Source: Methanosarcina thermophila TM-1
GTDB taxonomy: Archaea > Halobacteriota > Methanosarcinia > Methanosarcinales > Methanosarcinaceae
Direction of reading: 5' to 3'
DNA: 64,000 bases
NCBI RefSeq assembly: GCF_000969885.1
Contig: NZ_CP009501.1
Coordinates: 372,001-436,000, forward strand
Positions 1 to 64,000 of the stretch are shown piece after piece. Each line of letters starts with the position of its first letter. Position 1 is the first letter of the stretch. A program made the translations under genes and the position numbers. The notes below the pieces were generated by a model that made no database searches, was not told the DNA's origin, and saw only the letters and a program-made list of their open reading frames with translations.

Positions 1-15
1 TTCTATCTTACTCAT

Positions 16-60
16 TCTTATGGATTTTATTATATCAAATCTTACGGATTTTATTATATC
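16..60. repeat. two-copy 24-bp-period direct repeat
   Basis: A 21-bp unit, TCTTAYGGATTTTATTATATC, occurs at 16-36 and 40-60 with one mismatch. It is AT-rich and lies upstream of the first gene. No function can be assigned. Confidence 0.7.
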
Positions 61-210
61 GATTCAAACTAATGTTAAAAAAAGTTAATATTTTATATGC
101 TTATAAGATATAGTGTTACGTTTAATGAGATATTTATTCACACACTTGGTCATTTTAATTAATTTGCCCTTAGGCAAATGATTTTCTTAACTCATCTTAT
201 GGGTGAACAT

Positions 211-957
211 ATGGAAATTAAAGAAATGATTAGAGATTACTGGGATTACCGCAGTGAGGTTTATAGCACTGGCATTGTAGAATACTCAGAAGAAGAGCGC
301 ACTGCTTGGAAAAACATGCTTTCATCAGCATTAAACCGAAGAGAACAGCTCGAAATTCTCGATGTCGGTACAGGTCCAGGTCAACTTGCTTTGATGTTTG
401 CAGAGATGGGACATCATGTGACTGCAGTTGACCTTTCAACCAATATGCTGGATAAAGCTAGAAAAAATGCCTTGAAGAGATCTCTGGACATAAATTTCAT
501 TCAGGGAGATGCAGAGGATCTGCCGTTTCCGGACATGCAATTTGACGTAGTATCCAGCAAATTTCTCCTGTGGACGCTTCCTAACCCGCAAAAAGCTCTG
601 TCCGAGTGGGGGCGGGTATTGAAGAAAGACGGAATGGTCATTGCTATCGACGGCGACTGGTTCAACTCAGGGATATTCCTGAGATCGATACGTACGGTAT
701 CGGATTGCATACGTTCCATAAAGGAAAGAAAACACCAAAATCCCTATAAGCAACACTATAACCTGATTAAAAACGACCTGCCTCTTTATAGCTTGAAACC
801 TGACCGGGTATTCAGGTTCTTAAACGATGCAGGTTTTGAGAAGATTAATATTGAGCGTATGGATTCCCTCTGCCGTTCAGCCAGGAAAAAAGGGAGCCTT
901 CTGGATAAGCTCGACTATGCTCATCCTATTTATTGTATAAAGGCTGTTAAAAGATAG
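211..957 (+). CDS. class I SAM-dependent methyltransferase
   Basis: This 248-residue protein has the class I methyltransferase fold signature. Motif I (DVGTGPGQ) lies near residues 50-57, an acidic residue ends the next strand (TAVDLS), and motif III-like DVVSSKFLLWTLPNP is followed by GRVLKKDG. It matches the Methyltransf_11/25 families, which transfer methyl groups from SAM to many kinds of acceptor, and the substrate cannot be read from the sequence. An in-frame ATG exists at 178, but GGGTGA at 201-206 gives a well-spaced ribosome binding site for the ATG at 211, so I prefer that start. The gene stands alone and faces the informational superoperon. A TATA-like stretch lies near 90-115. Confidence 0.85.
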   Translation: MEIKEMIRDYWDYRSEVYSTGIVEYSEEERTAWKNMLSSALNRREQLEILDVGTGPGQLALMFAEMGHHVTAVDLSTNMLDKARKNALKRSLDINFIQGDAEDLPFPDMQFDVVSSKFLLWTLPNPQKALSEWGRVLKKDGMVIAIDGDWFNSGIFLRSIRTVSDCIRSIKERKHQNPYKQHYNLIKNDLPLYSLKPDRVFRFLNDAGFEKINIERMDSLCRSARKKGSLLDKLDYAHPIYCIKAVKR

Positions 958-1084
958 TTATTATAACTCTGTTGCAGGGGAACTAGGTTTTTAAATTGTT
1001 AAAAAATAAACTGTCAGAAATCTTAGGCAATACCGTTCAATTCTTTTCTTCGAACAACCTCAATTAGCAAGCAAAAGAAGTTAA

Positions 1085-1231
1085 AAAGAAATTTTCGGCA
1101 AAGATGTCGATCTTTACTTCCATTGGGAAACAAGATCATATAAACCTGGTATTAAGCCATTTCTGGAACTGAACCCAGATACTACAGAAGAAATCAGGGG
1201 ATTATTTCAAAATAAATTTTCAGATCTTTAA
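1085..1231 (+). pseudogene. unrecognised ORF remnant
   Basis: An open frame of 48 codons between TAA at 1082 and TAA at 1229 has protein-like composition (for example ETRSYKPGIKPFLELNPD) but no start codon. It looks like the 3' end of a decayed gene. I do not recognise the family. The rest of the 958-1390 interval shows no gene. Confidence 0.35.
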
Positions 1232-1390
1232 CCTTGATAGAAAATATATTTTTAAAAGTATTCGTTTTTCTGTTTATCCTATACATCGAATAATTAGATA
1301 GTAGGATTAGATAGTAGGGCTCATGTTCACAGAAGCCCGGTCTTTATCTAATACTTCATTTGCTTGCCGAAAAATTATAAAGAAACTCCT

Positions 1391-1528
1391 TTATTCGGCC
1401 TTAATGCGCTTGATGGTTGTAGGACGCTCTTTTACCAGGATTCTGTGCCCGCAGTAGGGACATCTTATACCTGTGTACTCGTAGTCGATTTCCACTTTCT
1501 GCTTACATCGAGTGCATTTGTATCCCAT
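1391..1528 (-). CDS. rpoP: RNA polymerase subunit Rpo12 (RpoP)
   Basis: A 45-residue protein, the usual size for archaeal Rpo12/RpoP. It is the small zinc-ribbon subunit that helps assemble the D-L-N-P platform of RNA polymerase. A CxxC pair at residues 5-8 and CPYCGHR at residues 23-29 supply the zinc ligands, and the C-terminus is basic. The ATG at 1528 lies 20 bp after the rpl37ae stop, with AAGGTT upstream as a weak binding site. It is the last gene of the superoperon. The adjacency of rpl37ae and rpoP is conserved in many archaea. Confidence 0.93.
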
Positions 1529-1548
1529 ACAACCACAACCTTACAGAT

Positions 1549-1996
<448 letters not shown>

Positions 1997-2023
1997 AATC
2001 CTGCCTGAACCATTCCTACTAAA

Positions 2024-2815
2024 TCATTCCTGTCTTACCAGATCCTTCAGGTAAAGTTCCCTGAGTTCGGCTGCCTTTTCGCACGCTATATCGATTGCTT
2101 CCAGCACCTCAGCCTCGGTTAAAGGAGCAGAGCCCATTTTTTGCATGCCTACAACGGCTCCATCCGAACCTGAGACCACAGTCAGTTTTGTCTCACAAAC
2201 GGCTTCCTCATCCAGAGAAGGGTCCACCATGAGCTTTGAACCTATCTTGGCAAGAGTCACGCCCACAGGAAGTTCTTTCATTGGAAGGGGCACATTTGGC
2301 CCGATTCCCTGCTGCTCGTTTGGGATAATAGTGGTCATAAGAGCCGCAATAGCAGCGAGACAGGATGCATCAATGATATTTCCATCGTCATTGAGGACGT
2401 GGACATCTATAAAGACGATCCAGACGGATTCTCCAACGGTTATGCAAAGCTTCTTTATATCAATTGCGCCCGATTCCCGGATTCCCCTGTCTACAACTCT
2501 TGCCATCTCGATTGCTTCTTCTCTGGGTGGGCCCGGCTCAAACTCGGGGGAAGCAATAGGATTGAGTTCCAGGTTGGTAATAATCACGCCTTCGTCCTGA
2601 GAATCCGGAAAAGGGGTTCCTGTCTGAAGCTTGACACCTACAAGCACCTGGGTATTTCCCAATGTCACTTTTGCCGAACCCTCAGCTTTTGCGATAACAT
2701 TCGTCTCGAGCTTGATATCCCTGAAATCTTTAAAGCCGCGCCCATCCTGGCGTTTCCCCTTAATCATAAGGTTGTAAATGTAGTCCTTCTTAAGTGTGGC
2801 AATAACTTCACTCAT
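2024..2815 (-). CDS. rrp42: exosome subunit Rrp42 (inactive RNase PH-like subunit)
   Basis: A 263-residue RNase PH-family protein that forms the hexameric archaeal exosome ring with Rrp41. Rrp42 is the catalytically silent partner that contributes to RNA binding. It has the family features GRGFKDFRDI near the N-terminus, EGSAKVTLGNTQVLVGVK, and LNPIASPEFEPGPPREEAIEMARVVDR. The ATG at 2815 is preceded by GAGGTGA, which is better than the in-frame GTG at 2824. The gene overlaps the end of rrp41 by 8 bp, so translation is probably coupled. Confidence 0.95.
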   Translation of the reverse strand: MSEVIATLKKDYIYNLMIKGKRQDGRGFKDFRDIKLETNVIAKAEGSAKVTLGNTQVLVGVKLQTGTPFPDSQDEGVIITNLELNPIASPEFEPGPPREEAIEMARVVDRGIRESGAIDIKKLCITVGESVWIVFIDVHVLNDDGNIIDASCLAAIAALMTTIIPNEQQGIGPNVPLPMKELPVGVTLAKIGSKLMVDPSLDEEAVCETKLTVVSGSDGAVVGMQKMGSAPLTEAEVLEAIDIACEKAAELRELYLKDLVRQE

Positions 2816-4313
2816 AGTTTTCACCTCTGCTTCCAGATTCAGAGGGATCCTTCACTACCTTCCAGGGTCCTTTGCACTCCTCTTCTACGGGCACTTCTTC
2901 GGCTTCTACTGCCTTTTCCCTGGATTCAGCTTCAGGCTCGATCTCTGGTTTGGATTCAAAAGCTTCTTCTGAAGCAGCCTTTTCAATCCCGGCTTCTTCC
3001 TCAATCTCAGGTTTTTCCTCAATCTCAGGTTTTGCCTCGATCTCAGGTTTTTCCTCAATCTCAGGTTTTTCCTCAATCTCAGGTTTTTCCTCAATCTCAG
3101 GTTTTTCCTCAATCTCAGGTTTTTCCTCAATCTCAGGTTTTTCCTCAATCTCGGGTTTTTCTTCAGCAAATTCCTCGATTTCAGGCTCTAATTCTGCTTT
3201 TTCAGAAACAGTTTTTTCGGGACAAAGTTTTCCAGTCACCACAGACTCGGCAAATTCCTCATAAGAAGCCTCAAAAGCAGCTTCAAACTCAGTTTCAGCT
3301 TCTAAAGCTTCCTCTTCAGCTTCTTCTTCGATTTCTGTTTCAATTACTTCTTCTATAGCTTCCGCTTCTATTACTTCAGCCTCAGCCTCTTTAATGATTT
3401 CTTCGAGTTTTTCGCACTCGGAAGCTTCTTCATCAACAGCACAGGCTTCAACCGTTTCCTGGGAAAGCTCTTCCTCAAACTCCCCGGCTTCCTCAATAAT
3501 TTCTTCTACAACCGCTGCTTCCGGAGCGTATTCAAGAGAAGGTTCAGCTTCCACAGCTTCAATTTCAGCCTCTTCGGTCTCTTCTTCAGGCTCCTCGACA
3601 GGAGTTTCAAACTTCTTTCTCAGGACTGCCCGCTGAATTTCAAGAATTTCTTTGCAGCCCTTCTTTACAAGTTCAAGACCTTTCTTGATTTCTTCGGGAG
3701 TGAGATGTCCGTCCATCTGGAGCAGGGTAATATCTCCATCCTGAGTCATTGCAACAGGAAAATCCGCCTCACCATAATTATCCTCTTCCTTGTTAAGGTC
3801 GAGTACTATCTGCCCGTCAACTTTTCCAAAAGCACAGGAAGTTATCAGTCCCTTCATTGGAATGCCTGCATCGGCAAGAGCTATGCTTGAGGCATTGATT
3901 GCTGCTGTCCTTGTTCCCGCATCAGCCTGAAGCACCTCCACAAAAATATCAATTGCGGTCTTCGGGAAGAGCTCTGTCATAATTACCGGTTCAAAAGCTT
4001 CCCTGGAAACTTTTGAGATTTCAATGCTCCGTCTGCTTGGTCCGGGTCTTGCACGGTCTTCCACAGAAAAAGAAGCCATATTATATCTATAACGGATAAC
4101 TGCATTATCTGCACGCTGTGAACGGCGGGGGTGGGCTTCTCTCGGGCCGAATACACCTACGAGAATTTTATTTTTCCCCCATTCAAGATAACATGAACCG
4201 TCGGCTCTAGAGAGTACTCCGACCTCAATTTTCATGGGCCTGATTTCATCCGCACGCCTCCCGTCAAGGCGCAGCCCATCGTCAGTGATTAATTTTTCAG
4301 GTTTATCACTCAT
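2808..4313 (-). CDS. rrp41: exosome catalytic subunit Rrp41 with long acidic repeat tail
   Basis: The first 235 residues or so are a complete RNase PH domain: RPDG-type start DGLRLDGRRADEIRP, the phosphate-binding RPGPSRRSIEIS, TRTAAINASSIALADAGIPM, and the catalytic acidic segment around VDGQIVLDLNKEEDNYGEADFPVA. Rrp41 is the phosphorolytic 3'-5' exonuclease and polyadenylating subunit of the exosome. Unlike most family members (about 240-250 residues), this one has roughly 260 further residues. They are rich in Glu and Ala, contain nine tandem KPEIEE-type hexapeptides, and end in a short basic/aromatic stretch (GPWKVVKD). Methanosarcina Rrp41 proteins are known to be long, but the function of the tail is unknown to me. 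Confidence 0.95.
   Translation of the reverse strand: MSDKPEKLITDDGLRLDGRRADEIRPMKIEVGVLSRADGSCYLEWGKNKILVGVFGPREAHPRRSQRADNAVIRYRYNMASFSVEDRARPGPSRRSIEISKVSREAFEPVIMTELFPKTAIDIFVEVLQADAGTRTAAINASSIALADAGIPMKGLITSCAFGKVDGQIVLDLNKEEDNYGEADFPVAMTQDGDITLLQMDGHLTPEEIKKGLELVKKGCKEILEIQRAVLRKKFETPVEEPEEETEEAEIEAVEAEPSLEYAPEAAVVEEIIEEAGEFEEELSQETVEACAVDEEASECEKLEEIIKEAEAEVIEAEAIEEVIETEIEEEAEEEALEAETEFEAAFEASYEEFAESVVTGKLCPEKTVSEKAELEPEIEEFAEEKPEIEEKPEIEEKPEIEEKPEIEEKPEIEEKPEIEEKPEIEAKPEIEEKPEIEEEAGIEKAASEEAFESKPEIEPEAESREKAVEAEEVPVEEECKGPWKVVKDPSESGSRGENYE
2998..3163 (-). repeat. 18-bp tandem repeat within rrp41 (KPEIEE x9)
   Basis: About nine copies of an 18-bp unit encode KPEIEE, with one KPEIEA variant. 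Most central copies are identical at the DNA level, so the array probably changes length by slippage or recombination while keeping frame. It lies in the acidic tail of Rrp41. Confidence 0.9.
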
Positions 4314-4388
4314 ACTTTAATCTCCAAAAAACTCCTAAAACAACTACTTTACAGAAGCTTTCCTAAAATCCCTCATAATATCCGGAAC

Positions 4389-5171
4389 TCAGTTCTTTGG
4401 ATCCAGCAGCACATCGATCTTCCTGTAAATTTCTTCGGAATGATCTTCTTTAGGCAGCTTTTCCTCTTTCTTTTCGCTTTTAAAAAACTTAGCGGGCTTA
4501 GATTCTTTTTGTTTACTCTTCTCATTTTTTATGAAATTGTAGACCCGATCTGTCAATCCGGAATGCTGGGCTTCGGCTTCGATCTTTCTGAGAGCCCTGC
4601 TTAAAAGCTCCACATCGTCGTCCTTTCCATCGATCCATATTCTACCGTTCTGGCCAACAAAAATGCTACAGTTTGTCTCTTTCTTCAGCATTGAGATCAT
4701 GGAACCGCCATGTCCGATCACACGTGGGACTTTTACAGGCTCAATTTCGACAATATGGCCTGTTTTAAGTTTATGGAGGGTTGAATCCCGGAGGGCAAGC
4801 TCGACTTTCATAGAACTGTCTACATCTTTTACTCTGAGAATTACAGAGTCGCCTACATCCAGAACTTCGGACATTTCTTGGGGTTCTATTCTTCTGGGAT
4901 ACTCAGATACATGGAACAGGCCTTCATAAGGAGAGGCAATATCCATTATCCAGTTGGATGGCGTAACCGCAATAACGACCCCGATCACTACATCATTCAC
5001 GGAAGGGATATAGGCTCCCGCAAGAGGGATCACTCCAACTTTATCCTCTTTAAGACTTTCAATACCGCAAAACAAAGAATAGATCTTATCGTTCTTGACA
5101 TAAGTCCCGTATCCGGCTTTCTTGGAATTTTCGGATAGCAGGTCACCAGGGATCACTATTTTTTTATCCAT
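4389..5171 (-). CDS. rrp4: exosome RNA-binding cap subunit Rrp4
   Basis: A 260-residue trimeric cap protein of the archaeal exosome. The N-terminal domain (VIPGDLLSE...GYGTYV) is followed by an S1 domain (about 60-135) and a KH domain with the GxxG-like loop RVIGHGGSMI (about 145-205). These bind substrate RNA and feed it to the Rrp41/Rrp42 ring. The C-terminal 45 residues are lysine/glutamate rich and probably disordered. It lies 11 bp downstream of SBDS and 75 bp upstream of rrp41, as expected for the conserved archaeal cluster. Confidence 0.95.
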   Translation of the reverse strand: MDKKIVIPGDLLSENSKKAGYGTYVKNDKIYSLFCGIESLKEDKVGVIPLAGAYIPSVNDVVIGVVIAVTPSNWIMDIASPYEGLFHVSEYPRRIEPQEMSEVLDVGDSVILRVKDVDSSMKVELALRDSTLHKLKTGHIVEIEPVKVPRVIGHGGSMISMLKKETNCSIFVGQNGRIWIDGKDDDVELLSRALRKIEAEAQHSGLTDRVYNFIKNEKSKQKESKPAKFFKSEKKEEKLPKEDHSEEIYRKIDVLLDPKN

Positions 5172-5182
5172 CCAACATCCTC

Positions 5183-5875
5183 TTATAAAAGTTTAGTTTG
5201 AGCCTCTCCCTTTGTAAGATGATTTATAAGAGCGTAAAAATCAGTCTGGACTCCTGCAGGGATTCTTACAACTGCAATCCAAGAGCCATCAGGCTGCCAT
5301 TCTTCTTTTGTAATACTTCCGATTCTGGAAATCTCTCCGTATGCTTTGGGAGCATACTCGGGAGGGATTTTCACAGCAATATTGATCTCCTCAAAGCGTA
5401 TAGGTATAAGCGGGCGAATGGCTTTCATTGTAATATTGACCAGCTGATCCACGCTTTTTAAGGGGTCTATATGCACCTTTGCTTCTTCCATCGCTCTTTC
5501 GATCCGAGCGGGGGGGTGCGGTGCTTTTGTTTGGGGGTTTATAGCATTTCTGGAAATGGTATAGATAACTTTTCTCTTTTTTTCTTCGATCATGCGTTTT
5601 CTCTGATCAGCAGTGAGCTGAAGCTCCCCACTTTTCAGAATCATGGCAGCAATCTTTAAAGGGTCGGTCGTCTCAAAAGCATTGACAATATCGGACTCTG
5701 CTGCTCGATCCCCTCGGCTTGCGTCTTCGAAGATAGTTTCAACCGCCAGGATATCTTCAAGGTTTACGTCCTCTCCTCGTTTGTAGGCCAGAGCCCCTTC
5801 GGGCTCGACCAGGACCTCGAAGTGTTTGTTGCCTCTCTTGAGCCGTGCAGTCACTGCCTCGTCCAGGGACACCAT
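5183..5875 (-). CDS. SBDS family ribosome maturation protein
   Basis: The 230-residue archaeal orthologue of the Shwachman-Bodian-Diamond syndrome protein, which in eukaryotes acts in releasing the anti-association factor from the large ribosomal subunit. The start MVSLDEAVTARLKRGNKHFEVLV and the conserved EDVNLEDILAVETIFEDASRG are family hallmarks. A three-domain length fits. An in-frame ATG at 5899 would add eight residues, but the ATG at 5875 has a GGAGAAGG-type site upstream and matches homologues. It is encoded between psmA and rrp4, possibly from its own promoter. Confidence 0.95.
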   Translation of the reverse strand: MVSLDEAVTARLKRGNKHFEVLVEPEGALAYKRGEDVNLEDILAVETIFEDASRGDRAAESDIVNAFETTDPLKIAAMILKSGELQLTADQRKRMIEEKKRKVIYTISRNAINPQTKAPHPPARIERAMEEAKVHIDPLKSVDQLVNITMKAIRPLIPIRFEEINIAVKIPPEYAPKAYGEISRIGSITKEEWQPDGSWIAVVRIPAGVQTDFYALINHLTKGEAQTKLL

Positions 5876-5904
5876 TTTCGAATACCTTCTCCAAAACATT
5901 ATTT

Positions 5905-5950
5905 GAGAATCCGAAGATTCTCTGATTACTCACTCTCAAATATTATATAG
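5905..5950 (-). promoter_or_regulatory. TATA-like box and UUCG stem-loop ahead of SBDS
   Basis: On the minus strand a TATA-like CTATATAATATTTGAG covers about 5935-5950. Some 15 bp later comes a perfect stem-loop, GAGAATC-TTCG-GATTCTC (5922 to 5905). The UUCG tetraloop is exceptionally stable. The element sits between psmA and SBDS. It could be a processing barrier after psmA or a structured SBDS leader. Confidence 0.5.
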
Positions 5951-5953
5951 ATT

Positions 5954-6703
5954 TTATTCTTTGCGCTCAGTTTCGCGATATTTCATAAGGATTTGCTGGA
6001 CATAATTCTCAACTTCTTCAGGAACCAATTTCCTGAATTTTTTATCCTTAAGCGACACAACACCAACCTCAAGGGTAGATGCATCAAACTTGCCTTCAGC
6101 AGCCCTATAGAGCGCATCCATGCCAAGAAGGATAGCTTCGTCCATGTTCATATTTTCCCTGTATTCAGCCTCAAAGACCTCAACGACCGCATTTCTGCCT
6201 GCTCCGATAGCTGTTGCCTTGTATTCAAGGAGCGCCCCGCTCGGGTCAGTTTCAAAGAGTCTGGGCAGATTGTCATCCACGCCTGCAATCAGAAGTGCAG
6301 TCCCATACGGGCGAACTCCGCCGTACTGAGTGTAAGTTTGCTTGTGATCGCAGATTTTCTTAGAGATAACCTCCACACCTATGGGCTCGTCATAAGAAAC
6401 CCTGTTGATCTGCGCTTCTACACGGGCTCTGTCAACAAGGGAGCGGGCATCCGCTACAAGTCCTGAGGTTGCTGCCCCTATGTGGTCGTCAATCTGGAAA
6501 ATTTTTTCAATTGACTCGGCTTCCACAAGCCTGCTTGTTATTCGCTTGTCAACCAGCAGCACTACCCCATCGACTGCCTTGATCCCCACGGCTGTTGTTC
6601 CCCTTTTGACCGCTTCGCGGGCATACTCTACCTGAAAAAGTCTTCCATCAGGGCTGAAAACAGTAATCGCCCTGTCATAGCCCATCTGTGGTGCCATCTG
6701 CAT
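5954..6703 (-). CDS. psmA: 20S proteasome alpha subunit
   Basis: The 249-residue alpha-type subunit forms the outer rings and gate of the archaeal 20S proteasome. The N-terminal gate segment ([21 protein letters not shown]) with the Tyr-Asp-Arg gating residues, and the alpha-type helix H0 segment [13 protein letters not shown], are diagnostic. There is no N-terminal Thr nucleophile, as expected for an alpha subunit. GGGAGA precedes the ATG. It is the first gene after the 840-bp internal gap, so it probably has its own promoter. Confidence 0.96.
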
Positions 6704-7544
6704 ATTCCGTATCTCCCTTAATTTTTATTTTGTATTATTTTCATCTTCCCGGCAAGAAACCGGGCTTTCTTCCTTTAAGTATCTCCTGTTCGCAGGCTAG
6801 TCAGCTAAATCACCGCCTTCCCCAAAAAGGCTTTGGTCAGTGATTATGAACTGCTGCGCGAATATTCCGAAAATTCAGGACTGAAAGACTGAAAGTCCCC
6901 GACCCATTGTTCAGGTAAGGAAACCGACTTTTGATTTCCTATAACGTATTTCTACCTTATTAGAGTTTTTAACCTTCCATTCGGAACTTTCAGTTCTGAA
7001 AGAAATTTTCGGACGAAACTTGCGGAAAATACCCCAGTTGCAGGAATTCAAAGGTATTTCTACCCTGCAAAGTATGTTTCCAGATCTGAATACGCACACT
7101 TTAAGAGCTTTTTTAAGTTTTTAATTTCAGTTCCAATGTTAACTAAGTTCGCTAATAAAGTGTATTTACTCAGTTATAATGCTTGTGAAGCTTCGAGTTT
7201 TTCAGCATTTAAAGCCGGATTTTGAAATCTTAGAAGAACTCTTACTTCTACAGCATCATCTTATTCGGGTTTCTGTCTGCTTTCCAATCAGACCCGCAAT
7301 CGTCCGGATTTGGTTTTCCTGCCAACTACTTTCCTATCAATCAGTCCTGCCAATCAATATTATACCTGTTACAACTAATATACTCATTAATATAGTCATT
7401 CATTATAGTATATATTAAACAGCATCCTGATAGTTCATTAAATAGTTTTCTACTGTCTCAAGACCCAAACTTTCCAAGCCTGGCATAAAAATCAGTGACT
7501 CCTAAACTTACTTAATCTGGCTTTCCTGAATCCTGCCTGGCTTG
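6704..7544. other. gene-free interval inside the superoperon
   Basis: I find no convincing gene in these 840 bp. Visible signals are an imperfect long inverted repeat (CCGAAAATTCAGGACTGAAAG at 6867-6887 against 6987-7012), two copies of GTATTTCTACC (6946-6956 and 7054-7064), and TTGCAGG at 7039-7045 paired with CCTGCAA at 7064-7070 around the second copy. An AT-rich run (7360-7420) follows rnp2. The interval probably holds the end of the rnp2 transcript and the psmA promoter. Conserved RNase P RNA motifs are absent. Confidence 0.5.
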
Positions 7545-7928
7545 TTATTCTTCAACCTTTCTGGATTTCATTCTGATTTCAGGCTTGAAAACCGTATGAT
7601 TTTGGAGAAATTTTTCGGTTGCTTTTTTAATCGTGCCCGATATCCCAAGTACGTGCAAAGTCGCCCTCTTTCCGCCAACCCTGGTAAGAGTTGCCAGGGA
7701 AGCCCTTGTTTCTTTCACTTTAGTGTGAGAGCACTGGATAATGCCTTTACAGTCTTCGAATCCCAGTACTCTGATATCACATTCACTTGCAGTGACATCC
7801 CCAAGCAGGGAAGAAGCCGAGGACATAACCTCTTTGACGAGATCACTCCTGCTGACCTGCCCCTCAGAAACCAGTTCAAAAGCCAGATAGCGTTTTTTTG
7901 CACGAAGCGAAGGAAGCAGACGTTTCAA
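7545..7928 (-). CDS. rnp2: RNase P protein component 2 (Pop5)
   Basis: The 127-residue Pop5-family protein pairs with Rpp30 in the archaeal RNase P holoenzyme that removes 5' leaders from pre-tRNA. The start MKRLLPSLRAKKRYLAFELVSEG, the later CKGIIQCSHTKVKETRASLATLTRVGGKR block and the ferredoxin-like length are characteristic. Its ATG overlaps the rnp3 stop by 4 bp (ATGA), which indicates coupled translation of the two RNase P subunits. Confidence 0.93.
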   Translation of the reverse strand: MKRLLPSLRAKKRYLAFELVSEGQVSRSDLVKEVMSSASSLLGDVTASECDIRVLGFEDCKGIIQCSHTKVKETRASLATLTRVGGKRATLHVLGISGTIKKATEKFLQNHTVFKPEIRMKSRKVEE

Positions 7929-8644
7929 AAGTAATTTCCCTCCTCAAGCACCTCTACACCTTCCCTGATATACCCGGGACCTGGGCGGTTTTTCGAGATT
8001 ATTCTTTCAGGCACAGTCGTCATGGCTTCAAGGGCTTCGTCTTCTTCAAGCCCGCAGACTTCAGCGAGGGCAAGGGCATCCCTCGGAGAACGAAGGTCAA
8101 AACAGGACATCGCATCGCTAGAAAGGACAAGGGGAACGTCATATTTTCTGGCAAGGTCAAGGTTTGCCCTGAGATCCGACAACAGGCGAACGCGCCTTGG
8201 ACCTCTTGAATGAAGAAAGGGTCTTAATGTCAGGCCGATTGCAACGTTATTTTCAGCTGCGGCTTTTGCAAGCACCTGATTTAACCCGCTGCTCTTCTCA
8301 AAAGCCGGATGGTTAAGGATATCCACTTGCGGATTTTCCAGTGCAGCCCTATTGATGTTTTCGGAACCTCCATGCACTATAAGGACATCCACAGATTTCC
8401 GAAATTTTCCAATAAGTCCATGAAGTTTTGAGGGATTTTCCTCTACAAGCTCGATTCCCCTGAAAATCTCAAACTCATTAGTAGAAGATAGTTCAGGCTG
8501 CGATTGAGGAAGTTTATCCGAGTGATTTGCAAGCGCAATCCCGCTGTACCCAAAATGTCTGGCGAGGGCAGCAAGCTGCTCAGCAGTATTTTCCCCGTCT
8601 GGCACCGCATGAACGCAAAAATCGTAGAATTTCGGTTTACCCAA
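7925..8644 (-). CDS. rnp3: RNase P protein component 3 (Rpp30)
   Basis: This 239-residue PHP-like TIM-barrel subunit of archaeal RNase P starts KFYDFCVHAVPDGENT and contains IALANHSDK, DVLIVHGGSENINRAALENPQVDILNHP and SSDAMSCFDLRSPRDALAL, all typical of Rpp30. It sits between the exosome-associated RNA-binding protein (8-bp overlap) and rnp2 (4-bp overlap). Confidence 0.93.
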   Translation of the reverse strand: MGKPKFYDFCVHAVPDGENTAEQLAALARHFGYSGIALANHSDKLPQSQPELSSTNEFEIFRGIELVEENPSKLHGLIGKFRKSVDVLIVHGGSENINRAALENPQVDILNHPAFEKSSGLNQVLAKAAAENNVAIGLTLRPFLHSRGPRRVRLLSDLRANLDLARKYDVPLVLSSDAMSCFDLRSPRDALALAEVCGLEEDEALEAMTTVPERIISKNRPGPGYIREGVEVLEEGNYF

Positions 8645-9080
8645 ACAACTCCTCCACTATAGCTCCGGCTTTTTCCCGGCTCTTCGGATATGTTTCGATC
8701 TTGATTTTTGCAGTGATCGCATCCGAGGAATTGGTCAGCCTCACCTGCTGCAAGTATGCAGCCTGTTTGTCAAAGCGGAGATGGAAGACCTGGTTCTCGT
8801 CCAGCCTTTCAGGCATTTCTTCTCTGAGCTTTGCTACGTCTTCCTCAGAAAGTCTTTCCCTGACAAAACGGGCAAAATTCAGACAGTCTGCCTTTCTTTT
8901 AAGCTGTACGCTCAGGATAGTAATAGGATTTCCATGGTGCCCTTCAGCTTGAAGCTCTTCAATCAATTCGCTTCCTTCCCGGACGCCGGCACCAGATAAA
9001 AAAAGGTCCAGAGCCTCGCGGACTCTGGAAACATCTTCAGTTGCGTGGGCGATCACACGCAGTATTATGTGATGAATCAC
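8637..9080 (-). CDS. exosome-associated RNA-binding protein (COG1325 family)
   Basis: A 147-residue protein of the archaeal COG1325 family, annotated as an RNA-binding domain of an exosome subunit and always found in this superoperon. It starts [20 protein letters not shown] and contains [18 protein letters not shown] and [19 protein letters not shown], which look like the conserved core. A biochemical role has not been shown as far as I know, and co-location with RNase P and exosome genes is the main clue. It overlaps rpl15e by 4 bp and rnp3 by 8 bp. Confidence 0.88.
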
Positions 9081-9667
9081 TTGCCTCGACTCTTGTGTGC
9101 ACGGATACTTGGTCTGGTTTTCTCAGTACCTTTTCCGCGTGTAGACAAGCCTCTGCCCTTGCGGCCAGCGCTGGTCTTGCCCCTTGCGGCTCTGTCCCTG
9201 ATAGACGGGTCGCAAATCCAGTTCAGGTTTTTGTCGCTCTTTATCACGGGGTGGTGGGGATCTACAAGAATAACTTCATACCATTTGTGCTTTCCATCCT
9301 CTCCTACCCAGTAAGAGTTCAGGACCTCAAGGTTGGGGTATTTGCGGTCTGCACGGGATTCAGCAATCCTCTGAATGCTCATGCCACCTGTGATCTTGTT
9401 TACTCCCATTCTCTGGGTTCTTCTTCCACGGTTGAACCTTGTTTTACCAAGCCCTCCGCGGCGTACCTTTACCCTGGCGACTACAATGCCCTGCTTGGCT
9501 TTGTATCCAAGGGAGCGTGCCCTGTCAATTCTGGTCGGTCTTTCAATTCTGGTCACAGATCCCTGCTTTCTCCAGACCTGCAAGCGCTCCCAGCGGAGGT
9601 CGTTCACATAAGTCTCATCAGGGTTTTTCCATGCATCGCGTACGTATGTATAAAAAGATTTTACCAA
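9077..9667 (-). CDS. rpl15e: 50S ribosomal protein L15e (eL15)
   Basis: A very basic large-subunit ribosomal protein of about 196 residues. The start [20 protein letters not shown] and the segments [21 protein letters not shown] and [24 protein letters not shown] identify eL15. I choose the TTG at 9667 because GGTG lies six bases upstream and the resulting MVKSFY start matches homologues. An upstream TTG at 9679 would add only four residues. It is the first gene of the superoperon. Confidence 0.93.
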
Positions 9668-9689
9668 TTTAAACACCAAGTTTCACTTT

Positions 9690-9790
9690 TGTTTCACGGT
9701 TCAGCCCTGCCCTACAGGACCACATTCCAACGGGATCTAATCCCGAAAATGAAACATGCGATAAACTGAATCATTTGATTTAAAGCTTTG
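9690..9790 (-). promoter_or_regulatory. rpl15e promoter and structured leader
   Basis: On the minus strand a TATA-like CTTTAAATCAAATG lies near 9770-9785. The leader that follows contains CGGGAT-TAG-ATCCCG (9745 to 9731), a perfect six-pair hairpin, and CCTG-TAGGG-CAGG just after it. Two hairpins ahead of a ribosomal protein gene resemble an autoregulatory leader. This is not proven. Confidence 0.4.
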
Positions 9791-10030
9791 CCTATGCAAA
9801 AGCTATTAAGGGTAAAAAATCCACAAAAAGCACTGGATTAGTTCAGGTAGAAAAGAGAAAAACATGGATTAGATTTAAGGCAATTGCCCGAAAAAATTGG
9901 AAAAGTAATAAAAAGTAATAAGAAAGCACTAAAAAGCAGATTCAAAATATTGAGAAATATCTTACCAGCTATGAGAAATCAGCTTATGAGATATTAAGAA
10001 ATCGGTTAGTAAGAGTAGTAAGAGTATGAA

Positions 10031-10143
10031 GAACCTTGAGGCGCTGAATCCGTTTACTGCATCCCCCCAATGCAGCCTCTTCGAAGATCTCGTGCTCCCC
10101 CAAACACATTTCGAAGAGATGGATCAGCGCCCTCAGGAGGTTC
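10031..10143. ncRNA. candidate three-way-junction structured RNA
   Basis: A 113-bp block in an otherwise AT-rich 1-kb gap folds almost completely. The closing stem pairs GAACC (10031-10035) with GGTTC (10139-10143), TGAG with CTCA, GCGCTG (10041-10046) with CAGCGC (10125-10130), and ATCC with GGAT. Inside are a hairpin CTGCAT/ATGCAG (10057-10075) and a second stem CTCTTCGAA/TTCGAAGAG (10077-10085 with 10110-10118). As plus-strand RNA both apical loops are C-rich (CCCCCCA and CUCCCCCAAA). TATA-like sequences exist on both sides (about 9991 for plus, about 10199 for minus), so the orientation is open. It could also be a non-transcribed palindromic element. Confidence 0.5.
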
Positions 10144-10540
10144 TCCTATGTGGTAGATCTCAGTTCGCCCCTTTTCTCCGGTTTCCCACTCCAGAATATA
10201 CTAATGACATAAATTATTTTAAATTAATTATATCAAAAATTGTATTCAACGAAAAAAGATTTTAACATAAAAATTTTCAATGCAAACATAAAATTCAACT
10301 ATATACACATGATTTTATAGCGTATACTCGTGCTATTAAGTAATAAGTACAACTGCTTTTGATTTTTTTTATGATTTAAAATGAGAAGTTTCTAATCAGG
10401 AAAAGCGGGAAAGAATAAAAAACAGGAAACACAGGCGCAGCTTTTCCTATTTCCGGATTGCAAGCAATAACGGTTTTTTATTGAGTAATTTCCTGCTATC
10501 TGAATCTTATCAAAGCTTGCCCATCTTTATTCCCGCATGG

Positions 10541-10675
10541 TTACTGATAAAGCTTCCTGGGAAACTCGCCTTCTTCAAACTCTTCTACTTTGAAACTTTT
10601 GTAGTCTTCTGCCAGATGACTGACCTTCTCTTCGTTTAAGAGGCTCGGCTCATACCCAAGTCTTAAGAAGATTCC
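10541..10675 (-). pseudogene. 3' fragment of an unrecognised gene
   Basis: A reading frame ending at TAA (10543-10541) encodes about 44 residues of normal-looking protein (GIFLRLGYEPSLLNEE... EFPRKLYQ) but has no start. A stop codon lies two codons upstream. It appears to be the C-terminal stub of a decayed or deleted gene. I do not recognise the family. Confidence 0.45.
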
Positions 10676-10720
10676 GGATAATTATATTATCCGTAATATA
10701 ATATGGGTTGGGGGAAATTA
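10676..10720 (+). promoter_or_regulatory. palindrome and shared G-rich start motif of first DUF2207 gene
   Basis: GGATAAT-TAT-ATTATCC (10676-10692) is a perfect 7-bp-arm inverted repeat directly before AATATAATATGGGTTGGGGGAA. The latter is almost the same as the sequence before the second DUF2207 gene (about 12720-12741). GGGGGA can serve as a ribosome binding site for a TTG start at 10721. Confidence 0.5.
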
Positions 10721-12559
10721 TTGGGGCTTTCAGATGCTTCCTGCGGGGGTGCCAGAGAGGCAAAACTCAGATCCTTGCTATTGAAAACACTCACTTTTTT
10801 GCTGCTTGCTATCTGCCTGGTATCTCCAGTCAGTGCAAAATACTCACTGGAAGAAGCTGAGACACATATAACAGTTAATCCCCGCGGGGTTGTCCATGTT
10901 GAAGAGTCGGTTTCATATGTATTTGATGGGAAGTATTTCGATGTTCACAGAGAACTAAAAACCCTGCCGGGAGGATCTATCGAGAATGTTGAGGCGCATT
11001 TTTCCGATAAAGAATGTGAACTCTTGATTGAACCGACTCAGGATGGGTACAGATTAATAGGTTTGCTTCCAGACCCTACCCCTGAAAGATTAACATTTCA
11101 TATTTCTTACGATTGCTACGGTGCAGTCAAAGTTTACAGGGATGTCTCTGAACTTAACTATAAGCTGTGGGGAGGTGAATGGGAGAAACCTTTAAAGAAA
11201 TTTAAAGGAAGTGTTATGCTTCCGGTGAAAAACGAGAGTGAAATCAGGTACTGGATTCATCCGGCTGACTATACCCGGGAAGTAAATGTAAAAAATGATG
11301 TCATTCTGCTAAGAACAGATGAGATCCCTTCCACCCAGTGGTATGAGATCCGGGCGGTTTTCCCGAGAATTGCATCCCCCAATTCAGATCTTGTCCAGGT
11401 GGATAATTCCGCAGGGCTCGAAAAGATACTGGCTATTGAAAGTGAATATCAAAAGAAAGGGCTGATCCTGGAAGATCTGTATAGTGCGACAGTTTTATTT
11501 GCACTCTTTGTTCTGGCGTTTCCTATTTTTATATACTATCGCTATGGAAGAGAACCGGAGATCGATCATAGAACAATATCTAAAAGAGATATCTTTGCCG
11601 ATTCCAAGCCTGCCGTTGTAAATGCCGTTATGAAAGGGAGCATGGGTATCCCCACAATAGATGGATTTACTGCAACCATTCTGGATCTTGTTAACCGAGG
11701 CTATATTTCATTCCGGAACTTAAAACCCGAAGAGAAAGACTTGTCAGATACTCAGGAGCCCGGATCCAGAGATTTTATGGTAGAACTTCCCGGTAATGAG
11801 AAAGACCCTCAAACCAGTAGAGTCTCCACTAAACTGGAAGATTTTGAAGAAGATGTGCTCAGTTTGTTAAAGGCGCATGCTTCCGAAGGGAAAATCTCCT
11901 GGAAAAAATTTGAAAAAGAGCTTCAAAACGAACCGGATTCCTATAAGTTCTTAATTGCCTGGAGCAAGAAAGTTCAGGCATACACGGCGTTTGATAAGTT
12001 CTTCCAATCCACCGGACATGTGTACATGTACTGGTTTTCTAGATTGATTTTAATAGCAGCAATTGTTTATTATATTTTAATCACCGGGTTTTTCCCTTCA
12101 AAAGTTTTTCCTCTGACATCAAAGATTTGTGTGTTGACGGCTTCGATTGGGATTTATGGATTCATTATGACAAAATTCTCAAATACGTTCATAACGGTTT
12201 TTGGACGATGGACTCCCGAAGGAAACCTTTACTACAAACACTGGAACAATTTTAAAAAATATATTACAGACCTCTCTGCTCTAAAAGAACACCCTCCTGA
12301 ATCAGTTGAGGTCTGGGATTCCTATTTTATATATGCTGTCTCTCTCGGAGTCGCAAAGGAAATGCTTCAAAATATATCTCAGATTGTTCCGCCCGAGCAG
12401 TTAAAAAGGAGCCGCTTTCATCCTATAAGCTGCAATTATTATAGCAAGTCTGGTTACGACACGGAAATGCCTTCTCATCATCCTATCAAGGAGGAGATGG
12501 AGACAGAGGAGGCTGGCAATATAGGAGGTGGTTTTGAGGAGAACAGCGGAACTGAATAA
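10703..12559 (+). CDS. DUF2207 family membrane protein (paralogue 1)
   Basis: A 618-residue predicted membrane protein of the DUF2207 family. A signal peptide or first membrane segment (LLLKTLTFLLLAICLVSPVSA, about 25-45) precedes an extracytoplasmic beta-rich domain that begins YSLEEAETHITVNPRGVVHVEESVSYVFDG. A second membrane segment falls at about 257-283 and is followed by YGREPEI. A pair of segments at about 443-492 is followed by the conserved FGRWTPEGNLYYKHWNNFKKYI and [15 protein letters not shown]. The ATG at 10703 is possible, but TTG at 10721 has GGGGGA five bases upstream. Unlike its neighbour it lacks a glycine-rich C-terminus. The family is linked to LemA but has no established biochemical function. 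Confidence 0.85.
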   Translation: MGWGKLLGLSDASCGGAREAKLRSLLLKTLTFLLLAICLVSPVSAKYSLEEAETHITVNPRGVVHVEESVSYVFDGKYFDVHRELKTLPGGSIENVEAHFSDKECELLIEPTQDGYRLIGLLPDPTPERLTFHISYDCYGAVKVYRDVSELNYKLWGGEWEKPLKKFKGSVMLPVKNESEIRYWIHPADYTREVNVKNDVILLRTDEIPSTQWYEIRAVFPRIASPNSDLVQVDNSAGLEKILAIESEYQKKGLILEDLYSATVLFALFVLAFPIFIYYRYGREPEIDHRTISKRDIFADSKPAVVNAVMKGSMGIPTIDGFTATILDLVNRGYISFRNLKPEEKDLSDTQEPGSRDFMVELPGNEKDPQTSRVSTKLEDFEEDVLSLLKAHASEGKISWKKFEKELQNEPDSYKFLIAWSKKVQAYTAFDKFFQSTGHVYMYWFSRLILIAAIVYYILITGFFPSKVFPLTSKICVLTASIGIYGFIMTKFSNTFITVFGRWTPEGNLYYKHWNNFKKYITDLSALKEHPPESVEVWDSYFIYAVSLGVAKEMLQNISQIVPPEQLKRSRFHPISCNYYSKSGYDTEMPSHHPIKEEMETEEAGNIGGGFEENSGTE

Positions 12560-12714
12560 TAGCTGATACCTTGAGATCTGTCAAAAAAACCTTGAAAATC
12601 AGTAGCCTATAATTAATTAGTTTTTAAGGATTTTGCATTCTTAATTGCAGTGCAGACCTACTCTAATTTTCATGTTTTGCTATTTTGTAAGAGAACTCCG
12701 GTAAAATTTAATAT

Positions 12715-12741
12715 ATTGAATATAATATGGATTTGGGGGAA
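12715..12741 (+). promoter_or_regulatory. shared TATA/G-rich motif before second DUF2207 gene
   Basis: ATATAATATGGATTTGGGGGAA repeats the motif found before the upstream paralogue. Its in-frame ATG (12727) reaches a stop after seven codons, so here the motif must be leader or promoter sequence, not the start of the protein. It supports a separate promoter for the second gene. Confidence 0.5.
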
Positions 12742-12755
12742 TCTGGCTGAGATTT

Positions 12756-14606
12756 TTGAAAGGATCTCTTAAACCTGTAAAAGAAACATGTACTAATCCT
12801 GCATTCCTGAAAATAGCTATAACTGCTACTCTGCTGGTTCTTTTTTTTCTGGTGCCCTCAGCCAGTGCGAGGGACTATACTCTGGAAGAAGCGACAACGA
12901 ATATAACTATAGATCCCGCAGGCATTGTTCATGTTGAGGAATCGATTTCATACACTTTTGATGGGGATTATAGTGAAGTTTTTAGAGTCCTTAAAGTGTC
13001 TCCAGGAGAATCTATTCGGAATATCCAGGGATATTGTTCGGATAATGCATGTACTTTCAGAGTAGAAGAGACTTCTGAAGGATACGAGTTGATAGGTGAA
13101 CTTCTAACCCCGACTCCTGAAAAAGTGACTTTTTTTGTTTCTTACGATCATTACGGTGTAGTTAAAGTCCATAACGATGTTTCCGAATTTCACTATAAGC
13201 TCTGGGGCGAAGAATGGGAAAAATCTCTTGGAAACTTGAAAGGAAGCATTACACTCCCTGTTGAAAACGAGAGTGAGATTCAGTACTGGATACACCCGGC
13301 TGACTACACTCAGAATGTTAGTGTGGAAAAGAACACTCTCTATTTAAGGACGGGAGAAATTCCTTCATATCGATGGTATGAAATCAGAGTTGTTTTTCCA
13401 AGGATAGAATCCCCCAACTCCAGTATTGTTCAGATAGACAACTCAGAAGGCCTCAAAGAAATAACAGCTATTGAAAATGAATACCAGCGAAAAGTATCAA
13501 TTTTAAATAGCCTTTACGGTCTGACAGTTCTTTTCGCTCTCATTTATCTGGCAGTTCCCTTCCTCATCTACTTCAAATATGGAAGAGAACCGAAAATAGA
13601 CTACGAAGCAGTATATGAAAGAGAACCTCCTACCGATTCAAAACCTGCGATAGTCAATGCTATAATGCAGGGGGAAATAGGCATCCCTACAATGGACGGA
13701 TTTACTGCTACGGTTATGAACCTTGCCAACCTTGGTTATATTTCTCTTCGTACTATAACATCTGAAGAAAGCAAGGCATATGGTTTGTTTAAATCCAAAT
13801 CTGAAGACATTTTAATTGAACTTGAAAGTCCAGAATCTTACGCGAAAGCTGAGGGGAAGTTCCCAGAACTAGCAGATTTCGAGAAAGACGTGCTCAATTT
13901 ATTGAAAAAACATGCTTCTGGAAACAAAATTTCATGGAACAAACTGAAAAAAGAACTTGGAAAAGGGACAGATTTCTATGATTTTATTCTCGCCTGGGAT
14001 GAGAAGGTTAAAAGGCATATTGCAGTTGAAAAACTCTTCAAATCCACTGGGAACAAATACATGAGCATTTTCGGCGCAATTACTACAATTGCAGCAATCA
14101 TTTATTTTATCGCAGTTTCTAATTTTTTCCCATCAGATGCATTCCCTCGGGCATCCAATGTAAAAATACTTGTAATTTTGATTGCAGCTTTCGGGATAGT
14201 CATGATAATTTTCTCAGCGGTATTCGAAAAGGCGCTTGGGCGCTGGACTCCAGAAGGGAGGCTTTTTTATGAACGCTGGAACAACTTCAAAAAATACCTC
14301 ACGGATTTTTCCGCGCTAAAAGAGCATCCTCCGGAATCCATTGAACTCTGGGACTCTTATCTGGTATATGCAACCGCTCTTGGAGTTGCAGAAGAAGTCC
14401 TTAAAAACATGTCATTAGTGGTTCCTGCTGAACAAATGGAAACAAGCCATTTTTACTACGTGTACCACAGCTTCGGCCAGTTCGGTTCAGGCTTTGAGAG
14501 TGCTTACTCATCTTCAGCTCCATCTTCAGCTCCATCTTCATACGGAAGCGGGGGAGTAAGCGGAGTGGGCGGAGGTTCAGGTGGCGGAGGCGGTGGAGCC
14601 CGTTAA
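12756..14606 (+). CDS. DUF2207 family membrane protein (paralogue 2)
   Basis: This 616-residue protein is clearly paralogous to the preceding gene along its whole length: signal segment at about 17-40, [30 protein letters not shown], a membrane segment near 251-275 followed by YGREPKI, and two segments at about 435-490 before [22 protein letters not shown]. It ends with a Ser/Ala/Gly-rich tail finishing in a run of glycines, common in DUF2207/TPM-associated proteins. The start is a TTG at 12756. No better in-frame ATG exists, and the GGGGGA upstream is 15 bases away, so the exact start is uncertain. lemA follows 31 bp downstream. Confidence 0.85.
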
Positions 14607-14637
14607 GGTATATTTCAATTTAACGGATGGTGATTTC

Positions 14638-15186
14638 TTGTTACTGGAGATCTCGATAATAATATTAATAATTCTGGGGTTACTTTTTGTCATAATTTAC
14701 AATGATCTTATAAAACAAAGAAACAGGGTAGAAAATGCCTGGGCTCAAATAGATGTCCAGCTTAAAAGGCGCTATGACCTTATTCCAAATCTTGTAGAAA
14801 CCGTGAAAGGCTATGCAAAACACGAAAAAACTCTTTTAGAAGATATCACAAAAGCCAGAGCTGCGGTGATGTCTGCAAATAGCATCAGTGAAACGGCAGA
14901 AGCATCAAATTATCTGTCCTCAACCCTCAAATCCCTATTCGCAGTTGCAGAAAATTACCCTGAACTGAAAGCCAATCAGAACTTTATGCAGCTTCAGAAA
15001 GACCTCATGGAGACTGAGAATAAAATTGCCTATTCAAGGCAGTTTTATAATGATACTGTCATGAAGTACAATATCAGCATTCAGACAATCCCTAAAAATA
15101 TTGTCGCATCCCTCATGGGATTCACGAAAAAAGATTTATTTGAAACCCAGCAGGCAGAAAGGGAGACTCCAAAGGTTAAATTCTAA
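14638..15186 (+). CDS. lemA: LemA family protein
   Basis: A 182-residue LemA-type membrane protein: one N-terminal membrane segment ([22 protein letters not shown]), then the highly conserved [43 protein letters not shown] helix, ending [10 protein letters not shown]. The fold is a helical bundle exposed outside the membrane, and the function is not known. TTG at 14638 is preceded by GGTGA (14629-14633) and gives the standard family length. A frame extension back to 14581 overlaps the upstream gene and is unlikely. LemA with DUF2207 or TPM-domain proteins is a recurring pair in bacteria and archaea, so the three proteins probably act together at the membrane. Confidence 0.93.
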
Positions 15187-15782
15187 ATATCTCCACTGGA
15201 AATGACTGGATGGCGAACAGGTTGTATGGGTTGGAAAAAATCCCTTCTACTCGGGAACATTTTTTAGTTAATAAATAACTACGAAAGTCTCTACCAGCTT
15301 GCTTGACACCCTTCACAAAAGGCAAATGGAAGTCGAAGAAAAAAATTGAGAGAAAGCAAAAAGAGGAAGCATTAGCCCTCTTGAACGCAAACGTCACGCT
15401 GCAACCCTTTTACGAAAAGGCTTGACCGAAACCGTTGCGCCGGTTTATCATCAAGGGTTGCGCCGCTTGACCACGCCTACCAGCCGTTTTCGATAAAACC
15501 TTTTCTCAAAAAGTTTTCGCTCAAGCCTTTTTTGAAAAGGCTTGTGATCAAACTTTTTAGAAAAAAGTACACACTTAAGTTTTTTAAGGAAGCCCGTTAA
15601 AAGGCTTGCAGGATCGGGCAAAAATGAGTAAAATTTTCCGTCCAAAAATAAGCCCTCTTGAGCGAAGCGAAAAGGGCACCGTCCTCCCGAGACGGGACTC
15701 GGGCAGTGAAAAGATCCCGTCCTCTTGAAGCGTAAATCCAGTCCAAAAGATTGTTATATAAAGGTATTTATTTTTTAATAGG
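15187..15782. repeat. repeat-rich intergenic region
   Basis: No gene is supported here. The region contains a perfect hairpin CAAGCCTTTT-TTG-AAAAGGCTTG (15522-15544), further AAAAGGCTTG copies near 15415 and 15597, CCCGAG/CTCGGG arms at 15686-15703, and three CCCTCTTGA-type units (about 15378, 15650, 15718). It resembles the decayed multi-copy intergenic repeats common in Methanosarcina. Confidence 0.6.
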
Positions 15783-16940
15783 ATGAGACTTCAATGGATA
15801 GATGCTTTAAAAGGAATCGGGATTATACTTGTTGTTTTTTCACATCATAAACTGCCTGTCGCGCTCGATACTTACATCTTTTCCTTTCATATGCCGCTTT
15901 TCTTTTTCATATCCGGGCTGCTGTTTGATTTTGGGAAATATACATCATCGGCTGCAAAGTTTGTGAAGAAAAGATTCAGGTCACTTATCATTCCTTACTT
16001 CGGCTTTGCCCTGCTTACCTGTCTGTTTTATTTATTACTGGATATATGGTACCAGCCAGGGATCACGAATATTGACTTTTTCAAAGACAGTCCTGCCGAA
16101 AACATTCATTCCATAGTCTATGCACTGGGACCCATGATCTCTTACAATCCGCCTCTCTGGTTCCTGACCTGCCTTTTTATAACCGAGCTTCTCTTTTACG
16201 GGTTTGCAAAGAGATATTACGCTGAACCGGGAAAGCTTATGTTCTGGCTCACGGTTGTCGGAGTGCTGGGATATCTTTATTCGGTCTATGTGCCTTTCAG
16301 GCTGCCCTGGAATGCGGATGTGGCTCTCACGGCTGTGGTTTTTTATGGGGCTGGAAATTTGTTCAAAAAATTCCTGGAACCTGAAGAGCGGAAACTGCTG
16401 GAAAAGCCTAAAGCTAGCCTGAGTCCCCAGCCCTAGCCAGATGCGAAACTCAAAAAAGGGTTTAACAAGGTCTGGAAGTTCCTTCCCGGTATTCTTGCCT
16501 TTATAAACCTGCTGTATTTTGGATACCTTTTACACTTTCCTACGGCAGAAGAGATGAATATGAACGTGCTGAAATACGGAAACTTCTTCTCTTACTACCT
16601 GCTGGGCTTTTCAGGAATATTTACCTTTGTTTATCTTTTCAAAAACATCGGGAGTTCAAAGGTACTGGAATATTACGGGAGAAACAGCCTGATTGTTCTT
16701 GCGCTTCACTTCCCTGTAAAAGATATCCTTACAAAACTTATAGTTCTGGTCTTTGTGATTGATGTTGAGGCATATTATTACAATGTCGGCTTTGCTCTTG
16801 GCTTGACAGTGCTGAACCTGCTCTGCCTGATACCTGTAATTTTCCTTATCAATAATTACTTCCCGTTCTTACTCGGAAAAAAGAGGTCTTCCGAGAGTTC
16901 TGGAGGTTTAAGGATTCGCTTGAGGAAATTCGTAAATTGA
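15783..16940 (+). CDS. acyltransferase 3 family membrane protein with in-frame amber codon
   Basis: The N-terminal half (217 codons) starts MRLQWIDALKGIGIILVVFSHHKLPVALDTYIFSFHMPLFFFISGLLF. This is the acyltransferase 3 signature with its conserved His and Phe-His pairs; the family O-acylates surface sugars through about ten membrane segments. A TAG at 16434-16436 interrupts the frame, but reading continues in the same frame without another stop to TGA at 16940 and supplies the remaining membrane helices. Read through, the product is 385 residues, the usual family length. The amber lies in a hydrophilic linker (LSPQP, TAG, PDAKLKK), and a single change from CAG would create it. In Methanosarcina UAG can be read as pyrrolysine, so this may be a functional readthrough gene or a recent nonsense pseudogene. 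Confidence 0.75.
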
Positions 16941-16971
16941 TGCTGCAGAGATTCGTAAATTGATGCTGCAG
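16928..16971. repeat. 23-bp duplication at gene end
   Basis: The 21-bp unit starting ATTCGTAAATTGATGCTGCAG occurs at 16928-16948 and 16951-16971. The first copy contains the acyltransferase stop codon. It is a recent tandem duplication with no evident function. Confidence 0.8.
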
Positions 16972-17174
16972 GGTTTTCAGGGTATCTCCCATTTTATACT
17001 CCGGCTACATTAGCCGATTATATTTTTTTGGATTATTCTCCAGCAGCTTTATGGTTACACTATACTGTTACACCCTGTGTAGACTGATGCCAGAAGAACT
17101 GCGAAAAGTAGGAAAGAAAAAGCAAAATACTATAAGAATAACATCCGGATAGATCTCCAGCATAAAATAAAACG

Positions 17175-19928
17175 GTGCCGAAAAAAATGGACATTTCCCT
17201 CTTCTTAGATCAGATTCAAGCTTCTAGCCGCTATGAAAACCAGATAATTCATAATGAAAAAATTCCTGCAAGAGAAGCCCTGTATGCGCCTCTTGAGCTG
17301 AAACCACAGGTAAAAGCAGCCCTTTCAGGCATCGGGATTGAAAATCTGTATACGCATCAGGTAGAAGCCATAGAAAAAGTCCGGGAAGGAAAAGACGTTG
17401 TATTGTGTACGACTACAGCAAGTGGAAAGTCCCTTACTTATATGATTCCTATTTTTGAGACCATTCTTAATGAGCCCGAAGCAACCGCCCTTTATATCTC
17501 TCCTTTAAATGCCCTTGTAAACGACCAGTTAAAGTCTTTTCTGGAATTTGAAGCAGCTCTGAAATCAGGGGCAGGCATAGCCAGATATACAGGCGCTCTC
17601 TCAGAAGCCGAGAAAAGGACGGTAAGAGAAGGGCAAACCAATGTGGTTTTAACAAACCCTGAAATGATCCATATGAGTTTTCTTGCCTGGCATCATCTCT
17701 GGAGGCGCTTTTACTCGAACCTCAGGTTCATAGTCGTTGACGAGAGTCATTACTATCGGGGGGTTATAGGCAGCAATATGGCAAACCTGCTAAGGCGGCT
17801 TTTACGCGTGGCTAAGTATTACGGGGCATCTCCGCAGTTTATTTGTTGTTCTGCGACTATAGGAAATCCGGACGACCATACGGAAACCCTTATCGGGCGA
17901 AAAGCTGCAGTGGTTGAGAACAACGGTTCTCTTCAGGGCAGTCAGCAGTTCGTTTTCTGGAACCCGCCACTTTACATAAACAATAAAGGGTGCACACTGA
18001 GGAGAAGCAGCTTTTCCGAGGCTTCTTCGCTTTTTGCAGAGGCTGTACAGGCAGGATTCCAAACTCTAGCTTTTACCCGGTCCAGGCAGGGAGTTGAAAG
18101 GATGTATAAACACTGCCGGGAGCTTTTAAGGAGGAAAAATCTCTCTTCTGCAATCTGTTCCTATAGAAGCGGCTATTTTGACAGGGAAAGGGAAGAAATC
18201 GAAAAGAAAATGAATTCTGGAGAACTTCGGGGGGTTATATCCACAAATGCACTCGAACTGGGGATAGATATTGGAGGACTTGATGTCTGTATTCTGGACG
18301 GGTATCCGGGGACAGTTATGAGTGCAAGGCAGCAGGCAGGTAGGGCGGGCAGAAGTGGAAACGAAAGCCTTGTTGTCCTTGTAGCAGGCACAAACGCTCT
18401 TGATCAGTATTATATGAGAAATCCTGCTGACTTTTTTGCAAGAAGCAGTGAAAATGCCGTACTCAACCCCGGAAATCCATATATCCTTGCTGGACACCTG
18501 CTCTGTGCCGCAAAAGAAATTCCTCTAAAGACATCTGACGAGAAATACTTCGGGCAAGGCTATTCAAGAGTTGTGGAACTTCTGGAGATCGAAGGTCTGC
18601 TTGCAGGTAACGACCTGAAGTATTCGACTGACCCGTTCCCGTACAAGCACGTTTCTCTCCGGGGAATCGATAATAATACTTACTCTCTGCTCGCTTTTGA
18701 AGGGGAAAAATGCTTCCCTATAGAAAAAGACATCGAGGAAACTCTAGCCTTCAGGGAGTGCCATCCCGGGGCTGTTTACATGCACAGGGGAGAACCTTAT
18801 TACATAAACAGGATCGACCATGAAAAGAAGGAGATCCATGCTGTAAAAACGCATGATGCTTATTATACGAAACCCATGATCGACTCGTCTGTGATTGTAC
18901 AGGAAACATATGCGGTAAAGCCTCTGCTGCACGCGCCGGAGGTTGAGGTTGGGCTTGGGGAAGTCGAGGTGACGGACAGAGTTATTGGTTACAGGAAAAT
19001 CCAGACCCAGAGTAATGAAATAATGAGCGCACACAACCTTGAGATGCCTTCAATAAGCCTCCAGACAATGGCTGTCTGGCTCAAGCTTCCGGACAGGCTG
19101 CAGGAACTTGTAGGGGAACATAAACTGGATTTTGCAGGCGGGATCCACGCCATAGAACATGCAATGATCTCAATGTACCCTCTTCATCTGCTTGTGGACA
19201 GGAGCGATGTAGGTGGGGTTTCCACGCCGTCCCATCCTGACCTCGGAAACAAAAGCGGGATCTTCATTTATGACGGGCACAGGGGTGGAGTGGGGTACGC
19301 AGAAAAAGGTTATGACCTTATAGAAGAGGTGCTTGACGGCACCCTAAAAGCAATCGAGAGCTGTCCCTGTGAAAGTGGCTGCCCGAGCTGTATTCAGTCC
19401 CCGAAGTGCGGAAATAATAATGAACCTCTGGACAAACATGCTGCAATCATGCTCCTGCATGAGATTCTCGGAAAAGCCCCCTATATTCCGCCCGAAAGGA
19501 AAGAAAAACACCTTTCCGAAGTCCGGAGAGCTTCAAGGCAGGCTCCCGAAAAAAGAAGTACAGACGATGCTCTAAGCAGGGTAAGGCGCCAGCTCCGGCG
19601 GGAAACCATAAAACAGGAATCGCCTGCAGGGCAGGATAAAAAAGAGAAAACCTTCATTGTCACGGATGAAAAGGGAAGAATGATCGGAGTAATCTCTGCC
19701 CCTGCTCCTGAAAAAGCTGCCGCAAAAACCTTCCACCAGAAACTCAGAGGAGAAAAAGAACCCACAAGGGAGAAACCCCTTGAAATACGTGTCAGAGACC
19801 TTGGAGCAGGTAATGATTACAACTTCCAGCTCTGGGTTGAGATCTCCGAAAATAAAGGAAATGAAGCCGTTAATGGAGAAAATGGAAAAAAAGTTGTAAA
19901 GAAACTGATTATCAGGAAAGTTGTCTGA
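17175..19928 (+). CDS. YprA/MrfA-type DEAD/H helicase with DUF1998 zinc site
   Basis: A 917-residue superfamily 2 helicase. Motif I is TTTASGKS (about 77-85), motif II DESH (about 188), and the motif V-VI region reads STNALELGIDIGGLDVCILDGYPGTVMSARQQAGRAGRSG (about 357-397). The C-terminal domain holds the four-cysteine site of DUF1998 (CPCESGCPSCIQSPKCGN, about 730-747), as in bacterial MrfA and fungal Hrq1. Those proteins unwind DNA 3'-5', and MrfA acts in mitomycin adduct repair. A role in DNA repair is inferred from the family. The start is GTG at 17175 or ATG at 17187. The last 140 residues are charged and less conserved. It converges with the surface protein gene downstream. Confidence 0.9.
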   Translation: MPKKMDISLFLDQIQASSRYENQIIHNEKIPAREALYAPLELKPQVKAALSGIGIENLYTHQVEAIEKVREGKDVVLCTTTASGKSLTYMIPIFETILNEPEATALYISPLNALVNDQLKSFLEFEAALKSGAGIARYTGALSEAEKRTVREGQTNVVLTNPEMIHMSFLAWHHLWRRFYSNLRFIVVDESHYYRGVIGSNMANLLRRLLRVAKYYGASPQFICCSATIGNPDDHTETLIGRKAAVVENNGSLQGSQQFVFWNPPLYINNKGCTLRRSSFSEASSLFAEAVQAGFQTLAFTRSRQGVERMYKHCRELLRRKNLSSAICSYRSGYFDREREEIEKKMNSGELRGVISTNALELGIDIGGLDVCILDGYPGTVMSARQQAGRAGRSGNESLVVLVAGTNALDQYYMRNPADFFARSSENAVLNPGNPYILAGHLLCAAKEIPLKTSDEKYFGQGYSRVVELLEIEGLLAGNDLKYSTDPFPYKHVSLRGIDNNTYSLLAFEGEKCFPIEKDIEETLAFRECHPGAVYMHRGEPYYINRIDHEKKEIHAVKTHDAYYTKPMIDSSVIVQETYAVKPLLHAPEVEVGLGEVEVTDRVIGYRKIQTQSNEIMSAHNLEMPSISLQTMAVWLKLPDRLQELVGEHKLDFAGGIHAIEHAMISMYPLHLLVDRSDVGGVSTPSHPDLGNKSGIFIYDGHRGGVGYAEKGYDLIEEVLDGTLKAIESCPCESGCPSCIQSPKCGNNNEPLDKHAAIMLLHEILGKAPYIPPERKEKHLSEVRRASRQAPEKRSTDDALSRVRRQLRRETIKQESPAGQDKKEKTFIVTDEKGRMIGVISAPAPEKAAAKTFHQKLRGEKEPTREKPLEIRVRDLGAGNDYNFQLWVEISENKGNEAVNGENGKKVVKKLIIRKVV

Positions 19929-20018
19929 GAAATAATGTGCCTGATAATGTTTCTCAGATTTGTCAGGAAGGTTAAAGGACTTGCTTTACTAGAGAAGTCT
20001 GCTTTTGAGACCTGATAG

Positions 20019-22790
20019 CTAATTTCCGTTTGCTCCGCAGTTCTGGCTCTTCGCTGCTTTTCTGTTGTCAGTAAATAATGCTTTTAAGGGTGCATTTCCC
20101 GAGGTCACATTCGCAAAGAAATCGGCAACAGGCGGTTTTAATGAAGGGTCCATTACCGATACCGTACACATGTAAATGTCTTGGTTTCCCTGGAAAAGTT
20201 CATTGACTCTATATCCATTACGTGAATCCACCCAGATTATCCTGTCGCCATAAATTGCGGGATGTATCTGATCGGACTTATTCGTGGTGATCTGGGTTTC
20301 CGTGTTAGTGGAGATATTGTACATGTAAATATCCCAGTTTCTATTGTACCAATCCGCCCATACTATTCTATCCCCATAGATAGAAGGATTTGATTTAGAT
20401 TCATTGGTGATGGTGATTCTGGTCTCCTTAGAGGTAGAGAGATTGTACATATAAATATGGCTGCCATTCAAGTAAACCAGCCTGTCACCGTGGATTTTTG
20501 GATTCGATGCGGATCCGCTGGTGGTAATTTGAGTTTCTGTAGATGTTGAGAGATTATACATGTAGATATCATCTTTATACCACGTACTATATCCTCTGTG
20601 CCGATCATACCACACTATTTTTTTACGATCACGCCACACAATTTTATCATCATAGATAGCTGGATCATCTTGATCGGATTCGTTTGTAGTTATCCTTGTT
20701 TCCCTGCCTGTGGAGAAATTGTACATATAAATATCTCCATTTCCATTGCGATAATCCGTCCAGACTATCCTATCACCGTAAATATCAGGATCGAATGCTT
20801 TTCCACTGTTTGTAATACGAGTTTCTTTAGAGGTAGAAAGATTATATACGTGTATATTGGAACCTTCCGCTCCTCCTTTGGTATCGCGATATTCATTCCA
20901 GACGACTCTATCCCCATAGATTGCAGGCCATATCTCAGAATTATAGTATGAAATATTGGTAGGGATTTGAGCCTCTGTGGAAGTGGAGAGATCGTAAACA
21001 TAGATAGTATAATATCCCCATACATTGCAATCATCAAGAAATATTATTCTATCGCCGTAAATAGCAGGTTTTACCTGATTTGATTTGTTTTTGGTAATCT
21101 GAGCCTCCATGAAGGTATACTGAGGCCCGTCGGATACTACTACTGGATATAACTTCGAGAAGGTACCATTTTCATTGCTTACTGTCAGATTGACAGTATA
21201 GGTACCGGATACAGGGTACACGTGAACCGGTGTTTTATTGGTAGAGTCAATGATTCCATCATTCTCGAAGTCCCATGCCCTGGACGTTGCATTCTGGGAA
21301 AGGTCTGTAAACAGGACAGAAAGAGGTAAATAACCATTGCTTGCATTAGTACTGAATTCTGCAACAGGAAATACCGGCTGCTGGTCTCCAGGTATAGAGA
21401 CGAGAGGAAGGTAATCAATATCATACGCACTGACCGTATAGATAGAGTCTCCGATTCCATCCTTATTCCAGTCGTTGCAGGTTTGTGAGAATCCGGTCCC
21501 GTCAGGTTTTGCCCAGTAATTGCCGCCTATATAGGGCCCACATATAATGTTAGTGTCTGAGGTTTTGGAAGTGTTTAAAGAAACAGAATTTCCTCCGGGG
21601 CTATAGTCTTCCTTCGCAACATCGCCTGTATAGTTGCCTGTGTCATTAAAGAAGTTGACTGTATTATTGAATATATTATTGTAGAACCGGTTAATTCCAT
21701 AATATGACTCTTTACCGACATACTTCTCACCGAGATTATCCTTAATCTGGTTAATATATACTCCACATTGAGTATTTAGCTCCACTCGGTTATTGGCTAC
21801 TACATTTCCGGAGGAATCACCTTCGAGTGATATTCCTATATTGTTGTTTGAAATCGTATTATTTAAGATTGAATTATCTCCCGCCTGGTCCATAGCCCAG
21901 CCGTCCACCAGTATCCCAATGTTGTTTTTTGAAATAGTATTGTTTAAAATTGAGTTGCCTCCTGAGCCCCAAATAGAAATTCCTTTATCGTTATGTATCA
22001 GGGTATTATTGTAAATCTTATTCATTCCCGCTAACCAGATTAGATGGATGCCCACACTACAATTTACAATTGTATTGTTTTCTATATAAGAAGAAGCTTC
22101 TGAGAGTGAAATTCCGGACTCTGGATCATTCGATATATAGTTGCCGAGAATTCTGCAATCACTGTAGATTAATCCTATGCCACCCTCCAAAAGGGTGTTA
22201 TTAAGCAGAAGACATCCATATGGTCCGTGATCAACACTAATATTTCCGCTAACAATTAGATTATCAGAGACTGTAAAAGTAGAATCACGCCCTGATCCCG
22301 ATATGTAGATACCTGATTTTAAAATTGTATTTTTCTCAATAGTGGAATTGTCGCAGTTATCAGCCCCAATGCCCGATTCTAGAATATTATTCTTAACAGT
22401 GCAGTTCTCAATTTTATCATAAATAATCAAATCCTCCCAGTTATCATTTCTAGGACCCTGTAAATTTAAATATTCTTGTACGCTAAAACCGCTTAGGGTA
22501 ATATTATTCGCGCTTAGTTTAAAAGCCCTAACAGTAGTATCCTCAGGATTTTCAGATACAGAAAGAATGCTTACATTATTCCATATATCCACACATTCAT
22601 TATAGAAGCCCGGATAAACAAGAATGAGATCACCTGATGAGGAATTGTTTACTGCCTCCTGAATAGATTTGAAATCTGCGCCTGGACCACTGTTGTCTAC
22701 AGTAATTTCCTTGGCGGATGCAGGATTATAAACTGCAGCCATAAAAAAAATAGTAACCAATAAAAATACAATCAATCTACTTACCCACAC
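20019..22790 (-). CDS. NosD-like beta-helix / PKD / beta-propeller surface protein, C-terminally truncated
   Basis: A 923-residue secreted protein. A signal peptide (LIVFLLVTIFFMAAVYNPASA) is followed by a right-handed beta-helix of NosD type (about 25-470, many NNTI/NNIG turns), a PKD domain (about 475-555, PVAEFSTNASNGYLPLSVLFTDLS) and a six- to seven-bladed propeller of YGDRIVW...IYMYNLSTSTETQIT repeats (about 560-880). A second PKD domain begins (PPVADFFANVTSGNAPLKALFTD) but stops after about 25 residues in an unrelated tail ending at TAG. Only 90 bp separate it from the convergent helicase, so the 3' end seems deleted. Such proteins form the Methanosarcina cell envelope. The start is GTG, with GGGGGAAG upstream. 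Confidence 0.85.
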   Translation of the reverse strand: MWVSRLIVFLLVTIFFMAAVYNPASAKEITVDNSGPGADFKSIQEAVNNSSSGDLILVYPGFYNECVDIWNNVSILSVSENPEDTTVRAFKLSANNITLSGFSVQEYLNLQGPRNDNWEDLIIYDKIENCTVKNNILESGIGADNCDNSTIEKNTILKSGIYISGSGRDSTFTVSDNLIVSGNISVDHGPYGCLLLNNTLLEGGIGLIYSDCRILGNYISNDPESGISLSEASSYIENNTIVNCSVGIHLIWLAGMNKIYNNTLIHNDKGISIWGSGGNSILNNTISKNNIGILVDGWAMDQAGDNSILNNTISNNNIGISLEGDSSGNVVANNRVELNTQCGVYINQIKDNLGEKYVGKESYYGINRFYNNIFNNTVNFFNDTGNYTGDVAKEDYSPGGNSVSLNTSKTSDTNIICGPYIGGNYWAKPDGTGFSQTCNDWNKDGIGDSIYTVSAYDIDYLPLVSIPGDQQPVFPVAEFSTNASNGYLPLSVLFTDLSQNATSRAWDFENDGIIDSTNKTPVHVYPVSGTYTVNLTVSNENGTFSKLYPVVVSDGPQYTFMEAQITKNKSNQVKPAIYGDRIIFLDDCNVWGYYTIYVYDLSTSTEAQIPTNISYYNSEIWPAIYGDRVVWNEYRDTKGGAEGSNIHVYNLSTSKETRITNSGKAFDPDIYGDRIVWTDYRNGNGDIYMYNFSTGRETRITTNESDQDDPAIYDDKIVWRDRKKIVWYDRHRGYSTWYKDDIYMYNLSTSTETQITTSGSASNPKIHGDRLVYLNGSHIYMYNLSTSKETRITITNESKSNPSIYGDRIVWADWYNRNWDIYMYNISTNTETQITTNKSDQIHPAIYGDRIIWVDSRNGYRVNELFQGNQDIYMCTVSVMDPSLKPPVADFFANVTSGNAPLKALFTDNRKAAKSQNCGANGN

Positions 22791-23462
22791 CTGTTCTTCC
22801 CCCTTTAAACCAAATCAGATTTTATCGAACAAATAAGATTTTAGAAGATCTTAAACCCTTAAAAAAATGCCAGGTTAAGGACTAATTGAATTTCTTTTCG
22901 GTATTATATAATTGTTTTTAATTTCTTAGCAAAAATAAGGTAAGTGAGAAGACTATATGCAATTTAAAAGATTATAAATCCATAAATTCTTTTTTTAACG
23001 CGTTTCAAGTCTTAAATTTTTAAACCGGATATTTAATTTAGATAACAGGTGCCTCAGCTATTCTTCAAGCGAAATAGAATTTTTTTATACGGATAATTTC
23101 ATACCTGATTATGATATAAAGGAAAATTATGCCTGATTATGGTATAGGGGAAAAGTATACCTGACAGGGGAAAATTATACTTAATTAGGGTGCAGAAGAA
23201 AATTGCTAGATAGGAAAAATGCCTGCGAAGATTGCTTATATAACAGGCTTCTATTGATCTTTTACAGCTTGCATTTTCTGTCACAATAAATTATAAAGAG
23301 CATTTCAGGAGCACGTTAGCGTTTTGCTTTGAATTTGGGGATTTACAGAGGGGACTTTGAAAAGCTTTCGGTTTAAAATTATTACTGTTTTCAGGAGTTC
23401 TCTATGCTGAGATTGGGAATTTCAGATATTTGAATGCTTAAAAAATTGAAAAGGTGCTACGC
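22791..23462. other. intergenic region with degenerate direct repeats
   Basis: This interval separates two divergent genes and holds no supported gene. Between about 23098 and 23205 there are four imperfect units of the type ACCTGATTATG-ATA-GGGGAAAATTAT, about 27-32 bp long. The rest is AT-rich promoter-like sequence. Confidence 0.5.
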
Positions 23463-24938
23463 ATGGATAATGAAGGCAAATATTCAGGGAAAAGGGAGAG
23501 AAATTCGGACTATGATGTGATAATTGTAGGGGCAGGACCTGCCGGAATGTTTGCAGCTTATGAGCTTGCAGAGTTCAAGTCTTTAAAAACTCTTATCGTG
23601 GATATGGGCAGGGATATAGATGAACGCATGTGCCCAATGAAAACTCAGACATACTGCATGCATTGCACACCCTGCGATATCATGTGCGGAGTAGGGGGCT
23701 GCGGGACTTTTTCGGATGGGACCTTAAACCTGCGGCCTGATGTCGGTGGGGATCTGGCAGCCCTGACAGGAGATCAGACTGAAGCCTGGCAGCTTGTGGA
23801 AAAGGTGGATAAGGTTTTTTTGAAGTTTGGGGCGCCACAGGAAGCTCTGTTGACCGAAACCCCGGAAGTAGAGGAGCTTAAACGCAGGGCTGCCTCGGTA
23901 GGAGCACGTTTTATAGAAATAAAACAGCGGCATATAGGTTCGGATAATGCCCCTACAGTGATAGCACGCTTTAAACAGTACCTTGTTAATAGAGGAGTGG
24001 ACTTCCTGCTTGAGACCGAGGTAAAGGATCTGCTTATCGAGGACGGAACCTGCAAAGGAGTTATACTGTCTGATGGACAGGAGATGCGAGCCAGCTACGT
24101 GCTCCTGTCACCTGGAAGACGGGGCTGCAACTGGGTCTCGAACATGATTGAGAAACATGGGATCGAAGCCAGTTATGGCGGAATTGACATAGGGGTAAGG
24201 GTAGAAGTCCCTGCAATTGTAATGGACCCTGTAACGAAAATTAATCGCGACCCCAAATTCCATATCCAGAGCCGCCGTTATGATGATTTTGTCCGGACTT
24301 TCTGCACAAACATGCGAGGATTTGTTGTAAAGGAGGAGTATGAAGGCTTTATCGCAACTAACGGTCATTCCTTGGCAAATACCCAATCCGAAAATACCAA
24401 TTTCGCTTTCCTTGTCCGAATTGAGCTCACCGAACCCATTGAGAATACAACAAAGTACGCCCGTTCAATCGCAAAACTCGCAACCACGATAGGGGGAGGA
24501 AAACCAGTCCTGCAACGCATGGGAGACCTTAGAAGAGGCCGACGAACAACAAAAGAACGCCTTGCAAGAAACCTTGTTGTAAATACGCTCAAAGACGTAA
24601 CCCCTGGAGATATCTCAATGGCTCTTCCTCACAGGATAGTTATGGACATAATCGAAGGGCTTGAAACCTTAAACGAGATAATTCCCGGCGTCACCTCGGA
24701 CTCGACTCTGCTCTACGCCCCTGAGGTCAAATTTTACGCAATGCACCTGAATGTCAACAGGCAGATGGAAACCAGCGTCAAGAATCTCTTTGCAGCCGGA
24801 GACGGAGCTGGGCTCTCAAGGGACATTGTCAATGCAGCTGCTACAGGCATTATAGCAGCCGAAGGCATTATAAAAATGGTCAAAGGGGGGAGGAACAAAA
24901 ACAGAGACAGGAAAATAAATAAAAATTATAAAAATTAG
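23463..24938 (+). CDS. FAD-dependent dehydrogenase (COG2509-like) with Cys-rich insert
   Basis: A 491-residue flavoprotein. The dinucleotide-binding motif DVIIVGAGPAGMFAAYELAE lies near the N-terminus, and a C-terminal FAD motif LFAAGDGAGLSRDIVNAAATGIIAAEGI closes the fold. GVGGCGTFSDGTLNL matches the signature of uncharacterised COG2509 dehydrogenases. About 50 residues in are six or seven cysteines in 30 residues (CPMKTQTYC, CMHC, CDIMCG), enough to ligate an Fe-S cluster. The electron partner and substrate are unknown. ATG at 23463 has GGTG six bases upstream, better than the in-frame GTG at 23454. Confidence 0.85.
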   Translation: MDNEGKYSGKRERNSDYDVIIVGAGPAGMFAAYELAEFKSLKTLIVDMGRDIDERMCPMKTQTYCMHCTPCDIMCGVGGCGTFSDGTLNLRPDVGGDLAALTGDQTEAWQLVEKVDKVFLKFGAPQEALLTETPEVEELKRRAASVGARFIEIKQRHIGSDNAPTVIARFKQYLVNRGVDFLLETEVKDLLIEDGTCKGVILSDGQEMRASYVLLSPGRRGCNWVSNMIEKHGIEASYGGIDIGVRVEVPAIVMDPVTKINRDPKFHIQSRRYDDFVRTFCTNMRGFVVKEEYEGFIATNGHSLANTQSENTNFAFLVRIELTEPIENTTKYARSIAKLATTIGGGKPVLQRMGDLRRGRRTTKERLARNLVVNTLKDVTPGDISMALPHRIVMDIIEGLETLNEIIPGVTSDSTLLYAPEVKFYAMHLNVNRQMETSVKNLFAAGDGAGLSRDIVNAAATGIIAAEGIIKMVKGGRNKNRDRKINKNYKN

Positions 24939-24983
24939 GGAAAAGCTGCACAGAGGAAAGAGAAGATCTTATTTTAAAGGAGG

Positions 24984-25168
24984 TTGCGTTCTCATCTCAA
25001 GTTTGGATCGCTGAAAAGATTCAAAATGCCCAGTTTCAGAGTCTGAGAAGAGGTTCGGAATAGAATTCAGGACTTAGTTTAAGTTTTCAATCCTTTTGCC
25101 TGTATGCCGCAGATCTTTGTGGAGTAGGTGTTGCTTGTGGAGGTTTGCTTCAATAGATGAGAACGCAA
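24984..25168. mobile_element. 185-bp element with 14-bp perfect terminal inverted repeats
   Basis: TTGCGTTCTCATCT (24984-24997) and its exact complement AGATGAGAACGCAA (25155-25168) bound a 185-bp stretch without a gene. The structure resembles a MITE or a deleted insertion sequence. No target-site duplication is obvious, and no transposase fragment is seen. It lies between the FAD dehydrogenase and an hsdS remnant, a region that looks degraded. Confidence 0.45.
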
Positions 25169-25248
25169 GTTATACAACGCATTCATGGCATATATTATTT
25201 TTAAGATGTAATGTTATTTCATTGGTATAAGTCTTGGTAAGAAATGAT

Positions 25249-25532
25249 ATATCTTAGTTCATTGGTTTAATGGCTATATTAGTGATAATGATTATTGGGC
25301 TGGTCGAGCAGTAGAGACAGTTGAAAATCTTGAATCTGCGCTGGAGCAGTTCAGCAGCATTTATCAGGAACTGGAAAGAGAGATGTAAAATCCTCTCCAG
25401 CTCATGGGTTTATGTGATGAACTCGAAGCAAAACTCAGAAAACAGCGGGAAGATAACAAGAAACTTATGCAAGCGGCTTTTAAGGATTTATTAGAAGGTA
25501 AAAAACCGAAAAACGAGAATTTGATTTCCTAG
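25249..25532 (+). pseudogene. remnant of a type I restriction specificity subunit (hsdS)
   Basis: The 3' part (25389-25532) encodes LCDELEAKLRKQREDNKKLMQAAFKDLLE, the typical terminal coiled coil of HsdS, ending at TAG. A further open stretch upstream in the same frame (about 25249-25385, ending ...YQELEREM) is separated from it by a single TAA at 25386-25388. Neither part has a start suited to an intact protein, and no hsdM or hsdR is nearby. It is best read as a decayed restriction-modification gene. Its stop codon overlaps the stop of the convergent receiver gene in the tetramer CTAG. Confidence 0.6.
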
Positions 25533-25909
25533 TTTGGCTCGGCAATTTTTCTAAGTATATCCATCATCCCATCCGAGTCAAAAGGTTTTACTACAAACCC
25601 CATAGCGCCTATCTTCATGGACTCCGTTATCAAGACCTGCTGACCAAGAGAGGAAAACATTGCCATTTTTGCGTCCTGGTCTATAGCAAGGATCATGTCC
25701 AGCAGCTTTTTCCAGTTCATACTGTCTGGCATATTATCCGGCACCATTATATCCATCAGTACGAGATCAGGCTTTAACTCCAGATACTTTTGAATGGCTT
25801 CATCCCCATCAGCCACCTCAGCAACAACCTCGTGCCCGTGCTTAAAAAGAGTATTCCGGATTGCCATTCGCATAAATTCGGCGTCGTCTACAATCATAAC
25901 CCTTGCCAT
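25529..25909 (-). CDS. CheY-like response regulator receiver protein
   Basis: A 126-residue stand-alone receiver domain. The acidic pocket is VDDAEFMR (Asp8-Asp9), the phosphoacceptor Asp lies in LVLMDIMVP (about residue 52), the conserved Ser is in MFSSLGQ, and the Lys is in VVKPFDSDG. There is no output domain, so it must act through protein contact like CheY. No kinase or chemotaxis gene is next to it. The stop is amber. ATG at 25909 has AGGGAAA upstream. Confidence 0.92.
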   Translation of the reverse strand: MARVMIVDDAEFMRMAIRNTLFKHGHEVVAEVADGDEAIQKYLELKPDLVLMDIMVPDNMPDSMNWKKLLDMILAIDQDAKMAMFSSLGQQVLITESMKIGAMGFVVKPFDSDGMMDILRKIAEPN

Positions 25910-26224
25910 TAAGTTTCCCTCTTTTTTATTTTTATCAAGTAAATTATATTATTCTATGGTTTTAAGTAATATTTTTTAGTCTAATGCTTTTCAGCCTGCC
26001 TGTAGGTAATAAACTTCCTATAAATCTACAGAACTAAACTGTTTTATTCTTTTTGGTCAGTGTTGAAGAGGGAACTCCATAACAGGAGCTATGTATACGC
26101 TTTATACGCCTGCTGTCTTGTGAAGGACATTATTTATGCAGCAGAAAATAAATGTAAACTCTTTCTAGGTTACAGCATAATACCTTTTTTAATCGGAATA
26201 TAAAAGCGGGAGGGGCAAAGTTTT

Positions 26225-27406
26225 ATGGGAATTGAAGATTGTCTGGGTGATTTCCAGATTCCGGAATACCTCCATTATATGGATAGTGCGGCAACCAGCC
26301 TTATTCCTGAGCCTGTAATAGCTGCAATGAACGAATATGACCGGCAATACCGAGCTAGCGTTGGCAGGGGAATGCACAGACTTGCAAGGGTTGCAACCCA
26401 GAGGTATCAGGACGCACACGATAAGGTCGGCAGTTTCATTGGCGGGAAAGGAGGCACGACTGTCTTTACCAGGAACGCCACCGAAGCTATCAATATGGTT
26501 GCTGCCGGCTTTGATTGGAAGCCCGGAGACCGTATAGTTACAACTGTTGTAGAGCACCACTCCAATTTGCTTCCCTGGCTTCGGTTACGCCAGAAAGGCG
26601 TTGAGGTAGTTGTTATCCAGCCTGGTGAAGTCGGGGTTTTTGATCTCGAAACATTTAAGGAGGCAATTACTGCTGGAACAAAACTGGTTGCTGTCAGCCA
26701 TGCCTCAAACGTACTCGGTACAGTGCAGCCTGTGAGGGAAATTGCTGACATCTGCAAAGCTCAGGGAGCCTACTTTCTTGTTGACGGGGCACAATCCGTT
26801 CCCCATTTTCCTGTAGATGTCCGGCACATTGGATGTGATTTTCTCTGCTTTTCCGGGCATAAGATGCTGGGACCTACAGGCACTGGCATTCTGTGGATGC
26901 GGGATGAGATTATTTCTCCTCTCATACTGGGCGGAGGCACAGTCGAGGACGTCACAACCGAAGGGTGCACCTTAACAAGCGGTTACCGGCGGTTTGAAGG
27001 AGGCACTCCAAATATTTCAGGCGCAATAGGGCTTGCACAGGCTGTAAAATATCTCGAAAGCCTTGGAATGGGTTCGGTGTTAAGACACGAGCAGAGACTT
27101 ACTGACCGCCTGCTTTCAGGGCTTGCCGAGATCGAAAATGTCACTGTCTATGGACCAGAGGATGTGAAAAACAGGATAGGGGTTGTTTCCTTTACCATAG
27201 ATAAAATCCATCCGCATGAAATCGCTTATCTGCTTGATGAAAGAACCGCAATTCTCGTCCGTTCAGGAGATCACTGCTGTATTCCGCTAATGAAGCATCT
27301 TGGGCTTGAAAACGGCACAGTCAGGGCAAGCCTTTACCTGTATAATACCCTGGAAGAAATAGACCTGCTTATTGAGACCGTGGAAGAGATTGCAAGCACC
27401 GTGTAA
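26225..27406 (+). CDS. SufS-like cysteine desulfurase (class V aminotransferase)
   Basis: A 393-residue PLP enzyme of the SufS/Csd branch. The Schiff-base Lys is in CFSGHKMLGPTGTGILW, THATEAIN-like NATEAINMVAAGF and EHHSNLLPW match SufS, and the active-site Cys region reads RSGDHCCIPLMKHL, where SufS proteins usually have R-x-GHHCAQP. It would release sulfane sulfur from cysteine. It differs from the IscS-type enzyme encoded near 38.6 kb. GGGAGGGG lies upstream of the ATG. A fragment of fdhD follows immediately. FdhD accepts sulfur from a desulfurase in bacteria, so the pair may once have worked together. Confidence 0.85.
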   Translation: MGIEDCLGDFQIPEYLHYMDSAATSLIPEPVIAAMNEYDRQYRASVGRGMHRLARVATQRYQDAHDKVGSFIGGKGGTTVFTRNATEAINMVAAGFDWKPGDRIVTTVVEHHSNLLPWLRLRQKGVEVVVIQPGEVGVFDLETFKEAITAGTKLVAVSHASNVLGTVQPVREIADICKAQGAYFLVDGAQSVPHFPVDVRHIGCDFLCFSGHKMLGPTGTGILWMRDEIISPLILGGGTVEDVTTEGCTLTSGYRRFEGGTPNISGAIGLAQAVKYLESLGMGSVLRHEQRLTDRLLSGLAEIENVTVYGPEDVKNRIGVVSFTIDKIHPHEIAYLLDERTAILVRSGDHCCIPLMKHLGLENGTVRASLYLYNTLEEIDLLIETVEEIASTV

Positions 27407-27432
27407 AAGATAGCCTGGAATGTGAAGGAATT

Positions 27433-27729
27433 TTGCGTAATAGAGATATAGGCAGGCATAATGCTCTTGATAAGGAAACAGGTTACGGGTTGAAGCACAA
27501 TGTGGATTTTTTCCAGGACAATTGTAGCCTCTCTGGAAGGCTCTCTTCGGAAATGATAAGAAAATGTCTTATAGCCAATATTCCTATTATTGCCTCAAGA
27601 GGTGTAATCAACCCGCTTGCCGTCAGGCTTGGGGAACAATCAGGTCTTACTATTCTCGGTTTTGTTCGGAGCCAGAAGATGAATATCTATACAGGCATAG
27701 AAAGAACCAGGATTAAAGATTCTGCCTGA
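27433..27729 (+). pseudogene. fdhD: 5'-truncated formate dehydrogenase accessory gene fdhD
   Basis: About 98 codons match the C-terminal half of FdhD: DIGRHNALDK, LSGRLSSEMIRKC, IPIIASRGVINPLAVRLGEQSGLTILGFVRSQKMNIYTG. The N-terminal half with the catalytic CxxC loop is absent. The open frame runs back into the end of the desulfurase gene without an ATG, and TTG at 27433 would be the only usual start. It is therefore most likely a deletion remnant. No formate dehydrogenase gene is seen in the window. Confidence 0.75.
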
Positions 27730-27816
27730 GCTTAACCTGATTACGATACTGATTTCGATTTCCTGATGCAACTGGCAGCAACGGATATGTGCTAAAACGT
27801 CTATTGAGGAATCTTA

Positions 27817-28614
27817 ATGAATAACCCGTTAAAAACGATAAGAGAAAGAAAACCCCTTATACATCATATAACGAACTGGGTAACGATTTACGACAGCGCA
27901 AACATGACAAGGGCTTTTGGCGCGCTGCCTGTAATGGCGCATGCTCCTGAAGAATGTGCTGAGATGACAGGAATTTCCTCGGCTCTTGTGCTAAACATTG
28001 GAACCCTCACCTCCGAAATCATCGACTCCATGTTACTTTCGGCTGCTACTGCAAACGAAAAGAAAATTCCTGTTGTGCTTGATGCCGTAGGGGTTGGGGC
28101 TACGAAATTCAGGGACGAGATGGCTGCAAAAATTCTTAACTCGGTCCATGTAGATATTATCAAAGGCAATTACTCAGAAATTGCAAAACTGGCAGGCGAA
28201 AATGCTGAAACAAAAGGAGTTGAAGCAACTACAATCAGTGCAGATCCCGAAAAAATTGCAAAAGAGTTTGCAAAATCAAGCTCCGCAGTTGTCGTGATGA
28301 CAGGAAAAGAAGATATTATTAGTGATGGAGAGAGGGTATTTGTTGTAAGGAACGGGCACGAACTGATGGGTTCTATAGTAGGAACCGGGTGTATGGTTGC
28401 ATCGGTGATAGGCGCTTTTGCTGCCATTAATCCGGATTACTGTGAAGCCTCAAGAGACGCTCTGTGTTATTTTGGAATTGCAGGAGAACTTGCAGCCGTG
28501 AAATCAAGTGGGCCTGGAAGCTTCAAGGTTAACCTGTATGACGAGGTGTTCAACCTCTCGGATGAAAAAGCGAGAAATATGATGAATTTTGAAGAAAAGC
28601 AAGCTCAAAAATAA
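27817..28614 (+). CDS. thiM: hydroxyethylthiazole kinase
   Basis: The 265-residue ThiM phosphorylates 4-methyl-5-(2-hydroxyethyl)thiazole for thiamine salvage. The start [38 protein letters not shown], then [15 protein letters not shown] and the anion-hole/base segment [19 protein letters not shown], are characteristic. thiE follows 29 bp downstream, so the two form a salvage operon. No TPP riboswitch is seen in the 90-bp leader. Confidence 0.95.
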
Positions 28615-28643
28615 AAAACGGCAATTTTGAAAAATGTGCATGA

Positions 28644-29339
28644 ATGAGCGGGTTTAAGCATATGAGCCAGAAAAATTTCAGCCGAAAAAATTCCCTTTTA
28701 AAAGAAATTGATTTCTACCTTGTAACGGATTCCAGGCTCTCGAAGAAAGGGACTTTATCTGATGTCAAAGAAGCCGTGGAGTCAGGATGCAAGATTGTTC
28801 AGTACAGGGAAAAGGATAAAAGTACTAAAGTGATGATCGAAGAAGCCTCCGAAATCAAGAAGATATGCAGCGGTAAGGCTATATTTCTGGTAAATGACAG
28901 GATAGATATTGCTTTAGCGGTTGATGCGGATGGTGTACATATCGGTCAGGACGACATGCCTCTTGAGACGGCAAGGAGACTTCTTGGAGAGGATAAAATC
29001 ATCGGGCTCAGTGTGCATGACAGGGAAGAAGCAATCCTGGCGGAAAAAGCCGGAGCTGACTACGTGGGTCTTGGTCCTATCTTTGATACAGCCACAAAAA
29101 AAGATGCTGGAGAGGGGATCGGTCTGCTTAAATTAAGGGAAGTTAAAGCTGCAATAAGAATTCCTGTAGTCGCTATTGGCGGAATAAATAGAGGAAATTG
29201 CGAGAGCGTCGTTCAAAACGGAGCTGACAGCCTGGTAGCGATTTCTGCAGTCGTGTGCAGTGACGATGTAAAAAAGGAAACTGAATATTTCATTGATACA
29301 ATCCGGAGAATAAAAAGGCAAATATCGGATAATCTATAA
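28644..29339 (+). CDS. thiE: thiamine-phosphate synthase
   Basis: The 231-residue ThiE TIM barrel joins HMP-PP and thiazole phosphate to thiamine phosphate. The sequence shows [73 protein letters not shown] and [11 protein letters not shown], all in the expected order. Two ATG codons (28644, 28662) are possible starts. Some 25 residues precede the barrel, slightly longer than usual. It lies in an operon with thiM. Confidence 0.95.
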
Positions 29340-29389
29340 AGAAAGTACTGATCAAATAAGGAGCAAGTTTGGAGTATATAATCGGCTCA

Positions 29390-30259
29390 TTATCTGCTTA
29401 AAAAACATACTGTTTCAGAACAAACTCCTTCGCCTTCCAGTTCAAGTGTTGAGTGTACGATATGAAACTCCTTTAATTTGCTTTTAATAGACTGCTTTAT
29501 AGTATCTGGTTCTTGCAGGTATTTGTTCTCAACAACTATATGCGCTGTTAGAAAATCCGTCTCTCCTTCCAGAGACCATATATGGACATCATGAACCCTT
29601 TTCACTCCTTCTATCGATACGATGGAATTTTTGACCTCATCAATGTCAATATATGCCGGAACACCCTCTAGAAGAAGGTTAAATGTTTCCTTTGCATTTC
29701 TGAGAACTCCCCATAATACAAAAATCGTGAATCCTATTGTCATTATGGGATCAATAACAGGCTCATTCCAGAAATTTATAATTATTGCTCCAATGAGCAG
29801 GGCTACCCATCCCAGAATGTCTTCTAGAAGATGCCATGACAGAATTTTCTCACTCTGGCTCATCCCTTTCTTCAAGCGAACAAATCCCAGCCCATTTATC
29901 ATGACCCCAATGATTGCAATTAAAAGCATTCCTTCGGCATTTACGGGTTCAGGATTGATCAGACGCGGTATAGCCCGGGACAGTATTAATAATGACCCGG
30001 CTATAAGCACAATAGTAGTAAATACCGCAGATAAAAGGGATAACCTTCGATATCCAAATGTCATTTTACCTGTTGCGGGCTTTTTTGCTTTCTTCTCTGC
30101 TAACCAGGCTATTATCAATGCAAAACTGTCAGCAAAATCGTGCAACGCGTCAGCCATCAATGCCAGGCTGTTTGTTAAGACTCCTCCAATAAATTCTATA
30201 ACTGTGAAGAGTATGTTCAAAGCTGCAGCAAACCCCACGTTTTTTTCCCTATCTCCCAT
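29390..30259 (-). CDS. cation diffusion facilitator (CDF) family metal transporter
   Basis: A protein of about 289 residues with six membrane segments. The family metal site HxxxD appears in TM2 (SLALMADALHDFADSFAL) and as HLLEDILGW in TM5. The C-terminal cytoplasmic ferredoxin-like domain (VKNSIVSIEGVKRVHDVHIWSLEGETDFLTAHIVV) is of the usual kind. CDF proteins export Zn, Cd, Co, Fe or Mn in exchange for protons. The His/Asp pair suggests Zn/Cd, but this is not certain. GTG at 30274 is an alternative start. It lies alone, convergent with thiE. Confidence 0.92.
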   Translation of the reverse strand: MGDREKNVGFAAALNILFTVIEFIGGVLTNSLALMADALHDFADSFALIIAWLAEKKAKKPATGKMTFGYRRLSLLSAVFTTIVLIAGSLLILSRAIPRLINPEPVNAEGMLLIAIIGVMINGLGFVRLKKGMSQSEKILSWHLLEDILGWVALLIGAIIINFWNEPVIDPIMTIGFTIFVLWGVLRNAKETFNLLLEGVPAYIDIDEVKNSIVSIEGVKRVHDVHIWSLEGETDFLTAHIVVENKYLQEPDTIKQSIKSKLKEFHIVHSTLELEGEGVCSETVCFLSR

Positions 30260-30628
30260 GGACAATACATCCACTCATGTTGTTATTAAATTTTCTGTAT
30301 TTTATTTAAATTGAAATGAAAAACGATTATTGAGTTCGCTATAAATACAAGGTTATCCATATATCAAAAACTCATCACATATGTGAACTACGAATACTAA
30401 AAGTTTTATGACTGCAGCAATAGAAACTAATAAAGTTATTAACATTATACATAGTTTGTTAAGTTAGCTATTATCTGGTTGTCGGGATAAATTATTGAGA
30501 ACCGTGAGCACAGTGACTCCTTTACATTTTCTCAAAATATAAAACAATGCTCGATTTCTCGTATTTATTAAGAACTTGCATCCTGACTTCTCTCATATTA
30601 GAAGTTTATAATTAAATAAGGGATAAAA

Positions 30629-32074
30629 ATGAATGAAAAACATCTGAGATACATACAGCAAAACAGGAAAAAAATAGGAATTTCCGTTGTAATCCTCTTT
30701 TTCTCGATTGCATTGGGAATACTTATTTTTCATACTATAGAACCCAGCTTTTTTCCAAAACCGGGAAATAAAATTGTGTATGTAGCTGCTGATGAAAGTG
30801 GAAACTTCACATGTGATGGGAGTGATGATCAGGTAGAGATAAATAGAGCTCTTGCATATGTTGCAGAAAATCCCGAGTATTCAACTGTTCATTTGAAAGG
30901 TAATACTACTTACGTTATCTCTGACAGTATTTTAATTGGGAGCAATACAGTCCTTCAGGGAGACCGTACAGCTGTAATTAAACTCGAGGACAATGCAGAC
31001 TGGACAGTGGGCAAGCCCATGATAACACAGATGGACCGCTCCGGAGTCAATAGAGTCACTATAAAAGGATTCGAGATTGACGGAAACCATGACAATAATC
31101 TAGACAAAAAGAGAGGGCAAGGATATTACAATATGATCCATTTCTATGATTCTAAGAATATAGATGTGCACGGCATGTATATGCATGATGGGCATGGAGA
31201 TGGGTTAAAAGTGGAGAGAAGTTCCAATATTATATTTTACAATAACAAGGTGTATAAATTAGGACATGACGGGCTTTTTGCCATCGATAGTGAGAATATA
31301 AAAGCGTGGAATAACAGAATAACCTGCAGGACGAATGGCGGGCTTAGAGCAATGAACTCTAACCATGTAAAATTCTATGACAATGTGATTGATTCTTTCT
31401 TCCACTGGAGTGCAGGTGGAGCTGGAATTCTGATTGAAAAAACGACAGGTATCGTTAATGATGTAGAGATTTATAATAATACTATCCATGATACGTACGG
31501 TCCCGGGTTATGGCTGATAGGCTATGGGAACTCTTATCCTAGGGAAGAGGCACAGAATGTCCACATACACCACAATACCTTCTACAATACCGGTACGAAT
31601 CCCAACATTAATTGGGTAGGAGGGATAGTGACAAGCGGGTTTTATGATACGCTTATTGAAAATAACGTATTTGACGGGGTATATCATGGAGCTATTATTA
31701 ACATGTATCCTACCACCGCAGATGTAGACCATTCAGTTGATCTTTCACCTAAGGGAACAGGATATAAAACCATTGTCCGCAATAACATAATCCTTGCCAC
31801 CCAGAAGCGCACGAAGGATCCTGATGGAACAGGATATGCAATAATTAATTATCTCCCTGAGACGCATACAATTGTGCTGGAGAATAACTGTTTATACAAC
31901 AATTTGGGAGGAAATTATAAAAACGCAAGTTCAACTACAGACATCTATGAAGCCCCCCTCTTTGTAAACCGGAATAAACATGATTATCGTCTGAGACCAG
32001 AGTCTCCCTGCATTGGTGCAGGATATTCCCCAGCAGGTTCTTCTGAAAATGGTACTAATATAGGAAGATACTAA
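30629..32074 (+). CDS. disaggregatase-like right-handed beta-helix surface protein
   Basis: A 481-residue protein with an N-terminal membrane anchor (GISVVILFFSIALGILIFHTI, about 17-37) and then a single large beta-helix. It starts VYVAADESGNFTCDGSDDQVEINRALAYV, a feature of Methanosarcina disaggregatase-related proteins and pectate-lyase folds, and continues with repeated N-rich rungs (NNKVYKLGHDGLF, YNNTIHDTYGPGLWL, HHNTFYNTG). Disaggregatase cleaves the methanochondroitin matrix that holds Methanosarcina cells together. Enzymatic activity for this paralogue is an inference. About 350 bp of AT-rich sequence upstream (30275-30628) holds no gene. Confidence 0.8.
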   Translation: MNEKHLRYIQQNRKKIGISVVILFFSIALGILIFHTIEPSFFPKPGNKIVYVAADESGNFTCDGSDDQVEINRALAYVAENPEYSTVHLKGNTTYVISDSILIGSNTVLQGDRTAVIKLEDNADWTVGKPMITQMDRSGVNRVTIKGFEIDGNHDNNLDKKRGQGYYNMIHFYDSKNIDVHGMYMHDGHGDGLKVERSSNIIFYNNKVYKLGHDGLFAIDSENIKAWNNRITCRTNGGLRAMNSNHVKFYDNVIDSFFHWSAGGAGILIEKTTGIVNDVEIYNNTIHDTYGPGLWLIGYGNSYPREEAQNVHIHHNTFYNTGTNPNINWVGGIVTSGFYDTLIENNVFDGVYHGAIINMYPTTADVDHSVDLSPKGTGYKTIVRNNIILATQKRTKDPDGTGYAIINYLPETHTIVLENNCLYNNLGGNYKNASSTTDIYEAPLFVNRNKHDYRLRPESPCIGAGYSPAGSSENGTNIGRY

Positions 32075-32143
32075 TAAAAACAAATCCAATTTTTTTAATC
32101 AGTTGGAGGGTAAAAATGGGTATGTTAAAATACCAATTTTATA

Positions 32144-32350
32144 TTATTTATCCTCTATGTCATAGCCGAAATCTTCTACTTTCTCAGTAATTTCCTGTTT
32201 ACTGACCTTGTCTGGATCAAAGGTTATCACAGCGGCTTTTTCTGAAAGCCTTATGTCAAGTTTTTCTATACCATTAACACCCTCCAGGGCTTTACGCACA
32301 TTCGCTGCACAGTTGCTGCAATCCACACCTAGAACCTTTAAGGTTTCCAT
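32144..32350 (-). CDS. heavy-metal-associated (HMA) metallochaperone
   Basis: A 68-residue HMA domain with the metal loop VDCSNCAANV (GxxCxxC type) and the usual beta-alpha-beta-beta-alpha-beta length. It would bind a soft metal ion in the cytosol and pass it to the HMA domains of the P-type ATPase encoded 39 bp upstream. It is the third gene of the arsR-zntA-HMA operon. Zn or Cd fits best given the ATPase type, but Cu cannot be excluded. Confidence 0.9.
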   Translation of the reverse strand: METLKVLGVDCSNCAANVRKALEGVNGIEKLDIRLSEKAAVITFDPDKVSKQEITEKVEDFGYDIEDK

Positions 32351-32389
32351 CTCTATTACTCCTTTTTTCTTAAGTTGGTAGATTCAGGT

Positions 32390-34786
32390 CTAATCTTCGT
32401 GTTTCACCCTCAATAATCTCATTGCATTCAGGGTAACCAAAAGTGAGCTGCCCATATCCCCTATTACAGCCAGCCACATAGTTAGCCATCCTGGAATGAC
32501 AAGCAGAAGAATTAATCCTTTTATTACCAGGGCAAAAATGATATTTTGTTTGATGATGCCCAGGGTTTTCCTGCTCAATCTAACTGTATCGGTTAGTTTT
32601 GTAAGGTCATCTGCCATCAAGGCGATATCTGCAGTTTCCAGTGCAGTATCCGTTCCTGCAGCTCCCATTGCAATACCGACTGTAGATATTGCCATAGCAG
32701 GGGCATCATTGACACCATCTCCCACCATAGCCACCTTTCCATGTTCGGCAAGTAGATCCTTAATCGCATCTACCTTGTCTTCAGGCAACAGGTCTGCCCG
32801 GAAATCGTCGACTCCTGATTTTGTAGCGATAGCACGAGCAGTGCTTTCATTGTCTCCTGTAAGCATAATGACCTTTTTAATACCGGCTTTTTTCAGCTTA
32901 CTGACAGCCTGCCCTGAATTTTCTCGCAGGGTATCTGCAACAGCTATGAGCCCCAAAATGCGTTTATCGTCTCCCAGCATCATTACAGTTTTTCCTTCAT
33001 TCTGGAGACGAGAAACCTCATTTTCTACAGCTTCTATATCGATTGCTTGTTCAGTAAATAATCTGGAATTCCCGATTTGATACGTCTTACCATTAACTGT
33101 TGCTTTAGCCCCTTTTCCGGGAATTGCCTCAAATGTTGATATACTGGCTAATACGCTGGATATCTCAGCCCCCTGTTCTTTTGAATATTTTACAATTGCC
33201 TCGGCAAGAGGATGTTCTGATCTACTTTCAATCGCGGATGCTATTGCCAGAAATTCTTTATCGGACAGCCCATTTATTGGGATAATATCCGTCACCTGAG
33301 GCTTTCCTTCAGTAAGAGTGCCTGTTTTATCAAAGGCAATTACTGATAAATTCCCGGCTTCTTCCAGATACATGCCACCTTTAATAAGTACGCCATTCTT
33401 CGCCGCATTACCGATTGCGGATACAATGGATACAGGTGTAGATATCACCAGAGCACAGGGACACGCTACCAGTAGTAAAGCCATGGCTTCGTAAAACCAT
33501 TTTTCAAATGGCTGTTCAAAAGTCAGTGGAGGTACTGTAGCAACTAGAGCAGCCAGGATTATAACAGCAGGAGTATAATATTTCGCAAACCTATCGATAA
33601 ATTGCTGAGATGGTGCACGCTGTCCCTGAGCTTCCTCTACCATGTTAATAATTCTGGATATTGTATTATCCCTGGCAAGCTTGGTGACCTCAACTTCAAG
33701 CGAACCGCGCCCATTTATGGTTCCAGCATATACCTCGTCCCCAGGCTGCTTCTCTACAGGAATAGATTCTCCTGTGATCGAAGATTCATTTACAGTAGAG
33801 TAACCAGCAGATACTTTGCCATCCATGGCAATTCTTTCTCCGGGGCGGACAATTATATGGTCGCCTGTTTTAATTTCCTCTACTGGTAACCTTATTTCGG
33901 TCTGCCCTCGCCTGACTAATGCTTCATCTGGGGTAATTTCCATTAAAGCCTGAATAGAATTCCTTGTTTTATCGAGAGTATAGCTCTGCAAAGCATTTCC
34001 AAAAGAGAATAAAAATATAACAGCTGCAGCCTCTTCAAACGAGCCGATAAAGGATGCACCGATGACTGCTATGGTCATGAGGAGATTCATGTCAAATTCC
34101 CATGCGTTAATAAGGACAGAAATGCCATTCTTGGCTGGTAGAAAACCCCCAAGAAGAATTCCGGTCAGAAATAGCCCATTAACTGCTAGTTCAGGTGCTC
34201 CAAGCTTTCCAGCAGTAAATCCCAAAATGAACATGATGAAGGAAATGATTGTGGGCTTAGCGTACTGGTTCGTTTTCCAAAAACTGACTGGCGCTTTTTT
34301 TGTCTTCAATCCAGTATCTACTTTTCCCGAATAACCCAATTTTTCAATTGTTGACAGAATTTCTGTCACTGATCCGCTATGAGTTACCGTCATTTTGGAG
34401 GAGCCGAAATTTACCTGCGTCTTTTTGACTCCAGGAATCTTCGATATGCGTTTTTCTAACTTAGCTGCACAATCGGCACAATCCATTCCTGTGATGCAAA
34501 AGTCAGTGGTTTGAAAAACTTCTGAAGTATTTTCTAATTTTTTCTCCTCTTCTCGTGCTTCATAACCTAATTTCTTAATTTTATCTATTACCTGAGTAAT
34601 GCCGGTTTGTTGAGGGTCATAGTCTACGTTAAGTCTACCAGCAGGGAAAGTGATTGTAGCGTTAGTAACACCTGGTATACGTTTAACGGCTTTTTCTACT
34701 CTGGCTGCACAATCCGCACAATCCAAGCCTGTAACAAGAAATCTGGACGATATAATCGATTCCGTTATTTGTGCCTCCTGGATCAC
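32390..34786 (-). CDS. zntA: P1B-type heavy-metal ATPase (Zn/Cd/Pb class)
   Basis: A 798-residue metal-exporting ATPase. Two HMA domains (GLDCADCA near 20, GMDCADCA near 97) precede eight membrane helices. CPC is in VACPCALVIS. The cytoplasmic motifs are TGES, DKTGTLTEG, SEHPLAEAI and GDGVNDAPAM. Lys in VIKGLILLL of TM7 and Asp in IGDMGSSLL of TM8 mark the P1B-2 class, which exports Zn, Cd and Pb. The GTG start has GGAG upstream. It is co-transcribed with the ArsR/SmtB regulator 23 bp upstream and an HMA chaperone downstream. Confidence 0.93.
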   Translation of the reverse strand: MIQEAQITESIISSRFLVTGLDCADCAARVEKAVKRIPGVTNATITFPAGRLNVDYDPQQTGITQVIDKIKKLGYEAREEEKKLENTSEVFQTTDFCITGMDCADCAAKLEKRISKIPGVKKTQVNFGSSKMTVTHSGSVTEILSTIEKLGYSGKVDTGLKTKKAPVSFWKTNQYAKPTIISFIMFILGFTAGKLGAPELAVNGLFLTGILLGGFLPAKNGISVLINAWEFDMNLLMTIAVIGASFIGSFEEAAAVIFLFSFGNALQSYTLDKTRNSIQALMEITPDEALVRRGQTEIRLPVEEIKTGDHIIVRPGERIAMDGKVSAGYSTVNESSITGESIPVEKQPGDEVYAGTINGRGSLEVEVTKLARDNTISRIINMVEEAQGQRAPSQQFIDRFAKYYTPAVIILAALVATVPPLTFEQPFEKWFYEAMALLLVACPCALVISTPVSIVSAIGNAAKNGVLIKGGMYLEEAGNLSVIAFDKTGTLTEGKPQVTDIIPINGLSDKEFLAIASAIESRSEHPLAEAIVKYSKEQGAEISSVLASISTFEAIPGKGAKATVNGKTYQIGNSRLFTEQAIDIEAVENEVSRLQNEGKTVMMLGDDKRILGLIAVADTLRENSGQAVSKLKKAGIKKVIMLTGDNESTARAIATKSGVDDFRADLLPEDKVDAIKDLLAEHGKVAMVGDGVNDAPAMAISTVGIAMGAAGTDTALETADIALMADDLTKLTDTVRLSRKTLGIIKQNIIFALVIKGLILLLVIPGWLTMWLAVIGDMGSSLLVTLNAMRLLRVKHED

Positions 34787-34809
34787 AACTTATTCTCCGT
34801 TTTTAGCTT

Positions 34810-35166
34810 TTATTCAGTAACATGCTCCAGCCCTTGAGCGAATAATTTCTCAATATGATCATCAGCCAGGGAATAAAACATGATTTTACCTTCTCGCCGA
34901 AACTTAACAAGGCGTAGAGTCCTGAGGGTTTTAAGCTGATGAGATACTGCTGATTCAGAAATACCAATAACAGCTGCAAGGTCGCAAACACAAAGTTCTC
35001 TGGTCATTAAGGAAAACAATATTTTCACTCTTGTAGGATCTCCCAGAGCCTTGAACAGTTCTGCCAGCGAAACAGCTATATCTTCGCTAAATAGAGCCTC
35101 TCTTACTGCTTTTACTGCTTCATCGTGTATACAATTGATTTCACACCTGTCTTCTAATTCGACCAC
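34810..35166 (-). CDS. ArsR/SmtB family metal-sensing repressor
   Basis: A 118-residue winged-helix repressor. It has both known metal sites of the family. The alpha-3N type is built from ELCVCDLA together with N-terminal cysteines (CEINC). The alpha-5 type is DDHIEKLFAQGLEHVTE, like the Zn site of SmtB. The recognition helix is ISESAVSHQLKTLRTLRLV. It should release its operator on binding Cd/Pb or Zn and so induce the ATPase gene it precedes. The GTG start is preceded by GGAGAG. Confidence 0.93.
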   Translation of the reverse strand: MVELEDRCEINCIHDEAVKAVREALFSEDIAVSLAELFKALGDPTRVKILFSLMTRELCVCDLAAVIGISESAVSHQLKTLRTLRLVKFRREGKIMFYSLADDHIEKLFAQGLEHVTE

Positions 35167-35200
35167 GCTAACTCTCCAATATGGCTACTTTTAAATACTA

Positions 35201-35246
35201 TTATATATGAACATCTGCTCAAATGTGCTTATGAATAAGTATTCAG
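35201..35246 (-). promoter_or_regulatory. promoter and putative ArsR/SmtB operators of the zntA operon
   Basis: TCATATATAA (35209-35201, minus strand) is a TATA box about 40 bp before the arsR start. Directly upstream are TGAACATCTGCTCAAATG (35208-35225) and the perfect palindrome TGAATA-AG-TATTCA (35232-35245), both of the 12-2-12 type recognised by ArsR/SmtB proteins. Confidence 0.65.
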
Positions 35247-35286
35247 ATGTATTAATACCTTTCCTTCAATTGAAGAGTGTTCTTTA

Positions 35287-35402
35287 AAAGCACTTAACGT
35301 AACTCTGATAAGAATATGAAACTATCATGTTATACATTCAGAAAAAAAGCACTTAATGTAGCTCTGATACGCATATGAAATATTATGTTATACATTCAGA
35401 AA
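35287..35402. repeat. two-copy 59-bp direct repeat
   Basis: Two adjacent copies (35287-35344 and 35346-35402) share AAAGCACTTAA, CTCTGATA and ATGTTATACATTCAGAAA, with about ten differences. No gene is present in 35247-35569. The repeat may be an old tandem duplication. Confidence 0.75.
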
Positions 35403-35569
35403 GTTAGACTTTAACATCTCAGAATAACTTAACAATTAAGAAATTAACAATTGAGAAAGAATATAACCTGAATGCTCAGTTGTTTACTCCAAACTGGCAC
35501 TTTCCTGAAAACAGCCTTGATAATCATTCTGAGCTTTTAACTGACCTGCCAGAAAAATAAAGGTTTATC

Positions 35570-36514
35570 TTAACGTGCTGCCTGTTTTTTGAATTTATCC
35601 CAGCTCCAGGGCTCGTCGAGGATATTAACGTTAACTTTTTCTATCCCTTCAGCGCTCAGGACTTTTCGCCGGATCTGTTCCTTAAAGTACTCGATCATGG
35701 GGCAGGAGCTAGTCGTCAATACAAGGTTTACATCTACATTTGGACCATCTACGATAACTTCCTTGACCAGTCCCAGTTTTACGATATCCATGCCTACTCC
35801 AGGGTCAATCACTTCTTTTAGTAGGGAATAGATTTGCTCGTCCTTAAGTGCTGCTTCCTGTGTAGTTTTCTCCTCTCTGGAGATTGACTTCTCATGTGCT
35901 TTGAACTGGTCTTCTAATCTGCTCAACCGGTCGAGTATCTGTCCTATAACAATAAGTCCAGGATCAGGAAGCTTATCATGATCCAGCTGCCCTGCTGAAG
36001 GGGATGGACGCGGCTCCGCAATCCTTGCAGGTACTCCCACAACCGTAGCTCCGGGAGGGACTGGTCGGATAACAACCGAGCCAGCACCTATTTTTGCGCC
36101 TCTGCCAACAGTAATTGGTCCGAGCACGGTTGCTCCTGAACCGATAACCACGTCATTTTCAATAGTAGGGTGGCGTTTTTTCTTTTCCAGAGTTGTTCCG
36201 CCCAGCACAACCCCCATGTATATAAGAACATCATCTCCGACTTCAGCTGTTTCCCCGATGACTACCCCGGACCCATGATCTATAAAAACTCGCCTTCCAA
36301 GCTTTGCTCCGGGATGGATCTCAATACCTGTCAACATTCTGGAGATGTGAGAGAGCAAACGAGCCAGAAAATAGAAGTGTCTATTCCAGAGCGAGTGGGA
36401 TACCCTGTGTATCCAGATAGCATGCAAGCCCGGATAACAGCAGATAACCTCAAGCGTAGACCTTGCTGCCGGGTCTTTTTTAAAAACAGTCTCTATATCT
36501 TCTCTGATTCTCAT
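35570..36514 (-). CDS. cysE: serine O-acetyltransferase fused to a MIP18/DUF59 domain
   Basis: The N-terminal 200 residues are CysE: a helical region ([38 protein letters not shown]) followed by a left-handed hexapeptide helix with catalytic [27 protein letters not shown]. It makes O-acetylserine for CysK. After a linker (about 200-235) comes a complete DUF59 domain ([23 protein letters not shown] ... [20 protein letters not shown]), the family of SufT/PaaD/MIP18 proteins that serve Fe-S maturation. A CysE-DUF59 fusion is unusual. ATG at 36514 has GGAAG seven bases upstream. Extension to TTG 36619 would overlap cysK by 8 bp. Confidence 0.9.
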
Positions 36515-36611
36515 TAGTAGTCTTCCGATGTAAGTCCTCATATCAGTCAGCCAGCTGTCCGACGTATGAATAAACCCTTGCCGAGATTTCAGTTTCACAG
36601 TTGCCAGTAAA

Positions 36612-37538
36612 TCAGTCAAACAGGTCAGTGCTCAAATAACGCTCTCCCGTATCCGGCAGAATTACAACAATCGTCTTTCCGCGCATTTCTTCTCTGGATG
36701 CGACCTGAAGTGCAGCCCAGGTAGCAGCCCCTGAAGATATCCCTGCAAGAATACCTTCTTCCTTTGCCAGCCTTCGGGCTGTGGCAGCGGCTTCATCTCC
36801 TGTAACTTTGATAATTTCATCAATCAGCTCAAGCTGGAGAACATCAGGAACAAAACCTGCACCGATTCCCTGGATCCTGTGCGGGCCAGGGCTTCCTCCG
36901 CTGAGTACAGGAGATTCGGCAGGCTCGACTGCAATCGCCTTAAAAGAAGGCTTCCGTTTTTTGATAACACTGGCAATCCCTGTAATAGTTCCGCCAGTTC
37001 CCACGCCCGCTACAATAACATCGGCTTTGCCGTCAGTATCTCTCCAGATCTCTTCGGCTGTTGTCCTTCTGTGAATCTCAGGGTTTGCGGGGTTCTGGAA
37101 TTGCTGGGGTATGAAATAAAGTGCAGGATCGTCGGCAGCCATCTGTTCGGCTTTATTGACTGCCCCCCTCATTCCTTCCGCTCCCGAGGTCAGGACAAGT
37201 TCCGCTCCCAGAGCTTTAAGCAGTTTTCTTCGTTCTACAGTCATAGTTTCAGGCATAACCAGTATAAGATTGTAGCCGCGGGCAGCACAAACGCATGCAA
37301 GTGCGATGCCGGTATTGCCGCTGGTTGCTTCAATAATAGTGGTGCCTTCTTTGATTCTCCCTTCACGTTCGGCTTCTTCGATCATTGCCAGCCCTATTCT
37401 GTCCTTCACACTGCCCATGGGATTGAAGGATTCGACTTTTGCCAGCACATCCGCATGCAGTCCTTTGGTTATGCGGTTTAGCCTGACAAGAGGAGTATTG
37501 CCAATTGTCCAGGTTATATCAGAAAATATCCGACCCAT
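36612..37538 (-). CDS. cysK: O-acetylserine sulfhydrylase (cysteine synthase)
   Basis: A 308-residue PLP enzyme that turns O-acetylserine and sulfide into cysteine. The PLP lysine is in [16 protein letters not shown], the substrate loop is [24 protein letters not shown] binds phosphate, and the C-terminus has [10 protein letters not shown]. Methanosarcina species are among the few methanogens with this pathway, thought to be of bacterial origin. It is the first gene of a cysK-cysE operon. A perfect 16-bp palindrome sits next to its TATA box about 225 bp upstream. Confidence 0.95.
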
Positions 37539-37760
37539 ACTTCTACTGTCTCCTTACCTGCCGTCTTCTGCAACTCATTTCTTCCAGATTCCATGCAGTT
37601 TTTATTCCCCTAAGGTTATATTATAAACTGCCAGTGATGTATGTTTTTTCACTCAAACCTTTTTCAGGCTTCATTACAGTCTACGCATTATACTTCATCC
37701 TGCCTGAAACTTCGAAGTTTTGAGTGCAGTGTTATTGCGGCAGCGGTTGATTCAGAATAA

Positions 37761-37784
37761 ATTCACAATTGTGAATATATTTAA
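37761..37784 (-). promoter_or_regulatory. cysK promoter with CAATTG-centred operator (site A)
   Basis: ATTCACAATTGTGAAT (37761-37776) is a perfect 16-bp palindrome. On the minus strand it directly follows a TATA-like AAATATATT (about 37783-37775), where a repressor would block transcription. The same palindrome recurs at iscS and tRNA-Cys and in degenerate form at the regulator gene. Confidence 0.75.
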
Positions 37785-37857
37785 TGTTAAATATAGTTAT
37801 CGAGAAATTACCTTATTGAAAAGCACATTAAAAACTGGATAGAACTGGTGCCCGGAT

Positions 37858-37919
37858 ATAGAAACCGATAAAGAAACCGATGAAGAAAGCAGTGAAGAAA
37901 CCAATGAAGAAACCGATAA
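37858..37919. repeat. 12-bp tandem repeat downstream of the HTH gene
   Basis: Five imperfect 12-bp units of the form GAAACCGATRAA follow one another just downstream of the HTH regulator stop. They read as E-T-D-K/E on the plus strand but without a gene. They could derive from the acidic repeat-rich 3' end of the regulator. Confidence 0.65.
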
Positions 37920-37928
37920 AAACCGGCT

Positions 37929-38342
37929 TCATTCCTCTGAATTTTCTTTAGAATCTTCTTTATCATCTGTTTGGTTTTCTGCTTTATCGTCTGCTTTATC
38001 TTCTGCTTTATTATCTGTTTGCTCTTCGGCGCAGCCGGTATTGCACTTTTTTTCTATCCCACGGGCACTTACGCAGATTTCACAGATCCTTACTACAAAA
38101 TCAGAAACCTTATTGTCGATCAGATCCTGAGCAAGCTTTTCAATTAACTCCTTCGTCTCGCCCTGAAATTCAATCCTGTATCCTCTTTTTCCTGAGATAT
38201 ACTGGGAAACTGCCGATGGAGCAATCCCAAGCAGCTTTGCTGCTGTTGCCTGTGATTGTCCTCTCTTTACAAGTTCGATTGCGAGACTGGCTCTTATTGC
38301 GGGAACCAGATCCCACACAATCTTCTGACACGGAGTTTCCAT
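37929..38342 (-). CDS. HTH (XRE/COG2522-like) regulator with C-terminal four-cysteine motif
   Basis: A 137-residue protein. A helix-turn-helix (VKRGQSQATAAKLLGIAPSAVSQYISGKRG, about 25-55) is followed by a helical segment and CEIC-x11-CNTGC, four cysteines that could hold an Fe-S cluster or zinc. The last 30 residues are an acidic D/E/K-rich tail. ATG at 38342 has GGATGA five bases upstream and is preferred over ATG 38351. The gene lies between cysK and iscS, divergent from iscS. A degenerate copy of the palindrome found at its neighbours is in its own promoter. I infer that it is an autoregulated sensor of cysteine or Fe-S status. Confidence 0.85.
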   Translation of the reverse strand: METPCQKIVWDLVPAIRASLAIELVKRGQSQATAAKLLGIAPSAVSQYISGKRGYRIEFQGETKELIEKLAQDLIDNKVSDFVVRICEICVSARGIEKKCNTGCAEEQTDNKAEDKADDKAENQTDDKEDSKENSEE

Positions 38343-38363
38343 ATTTATCATCCTTTTTTAATG

Positions 38364-38404
38364 TTTACAATTGAGAAGATATAGCTTAAGTACATATATT
38401 TATT
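38364..38404 (-). promoter_or_regulatory. regulator promoter with degenerate operator (site B)
   Basis: On the minus strand a TATA-like AATAAATATATG (about 38404-38393) is followed by a 14-bp site (plus strand TTTACAATTGAGAA, 38364-38377) that keeps the CAATTG core and matches the consensus palindrome at 12 of 14 positions. It lies about 22 bp before the start codon and suggests autoregulation. Confidence 0.55.
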
Positions 38405-38561
38405 ATCATTATAAAAAATAATAATAAGATTACATAGATAGCGATATAGGAAGCAAAAATCCAGTCAGATGGCTCTGTTTCAAGAGTATCCAGATTACTT
38501 TCGGAAAACCTTTTAAAACCTATTAAAGGTTCTAAAACTTATTAAAGTGCCTTCTTCTCGG

Positions 38562-38617
38562 CATATATGATAAAACTTAAATAGTCACAATTGTTATGGC
38601 TATTCACAATTGTGAAG
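38562..38617 (+). promoter_or_regulatory. iscS promoter with tandem operators (sites C1, C2)
   Basis: Downstream of a TATA-like CATATATGA (38562-38570) are GTCACAATTGTTA (38584-38596) and TTCACAATTGTGAA (38603-38616). Their centres are 19 bp apart. The second abuts the Shine-Dalgarno AAGGTGA of iscS (38615-38621), so a bound repressor would cover both the transcription start and the leader. Confidence 0.75.
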
Positions 38618-38625
38618 GTGAAAAT

Positions 38626-39810
38626 GTGAGCACTGAAAATAAGGCAGTTTACATGGACAACTCGGCTACAACTCCTGTAAGAAAAGAGGTTGTCGAAGCG
38701 ATGCTTCCTTATATGACCGAGAATTTTGGAAACCCTTCTTCAATTTATGAGATCGGAAAAACCTCAAAACATGCAATAAACTTGGCAAGGAAAAAGGTTG
38801 CTGATGCGCTCGGGGCTGAAGAAAACGAGATTTATTTCACATCCGGGGGCACGGAATCCGATAACTGGGCAATTAAGGGAATAGCCTTTGCAAACCGGGA
38901 CAAAGGAAAACACATTATCACCTCTTCTATTGAACACCATGCAGTGCTGCATACCTGCGCCTGGCTGGAAGGGCAGGGCTTTGAGGTAACCTACCTGCCT
39001 GTGGACAAATACGGAATGGTGTCTCCTGACGAACTCAGAAAAGCAATTCGGGATGACACCATCCTTATTTCCATAATGTTTGCAAACAACGAAATCGGGA
39101 CAATCCAGCCTATAAAGGAAATCGGAGAAATCGCTAAAGAGAATCAGATATATTTCCATACGGATGCGGTGCAGGCAATAGGTCATGTCCCTATAGATGT
39201 CAAAAAGCTCAATATTGATCTTCTTTCTCTTTCGGGACATAAGTTCGAAGGTCCAAAAGGTTGTGGAGCTCTCTACATCCGGAAAGGGGTGAAAATAGAT
39301 CCTCTTCTACACGGCGGGGCACAGGAAAGAAAGCGTAGGGCAGGAACCGAAAATGTCCCTGGCATTGTTGGTCTTGGAAAAGCTATAGAGCTTGCAACGG
39401 CTGAAATCGAGGAATCAAACAGAACCCTGCTGAAACTTAGAGATCGCCTTATCGAAGGGCTTTTGAAAATCCCGAAAACCCATCTTAACGGGCATCCTAC
39501 ACAGAGGCTTGCAAACAACGTAAATGTCACATTCGAGTATATAGAGGGCGAATCGCTCCTGCTGCTGTTGAACGCGAAAGGAATCTATGCATCTACGGGA
39601 AGCGCATGTAATTCTTCTTCTCTTGAACCCTCGCATGTACTTACAGCCTGCGGAGTCCCGCACGAAATTATTCATGGCTCGCTAAGACTCAGTCTTGGAA
39701 GAATGAATACCAGCGAAGATGTGGACAGGGTACTTGAAGTTGTACCTGAGATTGTGCAAAAGCTCAGGAATATGTCTCCACTGACTCCGAAAGAGTACAG
39801 GACTCTTTGA
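38626..39810 (+). CDS. iscS: cysteine desulfurase IscS/NifS
   Basis: A 394-residue PLP enzyme that supplies sulfur for Fe-S clusters. It shows VYMDNSATTPVRKEV, the Schiff-base Lys in SLSGHKFEGPKGCGALY, and the catalytic Cys in YASTGSACNSSSLEPSHVL, which is the IscS type with a mobile loop. I place the start at GTG 38626, with GGTGA four to five bases upstream. The in-frame ATG at 38596 lies inside the operator region and would add ten residues that do not belong to the family. It is followed by iscU and nadA. Confidence 0.95.
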   Translation: MSTENKAVYMDNSATTPVRKEVVEAMLPYMTENFGNPSSIYEIGKTSKHAINLARKKVADALGAEENEIYFTSGGTESDNWAIKGIAFANRDKGKHIITSSIEHHAVLHTCAWLEGQGFEVTYLPVDKYGMVSPDELRKAIRDDTILISIMFANNEIGTIQPIKEIGEIAKENQIYFHTDAVQAIGHVPIDVKKLNIDLLSLSGHKFEGPKGCGALYIRKGVKIDPLLHGGAQERKRRAGTENVPGIVGLGKAIELATAEIEESNRTLLKLRDRLIEGLLKIPKTHLNGHPTQRLANNVNVTFEYIEGESLLLLLNAKGIYASTGSACNSSSLEPSHVLTACGVPHEIIHGSLRLSLGRMNTSEDVDRVLEVVPEIVQKLRNMSPLTPKEYRTL

Positions 39811-39957
39811 GAGGCAACAGCAGCAATGCAGGTCGGCAATTGAAAAAGGAAGACCATTTTAAAGATGTTTAAATTGTTTTTTTGAACAGTCAGAAATTGA
39901 GAGAACAGAGTTGAAAAATTGAGAGAATAGAATTGAAATAACACTGGAGGACAGCAA

Positions 39958-40347
39958 ATGGACTACAGCCTTAAAGTAATGGATCATTTCTCAAATCCGA
40001 GAAACATGGGAATCATTGAAGACAGTGATGGAGTAGGAGAGGTCGGAAACGCGAAGTGTGGAGACATAATGAAAATTTATCTCAAAGTTGAGGATAACCG
40101 GATTGTGGATGTGAAGTTCCAGACCTTCGGATGCGGAGCTGCGATTGCGTCAAGCAGTATGGCGACCGAACTTATTAAAGGAAAAACGCTGGAGGAAGCC
40201 TGGAAACTTTCAAACAAAGCTGTTGCCGAGGCTCTTGACGGACTTCCTCCAATAAAGATGCACTGTTCAATGCTTGCAGAAGAGGCGATCCACGCGGCTA
40301 TTAACGATTATCTCAGGAAAAAGGGACTTGAGCCGTGGGATGACTGA
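39958..40347 (+). CDS. iscU: Fe-S cluster scaffold IscU
   Basis: A 129-residue IscU-type scaffold with the three cluster-ligand cysteines in their normal contexts: GNAKCGDIMKIYL, TFGCGAAIASSSMATEL and KMHCSMLAEEAIHAAI. It assembles Fe-S clusters with sulfur from IscS. GGAGG lies just upstream of the ATG. The 147-bp gap from iscS contains a short direct repeat (ATTGAGAGAAYAGA twice). nadA starts 56 bp after it. Confidence 0.96.
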   Translation: MDYSLKVMDHFSNPRNMGIIEDSDGVGEVGNAKCGDIMKIYLKVEDNRIVDVKFQTFGCGAAIASSSMATELIKGKTLEEAWKLSNKAVAEALDGLPPIKMHCSMLAEEAIHAAINDYLRKKGLEPWDD

Positions 40348-40403
40348 TTCCGGTTGTTCCTTCAGTACAGGAATGTGCTTGCAATATAGGGAATAAGATT
40401 GTT

Positions 40404-41318
40404 ATGGAAAACGAGTTACTTATAGAAGAAATAAAAAAACTTAAAGCCGAAAGGAATGCTGTCATTCTTTCTCACTTTTACACCAGGCGTGAAGTTCAGG
40501 AAGTTGCGGACTTTGTCGGGGATTCTCTTTCCCTTTGCAAAGCCGCAGTTGATTCAAAAGCCGATATTATAGTCTTTGCAGGGGTTCACTTCATGGCAGA
40601 ATCGGCATCAATAATTTCCCCTGACAAAGTGGTGCTCTTACCTGTACCCGATGCAGGCTGCCCTATGGCGGATATGATAACTGCGGAGGCTCTGCGGGAT
40701 GCAAAAGAGAAACATCCCGATGCTGCAGTCGTGTGCTATGTGAACAGTTCGGCGGCAGTTAAAGCCGAATCTGATATCTGCTGCACTTCAGCAAATGCTA
40801 TAAACGTGGTAAATTCACTTGAAAGCCAGGAGGTTCTTTTTGTTCCTGATAAAAACCTGGGTGTTTTCGTAGCTCTTCATACCGACAAGAAGATACATCT
40901 CTGGCCTGGATTTTGCCATGTTCACGAGAACATCAGTGATAAGGACATAGAAGAATTAAAAAAACTGCATCCAGATGCTGAATTCCTGGCACACCCTGAG
41001 TGTAGGCCTGAAGTCCTGAGCTATGCAAACGGGATTTTCAGTACTTCAGGAATTATAAAAGAGGTGGAAAGGTCAGGTTCCACGGAATTCATAATAGGAA
41101 CCGAAAGGGAAATTGTTCGAAGCCTGAGAAGGAAATATCCGGATAAGAAATTCTATCCTGCATCCGAGAAAGCTTCTTGCTACAATATGAAGAAAATCAC
41201 CCTCGAAACTGTCCTGAATAGTCTGCAAAACATGGAATATGTAATTCGCGTTCCGGAACACATAAGGGTGAAAGCAAGAAAAGCCCTGAACAGGATGCTT
41301 GAGATCAGCGGGAATTAA
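40404..41318 (+). CDS. nadA: quinolinate synthase
   Basis: The 304-residue NadA condenses iminoaspartate with dihydroxyacetone phosphate to quinolinate for NAD synthesis and needs a 4Fe-4S cluster. It shows ILSHFYTRREVQEVADFVGDSLSL, FAGVHFMAESASI, AGCPMADMI (first cluster Cys), WPGFCHVHE (second), HPECRPEV and SEKASCYNMKKITLETV (third). Its place behind iscS-iscU fits its demand for an oxygen-sensitive cluster. Confidence 0.95.
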   Translation: MENELLIEEIKKLKAERNAVILSHFYTRREVQEVADFVGDSLSLCKAAVDSKADIIVFAGVHFMAESASIISPDKVVLLPVPDAGCPMADMITAEALRDAKEKHPDAAVVCYVNSSAAVKAESDICCTSANAINVVNSLESQEVLFVPDKNLGVFVALHTDKKIHLWPGFCHVHENISDKDIEELKKLHPDAEFLAHPECRPEVLSYANGIFSTSGIIKEVERSGSTEFIIGTEREIVRSLRRKYPDKKFYPASEKASCYNMKKITLETVLNSLQNMEYVIRVPEHIRVKARKALNRMLEISGN

Positions 41319-41440
41319 AACACTGGTAAGGGCTTACTAGCCCTCTTTCCTGACTCTATCGACGCTCTTTTCGCGAAAAGTTATTTCAACAAAATACTTC
41401 CCTCCATTCTCTAATTTGTGGTTTCTTTTTTACAGATAGC

Positions 41441-41488
41441 TTTTTATACTAGCATCACGATTGTGAAGATATAATCACAATTGTGAAC
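41441..41488 (+). promoter_or_regulatory. tRNA-Cys promoter with tandem operators (sites D1, D2)
   Basis: A TATA-like TTTTTATAC (41441-41449) is followed by ATCACGATTGTGAAG (41454-41468) and AATCACAATTGTGAAC (41473-41488), with centres 20 bp apart. The sites cover the expected transcription start of the tRNA that begins at 41508. Confidence 0.75.
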
Positions 41489-41507
41489 ATGTGCAAAAAC
41501 CATAAGT

Positions 41508-41579
41508 GTCAGGATGGCAGAGTGGTTATGCTTCCGGCTGCAACCCGGAATTACGTGAGTTCGATTCTCACTCCTGACT
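41508..41579 (+). tRNA. tRNA-Cys (GCA)
   Basis: A 72-nt cloverleaf. The acceptor stem pairs GTCAGGA with TCCTGAC, the anticodon arm is TCCGG-CTGCAAC-CCGGA with anticodon GCA, and the T arm contains the usual GTTCGATTC. The discriminator base is U, as in tRNA-Cys generally. CCA is not encoded. Two palindromic operators stand in its promoter, and metY follows 83 bp downstream. Confidence 0.96.
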
Positions 41580-41656
41580 TCTCAAAAGGCTGAAATAGAA
41601 TCAAATCCAGAGACTCTGAGAATAGTCTGGCGGGATAAAGAAATATTTTGAGGTAA

Positions 41657-43006
<1,350 letters not shown>

Positions 43007-43008
43007 TC

Positions 43009-44568
43009 ATGGAGTTCTCAGCTCAGAATTCTTCTTATAATAACTATTTTTCTGGAAAAAAAGGCCAGAGCCTGGGAATAGTCCGTTCAATGAACTATGA
43101 AATTCCAGGGATTTTCAGGCTTGAGAGTGGAAAAACCCTGACCCATGTCAGGATTGAGTACGAGATGTACGGGAAGATGAACGAGGATAAGAGCAATGTC
43201 ATCCTGATATGTCATGCCCTTACCGGGGACGCCCATGCTGCCGGATTTCATGAAGGCGACAAAAAGCCTGGCTGGTGGGATATCGTAATCGGTCCGAATA
43301 AAGCTTTTGATACTGAAAAATATTGTATTATCTGTTCAAATGTAATCGGGGGATGCAAAGGCTCTACAGGTCCTTCTTCCATTAACCCTGAGACTGGGAA
43401 ACCCTACGGCATCTCTTTTCCCATAATCACCATAGCAGACATGGTAAACGCCCAGAAGAAACTTATCGAGCATCTTGGAGTAAAACAGCTTTATGCAGTT
43501 GCAGGCGGCTCAATGGGCGGCATGCAGGTGCTTCAATGGACTGTCAGCTACCCTGAAATGGTAAAGAAGGCAATAGCAATCGCAACAACCGCGTCCACGA
43601 CTCCGCAGCAGATTGCGTTTGGGGCAATAGGTAGGAAAGCCATAACTGACGACCCAAAATGGAATGGGGGGGATTATTACGGAAAGGAAATTCCTGCACA
43701 GGGTCTTGCACTTGCCCGTATGATAGGCCACATCACATACTTAAGCGATGCTTCAATGCAAAAGAAGTTCGGGAGGGCTCAATTGGCTGAAACAGGTCAG
43801 GATCTATCAAAAATTTCTTCCGAAACTTCTTCTGAAACTTTCTCTGATAGCTTCTCGAATTTCCAAGTCGAGAGCTACCTGAATCATCAGGGTGATACTT
43901 TTACTAAGCGTTTTGATGCCAATTCTTATCTTTATATTACAAAAGCCGTGGATTTCTTTGACCTCTCAAAGAACGGATCCCTTATAGAGGGTCTTTCCGG
44001 GGTCAAAGCGAAATATCTCGTAATCGCCATAACCTCAGACTGGCTTTATCCCCCTTACCAGTCTCAGGAAATTGTTTCTGCTCTTACTGCAAACGGGGTT
44101 GATGCCAGATACGAGGAGATCAGGTCCCAGTACGGGCATGATGCTTTTCTGCTTGAGGAGGGGCAGCTCAACTACCTTATAAGGAGCTTTCTCTCACAGG
44201 TTCTTGTAAGTGACATTATGAGCCCGAATTTCTATTCCATTTCCAGAGATGAGACTCTGGAGAATGCCTCAATGCTCATGGTAAAAAAGAAAGTAAACCA
44301 TCTGCCTGTCGTATCCGAAGACGGAAAGCTTGAAGGCATAGTAACCTCCTGGGATATCACAAAAGCCGTTGCCTGCAAGATCACGGAACTGGATGAGATA
44401 ATCACTCGCGATGTAAAATATGTGTACGCAGGCGAAAAAATCGAGGTCGCCTCCTCAATAATGGAAGATTACTCGATTTCCGCGCTTCCGGTAATTGATT
44501 CAGAAAACCGGGTCATAGGCATGGTTACAAGTGAAAGCATAAGCGCCCTTATCGGAAGGTACAGTTAA
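43009..44568 (+). CDS. metX: homoserine O-acetyltransferase with C-terminal CBS pair
   Basis: A 519-residue fusion. Residues about 25-400 are the MetX alpha/beta hydrolase: CHALTGDAHAAG, GGCKGSTGPSSINPETGKPYG, the nucleophile Ser in AVAGGSMGGMQVLQW, Asp in AITSDWLYPPYQ and His in SQYGHDAFLLEEG. Residues about 400-519 are two CBS motifs (VSDIMSPNFYSISRDETLENAS and ITRDVKYVYAGEKIEVASSIM), which often bind adenosyl ligands and could give SAM/AMP feedback control. A Ser-rich insertion (around 265-300) breaks the catalytic domain. ATG 43009 overlaps the end of metY. Confidence 0.93.
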   Translation: MEFSAQNSSYNNYFSGKKGQSLGIVRSMNYEIPGIFRLESGKTLTHVRIEYEMYGKMNEDKSNVILICHALTGDAHAAGFHEGDKKPGWWDIVIGPNKAFDTEKYCIICSNVIGGCKGSTGPSSINPETGKPYGISFPIITIADMVNAQKKLIEHLGVKQLYAVAGGSMGGMQVLQWTVSYPEMVKKAIAIATTASTTPQQIAFGAIGRKAITDDPKWNGGDYYGKEIPAQGLALARMIGHITYLSDASMQKKFGRAQLAETGQDLSKISSETSSETFSDSFSNFQVESYLNHQGDTFTKRFDANSYLYITKAVDFFDLSKNGSLIEGLSGVKAKYLVIAITSDWLYPPYQSQEIVSALTANGVDARYEEIRSQYGHDAFLLEEGQLNYLIRSFLSQVLVSDIMSPNFYSISRDETLENASMLMVKKKVNHLPVVSEDGKLEGIVTSWDITKAVACKITELDEIITRDVKYVYAGEKIEVASSIMEDYSISALPVIDSENRVIGMVTSESISALIGRYS

Positions 44569-44625
44569 ACAGGAAAATTTTAATTATATTTAGTAAAGAG
44601 TATTGAAGCAAAACAAAGTTTAACC

Positions 44626-45372
44626 TTATTTACAGGCTTTAAATTGTAAGCTTTCTACAGGTAGCCCATTATATTTTCTTTTACTTATATCCAGATCTTC
44701 ATTCAGGATTTCAACGGAAAATCCAACTTTTTTCAAAAGGGCTAGATACTCTTCTTTAAGCAAAGCACCTGCGACACAGCCTGCAAGTAAGTCTTTATTG
44801 TTTCTCAAATCCTCTGGAAGCTCAGCCAGCAGAACCGTGTCCGAAATATACATTGCACCTCCTGGCTTCAAAACCCTGAAGGCTTCCCTAAAAACTTTTT
44901 CTTTGTCTGGAGCCAGGTTAATTACACAATTGCTAATAATAACATCTACTGACTCACTCTCAACAGGCAGGTCTTCAATATCTCCAAGCCGAAACTCGAC
45001 ATTTGAATAACCATATTTCAGGGCATTTGCCTGCGCCTTTTCAATCATGGCCTGAGTCATATCAACTCCGATTACTTTTCCTGAGCTTCCTATTTTTTGT
45101 GCAGCAAGGAAGCAATCAAATCCTGCACCTGAGCCAAGGTCAAGAACAATATCTCCTGCTTTAAGTTCTGAAAAAGCTACGGGGTTACCACAACCAAGAC
45201 CAAGATTAGCGTCCGGGACAGCTTTAAGATCATCTTCAGAATAACCAATAGATTTTGAGAGATCTATAACATCTGAATCCTCGCAGCATCTGCTAGAACA
45301 GCAGGATCCGCCTACCATTGCAATTTTCCCATATTTTTCTTTAATTACCTGCTTTTTTTCATTTGCATCCAT
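44626..45372 (-). CDS. arsM: arsenite S-adenosylmethionine methyltransferase
   Basis: A 248-residue ArsM. The N-terminal cysteine cluster ([14 protein letters not shown]) is followed by [35 protein letters not shown] with the SAM motif, then [27 protein letters not shown] and [13 protein letters not shown], whose cysteines bind As(III) in the family. It methylates trivalent arsenic. It lies 137 bp downstream of acr3 on the same strand and probably belongs to the arsR-acr3-arsM module. Confidence 0.95.
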
Positions 45373-45509
45373 AATTTGTCAACGCCTGAGAATTGAATAT
45401 GCACCTATTGATTAGATTTGCAGTTCTTTTTAGATTGTTTATTCAGAAAATCACTCTCATCTCACTCCCATAATCAGGAGATTTGTTTCCACAGGTGGAT
45501 GAGGTAAGG

Positions 45510-46574
45510 TTATTCTCCACACATTTTGAAGGAAACACAATATTTCTTTTTCCAGTAAAGTGCAACATTAACAAGCCCTATCATAACCGGCACTTCAATT
45601 AAAGGACCTACTACTGCTGCAAACGCCTGTCCGGAATCGATGCCGAAAACTGCTATTGCTACTGCAATTGCCAGTTCGAAATTATTGCTGGCTGCACTAA
45701 AAGAAAGAGATGTTGTCTGTCCATAATTTACCCCTATTCTCATAGCGATAAAGAAGGAGACAGTGAACATAATTATGAAATACATTAAGAGGGGAATAGC
45801 AATTCTTACTACGTCTAAAGGCAGGGTAACAATATATTCTCCTTTTAACGAGAACATAACAACAATTGTAAATAAAAGAGCGTAAAGGGAAATGGGACCT
45901 ATTCTTGGAATGAATTTTTTGTCGTACCATTCAGCTCCTTTTGAGGGGCGTAAGAAATAACGAGTTAAAAAGCCAGCTGCAAAAGGAATTCCAAGATAGA
46001 TAGCAACACTCTGAGCAACCTCTACTATTGATACATCTATTTCCATTCCACTTAATCCTATCCATTCAGGGAGTACAGTTATAAAAAAGTAAGCGTAAAT
46101 TGAGAAAAAGACTAACTGAAAGATTGAATTGAAAGCAACAAGAGCAGCAGCGTATTCGTTGTCCCCATCTGCCAGAGTATTCCAAACAATTACCATAGCT
46201 ATGCATCTGGCAAGACCAATTAGAATAACACCTACCATGTATTCAGGATAATCTCTCAAAAATACAATTGCAAGTATAAACATTAAAATAGGACCAATAA
46301 TCCAATTTTGCAATAAGGACAGACCTAATACTTTGTGATTCCTGAATACCTTACCTAATTCTTCATATTTTACCCGTGCTAAAGGAGGATACATCATTAC
46401 TATTAAACCAATAGCTATGGGAATCGAAGTTGCTCCTATGGATAAACTCTTCAAGAAAACTGCAAAATCAGGATAGACAAAACCAAGTCCTACACCAGCA
46501 AACATTGCAAGAAAAATCCATAAAGTCAAATAGCGATTTAAGAATGATAATCTCGATGAAACTGTGTTTTCCAA
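45510..46574 (-). CDS. acr3: arsenite efflux transporter, ACR3 family
   Basis: A 354-residue integral membrane protein with about ten helices. The conserved cysteine motif [34 protein letters not shown] and the later [23 protein letters not shown] identify ACR3 (arsenite:proton antiporter). TTG at 46574 has GGAG eight bases upstream. It lies 43 bp downstream of arsR. Confidence 0.95.
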
Positions 46575-46617
46575 AACGATTACTCCTGTTATTTTTTAAC
46601 AAACCGGTCTTTTTTAT

Positions 46618-46965
46618 TCAATCACAGCATCTACAACTTTCCCTGAACTTTTCTAATAACTTTAAATCTTCTTTACAGATGTCGATTTTTTCTAACTCTT
46701 CATTGATAATGTTTAAAAGAAAGGGAAATTTTTGGAAAGTAGGTTCGTTAAGCCGATAATAAACCCACTGAGACTTTTTCTCAGAAGTAATGAGTCCTGC
46801 AACTTTCAGTTTATTTAAATGCCTGGATACGTTAGATTGCTTAGTACCTAAAACTGCTTCAATTTCACAGACGCATAATTCCCCGTTTCTAAGGAGATTT
46901 ATCATTCTTATTCTATTTTCATCAGCAAGTGCCTTAAGTATATGAACGATATCCACTAATACCAC
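46618..46965 (-). CDS. arsR: arsenic-responsive repressor ArsR
   Basis: A 115-residue winged-helix repressor. The As(III) site is ELCVCEIEAVLG (CxC in the alpha-3 helix), and the recognition helix follows as TKQSNVSRHLNKLKVAGLI. A C-terminal CRCCD adds three cysteines. Two GTG starts (46965 and 46956) are possible. With the first the operator palindrome ends just 3 bp before the gene, so the mRNA is nearly leaderless. It should repress acr3 and arsM until arsenite binds. Confidence 0.94.
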   Translation of the reverse strand: MVLVDIVHILKALADENRIRMINLLRNGELCVCEIEAVLGTKQSNVSRHLNKLKVAGLITSEKKSQWVYYRLNEPTFQKFPFLLNIINEELEKIDICKEDLKLLEKFRESCRCCD

Positions 46966-46968
46966 GTC

Positions 46969-47000
46969 ATATATGAGTATATTTGAATATACTCATATAT
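46969..47000 (-). promoter_or_regulatory. arsR operator: 32-bp perfect palindrome
   Basis: Arms ATATATGAGTATAT (46969-46982) and ATATACTCATATAT (46987-47000) are exact inverted copies around TTGA. The position directly before arsR and the TATA-like content indicate an operator that overlaps the core promoter. Confidence 0.8.
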
Positions 47001-47170
47001 CATTTAAATATTTAATTATCAAAAGATTGAAGGCGAAAATTTCATAAAAGCACTCTTTAGTGTTTATTTTAGATATTATACGCGATTGTGTTATAATGGA
47101 AAATTAAAGAAGAAAACATTCTGATTTAAAAAAGAAAAATAAGCCTGAAAAGCTCCTTCCAATCAAATAG

Positions 47171-47308
47171 TCAAATGCATGCGCTGAAATTCAGGCTGTC
47201 GGGATCAAGATCCTTTTGGGCTTTAACGGCACATTCGGTGCAGAGTTTTTGCCCTTTGACTATTAATAAATTATCAACTTCTTTTCTGCAGCTTTCACAC
47301 TTTCCCAT
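47171..47308 (-). CDS. small CxxC zinc-ribbon-like protein
   Basis: A 45-residue protein starting MGKCESCRKEV with CxxC at 4-7 and a second CTEC at about 26-29, spaced like a zinc ribbon. The C-terminus ends in SACI. ATG at 47308 has GAGGTT six bases upstream. The frame is open further upstream, but that part is hydrophobic and unlike a conserved N-terminus. It lies downstream of nothing obvious, and its function is unknown. Confidence 0.7.
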   Translation of the reverse strand: MGKCESCRKEVDNLLIVKGQKLCTECAVKAQKDLDPDSLNFSACI

Positions 47309-47497
47309 GTATCTAACCTCAAGTAGCAATATAAATTCACACAAATAGATGTTTTTAAAGGTATAACTTAATTCTGATAAAAAATAATTTTTGCCGCTGG
47401 AAGAAATAATAAAAGTAACATTCCGCAGAAAGCTCGCAGGAAAACATAAATTGCCGGTGAAAGATAACAACCCAGAAACAAACTATTAGCAAGAATA

Positions 47498-47533
47498 GTT
47501 AAACCTGCACTCTGGTTAAACCTGCACTCTGAG
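47498..47533. repeat. 18-bp tandem duplication
   Basis: GTTAAACCTGCACTCTG occurs twice in tandem at 47498-47533. No function is apparent. Confidence 0.7.
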
Positions 47534-47575
47534 GCAAAAATTAGCTGTAAGCCAGGGAAAATCTGAGTTTTTTAA

Positions 47576-47740
47576 ATTAAGGAGGATTTTAAAATAATTG
47601 AAGGAACCGCAAAGAAAACCTCGGTTCCGGTTGACACAACTTTCTTTGCATCTGTGCTTCACAAGAAGCCCGGTATATTCTGGAGGAAACTTTCCATTAT
47701 TCGGAAAGTCAAATTGCCGCTTCCCGAAGAACCGCAATGA
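47576..47740 (+). pseudogene. possible decayed ORF with strong Shine-Dalgarno
   Basis: After AAGGAGG (47579-47585) a frame with typical local codon use runs to TGA at 47738-47740 (IEGTAKKTSVPVDTTFF... KLPLPEEPQ, about 47 codons). It lacks ATG, GTG or TTG at the right distance and would need ATA or ATT. A second frame with TTG at 47600 gives a less protein-like product. It could be a remnant or a small protein with a rare start. Confidence 0.3.
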
Positions 47741-47747
47741 AGCCGGA

Positions 47748-47864
47748 TCAGATCCAGAACAGGCTTATAAGCGTCAACAAAGTAAACAGTAAGCTGAAAG
47801 CACCAATTATCACTTTGTTTTGCTGCATCATCTTGTTTTGTTGTATAGTTTCGATCTGTTGCAT
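47748..47864 (-). CDS. 38-residue single-span membrane protein
   Basis: ATG at 47864 is preceded by GGAAGG. The N-terminal 17 residues are polar and Gln-rich (MQQIETIQQNKMMQQNK), and the rest is one hydrophobic helix (VIIGAFSLLFTLLTLISLFWI) ending at TGA. The amphipathic layout is that of a real small membrane protein, and Methanosarcina is known to make many such proteins. No homologue is recognised. Confidence 0.55.
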   Translation of the reverse strand: MQQIETIQQNKMMQQNKVIIGAFSLLFTLLTLISLFWI

Positions 47865-48142
47865 ACTGACCTTCCAGGCGAGAGTGTCTTAGATAGCTTT
47901 TATTTAGTTGTCTTACTGACCGGAATCCACTTTCCTATTACGCGAGTTGAGAATAAAAACATTTCGATTTACATTAAAGTAAAGCTTTCCTTAAATGTAA
48001 CCCTGGATATCATATAGGAAAGCCTTGCTGCTTTTAGGAAAAGTATTCCGTAAGCCTGGGACTCGACTCGCTGTGGAATTTCAATACCAGATTATATAAA
48101 TCGGAGACGCATACTTTCTAAAGGAAGAATCTGGGGGGAATT

Positions 48143-48661
48143 ATGCCAAAAAGATTAAAGGTCGCAAATCCTGCCCGCTGCATAGGCTGCTACTCCTGTA
48201 TGATGGCTTGCGCAAGAACCTGGTATGACACCATATCTTTGAAAAACAGCCGGATTGATATACAGACGCGCGGTGGTATCGAAACCCCTTATGTTCAAAT
48301 CGTCTGTCATGCCTGTATAGACCCTCCGTGCATGAGGGCTTGCCCAATTGGTGCACTGTCCAAACGGAAAGGGGGCGGGGTAAACCTCAACAAAGATATT
48401 TGCGATGGCTGCGGAAACTGTATAGAAGCCTGCCTAATGGGAGCCATACATCTAGATGCGGAGAAAAAAGCCGTAATCTGCAAACACTGCGGGGTCTGCC
48501 CGAAATTCTGTCCCCATGATGTGCTGGAGATGATTGAGGTTGATGACAGCGGGGAAATAATAATTACTGATACAGGCCCGGCTCCGGATACAAGCCCGGT
48601 CAGCCCAACTGCATCCCATAAAGACCTTTACGGGGGAAAAGAGCTTGGGGAGGAAAAATGA
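48143..48661 (+). CDS. four-cluster polyferredoxin, electron partner of AOR
   Basis: A 172-residue iron-sulfur protein with four 4Fe-4S cysteine clusters: CIGCYSCMMAC, CHACIDPPCMRAC, CDGCGNCIEAC and CKHCGVCPKFC. It is arranged like the HycB/CooF/DmsB electron-transfer subunits. Its ATG follows GGGGGGAAT, and it overlaps the next gene (AOR) by 4 bp, so the two are translationally coupled and probably form a complex. Confidence 0.93.
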   Translation: MPKRLKVANPARCIGCYSCMMACARTWYDTISLKNSRIDIQTRGGIETPYVQIVCHACIDPPCMRACPIGALSKRKGGGVNLNKDICDGCGNCIEACLMGAIHLDAEKKAVICKHCGVCPKFCPHDVLEMIEVDDSGEIIITDTGPAPDTSPVSPTASHKDLYGGKELGEEK

Positions 48662-50421
48662 CAACTGAAAAGTACGCTATCGAGGGGCTTAGGAATATAC
48701 TCTACATTGACCTGAGCAATCAGAGCTATCACGTTGAGGAAAGGCCGGACCTTTATGAGAAATATCTGGGAGGCATAGGAGTTGCCACAAACCTCATGCT
48801 TGAAGAGTATAAAGATGGTACGGAGCCGCTTGACCCGGAAATGCCGATTATCCTCAGTACAGGGCCGCTCTCGGGCGTATACCCTACCTGTACTAAAGCA
48901 GTTGCACTGTTCCGCTCCCCTCATAATGGAGAACTGGGAGAATCCTATGCAGGCGGTCATCTTGCCATGTCCATGCGCTATTCAGGGTACGAAACAATTG
49001 TTATCAAGGGAGCTTCAAAATATCCTGTCTATGTGGCAGTCCACGACGACAAAGTTTCCTTCAGGGATGCATCTTCCATATGGCACCTTTCCTCAGCAAT
49101 TGATGTGGGGAAAATCTTGCGCGAGGTAGAACCCGGCGCAGGCAGGCGCAGCATTATCCGGATAGGACCTGCAGGAGAAATAGGGGTTACATATGCTGAT
49201 GTTAATGTCGATACTTACCGCCACTTCGGGCGCCTCGGGCTTGGGGCAGTCTTTGGGGCAAAAAAACTTAAGGCTTTGCTCATCTCAGGAAACAGGGAAC
49301 TGAAAAGCCCTAATCACAAAGCCTACCGGAAGACTTTCAGCCTGCTCTATGACTTAATTGTGAAAACCGAACTTACTGAGAAGTACCACAATCTGGGCAC
49401 AAGCGAGAACATCCTGGTACTGAACGAGCTTAAAGGCCTGCCTACACGAAACCTGCAGGCAGCTTTCTTCGAAGGAGCTGAAACTATATCAGGAGAGCTT
49501 TTTGCCGAAAAGTATCTTTTGAGACGGGTTTCCTGCGCAGGCTGCCCAATCGGCTGCATCCATATAGCCATGCTAAAACGGGCTTTCTCAAAAGCTCATG
49601 AGTATGAAGCTTTAAACATTTCCTATGATTTCGAATTAATTTATGCTCTGGGCTCAAATCTAGGAATAGCCGATCCTGAAGCCGTGCTTGAGCTTATTGA
49701 AGCCTGTGAGAAGGCAGGTGTTGATATTATTAGCATGGGAGTCGTACTCGCCTGGGCTACGGAGATGCAGCAGCGTGGGAAAATTTCAACCGATGAGACT
49801 ATGGGGCTTGAACTCTCCTGGGGGAATAAAGGGGCATATCTCAGGGCAATAGACCTTTTAGTCAAGGCTCCGAATGACTTTTACAGAGCTCTCGGGAAGG
49901 GAGTAGTCTATGCTTCAAAAAAGTATGGGGGAGAGGATTTTGCAGTCCAGCTCGGTGGTCTGGAAATTCCCGGCTACCATACAGGGCTTGGAAATGTATT
50001 GGGGCTTGCTGTAGGCTTCCGGCATTCCCATCTTGACAATGCGGGATACAGTGCAGATCAGAAAGCCTTTAACCATCCAATGTCGGATGAGGAAATTGTA
50101 GATGCCATAATTGAAGAAGAAGACCGCAGAAGTATCCTTAACTGTCTTATTCCCTGCCTTTTTGCGAGAAATGTTTACACATACGAAAACGTGATCCTGG
50201 CTCTTAAGTCTATAGGAATAGATCGAACCGAAGAAGAATTGAAAGCTCTGAGCAAGGACATTTTCAGGAAAAAATATGAACTCAAGAAGAAATTCGGTTT
50301 CAAATTCGAAAATCTTACCCTCCCGAAAAGGTTTTTTGAAACACCCTCGACTACAGGGATAATTGAGGAAGAAAGGATCAGGCAGGCATTAAAGATGTAC
50401 AGGGAAAAGAGAGGGGTGTGA
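48658..50421 (+). CDS. aor: aldehyde:ferredoxin oxidoreductase, tungsten-pterin type
   Basis: A 587-residue member of the AOR family: LRNILYIDLSNQSYHVEERPDLYEKYLGGIGVATNLM, GPLSGVYPTCTKAVALFRSPHNGELGESYAGGHLAMSMRYSGYETIVIKG, RIGPAGEIGVTYADV, and the cluster motif SCAGCPIGCIHIA with a distal Cys in LNCLIPCLF. Such enzymes oxidise aldehydes to acids and reduce ferredoxin. The actual substrate is not known. The fused operon with a polyferredoxin resembles bacterial AorAB-type complexes. Confidence 0.93.
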   Translation: MTTEKYAIEGLRNILYIDLSNQSYHVEERPDLYEKYLGGIGVATNLMLEEYKDGTEPLDPEMPIILSTGPLSGVYPTCTKAVALFRSPHNGELGESYAGGHLAMSMRYSGYETIVIKGASKYPVYVAVHDDKVSFRDASSIWHLSSAIDVGKILREVEPGAGRRSIIRIGPAGEIGVTYADVNVDTYRHFGRLGLGAVFGAKKLKALLISGNRELKSPNHKAYRKTFSLLYDLIVKTELTEKYHNLGTSENILVLNELKGLPTRNLQAAFFEGAETISGELFAEKYLLRRVSCAGCPIGCIHIAMLKRAFSKAHEYEALNISYDFELIYALGSNLGIADPEAVLELIEACEKAGVDIISMGVVLAWATEMQQRGKISTDETMGLELSWGNKGAYLRAIDLLVKAPNDFYRALGKGVVYASKKYGGEDFAVQLGGLEIPGYHTGLGNVLGLAVGFRHSHLDNAGYSADQKAFNHPMSDEEIVDAIIEEEDRRSILNCLIPCLFARNVYTYENVILALKSIGIDRTEEELKALSKDIFRKKYELKKKFGFKFENLTLPKRFFETPSTTGIIEEERIRQALKMYREKRGV

Positions 50422-50525
50422 GTTAAGAAATCTTATAAAATGACTTTATTTAACCATTTATTAGGATGCCTTCGGTAAAGAAAACACAATTTATTGTGAA
50501 TGGAGAGTGAGCACATGAACTGAAT

Positions 50526-52079
50526 TCAAACGTTAGAACCTTCGGATGCTGCATGCTCACTGCTTACTGAAGCCTTTTCTTCTTTTTTGCCTTCTGAAGC
50601 CTTTTGTACCATAGCAGATGCTTCTTCTTGTGATTTTTCCGTTTTTCCTCCGAGCAGCCGGTCCATAACCTTACAGGCTACAAGGTCTCCAGCTACATTT
50701 ACTGCAGTCCTGCTCATGTCAAGAATTCTGTCCACTCCAATTATGAGCGCTATCCCGCTTGCAGGGATTCCTACACTCTCAAGGATCATAGCAAGGACGA
50801 CAATTCCTACGCCAGGGATAGAAGGAGTCCCTATGGAAGCCGCAACAGCCATAATAAGCACGATAAGGAGCTGGAAAGGTCTCAGGTCTATGCCGAAGAC
50901 ATCAGCCAGAAAAACCGTTGCTACGCCCTGATAAAGCGCAGTCCCGTTCATATTCACGGTTGCACCAAGAGGGATTACGAACTGGGAAACTGAAGGTCTT
51001 ACTCCCAGCTTTTCCTCTGCGGTTTTTAGAGTGACGGGCATAACTGCTGCAGAACTTGAAGTCGAAAAGGCAAGAAGCAGGACATCACGGATAGCCTTGA
51101 GAAATTTGAGAGGATTGTACCTGGCAACAAGAGTGATGACTAGCAGATTAAGGCACATAAGGAGCAGCAGGCTTGCAAGCACTGTACCGATGTATATAGC
51201 CATCCCCATAAGGGCGTCTATTCCGAGCTTGATTGTGAACTTGGTAAGGAGCCCGAAAACGGCAATAGGAGCAAGCGACATACTCCATTTGACCACAGTC
51301 ATGCAAATAGCCTGCACCGAATTCAGAAAGCTGACCATAGGGGTGGACTGGCTTTTCTCCAGAGAAACAAGGGCTATACCTATAATGGTTGCAATAATGA
51401 CAACCTGAAGCATCTCTCCATTAACCATGGCTCCGAGAGGGTTTGCAGGAAGGAGCCCTCCAACAAGCGAAGAAGGGAGAGTAAGAATAGAAGCGTCAAA
51501 AGCCATATTGGTATATATCGCCTGAGTCTTTCCTCCAAGCGCACTTTCAATAAGATCTCCGCTTATGTATTTTCCGGGCTGGATGTAAAGCGCCACTCCA
51601 AGTCCTATTGCCGTTGCAATTGCTGTGGTCACTGCAAAGTAAACGGCTGTAAAGAGTCCTGTTTTTTTTAACTCGCTGAGGCTCTGGCTTGAGGCTACCC
51701 CGAGGATAATCGATGCAAAAACAAGAGGAACAACAATCATCTTCAGAAGCCCGAGAAAGATATAGCCGGGAAGAGCAATCCATTCTCCTATAATTTCCGC
51801 AGACACAGGATCGATATATCCTCCAAAGGGTCCCAAAAAAAGTCCGAAAAGCACCCCAAGTCCCATGCCTATCAGGATTTTCAGCCAGAGTCTCTTTTCA
51901 AGTAAATCAAGTAGGTTGCGGCTCAGGCTTTTAAGAGAATCATTTCTCCTCAAGTCCAGAGGATAATATATACGCGTGATCCCCTCAAGAATTTCCTGGC
52001 GGAGCTGCCTGGTTTCTTCTGTTATCTCGCTGGCAAACTCCCAGGGCTTAGGGATATAGCGGTTATTTTTATCTTTCAT
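50526..52079 (-). CDS. dicarboxylate/amino acid:cation symporter (DAACS family)
   Basis: A 517-residue transporter of the GltP/DctA type. The helical hairpin signature SSSAAVMPVTLKTAEEKLGVRPSVSQFVIPLGATVNMNGTALYQG is followed by SIGTPSIPGVGIVVLAMILESVGIP and a final ...ILDMSRTAVNVAGDLVACKVMDRLLG. It imports glutamate, aspartate or C4-dicarboxylates with Na+ or H+. About 65 hydrophilic N-terminal residues precede the first helix, longer than usual, and the C-terminal 40 residues are polar and Ser/Lys/Glu-rich. Confidence 0.93.
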   Translation of the reverse strand: MKDKNNRYIPKPWEFASEITEETRQLRQEILEGITRIYYPLDLRRNDSLKSLSRNLLDLLEKRLWLKILIGMGLGVLFGLFLGPFGGYIDPVSAEIIGEWIALPGYIFLGLLKMIVVPLVFASIILGVASSQSLSELKKTGLFTAVYFAVTTAIATAIGLGVALYIQPGKYISGDLIESALGGKTQAIYTNMAFDASILTLPSSLVGGLLPANPLGAMVNGEMLQVVIIATIIGIALVSLEKSQSTPMVSFLNSVQAICMTVVKWSMSLAPIAVFGLLTKFTIKLGIDALMGMAIYIGTVLASLLLLMCLNLLVITLVARYNPLKFLKAIRDVLLLAFSTSSSAAVMPVTLKTAEEKLGVRPSVSQFVIPLGATVNMNGTALYQGVATVFLADVFGIDLRPFQLLIVLIMAVAASIGTPSIPGVGIVVLAMILESVGIPASGIALIIGVDRILDMSRTAVNVAGDLVACKVMDRLLGGKTEKSQEEASAMVQKASEGKKEEKASVSSEHAASEGSNV

Positions 52080-52647
52080 TGGATCACAGGGAAATGTATA
52101 ATAAAGCAGTTTATACGGGGTATAAAGTTATAGATAATTTGGAATTGTCGCCTGTATTGAATTGTAGGAAATTTTAGATTGTAATGAGACTCAGGTATGC
52201 AGTTCTTTTTCGAGAATTTTAGTTACGTATATTACTTGTTCCCTGATTATATAAAAATTTAGGAGAATATATTAAAATGTTCTAACTGATCTCGTCCGGT
52301 TAATACACGGTCATCTTAATAGGTGTGGGTAAGTACCTCAAAAATCCATTCTCGTCCAGAGAAATTATTGCTAGGTCAACTGGTGGGAGAGCTGGAAACT
52401 TTATCATGACGTCAGACGCTGAATAGGAATTCAAAACGGTAAGAAGGTTTTGCTTTTTCTGAGTGAGGATACTGACCCGGTTATATAGGATATTGGTTCT
52501 GGACTAATTGTAAGATACAGATAAGCTATTTATAAGCTATTTATAGTGGTTTTATATGGTTACTGGCTGTTCTGCTTCATTTAAAACACACCATCTAGAC
52601 TTATTATAAAACTGAAGACCAAAGCAGTCTGAAGAGGAAGTAGAAAA
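52080..52647. other. gene-poor interval
   Basis: I find no firm gene. A short open frame with protein-like content (GVGKYLKNPFSSREIIARS... to TAG at about 52422-52424) has only a GTG as possible start (near 52324) and may be a remnant or a small protein. A repeated AAGCTATTTATA lies just upstream of the Nudix gene (52519-52547), probably promoter sequence. Confidence 0.4.
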
Positions 52648-53166
52648 TTGAGTGTTTATAGTTATGGCATTCTTTTGTTCAGGTTCAGGAATGAGAGACT
52701 CGAAGTAATGCTGGTTCATCCGGGTGGACCATTCTGGGCAAAAAAGGACGAAGGAGCGTGGTCAATACCTAAAGGGCTGCCTGAGGAGCATGAGACCCCC
52801 CTTGACACAGCAAAGAGAGAGTTTAAAGAAGAAACAGGTTTTGAGGTTGACGGCGAGTTCATTGATCTGGGAGAGTTAAAACAGCCCAGCAAGAAGATAG
52901 TGCATGTATGGGCTCTTGAAAAAGATCTGGATGTAAAAAGTGTTGTAAGTAATACATTTAAGCTTGAATGGCCAAAGAATTCCGGGAAAATACAGGAGTT
53001 TCCTGAAGTCGATAAAGCAGGCTGGTTTGATATCGAGCTGGCCAGGAAAAAAATCCGAAAAGGACAGATAGGTTTTATTGACAGACTTATGAATGCTATA
53101 GATTACTCTCCGAAGGAAGACCACCCGGACAGGAAAAAGAGATACAGGCAAACTACATTATTTTAA
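52648..53166 (+). CDS. Nudix hydrolase
   Basis: A 172-residue protein with a complete Nudix box (GLPEEHETPLDTAKREFKEETGFEV, about 50-74, matching Gx5Ex7REUxEExGU). The N-terminus SYGILLFRFRNERLEVMLVHPGGPFWAKKDEGAWSIPKG is typical of the subfamily of predicted NTP pyrophosphohydrolases with this GAWSIPKG strand. The substrate is unknown. It starts with TTG at 52648, with GGAAG upstream. Confidence 0.92.
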   Translation: MSVYSYGILLFRFRNERLEVMLVHPGGPFWAKKDEGAWSIPKGLPEEHETPLDTAKREFKEETGFEVDGEFIDLGELKQPSKKIVHVWALEKDLDVKSVVSNTFKLEWPKNSGKIQEFPEVDKAGWFDIELARKKIRKGQIGFIDRLMNAIDYSPKEDHPDRKKRYRQTTLF

Positions 53167-53197
53167 ATATTGAGCGAATGAAACGCCATCAGTAATG

Positions 53198-53333
53198 TTT
53201 CCTACTAGTTTCAGTTTCCTACTAGTTTCAGTTTCCTACTAGTTTCAGTTTCCTACTAGTTTCAGTTTCCTACTAGTTTCAGTTTCATAATAGTTTCAAC
53301 TTCATAATAGTTTCAACTTCATGATAGCTTCAA
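53198..53333. repeat. 17-bp tandem repeat array, eight units
   Basis: Five identical units TTTCCTACTAGTTTCAG (53198-53282) are followed by three decayed ones (TTTCATAATAGTTTCAA type, to 53333). Each perfect unit contains the palindrome ACTAGT. There are no variable spacers, so this is not a CRISPR. It lies between two convergent genes. Confidence 0.92.
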
Positions 53334-53417
53334 AATCTAATGTTAGTTTGCCGCATGTAAATTAAAATGGACTGTCGGTTGTGAATTAAAATATAGATTG
53401 AAGAGAATAAGAACAGT

Positions 53418-53672
53418 TTATCTACGCTTTACTGCTTTCCGTGCCGTTTTTTGTGCTGATTTCTGAGCGGCTTTCTGTGCTGCACGTTCGGCTTTGCCTT
53501 TTGGTGCCTTCTTTGCATTCTGTTCTTTTTGTGATTTAACTTTGTCAATGATTGAGGTTTTTGACGGTGAAGGTGTTTTTATTCTTTCTCTTCTTGCATC
53601 ATCTCTAGCTTTTTTAGATTCCATTCTGGTTTCGGCTTCTTTTTTACCAAAGATCTTTTTCAATATGTCCAT
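53418..53672 (-). CDS. small highly basic Lys/Ala-rich protein
   Basis: An 84-residue protein starting MDILKKIFGKKEAETRMESKK and ending with AERAAQKAAQKSAQKTARKAVKRR. The composition resembles histone H1-like or nucleic-acid-coating tails. It has no recognisable domain. The start has GAGGTTCAT upstream (GAGGTT). The gene is isolated and its function is unknown. Confidence 0.65.
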   Translation of the reverse strand: MDILKKIFGKKEAETRMESKKARDDARRERIKTPSPSKTSIIDKVKSQKEQNAKKAPKGKAERAAQKAAQKSAQKTARKAVKRR

Positions 53673-53738
53673 TATATGAACCTCTTTTATTTCTTTATAA
53701 TATTATTTCATGTTAATTAACTCATTCCCTAAAACATA

Positions 53739-53820
53739 AGAAAGATAATAATAAGAAAGATAATAATAAGGAAGATAATAATAAGAAAGATAAATAATAA
53801 GAAAGATAATAAGAAAGACT
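53739..53820. repeat. AT-rich short-period repeat
   Basis: Repeated GAAAGATAATAATAA-type units, six imperfect copies of 11-17 bp, followed by a TTAAAA-rich stretch up to 53900. It is a low-complexity intergenic sequence. Confidence 0.7.
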
Positions 53821-53924
53821 AAATAGTTCCTAAAACGTTTAAAAACCCTTAAAAGCTCTTAAAAACTTTTGAAAAGCTTTTATAAATTTTTAAAACTGGT
53901 TAATTCCTCTCAAATCTAAGAATC

Positions 53925-54743
53925 TTACTGCCATGTAACCTTAAGAGGTTTCCTGCGTGGGATTCCATGTGTTTTGTACTTTGGGTAGCCGAACATCATT
54001 GCATAGGCAAATTTTCTTCCAGCGGGCAAGCCGAGTTCTTTCTGGAGAGGCTCATAAAAGGTGGCTGCCGCTGCGACAAAGCCAGCCCAGCACGTTCCAA
54101 TTCCGAAAGCTGGCGCAGCTATATCAAAATGGGTAAGGGCGATAATGGCATCGACAGGTGCAATCGGGCTTTCCTCTGGGATATGGGCAAAAAGCAGGTG
54201 TGGGGCACCCCGGCAGATTACATCATGCCCCTGCTCCCATGCCGAAATAAGTACTGGCACGTAGCTACTCATGGGATTCGGGGTATTTTCCAGGCTCTTC
54301 ATCCATTCAATGGTTAGTTCGGCGACCTTCCTGACCTTTTCCGGATCATGGATAACCAGCCATTCAACAGGCTGACTGTTGGTTCCTGATGCGGCGTAGC
54401 GGGCAATATCGAGCACCTCGAGGATTTTTTCCTTTGGCACGGGCTCTGTAGTATAATGCCGCACAGACCTGCGTTTTTTAAGATAAAATCCTATGTCTTC
54501 CGCGGAAATTATACCGGCATCGACTGGCAGGGAAACCTTCTCCTCAGGACGGAGATTCAAAGTGAGAGCCTGGGATGGGCAAAAAGCTTCACAATGCCCG
54601 CAGTACATACAGTGGGAAGCGTCTGTCTCCCGCACCTCTGGAAGATGTTCCTCATCAACCGGATCGATAATACCTGATGGGCAAATCTTTACACAAACAC
54701 CGCATCGTGTGCAACTATTCTCATCTACGATAATTTGAGCCAT
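53925..54743 (-). CDS. ferredoxin-nitroreductase fusion protein
   Basis: A 272-residue protein. Residues 4-60 hold two 4Fe-4S motifs (CTRCGVCVKICPSG and CMYCGHCEAFCPSQ), and residues about 80-270 form an FMN-binding nitroreductase domain (KKRRSVRHYTTEPVPKEKILEVLDIARYAASGTNSQPVEWLV ... GIGTCWAGFV). This domain order is common in anaerobes and would allow ferredoxin-type electrons to reduce a flavin-bound substrate. The physiological substrate is unknown. ATG 54743 is preferred to the start at 54752. Confidence 0.92.
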   Translation of the reverse strand: MAQIIVDENSCTRCGVCVKICPSGIIDPVDEEHLPEVRETDASHCMYCGHCEAFCPSQALTLNLRPEEKVSLPVDAGIISAEDIGFYLKKRRSVRHYTTEPVPKEKILEVLDIARYAASGTNSQPVEWLVIHDPEKVRKVAELTIEWMKSLENTPNPMSSYVPVLISAWEQGHDVICRGAPHLLFAHIPEESPIAPVDAIIALTHFDIAAPAFGIGTCWAGFVAAAATFYEPLQKELGLPAGRKFAYAMMFGYPKYKTHGIPRRKPLKVTWQ

Positions 54744-54809
54744 AGATATCAAAACCTTTAAGAACGACTATTTAGACAGCCAGGACTTATTATTTTCTAA
54801 ACCGTCCGA

Positions 54810-56990
54810 TCATTTTTGCCTTATGATATTCTTGACCCGTCTGTCCCATTCCGTAGATTCGAAAAGATCCTTCAGTTCTGGAGAATCTTCGATAAAGCAG
54901 AAACCCCAGTAAACCGCAGGCAGAAGCTCCCGTTTCCACTGTTCTTTTTTCTTCTTGTCAAGGAACTGGTAAGTTTCCGAAGATGAGAGGCGGCTTACAA
55001 AACCTAGCACTTTTACAAGCTCAGGGATGGTTTTGTGAGCCGAACCGAGTTTCAGGCATTTGAGCCTGTGGCTGTCTATCTTCCGGAAGTCGGGCTCAAA
55101 GCCCAAAGTTTTTAAGATCCGGTTCTTCTCTTGCAATGAGAGGTGTTCTCCTTCATACTTAAGGGAGTTCAGAGCCTGGAGTTTAAGCAGCCATTCGACT
55201 TCACCAAAAACCTTGGGTTTGTGCTGCCTTGAAACGTCTCCAAGCCTGCGGTCTTCATAGGCTTCCCGCTTGAGCTTATTAACATTGGCAGCAAGCTTTG
55301 CTAATTCTTCTGCATCCCTGAGTTCTCTGACCCGGAATTTCAGAGCAGCCCGCATGAGTTCTCTTTTTTCTCGTTCAAAAGCCCCGACATCCTTCTCCTC
55401 TGTTAGTGCAAGCAAGCGTGAGAAATATTTTGCCCGAATGGAAGTTGGAGGAAGCTTTACAGGGACTTCTTTAATCTTAACACCTTTTCCCTTTCCACGG
55501 AGCCCGAGTTCCACCTTCTTAATCTCTATCTTCCCTTCCTCGATCGCCCTGGCTGCATCCCCTTCGGAGAAAAGTTCTTCAAGGCGGATTTCAGGCTGGA
55601 GCATCTGAACCTGGTCGACCTTTTCCCCGGAGAAAACACCTTCCCCAAAACGCTGGTAGAGAGAATCAATACTGTCCGAAATCTCAAAGATGCTGCCCTG
55701 CTGCTTTCCTGATATGGGGGAAAGCCTTGTCACCCTTCCTACCTGCTGTTCAAAGAGACGCATGCTCAGGGTGGGGCGCAGCAAAATAAGAGTTTCCAGT
55801 CCCGGGAAATCAAAACCTTCAATCAGCATGCCGACTGTACACAGTACATAAGGAGGCTTTCCCATCTCCCTGAAAGCTGCAAGAATAGCATTCTGTTCAT
55901 CCTTGGGCAGCTCGGAACTTATAAAAACGGCGTCCCGGAACTTCCCTTCAGGAGTATAGTTCTTAAAATCTACAGGTAGAACAGGTTCTATATCTTTCTC
56001 GAGTTTCTTGGCTGAAATATCCCCATTGAAAATGGAGGAGGTAAGCTTTGCATGGAAAGCGTTAATTTCTTTATCGCCTCCCCCTACGCCATAGACGCGT
56101 TTCCTGACAGGGGCGCAAAAGACAAGCGTTTTTGCATGCCTTTGTTTTACCATGGAATCATACACATCTTTTGCAAGCTGGGTTCTTCGGATTACCTTTT
56201 TCAATCGGTCGGGAGTGCTGCAATCTAGGAACAGATCCTGTCTATCAAGCTCGCCAAGTCCTTTTTCAAAGTCAAATATCTCAAATATATCTTCCGAGCT
56301 CTCGGCAATCGTATATTTAAGGGGTGCAAGTTCATTGTCTAGGATGCACTCAGGAAGGGTTTTTGTGTATATTTCCCTCATGTCCCCTGCAATCTCATCT
56401 ACGAATTTGACATTCCCGACAACACCCTGGAACGGGGTTGCAGTCATTCCCAGAATTTTTGTCCTTTCCCCAAACTCATTGAGAAAATCATTTCCCCGGT
56501 TATTTATGAAATTATGGATCTCATCTACAATAGCAAGATCAGTAAATTTAAGAATCAGGTCTTTGATCTCAGCACTCTGCTTCCCGAGTATAGTTTGCAG
56601 AGAGGCAAAAAGTACGAAACCTTCGCCCTTTTTCTGACCAAGGGCTCTCAAAGTAGCAGCAAGCTCTTTTCTGTCCACCCTGCGTTCGGAGTAAAGAAGG
56701 GCGCTGTTAGGAAAAAGAGGCTGATTTTTCTTTCTATTGTAATAAGCCTGGCTAAGAAGAGGGTTATTTTTCGAGACAAGGAAAAGCATAAGTTTACCCT
56801 CATCATAGTACTTTTTCATTATATGCTTCGAAAGAAAGGTCTTACCCCAGCCTGTAGGGACTTTGATATAGCCTCTCTGATTGGTTTCAAAATATCTCAG
56901 AATATCCTCGAAGATTTTCTTTTTATCTTCCCTCAGGGGTTCAAGCTCGACGCTTTCCGTACGTGCTGGAATTTCATTTAAACTTGTCAT
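54810..56990 (-). CDS. SF2 helicase, DEIH type, with unassigned C-terminal region
   Basis: A 726-residue protein. The Walker A motif VPTGWGKTFLSKH lies near residue 40, DEIH in AIVDEIHNFIN near 155, TATPF near 180, and the second RecA domain carries VGMLIEGFDFPGLETLILLRPTLSMRLFEQQVGRVTRL (about 390-430). The layout resembles ResIII/RadD-type repair or restriction helicases. Residues about 480-726 are helical and charged and match nothing I recognise. No methyltransferase or nuclease gene is next to it, so a role in restriction is not supported. Confidence 0.85.
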   Translation of the reverse strand: MTSLNEIPARTESVELEPLREDKKKIFEDILRYFETNQRGYIKVPTGWGKTFLSKHIMKKYYDEGKLMLFLVSKNNPLLSQAYYNRKKNQPLFPNSALLYSERRVDRKELAATLRALGQKKGEGFVLFASLQTILGKQSAEIKDLILKFTDLAIVDEIHNFINNRGNDFLNEFGERTKILGMTATPFQGVVGNVKFVDEIAGDMREIYTKTLPECILDNELAPLKYTIAESSEDIFEIFDFEKGLGELDRQDLFLDCSTPDRLKKVIRRTQLAKDVYDSMVKQRHAKTLVFCAPVRKRVYGVGGGDKEINAFHAKLTSSIFNGDISAKKLEKDIEPVLPVDFKNYTPEGKFRDAVFISSELPKDEQNAILAAFREMGKPPYVLCTVGMLIEGFDFPGLETLILLRPTLSMRLFEQQVGRVTRLSPISGKQQGSIFEISDSIDSLYQRFGEGVFSGEKVDQVQMLQPEIRLEELFSEGDAARAIEEGKIEIKKVELGLRGKGKGVKIKEVPVKLPPTSIRAKYFSRLLALTEEKDVGAFEREKRELMRAALKFRVRELRDAEELAKLAANVNKLKREAYEDRRLGDVSRQHKPKVFGEVEWLLKLQALNSLKYEGEHLSLQEKNRILKTLGFEPDFRKIDSHRLKCLKLGSAHKTIPELVKVLGFVSRLSSSETYQFLDKKKKEQWKRELLPAVYWGFCFIEDSPELKDLFESTEWDRRVKNIIRQK

Positions 56991-57380
56991 CAGTACGCTG
57001 TCCTTATACTTTTCAATGTAGAAACTTTTTAATGCTTATTCAAAACCAGAAAGTGCCTTACTAAAGGTTTCTGGGAAACTGGTATAGCCATGCAACAGGA
57101 AATGCTGCATGTATAAATAAGAAGTAACTCCCCGTAACTTACAAATATTTGGTAAAAATTTCAGTCCAGAAAACTTGAGTCAGAATCATTTTGTCCAGAA
57201 GCGAAGAAGAATAACCCTGGAACTGTTTTTATTCAAAAGGAATACCTGTTCACTAATAAGAATTACGCAAATATATATGTTATGCCGAAGAAGCCGGAAA
57301 GAAGAAGCAAATAAGGAATTTTGCTTCCTCAATGGTCTCCAGATAACTCTTTTTAGATAATTTATGGAGTTTTAAAGCAT
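56991..57380. other. gene-free interval
   Basis: No gene is supported between the helicase and thrS. On the minus strand the AT-rich segment near 57000-57060 probably carries the helicase promoter. Confidence 0.5.
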
Positions 57381-59288
57381 TTAGAAGAACTTCGGTCTTA
57401 AAGAGAGATACTTTGCAAGCGGCAGTTTCCGGTACGGTTTTCCTGCAATCTCGCCTCTGACCCTCATGTTGAGTTCTTCCGGAGTAATCTGCACTTTTTT
57501 CGGCTTATTCTGTTCAGACTCAGCCCGGATGGTTACATTAATGCTGCCTTCCTCGACTTCTTTATCTCCAATTACCACCACGTAAGGAATCCATTCCCTG
57601 CCTGCATCCCTGATTTTCTTGCCTACTGACAAGTCGCGGTCGTCAATATCAACCCTGCAGTCCAGTTTTTGTGAAACCTCTTCAGCAAAGGCAATGTGTT
57701 TTTCTGAAATTGGCAAAATTCTTACCTGGGTAGGAGAAAGCCAGACAGGCAACATGGGAACCTTTCCTTCTTCAGTTTCCATTGCAGCCTTTTCAAGAAG
57801 GGCGTAAATGCAGCGCTCGATTGCTCCGCTGGGGGAGCAGTGAAGCACGATGGGTCGTTCCAGCTTGCCATCCGGATTTACATAGGAAATATCGTACCTC
57901 TCTGCGTTTTCAACATCAATCTGAACCGTGGAAAGTGCACTTGCCTTTGCAAGGGCATCTACGAAGTTAAATTCGAACTTGAGCACGAAGTAGAAGAAGC
58001 GGGTATCCCACATCTCAACAAGCACGGGTTTATTGACTGTCTTTGCCATATTGACTACAAGCTCTTTATTCGACTCATAAAAGTCTCTGGTAAATCGGAT
58101 AGCAACCTCGTAATCATTAATATGGATTCCAATGTTTTCAAGCACATCGATACAGAGGTCATACTGCTGCTTAAACTGGTCCACAGCCTGGTCCATATCT
58201 GCGCAGAGAGTATGCATATCAGGCATGGTGAAAGCTCGAAGCCTTCTCAAGCCCACAAGTTCTCCCCGCTGTTCCTTCCTGAAACTGTAGCGGGTCATTT
58301 CAATCATCCGAAGAGGCAGGTTCCTGTAGGAAATTGTCATGTCGTGACTCATAAGAAACTGCCCGAAACAGGCTGCAAAACGCAGAAACATTTGCCGTTT
58401 GTCGGACTCGATGGAATACTGTCTTGCGGGGAACCTGTCAAGATATTTTTTCAGGGTCGGATGGTTCATGTCGTACATGATAGGTGTTTCGACTTCCATT
58501 GCCCCGAAACAGGTTGAGACATCAAGCACATAGTTCTCAAGGAGGGATTTTACAAGCCTGCCTTTGGGATAGTAGCGCATATTTCCGGAGTCAGACCCAG
58601 GCTCGTAATCTGCAAGCTCAAGTCTCCGCATAAGCTCCACATGGGGAGGAGTACGCTCAACAGCCCTGCTCTTGGAAATTTCGTAGTTTACGAATTGCTG
58701 AAGTTTGGGGTAAGGCGTAAGGTCAAAGTTCTCAACTTCATGAAGTTCTCCATCAGGAGTGAGGATACGCCAGTAGGATTTTGCCGTACTTTCGGCTTTG
58801 AGAGCTTCGGAAACAACCTCTTCCTTTTCTCCAGTTGCTTCTACCTTGCCTGCCGGTTTTGCAGCCGCCTCAGGGCGGATACTTCTGGAAAGCTCGGAGA
58901 GCGGATGCCCTTTACAGCTTATACTGAAAGCCTTATACCAGCCGAAGGGAGCACGTTTAACCTCATACTTACCTGAGAGCGCAGCCTCGACTCCTTTAAG
59001 AACCTGTACTGCAGTCTTTGGAGAGGAAAGATCCGAGCTTAAGTGAGCATAAGGATAAAGCATTATACGGTTAGTTTTGACCTGGGCTGCTACCTTCTCG
59101 ATTTCAGAAACTGTCTTTTCTATGGTCTCTTCAGGATTTGCCTCATCTACACTTTCCACAGCCATAAAAGCGGTAAGCGCTTCCTCAAGCCTGCCGGACT
59201 TTAAGGATTCTTCAATTTTTTCAGCAACTGGGGTTTGTTTTTTGGTTTCGTATTCAATATAATCAGAGTGAATGAGCAATAACTGCAT
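57381..59288 (-). CDS. thrS: threonyl-tRNA synthetase, archaeal type
   Basis: A 635-residue class II synthetase with the archaeal N-terminal editing domain of D-aminoacyl-tRNA deacylase fold ([24 protein letters not shown] ... [29 protein letters not shown], 1-140). The catalytic core includes [63 protein letters not shown] and [17 protein letters not shown], followed by an anticodon-binding domain ([18 protein letters not shown]). ATG at 59288 has GGTGG just upstream. An upstream frame extension of six residues is unlikely. Confidence 0.96.
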
Positions 59289-59573
59289 TCTACCACCTGT
59301 TTTCACAATGAGATTTTATCCCGAATTAACTTCGGTCTGGAATTTTGTACCGAACTGCTTCGGCTCTGAATCAGACAATTAATTTATTCAAGACGGTTTG
59401 CAGGATGTACCCGTCAGTAGAGCTCGATACAATGGAGTAAAGAAGAATATATGACAGCCCTAATATCCTTCAACAATATAAAGCAATCCCTTTCGATCGA
59501 TATTTTCATATCGTATAGACTCTTATGTCTCAGACCTTCTTCGAATTACTTACATAGTCTGATTTTCTGGAAA

Positions 59574-60680
59574 TTACTTCTCTGAGCCAGCACTGCAATG
59601 GTGTCCAATGTTTTTAACTTCGAGGTTAGCCTCTACAAGTTCGGGATGGTTCTGTTCCTGATAAACCCTGTAAGCTGCAACCAGAGCTCCCAGAAGAATA
59701 GGAGCTGCAAAAAAACCAGCAATTCCTCCGACAAAAGCTCCGCCAAGGAAAGCAAGCATGAGCAGCATAGGATGAATCCGCGATTTCAGGCTGGTCAGGT
59801 AAGGCCTTAGGATGAGTTCCGGAGGACCGTAGATTATGATGGTGGAGACCAAAAAGAAAGTCGCTGCACTCTCAAATCCGAGCTCAAGGTACCTCATTAA
59901 AGCAAGAGGTATAAGTATCATATATCCGGCAAAAAGAGGAACTATCGAAGCTATGAAGACCAGGGTTGCAAGGGCAAGTACATGGGAAAACCCAAATGCG
60001 TAGAAAACAAAAACCGAGGTCACACTTACTATCAGGGCAGAGTAAGCATTGCCAACGAAAATTCCCTTAAGGATCATATCAAGATGACTTGCGTAACGGT
60101 TTACTATTTCCTTGTATTCTTTCGGTACCACGCCAAGAAAAGCGCAGTAAAGCCGATCTCCATCTGCAAGTATAAAATAGCAGAAAATGATCGAAATTAT
60201 AAAATTGATGACAAAAAGTCCGATGCTCTGTGCATATGAAAGAAGCCCTATGCTGCCCACCGTAGGGAGCAGTGAGGTAAAGAGATCCCAGATAGTAGTA
60301 TTAATTCTTATCAATATCTCTCTCGGAATATTCAGGGAATTTACAAAATTTAGGATTGCTGCCGCAACCGCTGTCTGATGCTCAATAACCCAGGAGATCT
60401 GGTTAAGAATCTCAACAATGCCTGCCCCAATAATGAATACTATAGGAATGAATATGCACAGGCTGGCTATGAGAGCCCCGACTTTTCTATGCTTTCTGAA
60501 TTTTATCTGGATAGGTCTGGCAATGTAAGCAAAGACTATGCCCAATACGATTCCATCTGCGAGGGGCAGCAAGATTAGAATAGCAAAGTATAGAAGCAGG
60601 GCTACTGCCAGGGCTGCTCCAATTTTCCATTTACTGGCGATTAACTGGCTTACTCCATCCGGGGTTTGATTGAATCTCAT
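59574..60680 (-). CDS. AI-2E family (UPF0118) membrane protein
   Basis: A 368-residue protein with about eight membrane helices and the family layout: two helices, a long cytoplasmic/helical insert (about 80-150), then the conserved block VVPKEYKEIVNRYASHLDMILKGIFVGNAYSALIVSVTSVFVFYAFGFSHVLALATLVFIASIVPLFAGYMILIPLAL. Family members include TqsA and Na+(Li+)/H+ antiporters, so the substrate cannot be deduced here. It is monocistronic, about 285 bp upstream of thrS. Confidence 0.9.
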   Translation of the reverse strand: MRFNQTPDGVSQLIASKWKIGAALAVALLLYFAILILLPLADGIVLGIVFAYIARPIQIKFRKHRKVGALIASLCIFIPIVFIIGAGIVEILNQISWVIEHQTAVAAAILNFVNSLNIPREILIRINTTIWDLFTSLLPTVGSIGLLSYAQSIGLFVINFIISIIFCYFILADGDRLYCAFLGVVPKEYKEIVNRYASHLDMILKGIFVGNAYSALIVSVTSVFVFYAFGFSHVLALATLVFIASIVPLFAGYMILIPLALMRYLELGFESAATFFLVSTIIIYGPPELILRPYLTSLKSRIHPMLLMLAFLGGAFVGGIAGFFAAPILLGALVAAYRVYQEQNHPELVEANLEVKNIGHHCSAGSEK

Positions 60681-60871
60681 TCTTCAATTCCTTATATAGA
60701 TAAATAATAACAGTTTAGCAAATTTAAATTTAACTGGTAGAATCAAGTCAAATATATATCGCAAGTAATAAAAATATAAATACTTAAGCTAATTCGAGAA
60801 TGTAATATCTAAATATAATTAGAAACTATTTAAAAATATCATAGCGATGGAAAATCCGAACTTTTAATTTT

Positions 60872-63172
60872 TCATATCTTTAACCTTTGATCCAGGTCAG
60901 GTACGAGTTTATCAAAGTATCGGGTAACCACACAGGATTCCGTACATTTTCCGCACCTGATACAGGCTTCGCTTACGTGTGGGATTTTTCCTTCGAGAGA
61001 CACTGCTCCAACTGGACAGGCTTTTACACAGATTCCGCAGCCGGTACAGCGGGAAAGCCTTACAAACTGTCTTGCAGTTTCCTTAAAAAGCGAAACCGCC
61101 TTTTCCTTTGTTTCCGAACTTGCAAGCAGGTTTCCGTTCGAAAAAAATTTTACAGTTCCGGTTCTGGTTTTAATAAGCAGCATCCCCAGGTCTTCGGCAT
61201 AAACCGTGTTCCCAAGCACGTTGACGAAACCTGCGGCTTCTTTTTCCCTTATGCCTTTTACTCCTGCTTCTATGGAATAACCGCCTGCACGACAGGGAGA
61301 AATTCCTCCCACGACTTCAATTTCAAAGTTTTCAGTGTTTTCTCCGGGCAGGACTGAGATTCCGAGCTCTTCAGCCAGCCTGAGCATTTTAGGCGGTAGT
61401 TCTTTCCAGCGCCAGAATCCATGTTCTACGAACTTTTCGGAAAGTCCCCGTTCTTTAGCCCATTTCAACAGGAAAGCGTTCCACTTTGCGTACATTTCAG
61501 GGTGCAGTTCTTTTACCATGGCATATTCCGCAGCAAGGGCAGATGGACAGAGCCAGCAGCCTACTCTTTCGAAGCCGAGGTCATAGAGAGGATTGTAGGA
61601 AAGCCCTCTCCAGTGGATATAGAGCCAAACCTCAATTGCCTTCCAGTCCCTGATAGGGAAAATATTGAGCTGGGCAGGGACAAAGGGATTGGTCTCGCTT
61701 GCTGCAATCCTTGCCCTTGAGAATGATTCGTGTTTTCGCTTACCGTCAATTGTCAGATAAGTCACATCACCGGAGCTTTTTAGAGAGAAATTCTCTTTCC
61801 CTGCATCAATAATGTCGCCTGCTGATGCCAGTTTGCAGACCTTGCAGCACCAGCGGAAGTCTTTTGCAGGTGGTCCGAATTTTCCTACCTGATCCCAGAA
61901 AGCGGAACCCGCGTTAGCTTCATTTAGAAGAATTCCTTTTTCCCGGCAAAAACTTCGTACAAATTCGACTGTTTCCGGAAATTCAATACCTGTGTTCAGG
62001 AAGAAAGCTTTAAGTTCTCTCTGCTTGAGAGATGCACGAGCTAGATCAAGTGCTACAAGGCTGTCTTTTCCGCCGCTGAAAGATACATAGACAGGCAGGT
62101 TTCGGTATTCTTTCCTGGAGATAATCCCGCGGATAGTGTTGATCGCATTTTTTCCAAGCACCTGGAGGTGCTTTTTATTGGCTTCTATGCATGCATCTAG
62201 ATCCGGGGTTTCAGGATGAAGCGTGATCTCGCTGCCGTCAATCTTCTTTATCCTGAGAATTTTTGTCCCGGCTCCGGTTGAAGATTCCAGTTTATTCCTG
62301 TTCTTGGTTTCAGGCAGGGTTGTGTAATCCGAAAAGTCATTTCCATCGATTAAAGAAACCCCGTATCCTGTCAGGCTACCTGCGGTAATAAGGACGAAAT
62401 CCCCTGCTTTTATATTGCTGTCAAAGGCTTCAATAGATTCCGAGGATACGCTTTTTCCACTAAGATGCCTGTTTGTTTTCTTAAGTTCTACTTTCCTGCC
62501 TTCAGCGTGTTTCAGGAGAATTTTTGTTCCCTGCAGGGTAGGTTCAAAGCTGTAATCCATTTTCGAGAGGTCAAACCTGAGAATTCCAAACACAAAGCCA
62601 TCTACGATCACTTCATCGGTTTTATCCTCACCAGGGATCTTGTTAAGGAGAATTAGCCTCTTTCCCAGGGGATTGCAGCCAAAGGCTAAATAAAGCTCCC
62701 TATCCAGGACTTCCCTCTCATAAGGAGAACAAAAACGGACATCTGCAGGCTGTGAGAGCTGAAGGCTTTTCCCCCTACCTCCACATCTTCCACATTCCTC
62801 ACCTATCAGGGGCAGGTTGCATTTTTTACACCAGAAAATCTGATCGTCTTCATACTCGAAACGATGGGAGCTCTTTTTCTGGTTAGCTATATCCGGACTT
62901 TTCTCAGAGCCACGGCTCTTGCTGAAAGCTTGCTTCCTCTCCGAAGCTCCTCTTTTAAAACCTGTTGACTTGTTTTCTGATTTGCCCTTCGGGGTTTGAG
63001 AACTCTTTTTATCAGGACTTCGAGAGGCTTTTTTGTCCGGATATCGAGAAACCTTATTACCTGAATTTCGAGATATTTTATTATCTGAAATCTGAAAACC
63101 TTTTCTATCCTGATTATTTCTCTCTGGTTCCAGCGAACCCGAAGCCTGGAATTTTTCTTTTTTCTGCTGCAT
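60872..63172 (-). CDS. PAPS-reductase-like multidomain protein with zinc ribbon, PUA-like and ferredoxin domains
   Basis: A 766-residue protein. The N-terminal 110 residues are Lys/Ser-rich low complexity (repeated SRxPDKKxS). A zinc ribbon follows (CKKCNLPLIGEECGRCGG, about 114-132), then a region including a PUA-like segment (VSSESIEAFDSNIKAGDFVLITAGSLTGYG, about 245-275). A PP-loop ATPase of PAPS-reductase type has YVSFSGGKDSLVALDLAR (about 362-379), FLNTGIEFPETVEFV and the cysteine-rich RWCCKVCKLA. Two 4Fe-4S motifs (CTGCGICVKACP and CIRCGKCTESC) end the protein. Methanogens have such fusions. The reaction is unknown, with tRNA thiolation or sulfur reduction as the usual guesses. Confidence 0.88.
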   Translation of the reverse strand: MQQKKEKFQASGSLEPERNNQDRKGFQISDNKISRNSGNKVSRYPDKKASRSPDKKSSQTPKGKSENKSTGFKRGASERKQAFSKSRGSEKSPDIANQKKSSHRFEYEDDQIFWCKKCNLPLIGEECGRCGGRGKSLQLSQPADVRFCSPYEREVLDRELYLAFGCNPLGKRLILLNKIPGEDKTDEVIVDGFVFGILRFDLSKMDYSFEPTLQGTKILLKHAEGRKVELKKTNRHLSGKSVSSESIEAFDSNIKAGDFVLITAGSLTGYGVSLIDGNDFSDYTTLPETKNRNKLESSTGAGTKILRIKKIDGSEITLHPETPDLDACIEANKKHLQVLGKNAINTIRGIISRKEYRNLPVYVSFSGGKDSLVALDLARASLKQRELKAFFLNTGIEFPETVEFVRSFCREKGILLNEANAGSAFWDQVGKFGPPAKDFRWCCKVCKLASAGDIIDAGKENFSLKSSGDVTYLTIDGKRKHESFSRARIAASETNPFVPAQLNIFPIRDWKAIEVWLYIHWRGLSYNPLYDLGFERVGCWLCPSALAAEYAMVKELHPEMYAKWNAFLLKWAKERGLSEKFVEHGFWRWKELPPKMLRLAEELGISVLPGENTENFEIEVVGGISPCRAGGYSIEAGVKGIREKEAAGFVNVLGNTVYAEDLGMLLIKTRTGTVKFFSNGNLLASSETKEKAVSLFKETARQFVRLSRCTGCGICVKACPVGAVSLEGKIPHVSEACIRCGKCTESCVVTRYFDKLVPDLDQRLKI

Positions 63173-63574
63173 AGAAACCCTGATTATTAGTTCGAGGAAA
63201 TCGTTAAGTATTTGATTTTAGTTTATAGTTCAGTTTCACAAGGAATGCGTTTATCAATATATTAAAATTGTGAAGTTGAAAAACTCTATCTAAAATTTCG
63301 CCTGGAACATGTTGCGGTATAAAGGGACAAAGACAGGCGAACTTAAAAACTCAATAAAGAATCACCTGATTAATAATGAGAATCTCATCGAAAATCGTTA
63401 TCTAAACGATAAAGGGTTATGCCGATAATTAAAATCCTGATCAGTAAAATTTACTTCTTCAGTACAAATATAACTTTATCTATATATTAAACTATTGATT
63501 TTAATTATACTTATGAATTATGGATATATTAAGCTTCCTGTTATGGCAAGGCTTACTCTCAAAGGTAATGTGTT
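63173..63574. promoter_or_regulatory. divergent promoter region with partial operator-like sites
   Basis: Between the PAPS-reductase-like gene and the geranylgeranyl reductase gene I see ATTAAAATTGTGAAG (63261-63275), a 12-of-15 match to one side of the cysteine-regulon palindrome, and a half-site TTTCACAAGG (63234-63243). Also present are an ATCGTT/AACGAT hairpin near 63392-63408 and AT-rich promoter-like runs at 63470-63520. There is no gene. Confidence 0.4.
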
Positions 63575-64000
63575 ATGAATTATGATGTTATTGTGGTCGG
63601 AGCCGGGCCTGTGGGATCCACTGCAGCTCGCTATGCAGCCCTGAACGGGGCAAAGGTTCTGCTGCTCGAAGAACATGCTTCCATAGGGTCGCCCGTTAGC
63701 TGTACCGGGCTTTTGAGCACCAGAGCGGTTGCAGAATGCGAACTCAAGCCTTCTGACGAGTTTGTGCTCAATTCCGTACGCGGGGCGATGGTGTACGCTC
63801 CTGACGGGCAGTGCCTGCCGATCGATGGAAAGCAAACAAAGGCATATGTGGTGTCGCGGAAAAACTTTGACCGCGCCCTTGCAGTGATGGCTGTGGAAGA
63901 AGGCGTAGAACTTTCACTCAGGACAAGGGCAGTGGGACTTGAGAAAACCAGTCCAGAGACCGGTAAGGGAGGAAATGAAGGCTCTCAGGTAAAACTAAGA
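63575..64000 (+). CDS. geranylgeranyl reductase family protein (partial, cut by window end)
   Basis: The first 142 codons are present. MNYDVIVVGAGPVGSTAARYAALNGAKVLLLEEHASIGSPVSCTGLLSTRAV shows the FAD-binding GxGxxG motif and the CTGLLS-type segment of the archaeal geranylgeranyl reductase family, continued by YVVSRKNFDRALAVMAVEEGVEL. These flavoproteins saturate the isoprenoid chains of archaeal lipids or of menaquinone/methanophenazine-type side chains. Which member this is cannot be told without the C-terminal part. Confidence 0.9.
   Translation, partial: MNYDVIVVGAGPVGSTAARYAALNGAKVLLLEEHASIGSPVSCTGLLSTRAVAECELKPSDEFVLNSVRGAMVYAPDGQCLPIDGKQTKAYVVSRKNFDRALAVMAVEEGVELSLRTRAVGLEKTSPETGKGGNEGSQVKLR

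Follow-up and report, generated by a model that had tools for sequence, protein, structure and literature searches.

Palindromic sites shared by a tRNA-Cys gene and sulfur metabolism genes of Methanosarcina suggest a cysteine/sulfur regulon with a candidate repressor

The two palindromes located between the TATA box and the coding region of a tRNA-Cys gene of Methanosarcina thermophila TM-1 are very likely operators of a conserved cysteine and sulfur regulon, which appears to include particular tRNA-Cys genes and to be controlled by an adjacently encoded helix-turn-helix (HTH) repressor that would bind these sites until a sulfur-related signal is lost. The cell would thereby probably adjust one tRNA-Cys jointly with its sulfur metabolism. 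The locus lies in a window of 64,000 nucleotides (the whole stretch of DNA analysed), corresponding to positions 372001-436000 of the single 3,127,379-base contig; positions in the feature lists are those of the window. The tRNA-Cys promoter is composed of the following elements:

41441-41448, + strand: TATA box TTTTTATA of the tRNA-Cys promoter, read from the sequence
41455-41466, no strand: operator 1 TCACGATTGTGA, in the interval from the TATA box to the expected start
41475-41486, no strand: operator 2 TCACAATTGTGA, directly 3' of the expected start
41508-41579, + strand: tRNA-Cys(GCA) with A37 and U73 (ARAGORN)

The arrangement of two palindromes with centres 20 bp apart, as given in the preliminary description, is exact in the sequence, with a spacer of 8 bp (AGATATAA) between the operators. 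Their designation as CAATTG-type holds for site 2 only, because operator 1 deviates by one mismatch from a perfect palindrome and does not contain CAATTG. The hexamer itself was rejected as the signal, since the window shows no enrichment of it (34 copies versus 27.7 +/- 5.4), and the 12-mer is regarded as the functional unit. Transcription of the tRNA-Cys gene should start at about 41469-41472. In most of the named Methanosarcina loci, the centre of the TATA box lies 10 bp 5' of the first operator, so that operator 1 fills the interval between TATA box and start, and operator 2 is placed just past the expected start. Promoters with a single site mostly carry it 25-32 bp 3' of the TATA box, over the expected start. 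Neighbouring sites are spaced by 18-21 bp in 45 of 67 close pairs (a count in which some loci were entered under two ids), and a second class shows 27-30 bp. As judged from the predicted starts, the sites are positioned to block initiation, and their geometry is that of repression. An interpretation of the palindromes as RNA hairpins was discarded, since operator 1, being 5' of the predicted start, would not form part of the transcript.

The same palindrome is found 5' of several functionally related transcription units in the window, namely cysK-cysE, the regulator gene, iscSU-nadA, and tRNA-Cys-metY-metX:

35570-36619, - strand: cysE, serine O-acetyltransferase with a C-terminal Fe-S assembly (PF01883) domain
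36612-37538, - strand: cysK, cysteine synthase (NCBIfam TIGR01139)
37763-37774, no strand: operator TCACAATTGTGA of cysK-cysE, 225 bp 5' of the cysK start codon, beside the TATA-like TTAAATATA
37929-38351, - strand: 140-aa helix-turn-helix protein, the proposed repressor
38365-38376, no strand: weaker operator TTACAATTGAGA, 14 bp 5' of the regulator start codon; putative autoregulation
38585-38596, no strand: iscS operator 1 TCACAATTGTTA
38604-38615, no strand: iscS operator 2 TCACAATTGTGA
38596-39810, + strand: iscS, cysteine desulfurase (NCBIfam)
39958-40347, + strand: iscU, scaffold protein (NCBIfam TIGR03419)
40404-41318, + strand: nadA, quinolinate synthase (NCBIfam)
41663-43006, + strand: metY-type O-acetylhomoserine sulfhydrylase (NCBIfam TIGR01326)
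43003-44568, + strand: metX-type homoserine O-acetyltransferase with C-terminal CBS domains

The iscS promoter indeed shares the two-site layout, as claimed before, with a spacing of 19 bp; the true start of iscS probably lies slightly downstream, because the first ATG overlaps the operators. The CBS pair fused to MetX represents a possible site of metabolite control. Outside the window, sites were found at a tRNA-Cys/SepCysS unit at 1002-1003 kb, at a cluster extending from a radical SAM gene to MMP16 at 1005 kb, the start of which is duplicated at 125 kb, and at a decayed second regulator-iscS copy at about 1011.3-1012.1 kb (L014 13322-14083), which has retained its operators. MMP16 has been reported to be the coenzyme M synthase (PMC12068725). 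The two versions of the radical SAM gene (331 and 267 aa; L013 3764-4759 and L014 7748-8551) are 0.88 Mb apart and carry the same operator-bearing promoter. Further genes preceded by sites in relatives code for 3-phosphoglycerate dehydrogenase, a ThiS-like carrier beside a PP-loop protein, a TauE-type exporter, and a CO dehydrogenase-type protein. Operon-internal genes are devoid of sites in the named loci (iscU, 0 of 49; cysE, 0 of 21). Judged from the predicted gene functions, the theme of the regulon is sulfur, cysteine, methionine, Fe-S clusters and coenzyme M, and it is these target genes that suggest a link between the tRNA-Cys operator and sulfur status. An exact operator at 1126646-1126657 and a one-mismatch site within a longer palindrome (ACCGTTCACAATTATGAACGGT) at 1121476-1121487 (both L015) have no obvious target gene, and a conserved 95-aa protein without Pfam match is encoded behind operators in several genomes (L012 3009-3296; L165 3386-3673).

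The most likely binder of the sites is the 140-aa HTH protein. It does not reach the cut-off of any Pfam or NCBIfam family, showing weak matches to HTH_3 (slightly below the cut-off) and HTH_23 only, and a search against solved structures and folds returned nothing significant. Its structural model is helical up to residue 97 and followed by a disordered tail. Four cysteines (C8, C90, C93, and C103) show little or no variation among the orthologs and may form a metal, cluster or thiol site. In L142, the regulator ortholog shares a single open frame with a PP-loop protein that, by eye, resembles LarE-type sulfur transferases. In the mechanism we propose, the HTH protein, probably a dimer, would bind as dimer pairs 18-21 bp apart on one face of the DNA, possibly cooperatively. 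Occupying the DNA between TATA box and start and just past the start, it would block transcription of tRNA-Cys-metY-metX, and the same repressor would block its own gene along with iscSU-nadA, cysKE, and the tRNA-Cys/SepCysS unit. The repressor would be released when a sulfur-related signal is lost, be it cysteine, sulfide, or an Fe-S cluster on the conserved cysteines, whereupon one tRNA-Cys isoacceptor would rise together with the cysteine-making enzymes, with the ordinary tRNA-Cys genes staying constitutive.

The nature of the signal is the point at which an alternative survives best. An IscR-like role, with Fe-S cluster or iron status sensed instead of cysteine or sulfide, is a realistic if less favoured possibility: iscSU and nadA, which codes for an Fe-S enzyme, are among the targets, and the four conserved cysteines could hold a cluster. 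However, most targets belong to the synthesis of cysteine, homocysteine and coenzyme M, the cysteines could equally bind zinc or serve as thiols, and the tail carrying C103 is not confidently modelled. Such a signal would in any case be compatible with the repressor model.

The genome contains five tRNA-Cys genes, which differ in their upstream regions. The window copy carries two operators, and three copies (797200, 2177346, and 2177496) have none; the copy at 797200 was missed by the Rfam tRNA search and recovered by a DNA search. The expectation that the other copies lack the sites therefore applies to three of the four, but not to the copy at 1002713-1002783, which is flanked by the SepCysS gene and a degenerate tRNA-Cys and has two exact sites further upstream within its unit. 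The degenerate tRNA-Cys (L014 5080-5190, about 1003080-1003190) keeps a TATA box and an exact operator and is intact in the relative L164. No site was present at any other tRNA examined in the genome. Within Methanosarcina, 24 of the 28 tRNA-Cys genes at regulon loci have an operator with at most one mismatch no further than 100 bp away, versus 0 of 57 free-standing ones (p = 2e-17, a value that overstates the independence of these related genomes), and the four exceptions are downstream tRNAs inside operator-bearing units. The arrangement of operator and tRNA-Cys is also found in Methanomicrobiales and other Methanosarcinaceae, the genera being Methanoregula, Methanofollis, Methanocalculus, Methanococcoides, Methanolobus, and Methanohalophilus. 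There are three exceptions at the level of genera, one example being a housekeeping-type tRNA-Cys of Methanolobus (L319, 12699-12770), which has two one-mismatch operators and so departs from the division seen in Methanosarcina. The claim that the tRNA-Cys gene of the window is controlled by an operator in common with iscS is strongly supported by the conservation of the sites, the contrast to the free-standing copies, and the co-conserved regulator.

A single tRNA under operator control, as initially proposed, is supported with respect to the operator, but the window tRNA is hardly alone: it is probably the first gene of one operon with metY and metX. Accordingly, the operator at this locus may serve both tRNA-Cys and metYX, or mainly metYX. 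It may even be argued that the operators regulate only metY, metX and SepCysS, and that the tRNA-Cys is a passenger or leader whose level is not meant to change. This would agree with the gap of 84 bp between tRNA-Cys and metY, which is free of terminator-like runs in the window sequence, and with several relatives in which the order is operator, tRNA-Cys, SepCysS, metY, and metX. We consider it unlikely nevertheless, as solo units exist in the relative G023 (L176), where several tRNA-Cys genes each have a TATA box of their own and an operator lying 8-9 bp 5' of the tRNA; two of these genes are consecutive and not separated by any protein gene. Moreover, in L164 a tRNA-Cys is followed by a further operator, and in G247 (L233) a tRNA-Cys has its own operator with no regulon gene recognised close by. 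Even a passenger tRNA-Cys would be co-regulated anyway.

It is still less probable that a different protein binds the sites or that the regulator is an activator. The window also encodes two ArsR-type regulators (34810-35166 and 46618-46965), but these candidates are unsupported, as it is the adjacent HTH gene that co-varies with the motif. An ortholog of the latter is present in 26 of 27 motif-bearing genomes of the genus, the exception being a 75%-complete assembly, and the four same-genus genomes without the exact motif (G005, G006, G008, and G018) also lack the ortholog. A paralog of 37% identity was rejected as the binder, because it is present in these four motif-less genomes as well. 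The motif further accompanies the HTH gene as putative autoregulatory sites in other families: the Methanomicrobiales orthologs (about 58-62% identity) mostly have the exact motif 20-60 bp 5' of their own start codon. Of all 78 named regulator orthologs, 53 have a site within 220 bp. Activation is argued against by the position of the sites between TATA box and start. The exact motif is absent from some other-family genomes holding regulator homologs, in which either the operator has probably drifted or the homologs differ.

The exact 12-mer occurs nine times in the 3.13-Mb genome compared to about 0.3 copies expected from base composition (own arithmetic). The genomes compared are related and their motif and tRNA counts not independent, but 30 genomes of the genus contain 142 exact copies versus 12 for the reversed control; none was found in 23 genomes from other families of the same order. 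In 80 named loci (1.24 Mb), chosen around regulator homologs and not by motif, 120 exact copies contrast with at most one for each of 59 other palindromes of the same half-site composition. That the palindromes arose by chance in AT-rich DNA, as the lack of enrichment of CAATTG alone might suggest, is refuted by all of these 12-mer counts together with placement and conservation, and its probability is negligible.

The window tRNA and its orthologs unexpectedly carry A37. This base is present in 19 of the 24 operator-bearing Methanosarcina tRNA-Cys, including that of the window, and in only two of 61 without operator, both directly 5' of SepCysS (0 of 57 free-standing); the operator-bearing tRNA-Cys seen in Methanomicrobiales and the other genera have G37. 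For archaeal SepRS, m1G37 is described as a determinant (PMC9976931; PMC8762117; PMC5424206). Of the features expected for a SepRS substrate, the window tRNA has the GCA anticodon and U73 but not G37, and the genome encodes both CysRS and SepRS. The proposed rationale that the operator serves the SepRS/SepCysS pathway is not straightforward for these reasons. One may speculate, with considerable reserve, that the A37 tRNA-Cys is a dedicated isoacceptor switched on with cysteine and sulfur assimilation and, for want of m1G37, charged mainly by CysRS with free cysteine rather than by SepRS, so that the repressor would shift the coding-route balance. In Methanosarcina, the charging route might be switched in this way; outside this genus, it is simpler to regard tRNA-Cys as the carrier on which SepCysS-dependent synthesis takes place.

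In bacteria, the CymR, CysB and IscR regulons rely on a DNA-binding regulator with operators 5' of genes for cysteine synthesis, desulfurase and methionine synthesis. The Methanosarcina regulon is similar in placing operators 5' of cysteine, desulfurase and methionine genes; it differs in that its regulator is a short HTH protein without family above cut-off and in that it includes tRNA genes. No IscR/Rrf2 family is among the Pfam or NCBIfam matches of the regulator. Archaeal sequence-specific repressors such as MsvR have operators close to the TATA box and the start, which is likewise seen here, but the 140-aa regulator matched no MsvR model. The 5,751,492-bp genome containing L150, which we take to be that of M. 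acetivorans, carries the operators, the regulator and the A37 tRNA-Cys. The isc2 cluster of M. acetivorans (MA2717-MA2718) is the same iscSU-nad-met gene cluster; the respective paper deals with enzyme function and does not discuss the tRNA and regulator of the locus (PMC7585200). That tRNA-Cys is grouped with SepCysS and several genes of sulfur metabolism, as it is here, has been described for clade VII SepCysS (PMC5424206), and the searched passages of that paper mention no operator, regulator or regulon, the string 'regulat' occurring zero times in them. A literature search, chiefly of open-access papers, yielded no published description of the regulon, and tRNA genes as specific targets of archaeal repressors were not found in the papers searched. 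The main texts of M. barkeri transcriptome and proteome papers on Fe and S sources contained nothing usable on the regulon genes, and a plasmid collection search gave no match. The gene-cluster association was already known, but the literature searched contained neither the operator nor the regulator, nor the division of tRNA-Cys genes into regulated and free-standing ones; we found no earlier account, for archaea, of operator control of particular tRNA-Cys jointly with sulfur genes.

Individual tRNA genes are usually regarded as constitutive. In the present case, particular isoacceptor genes seem to belong to an amino acid biosynthesis regulon and to have operators of their own, an arrangement conserved in both Methanosarcinales and Methanomicrobiales, two methanogen orders. 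A regulator can be proposed, the operator is exactly defined, and M. acetivorans offers a genetically tractable host (locus beside MA2718), which makes gene-specific control of tRNA supply directly testable, and likewise the tie of tRNA supply to tRNA-dependent cysteine synthesis.
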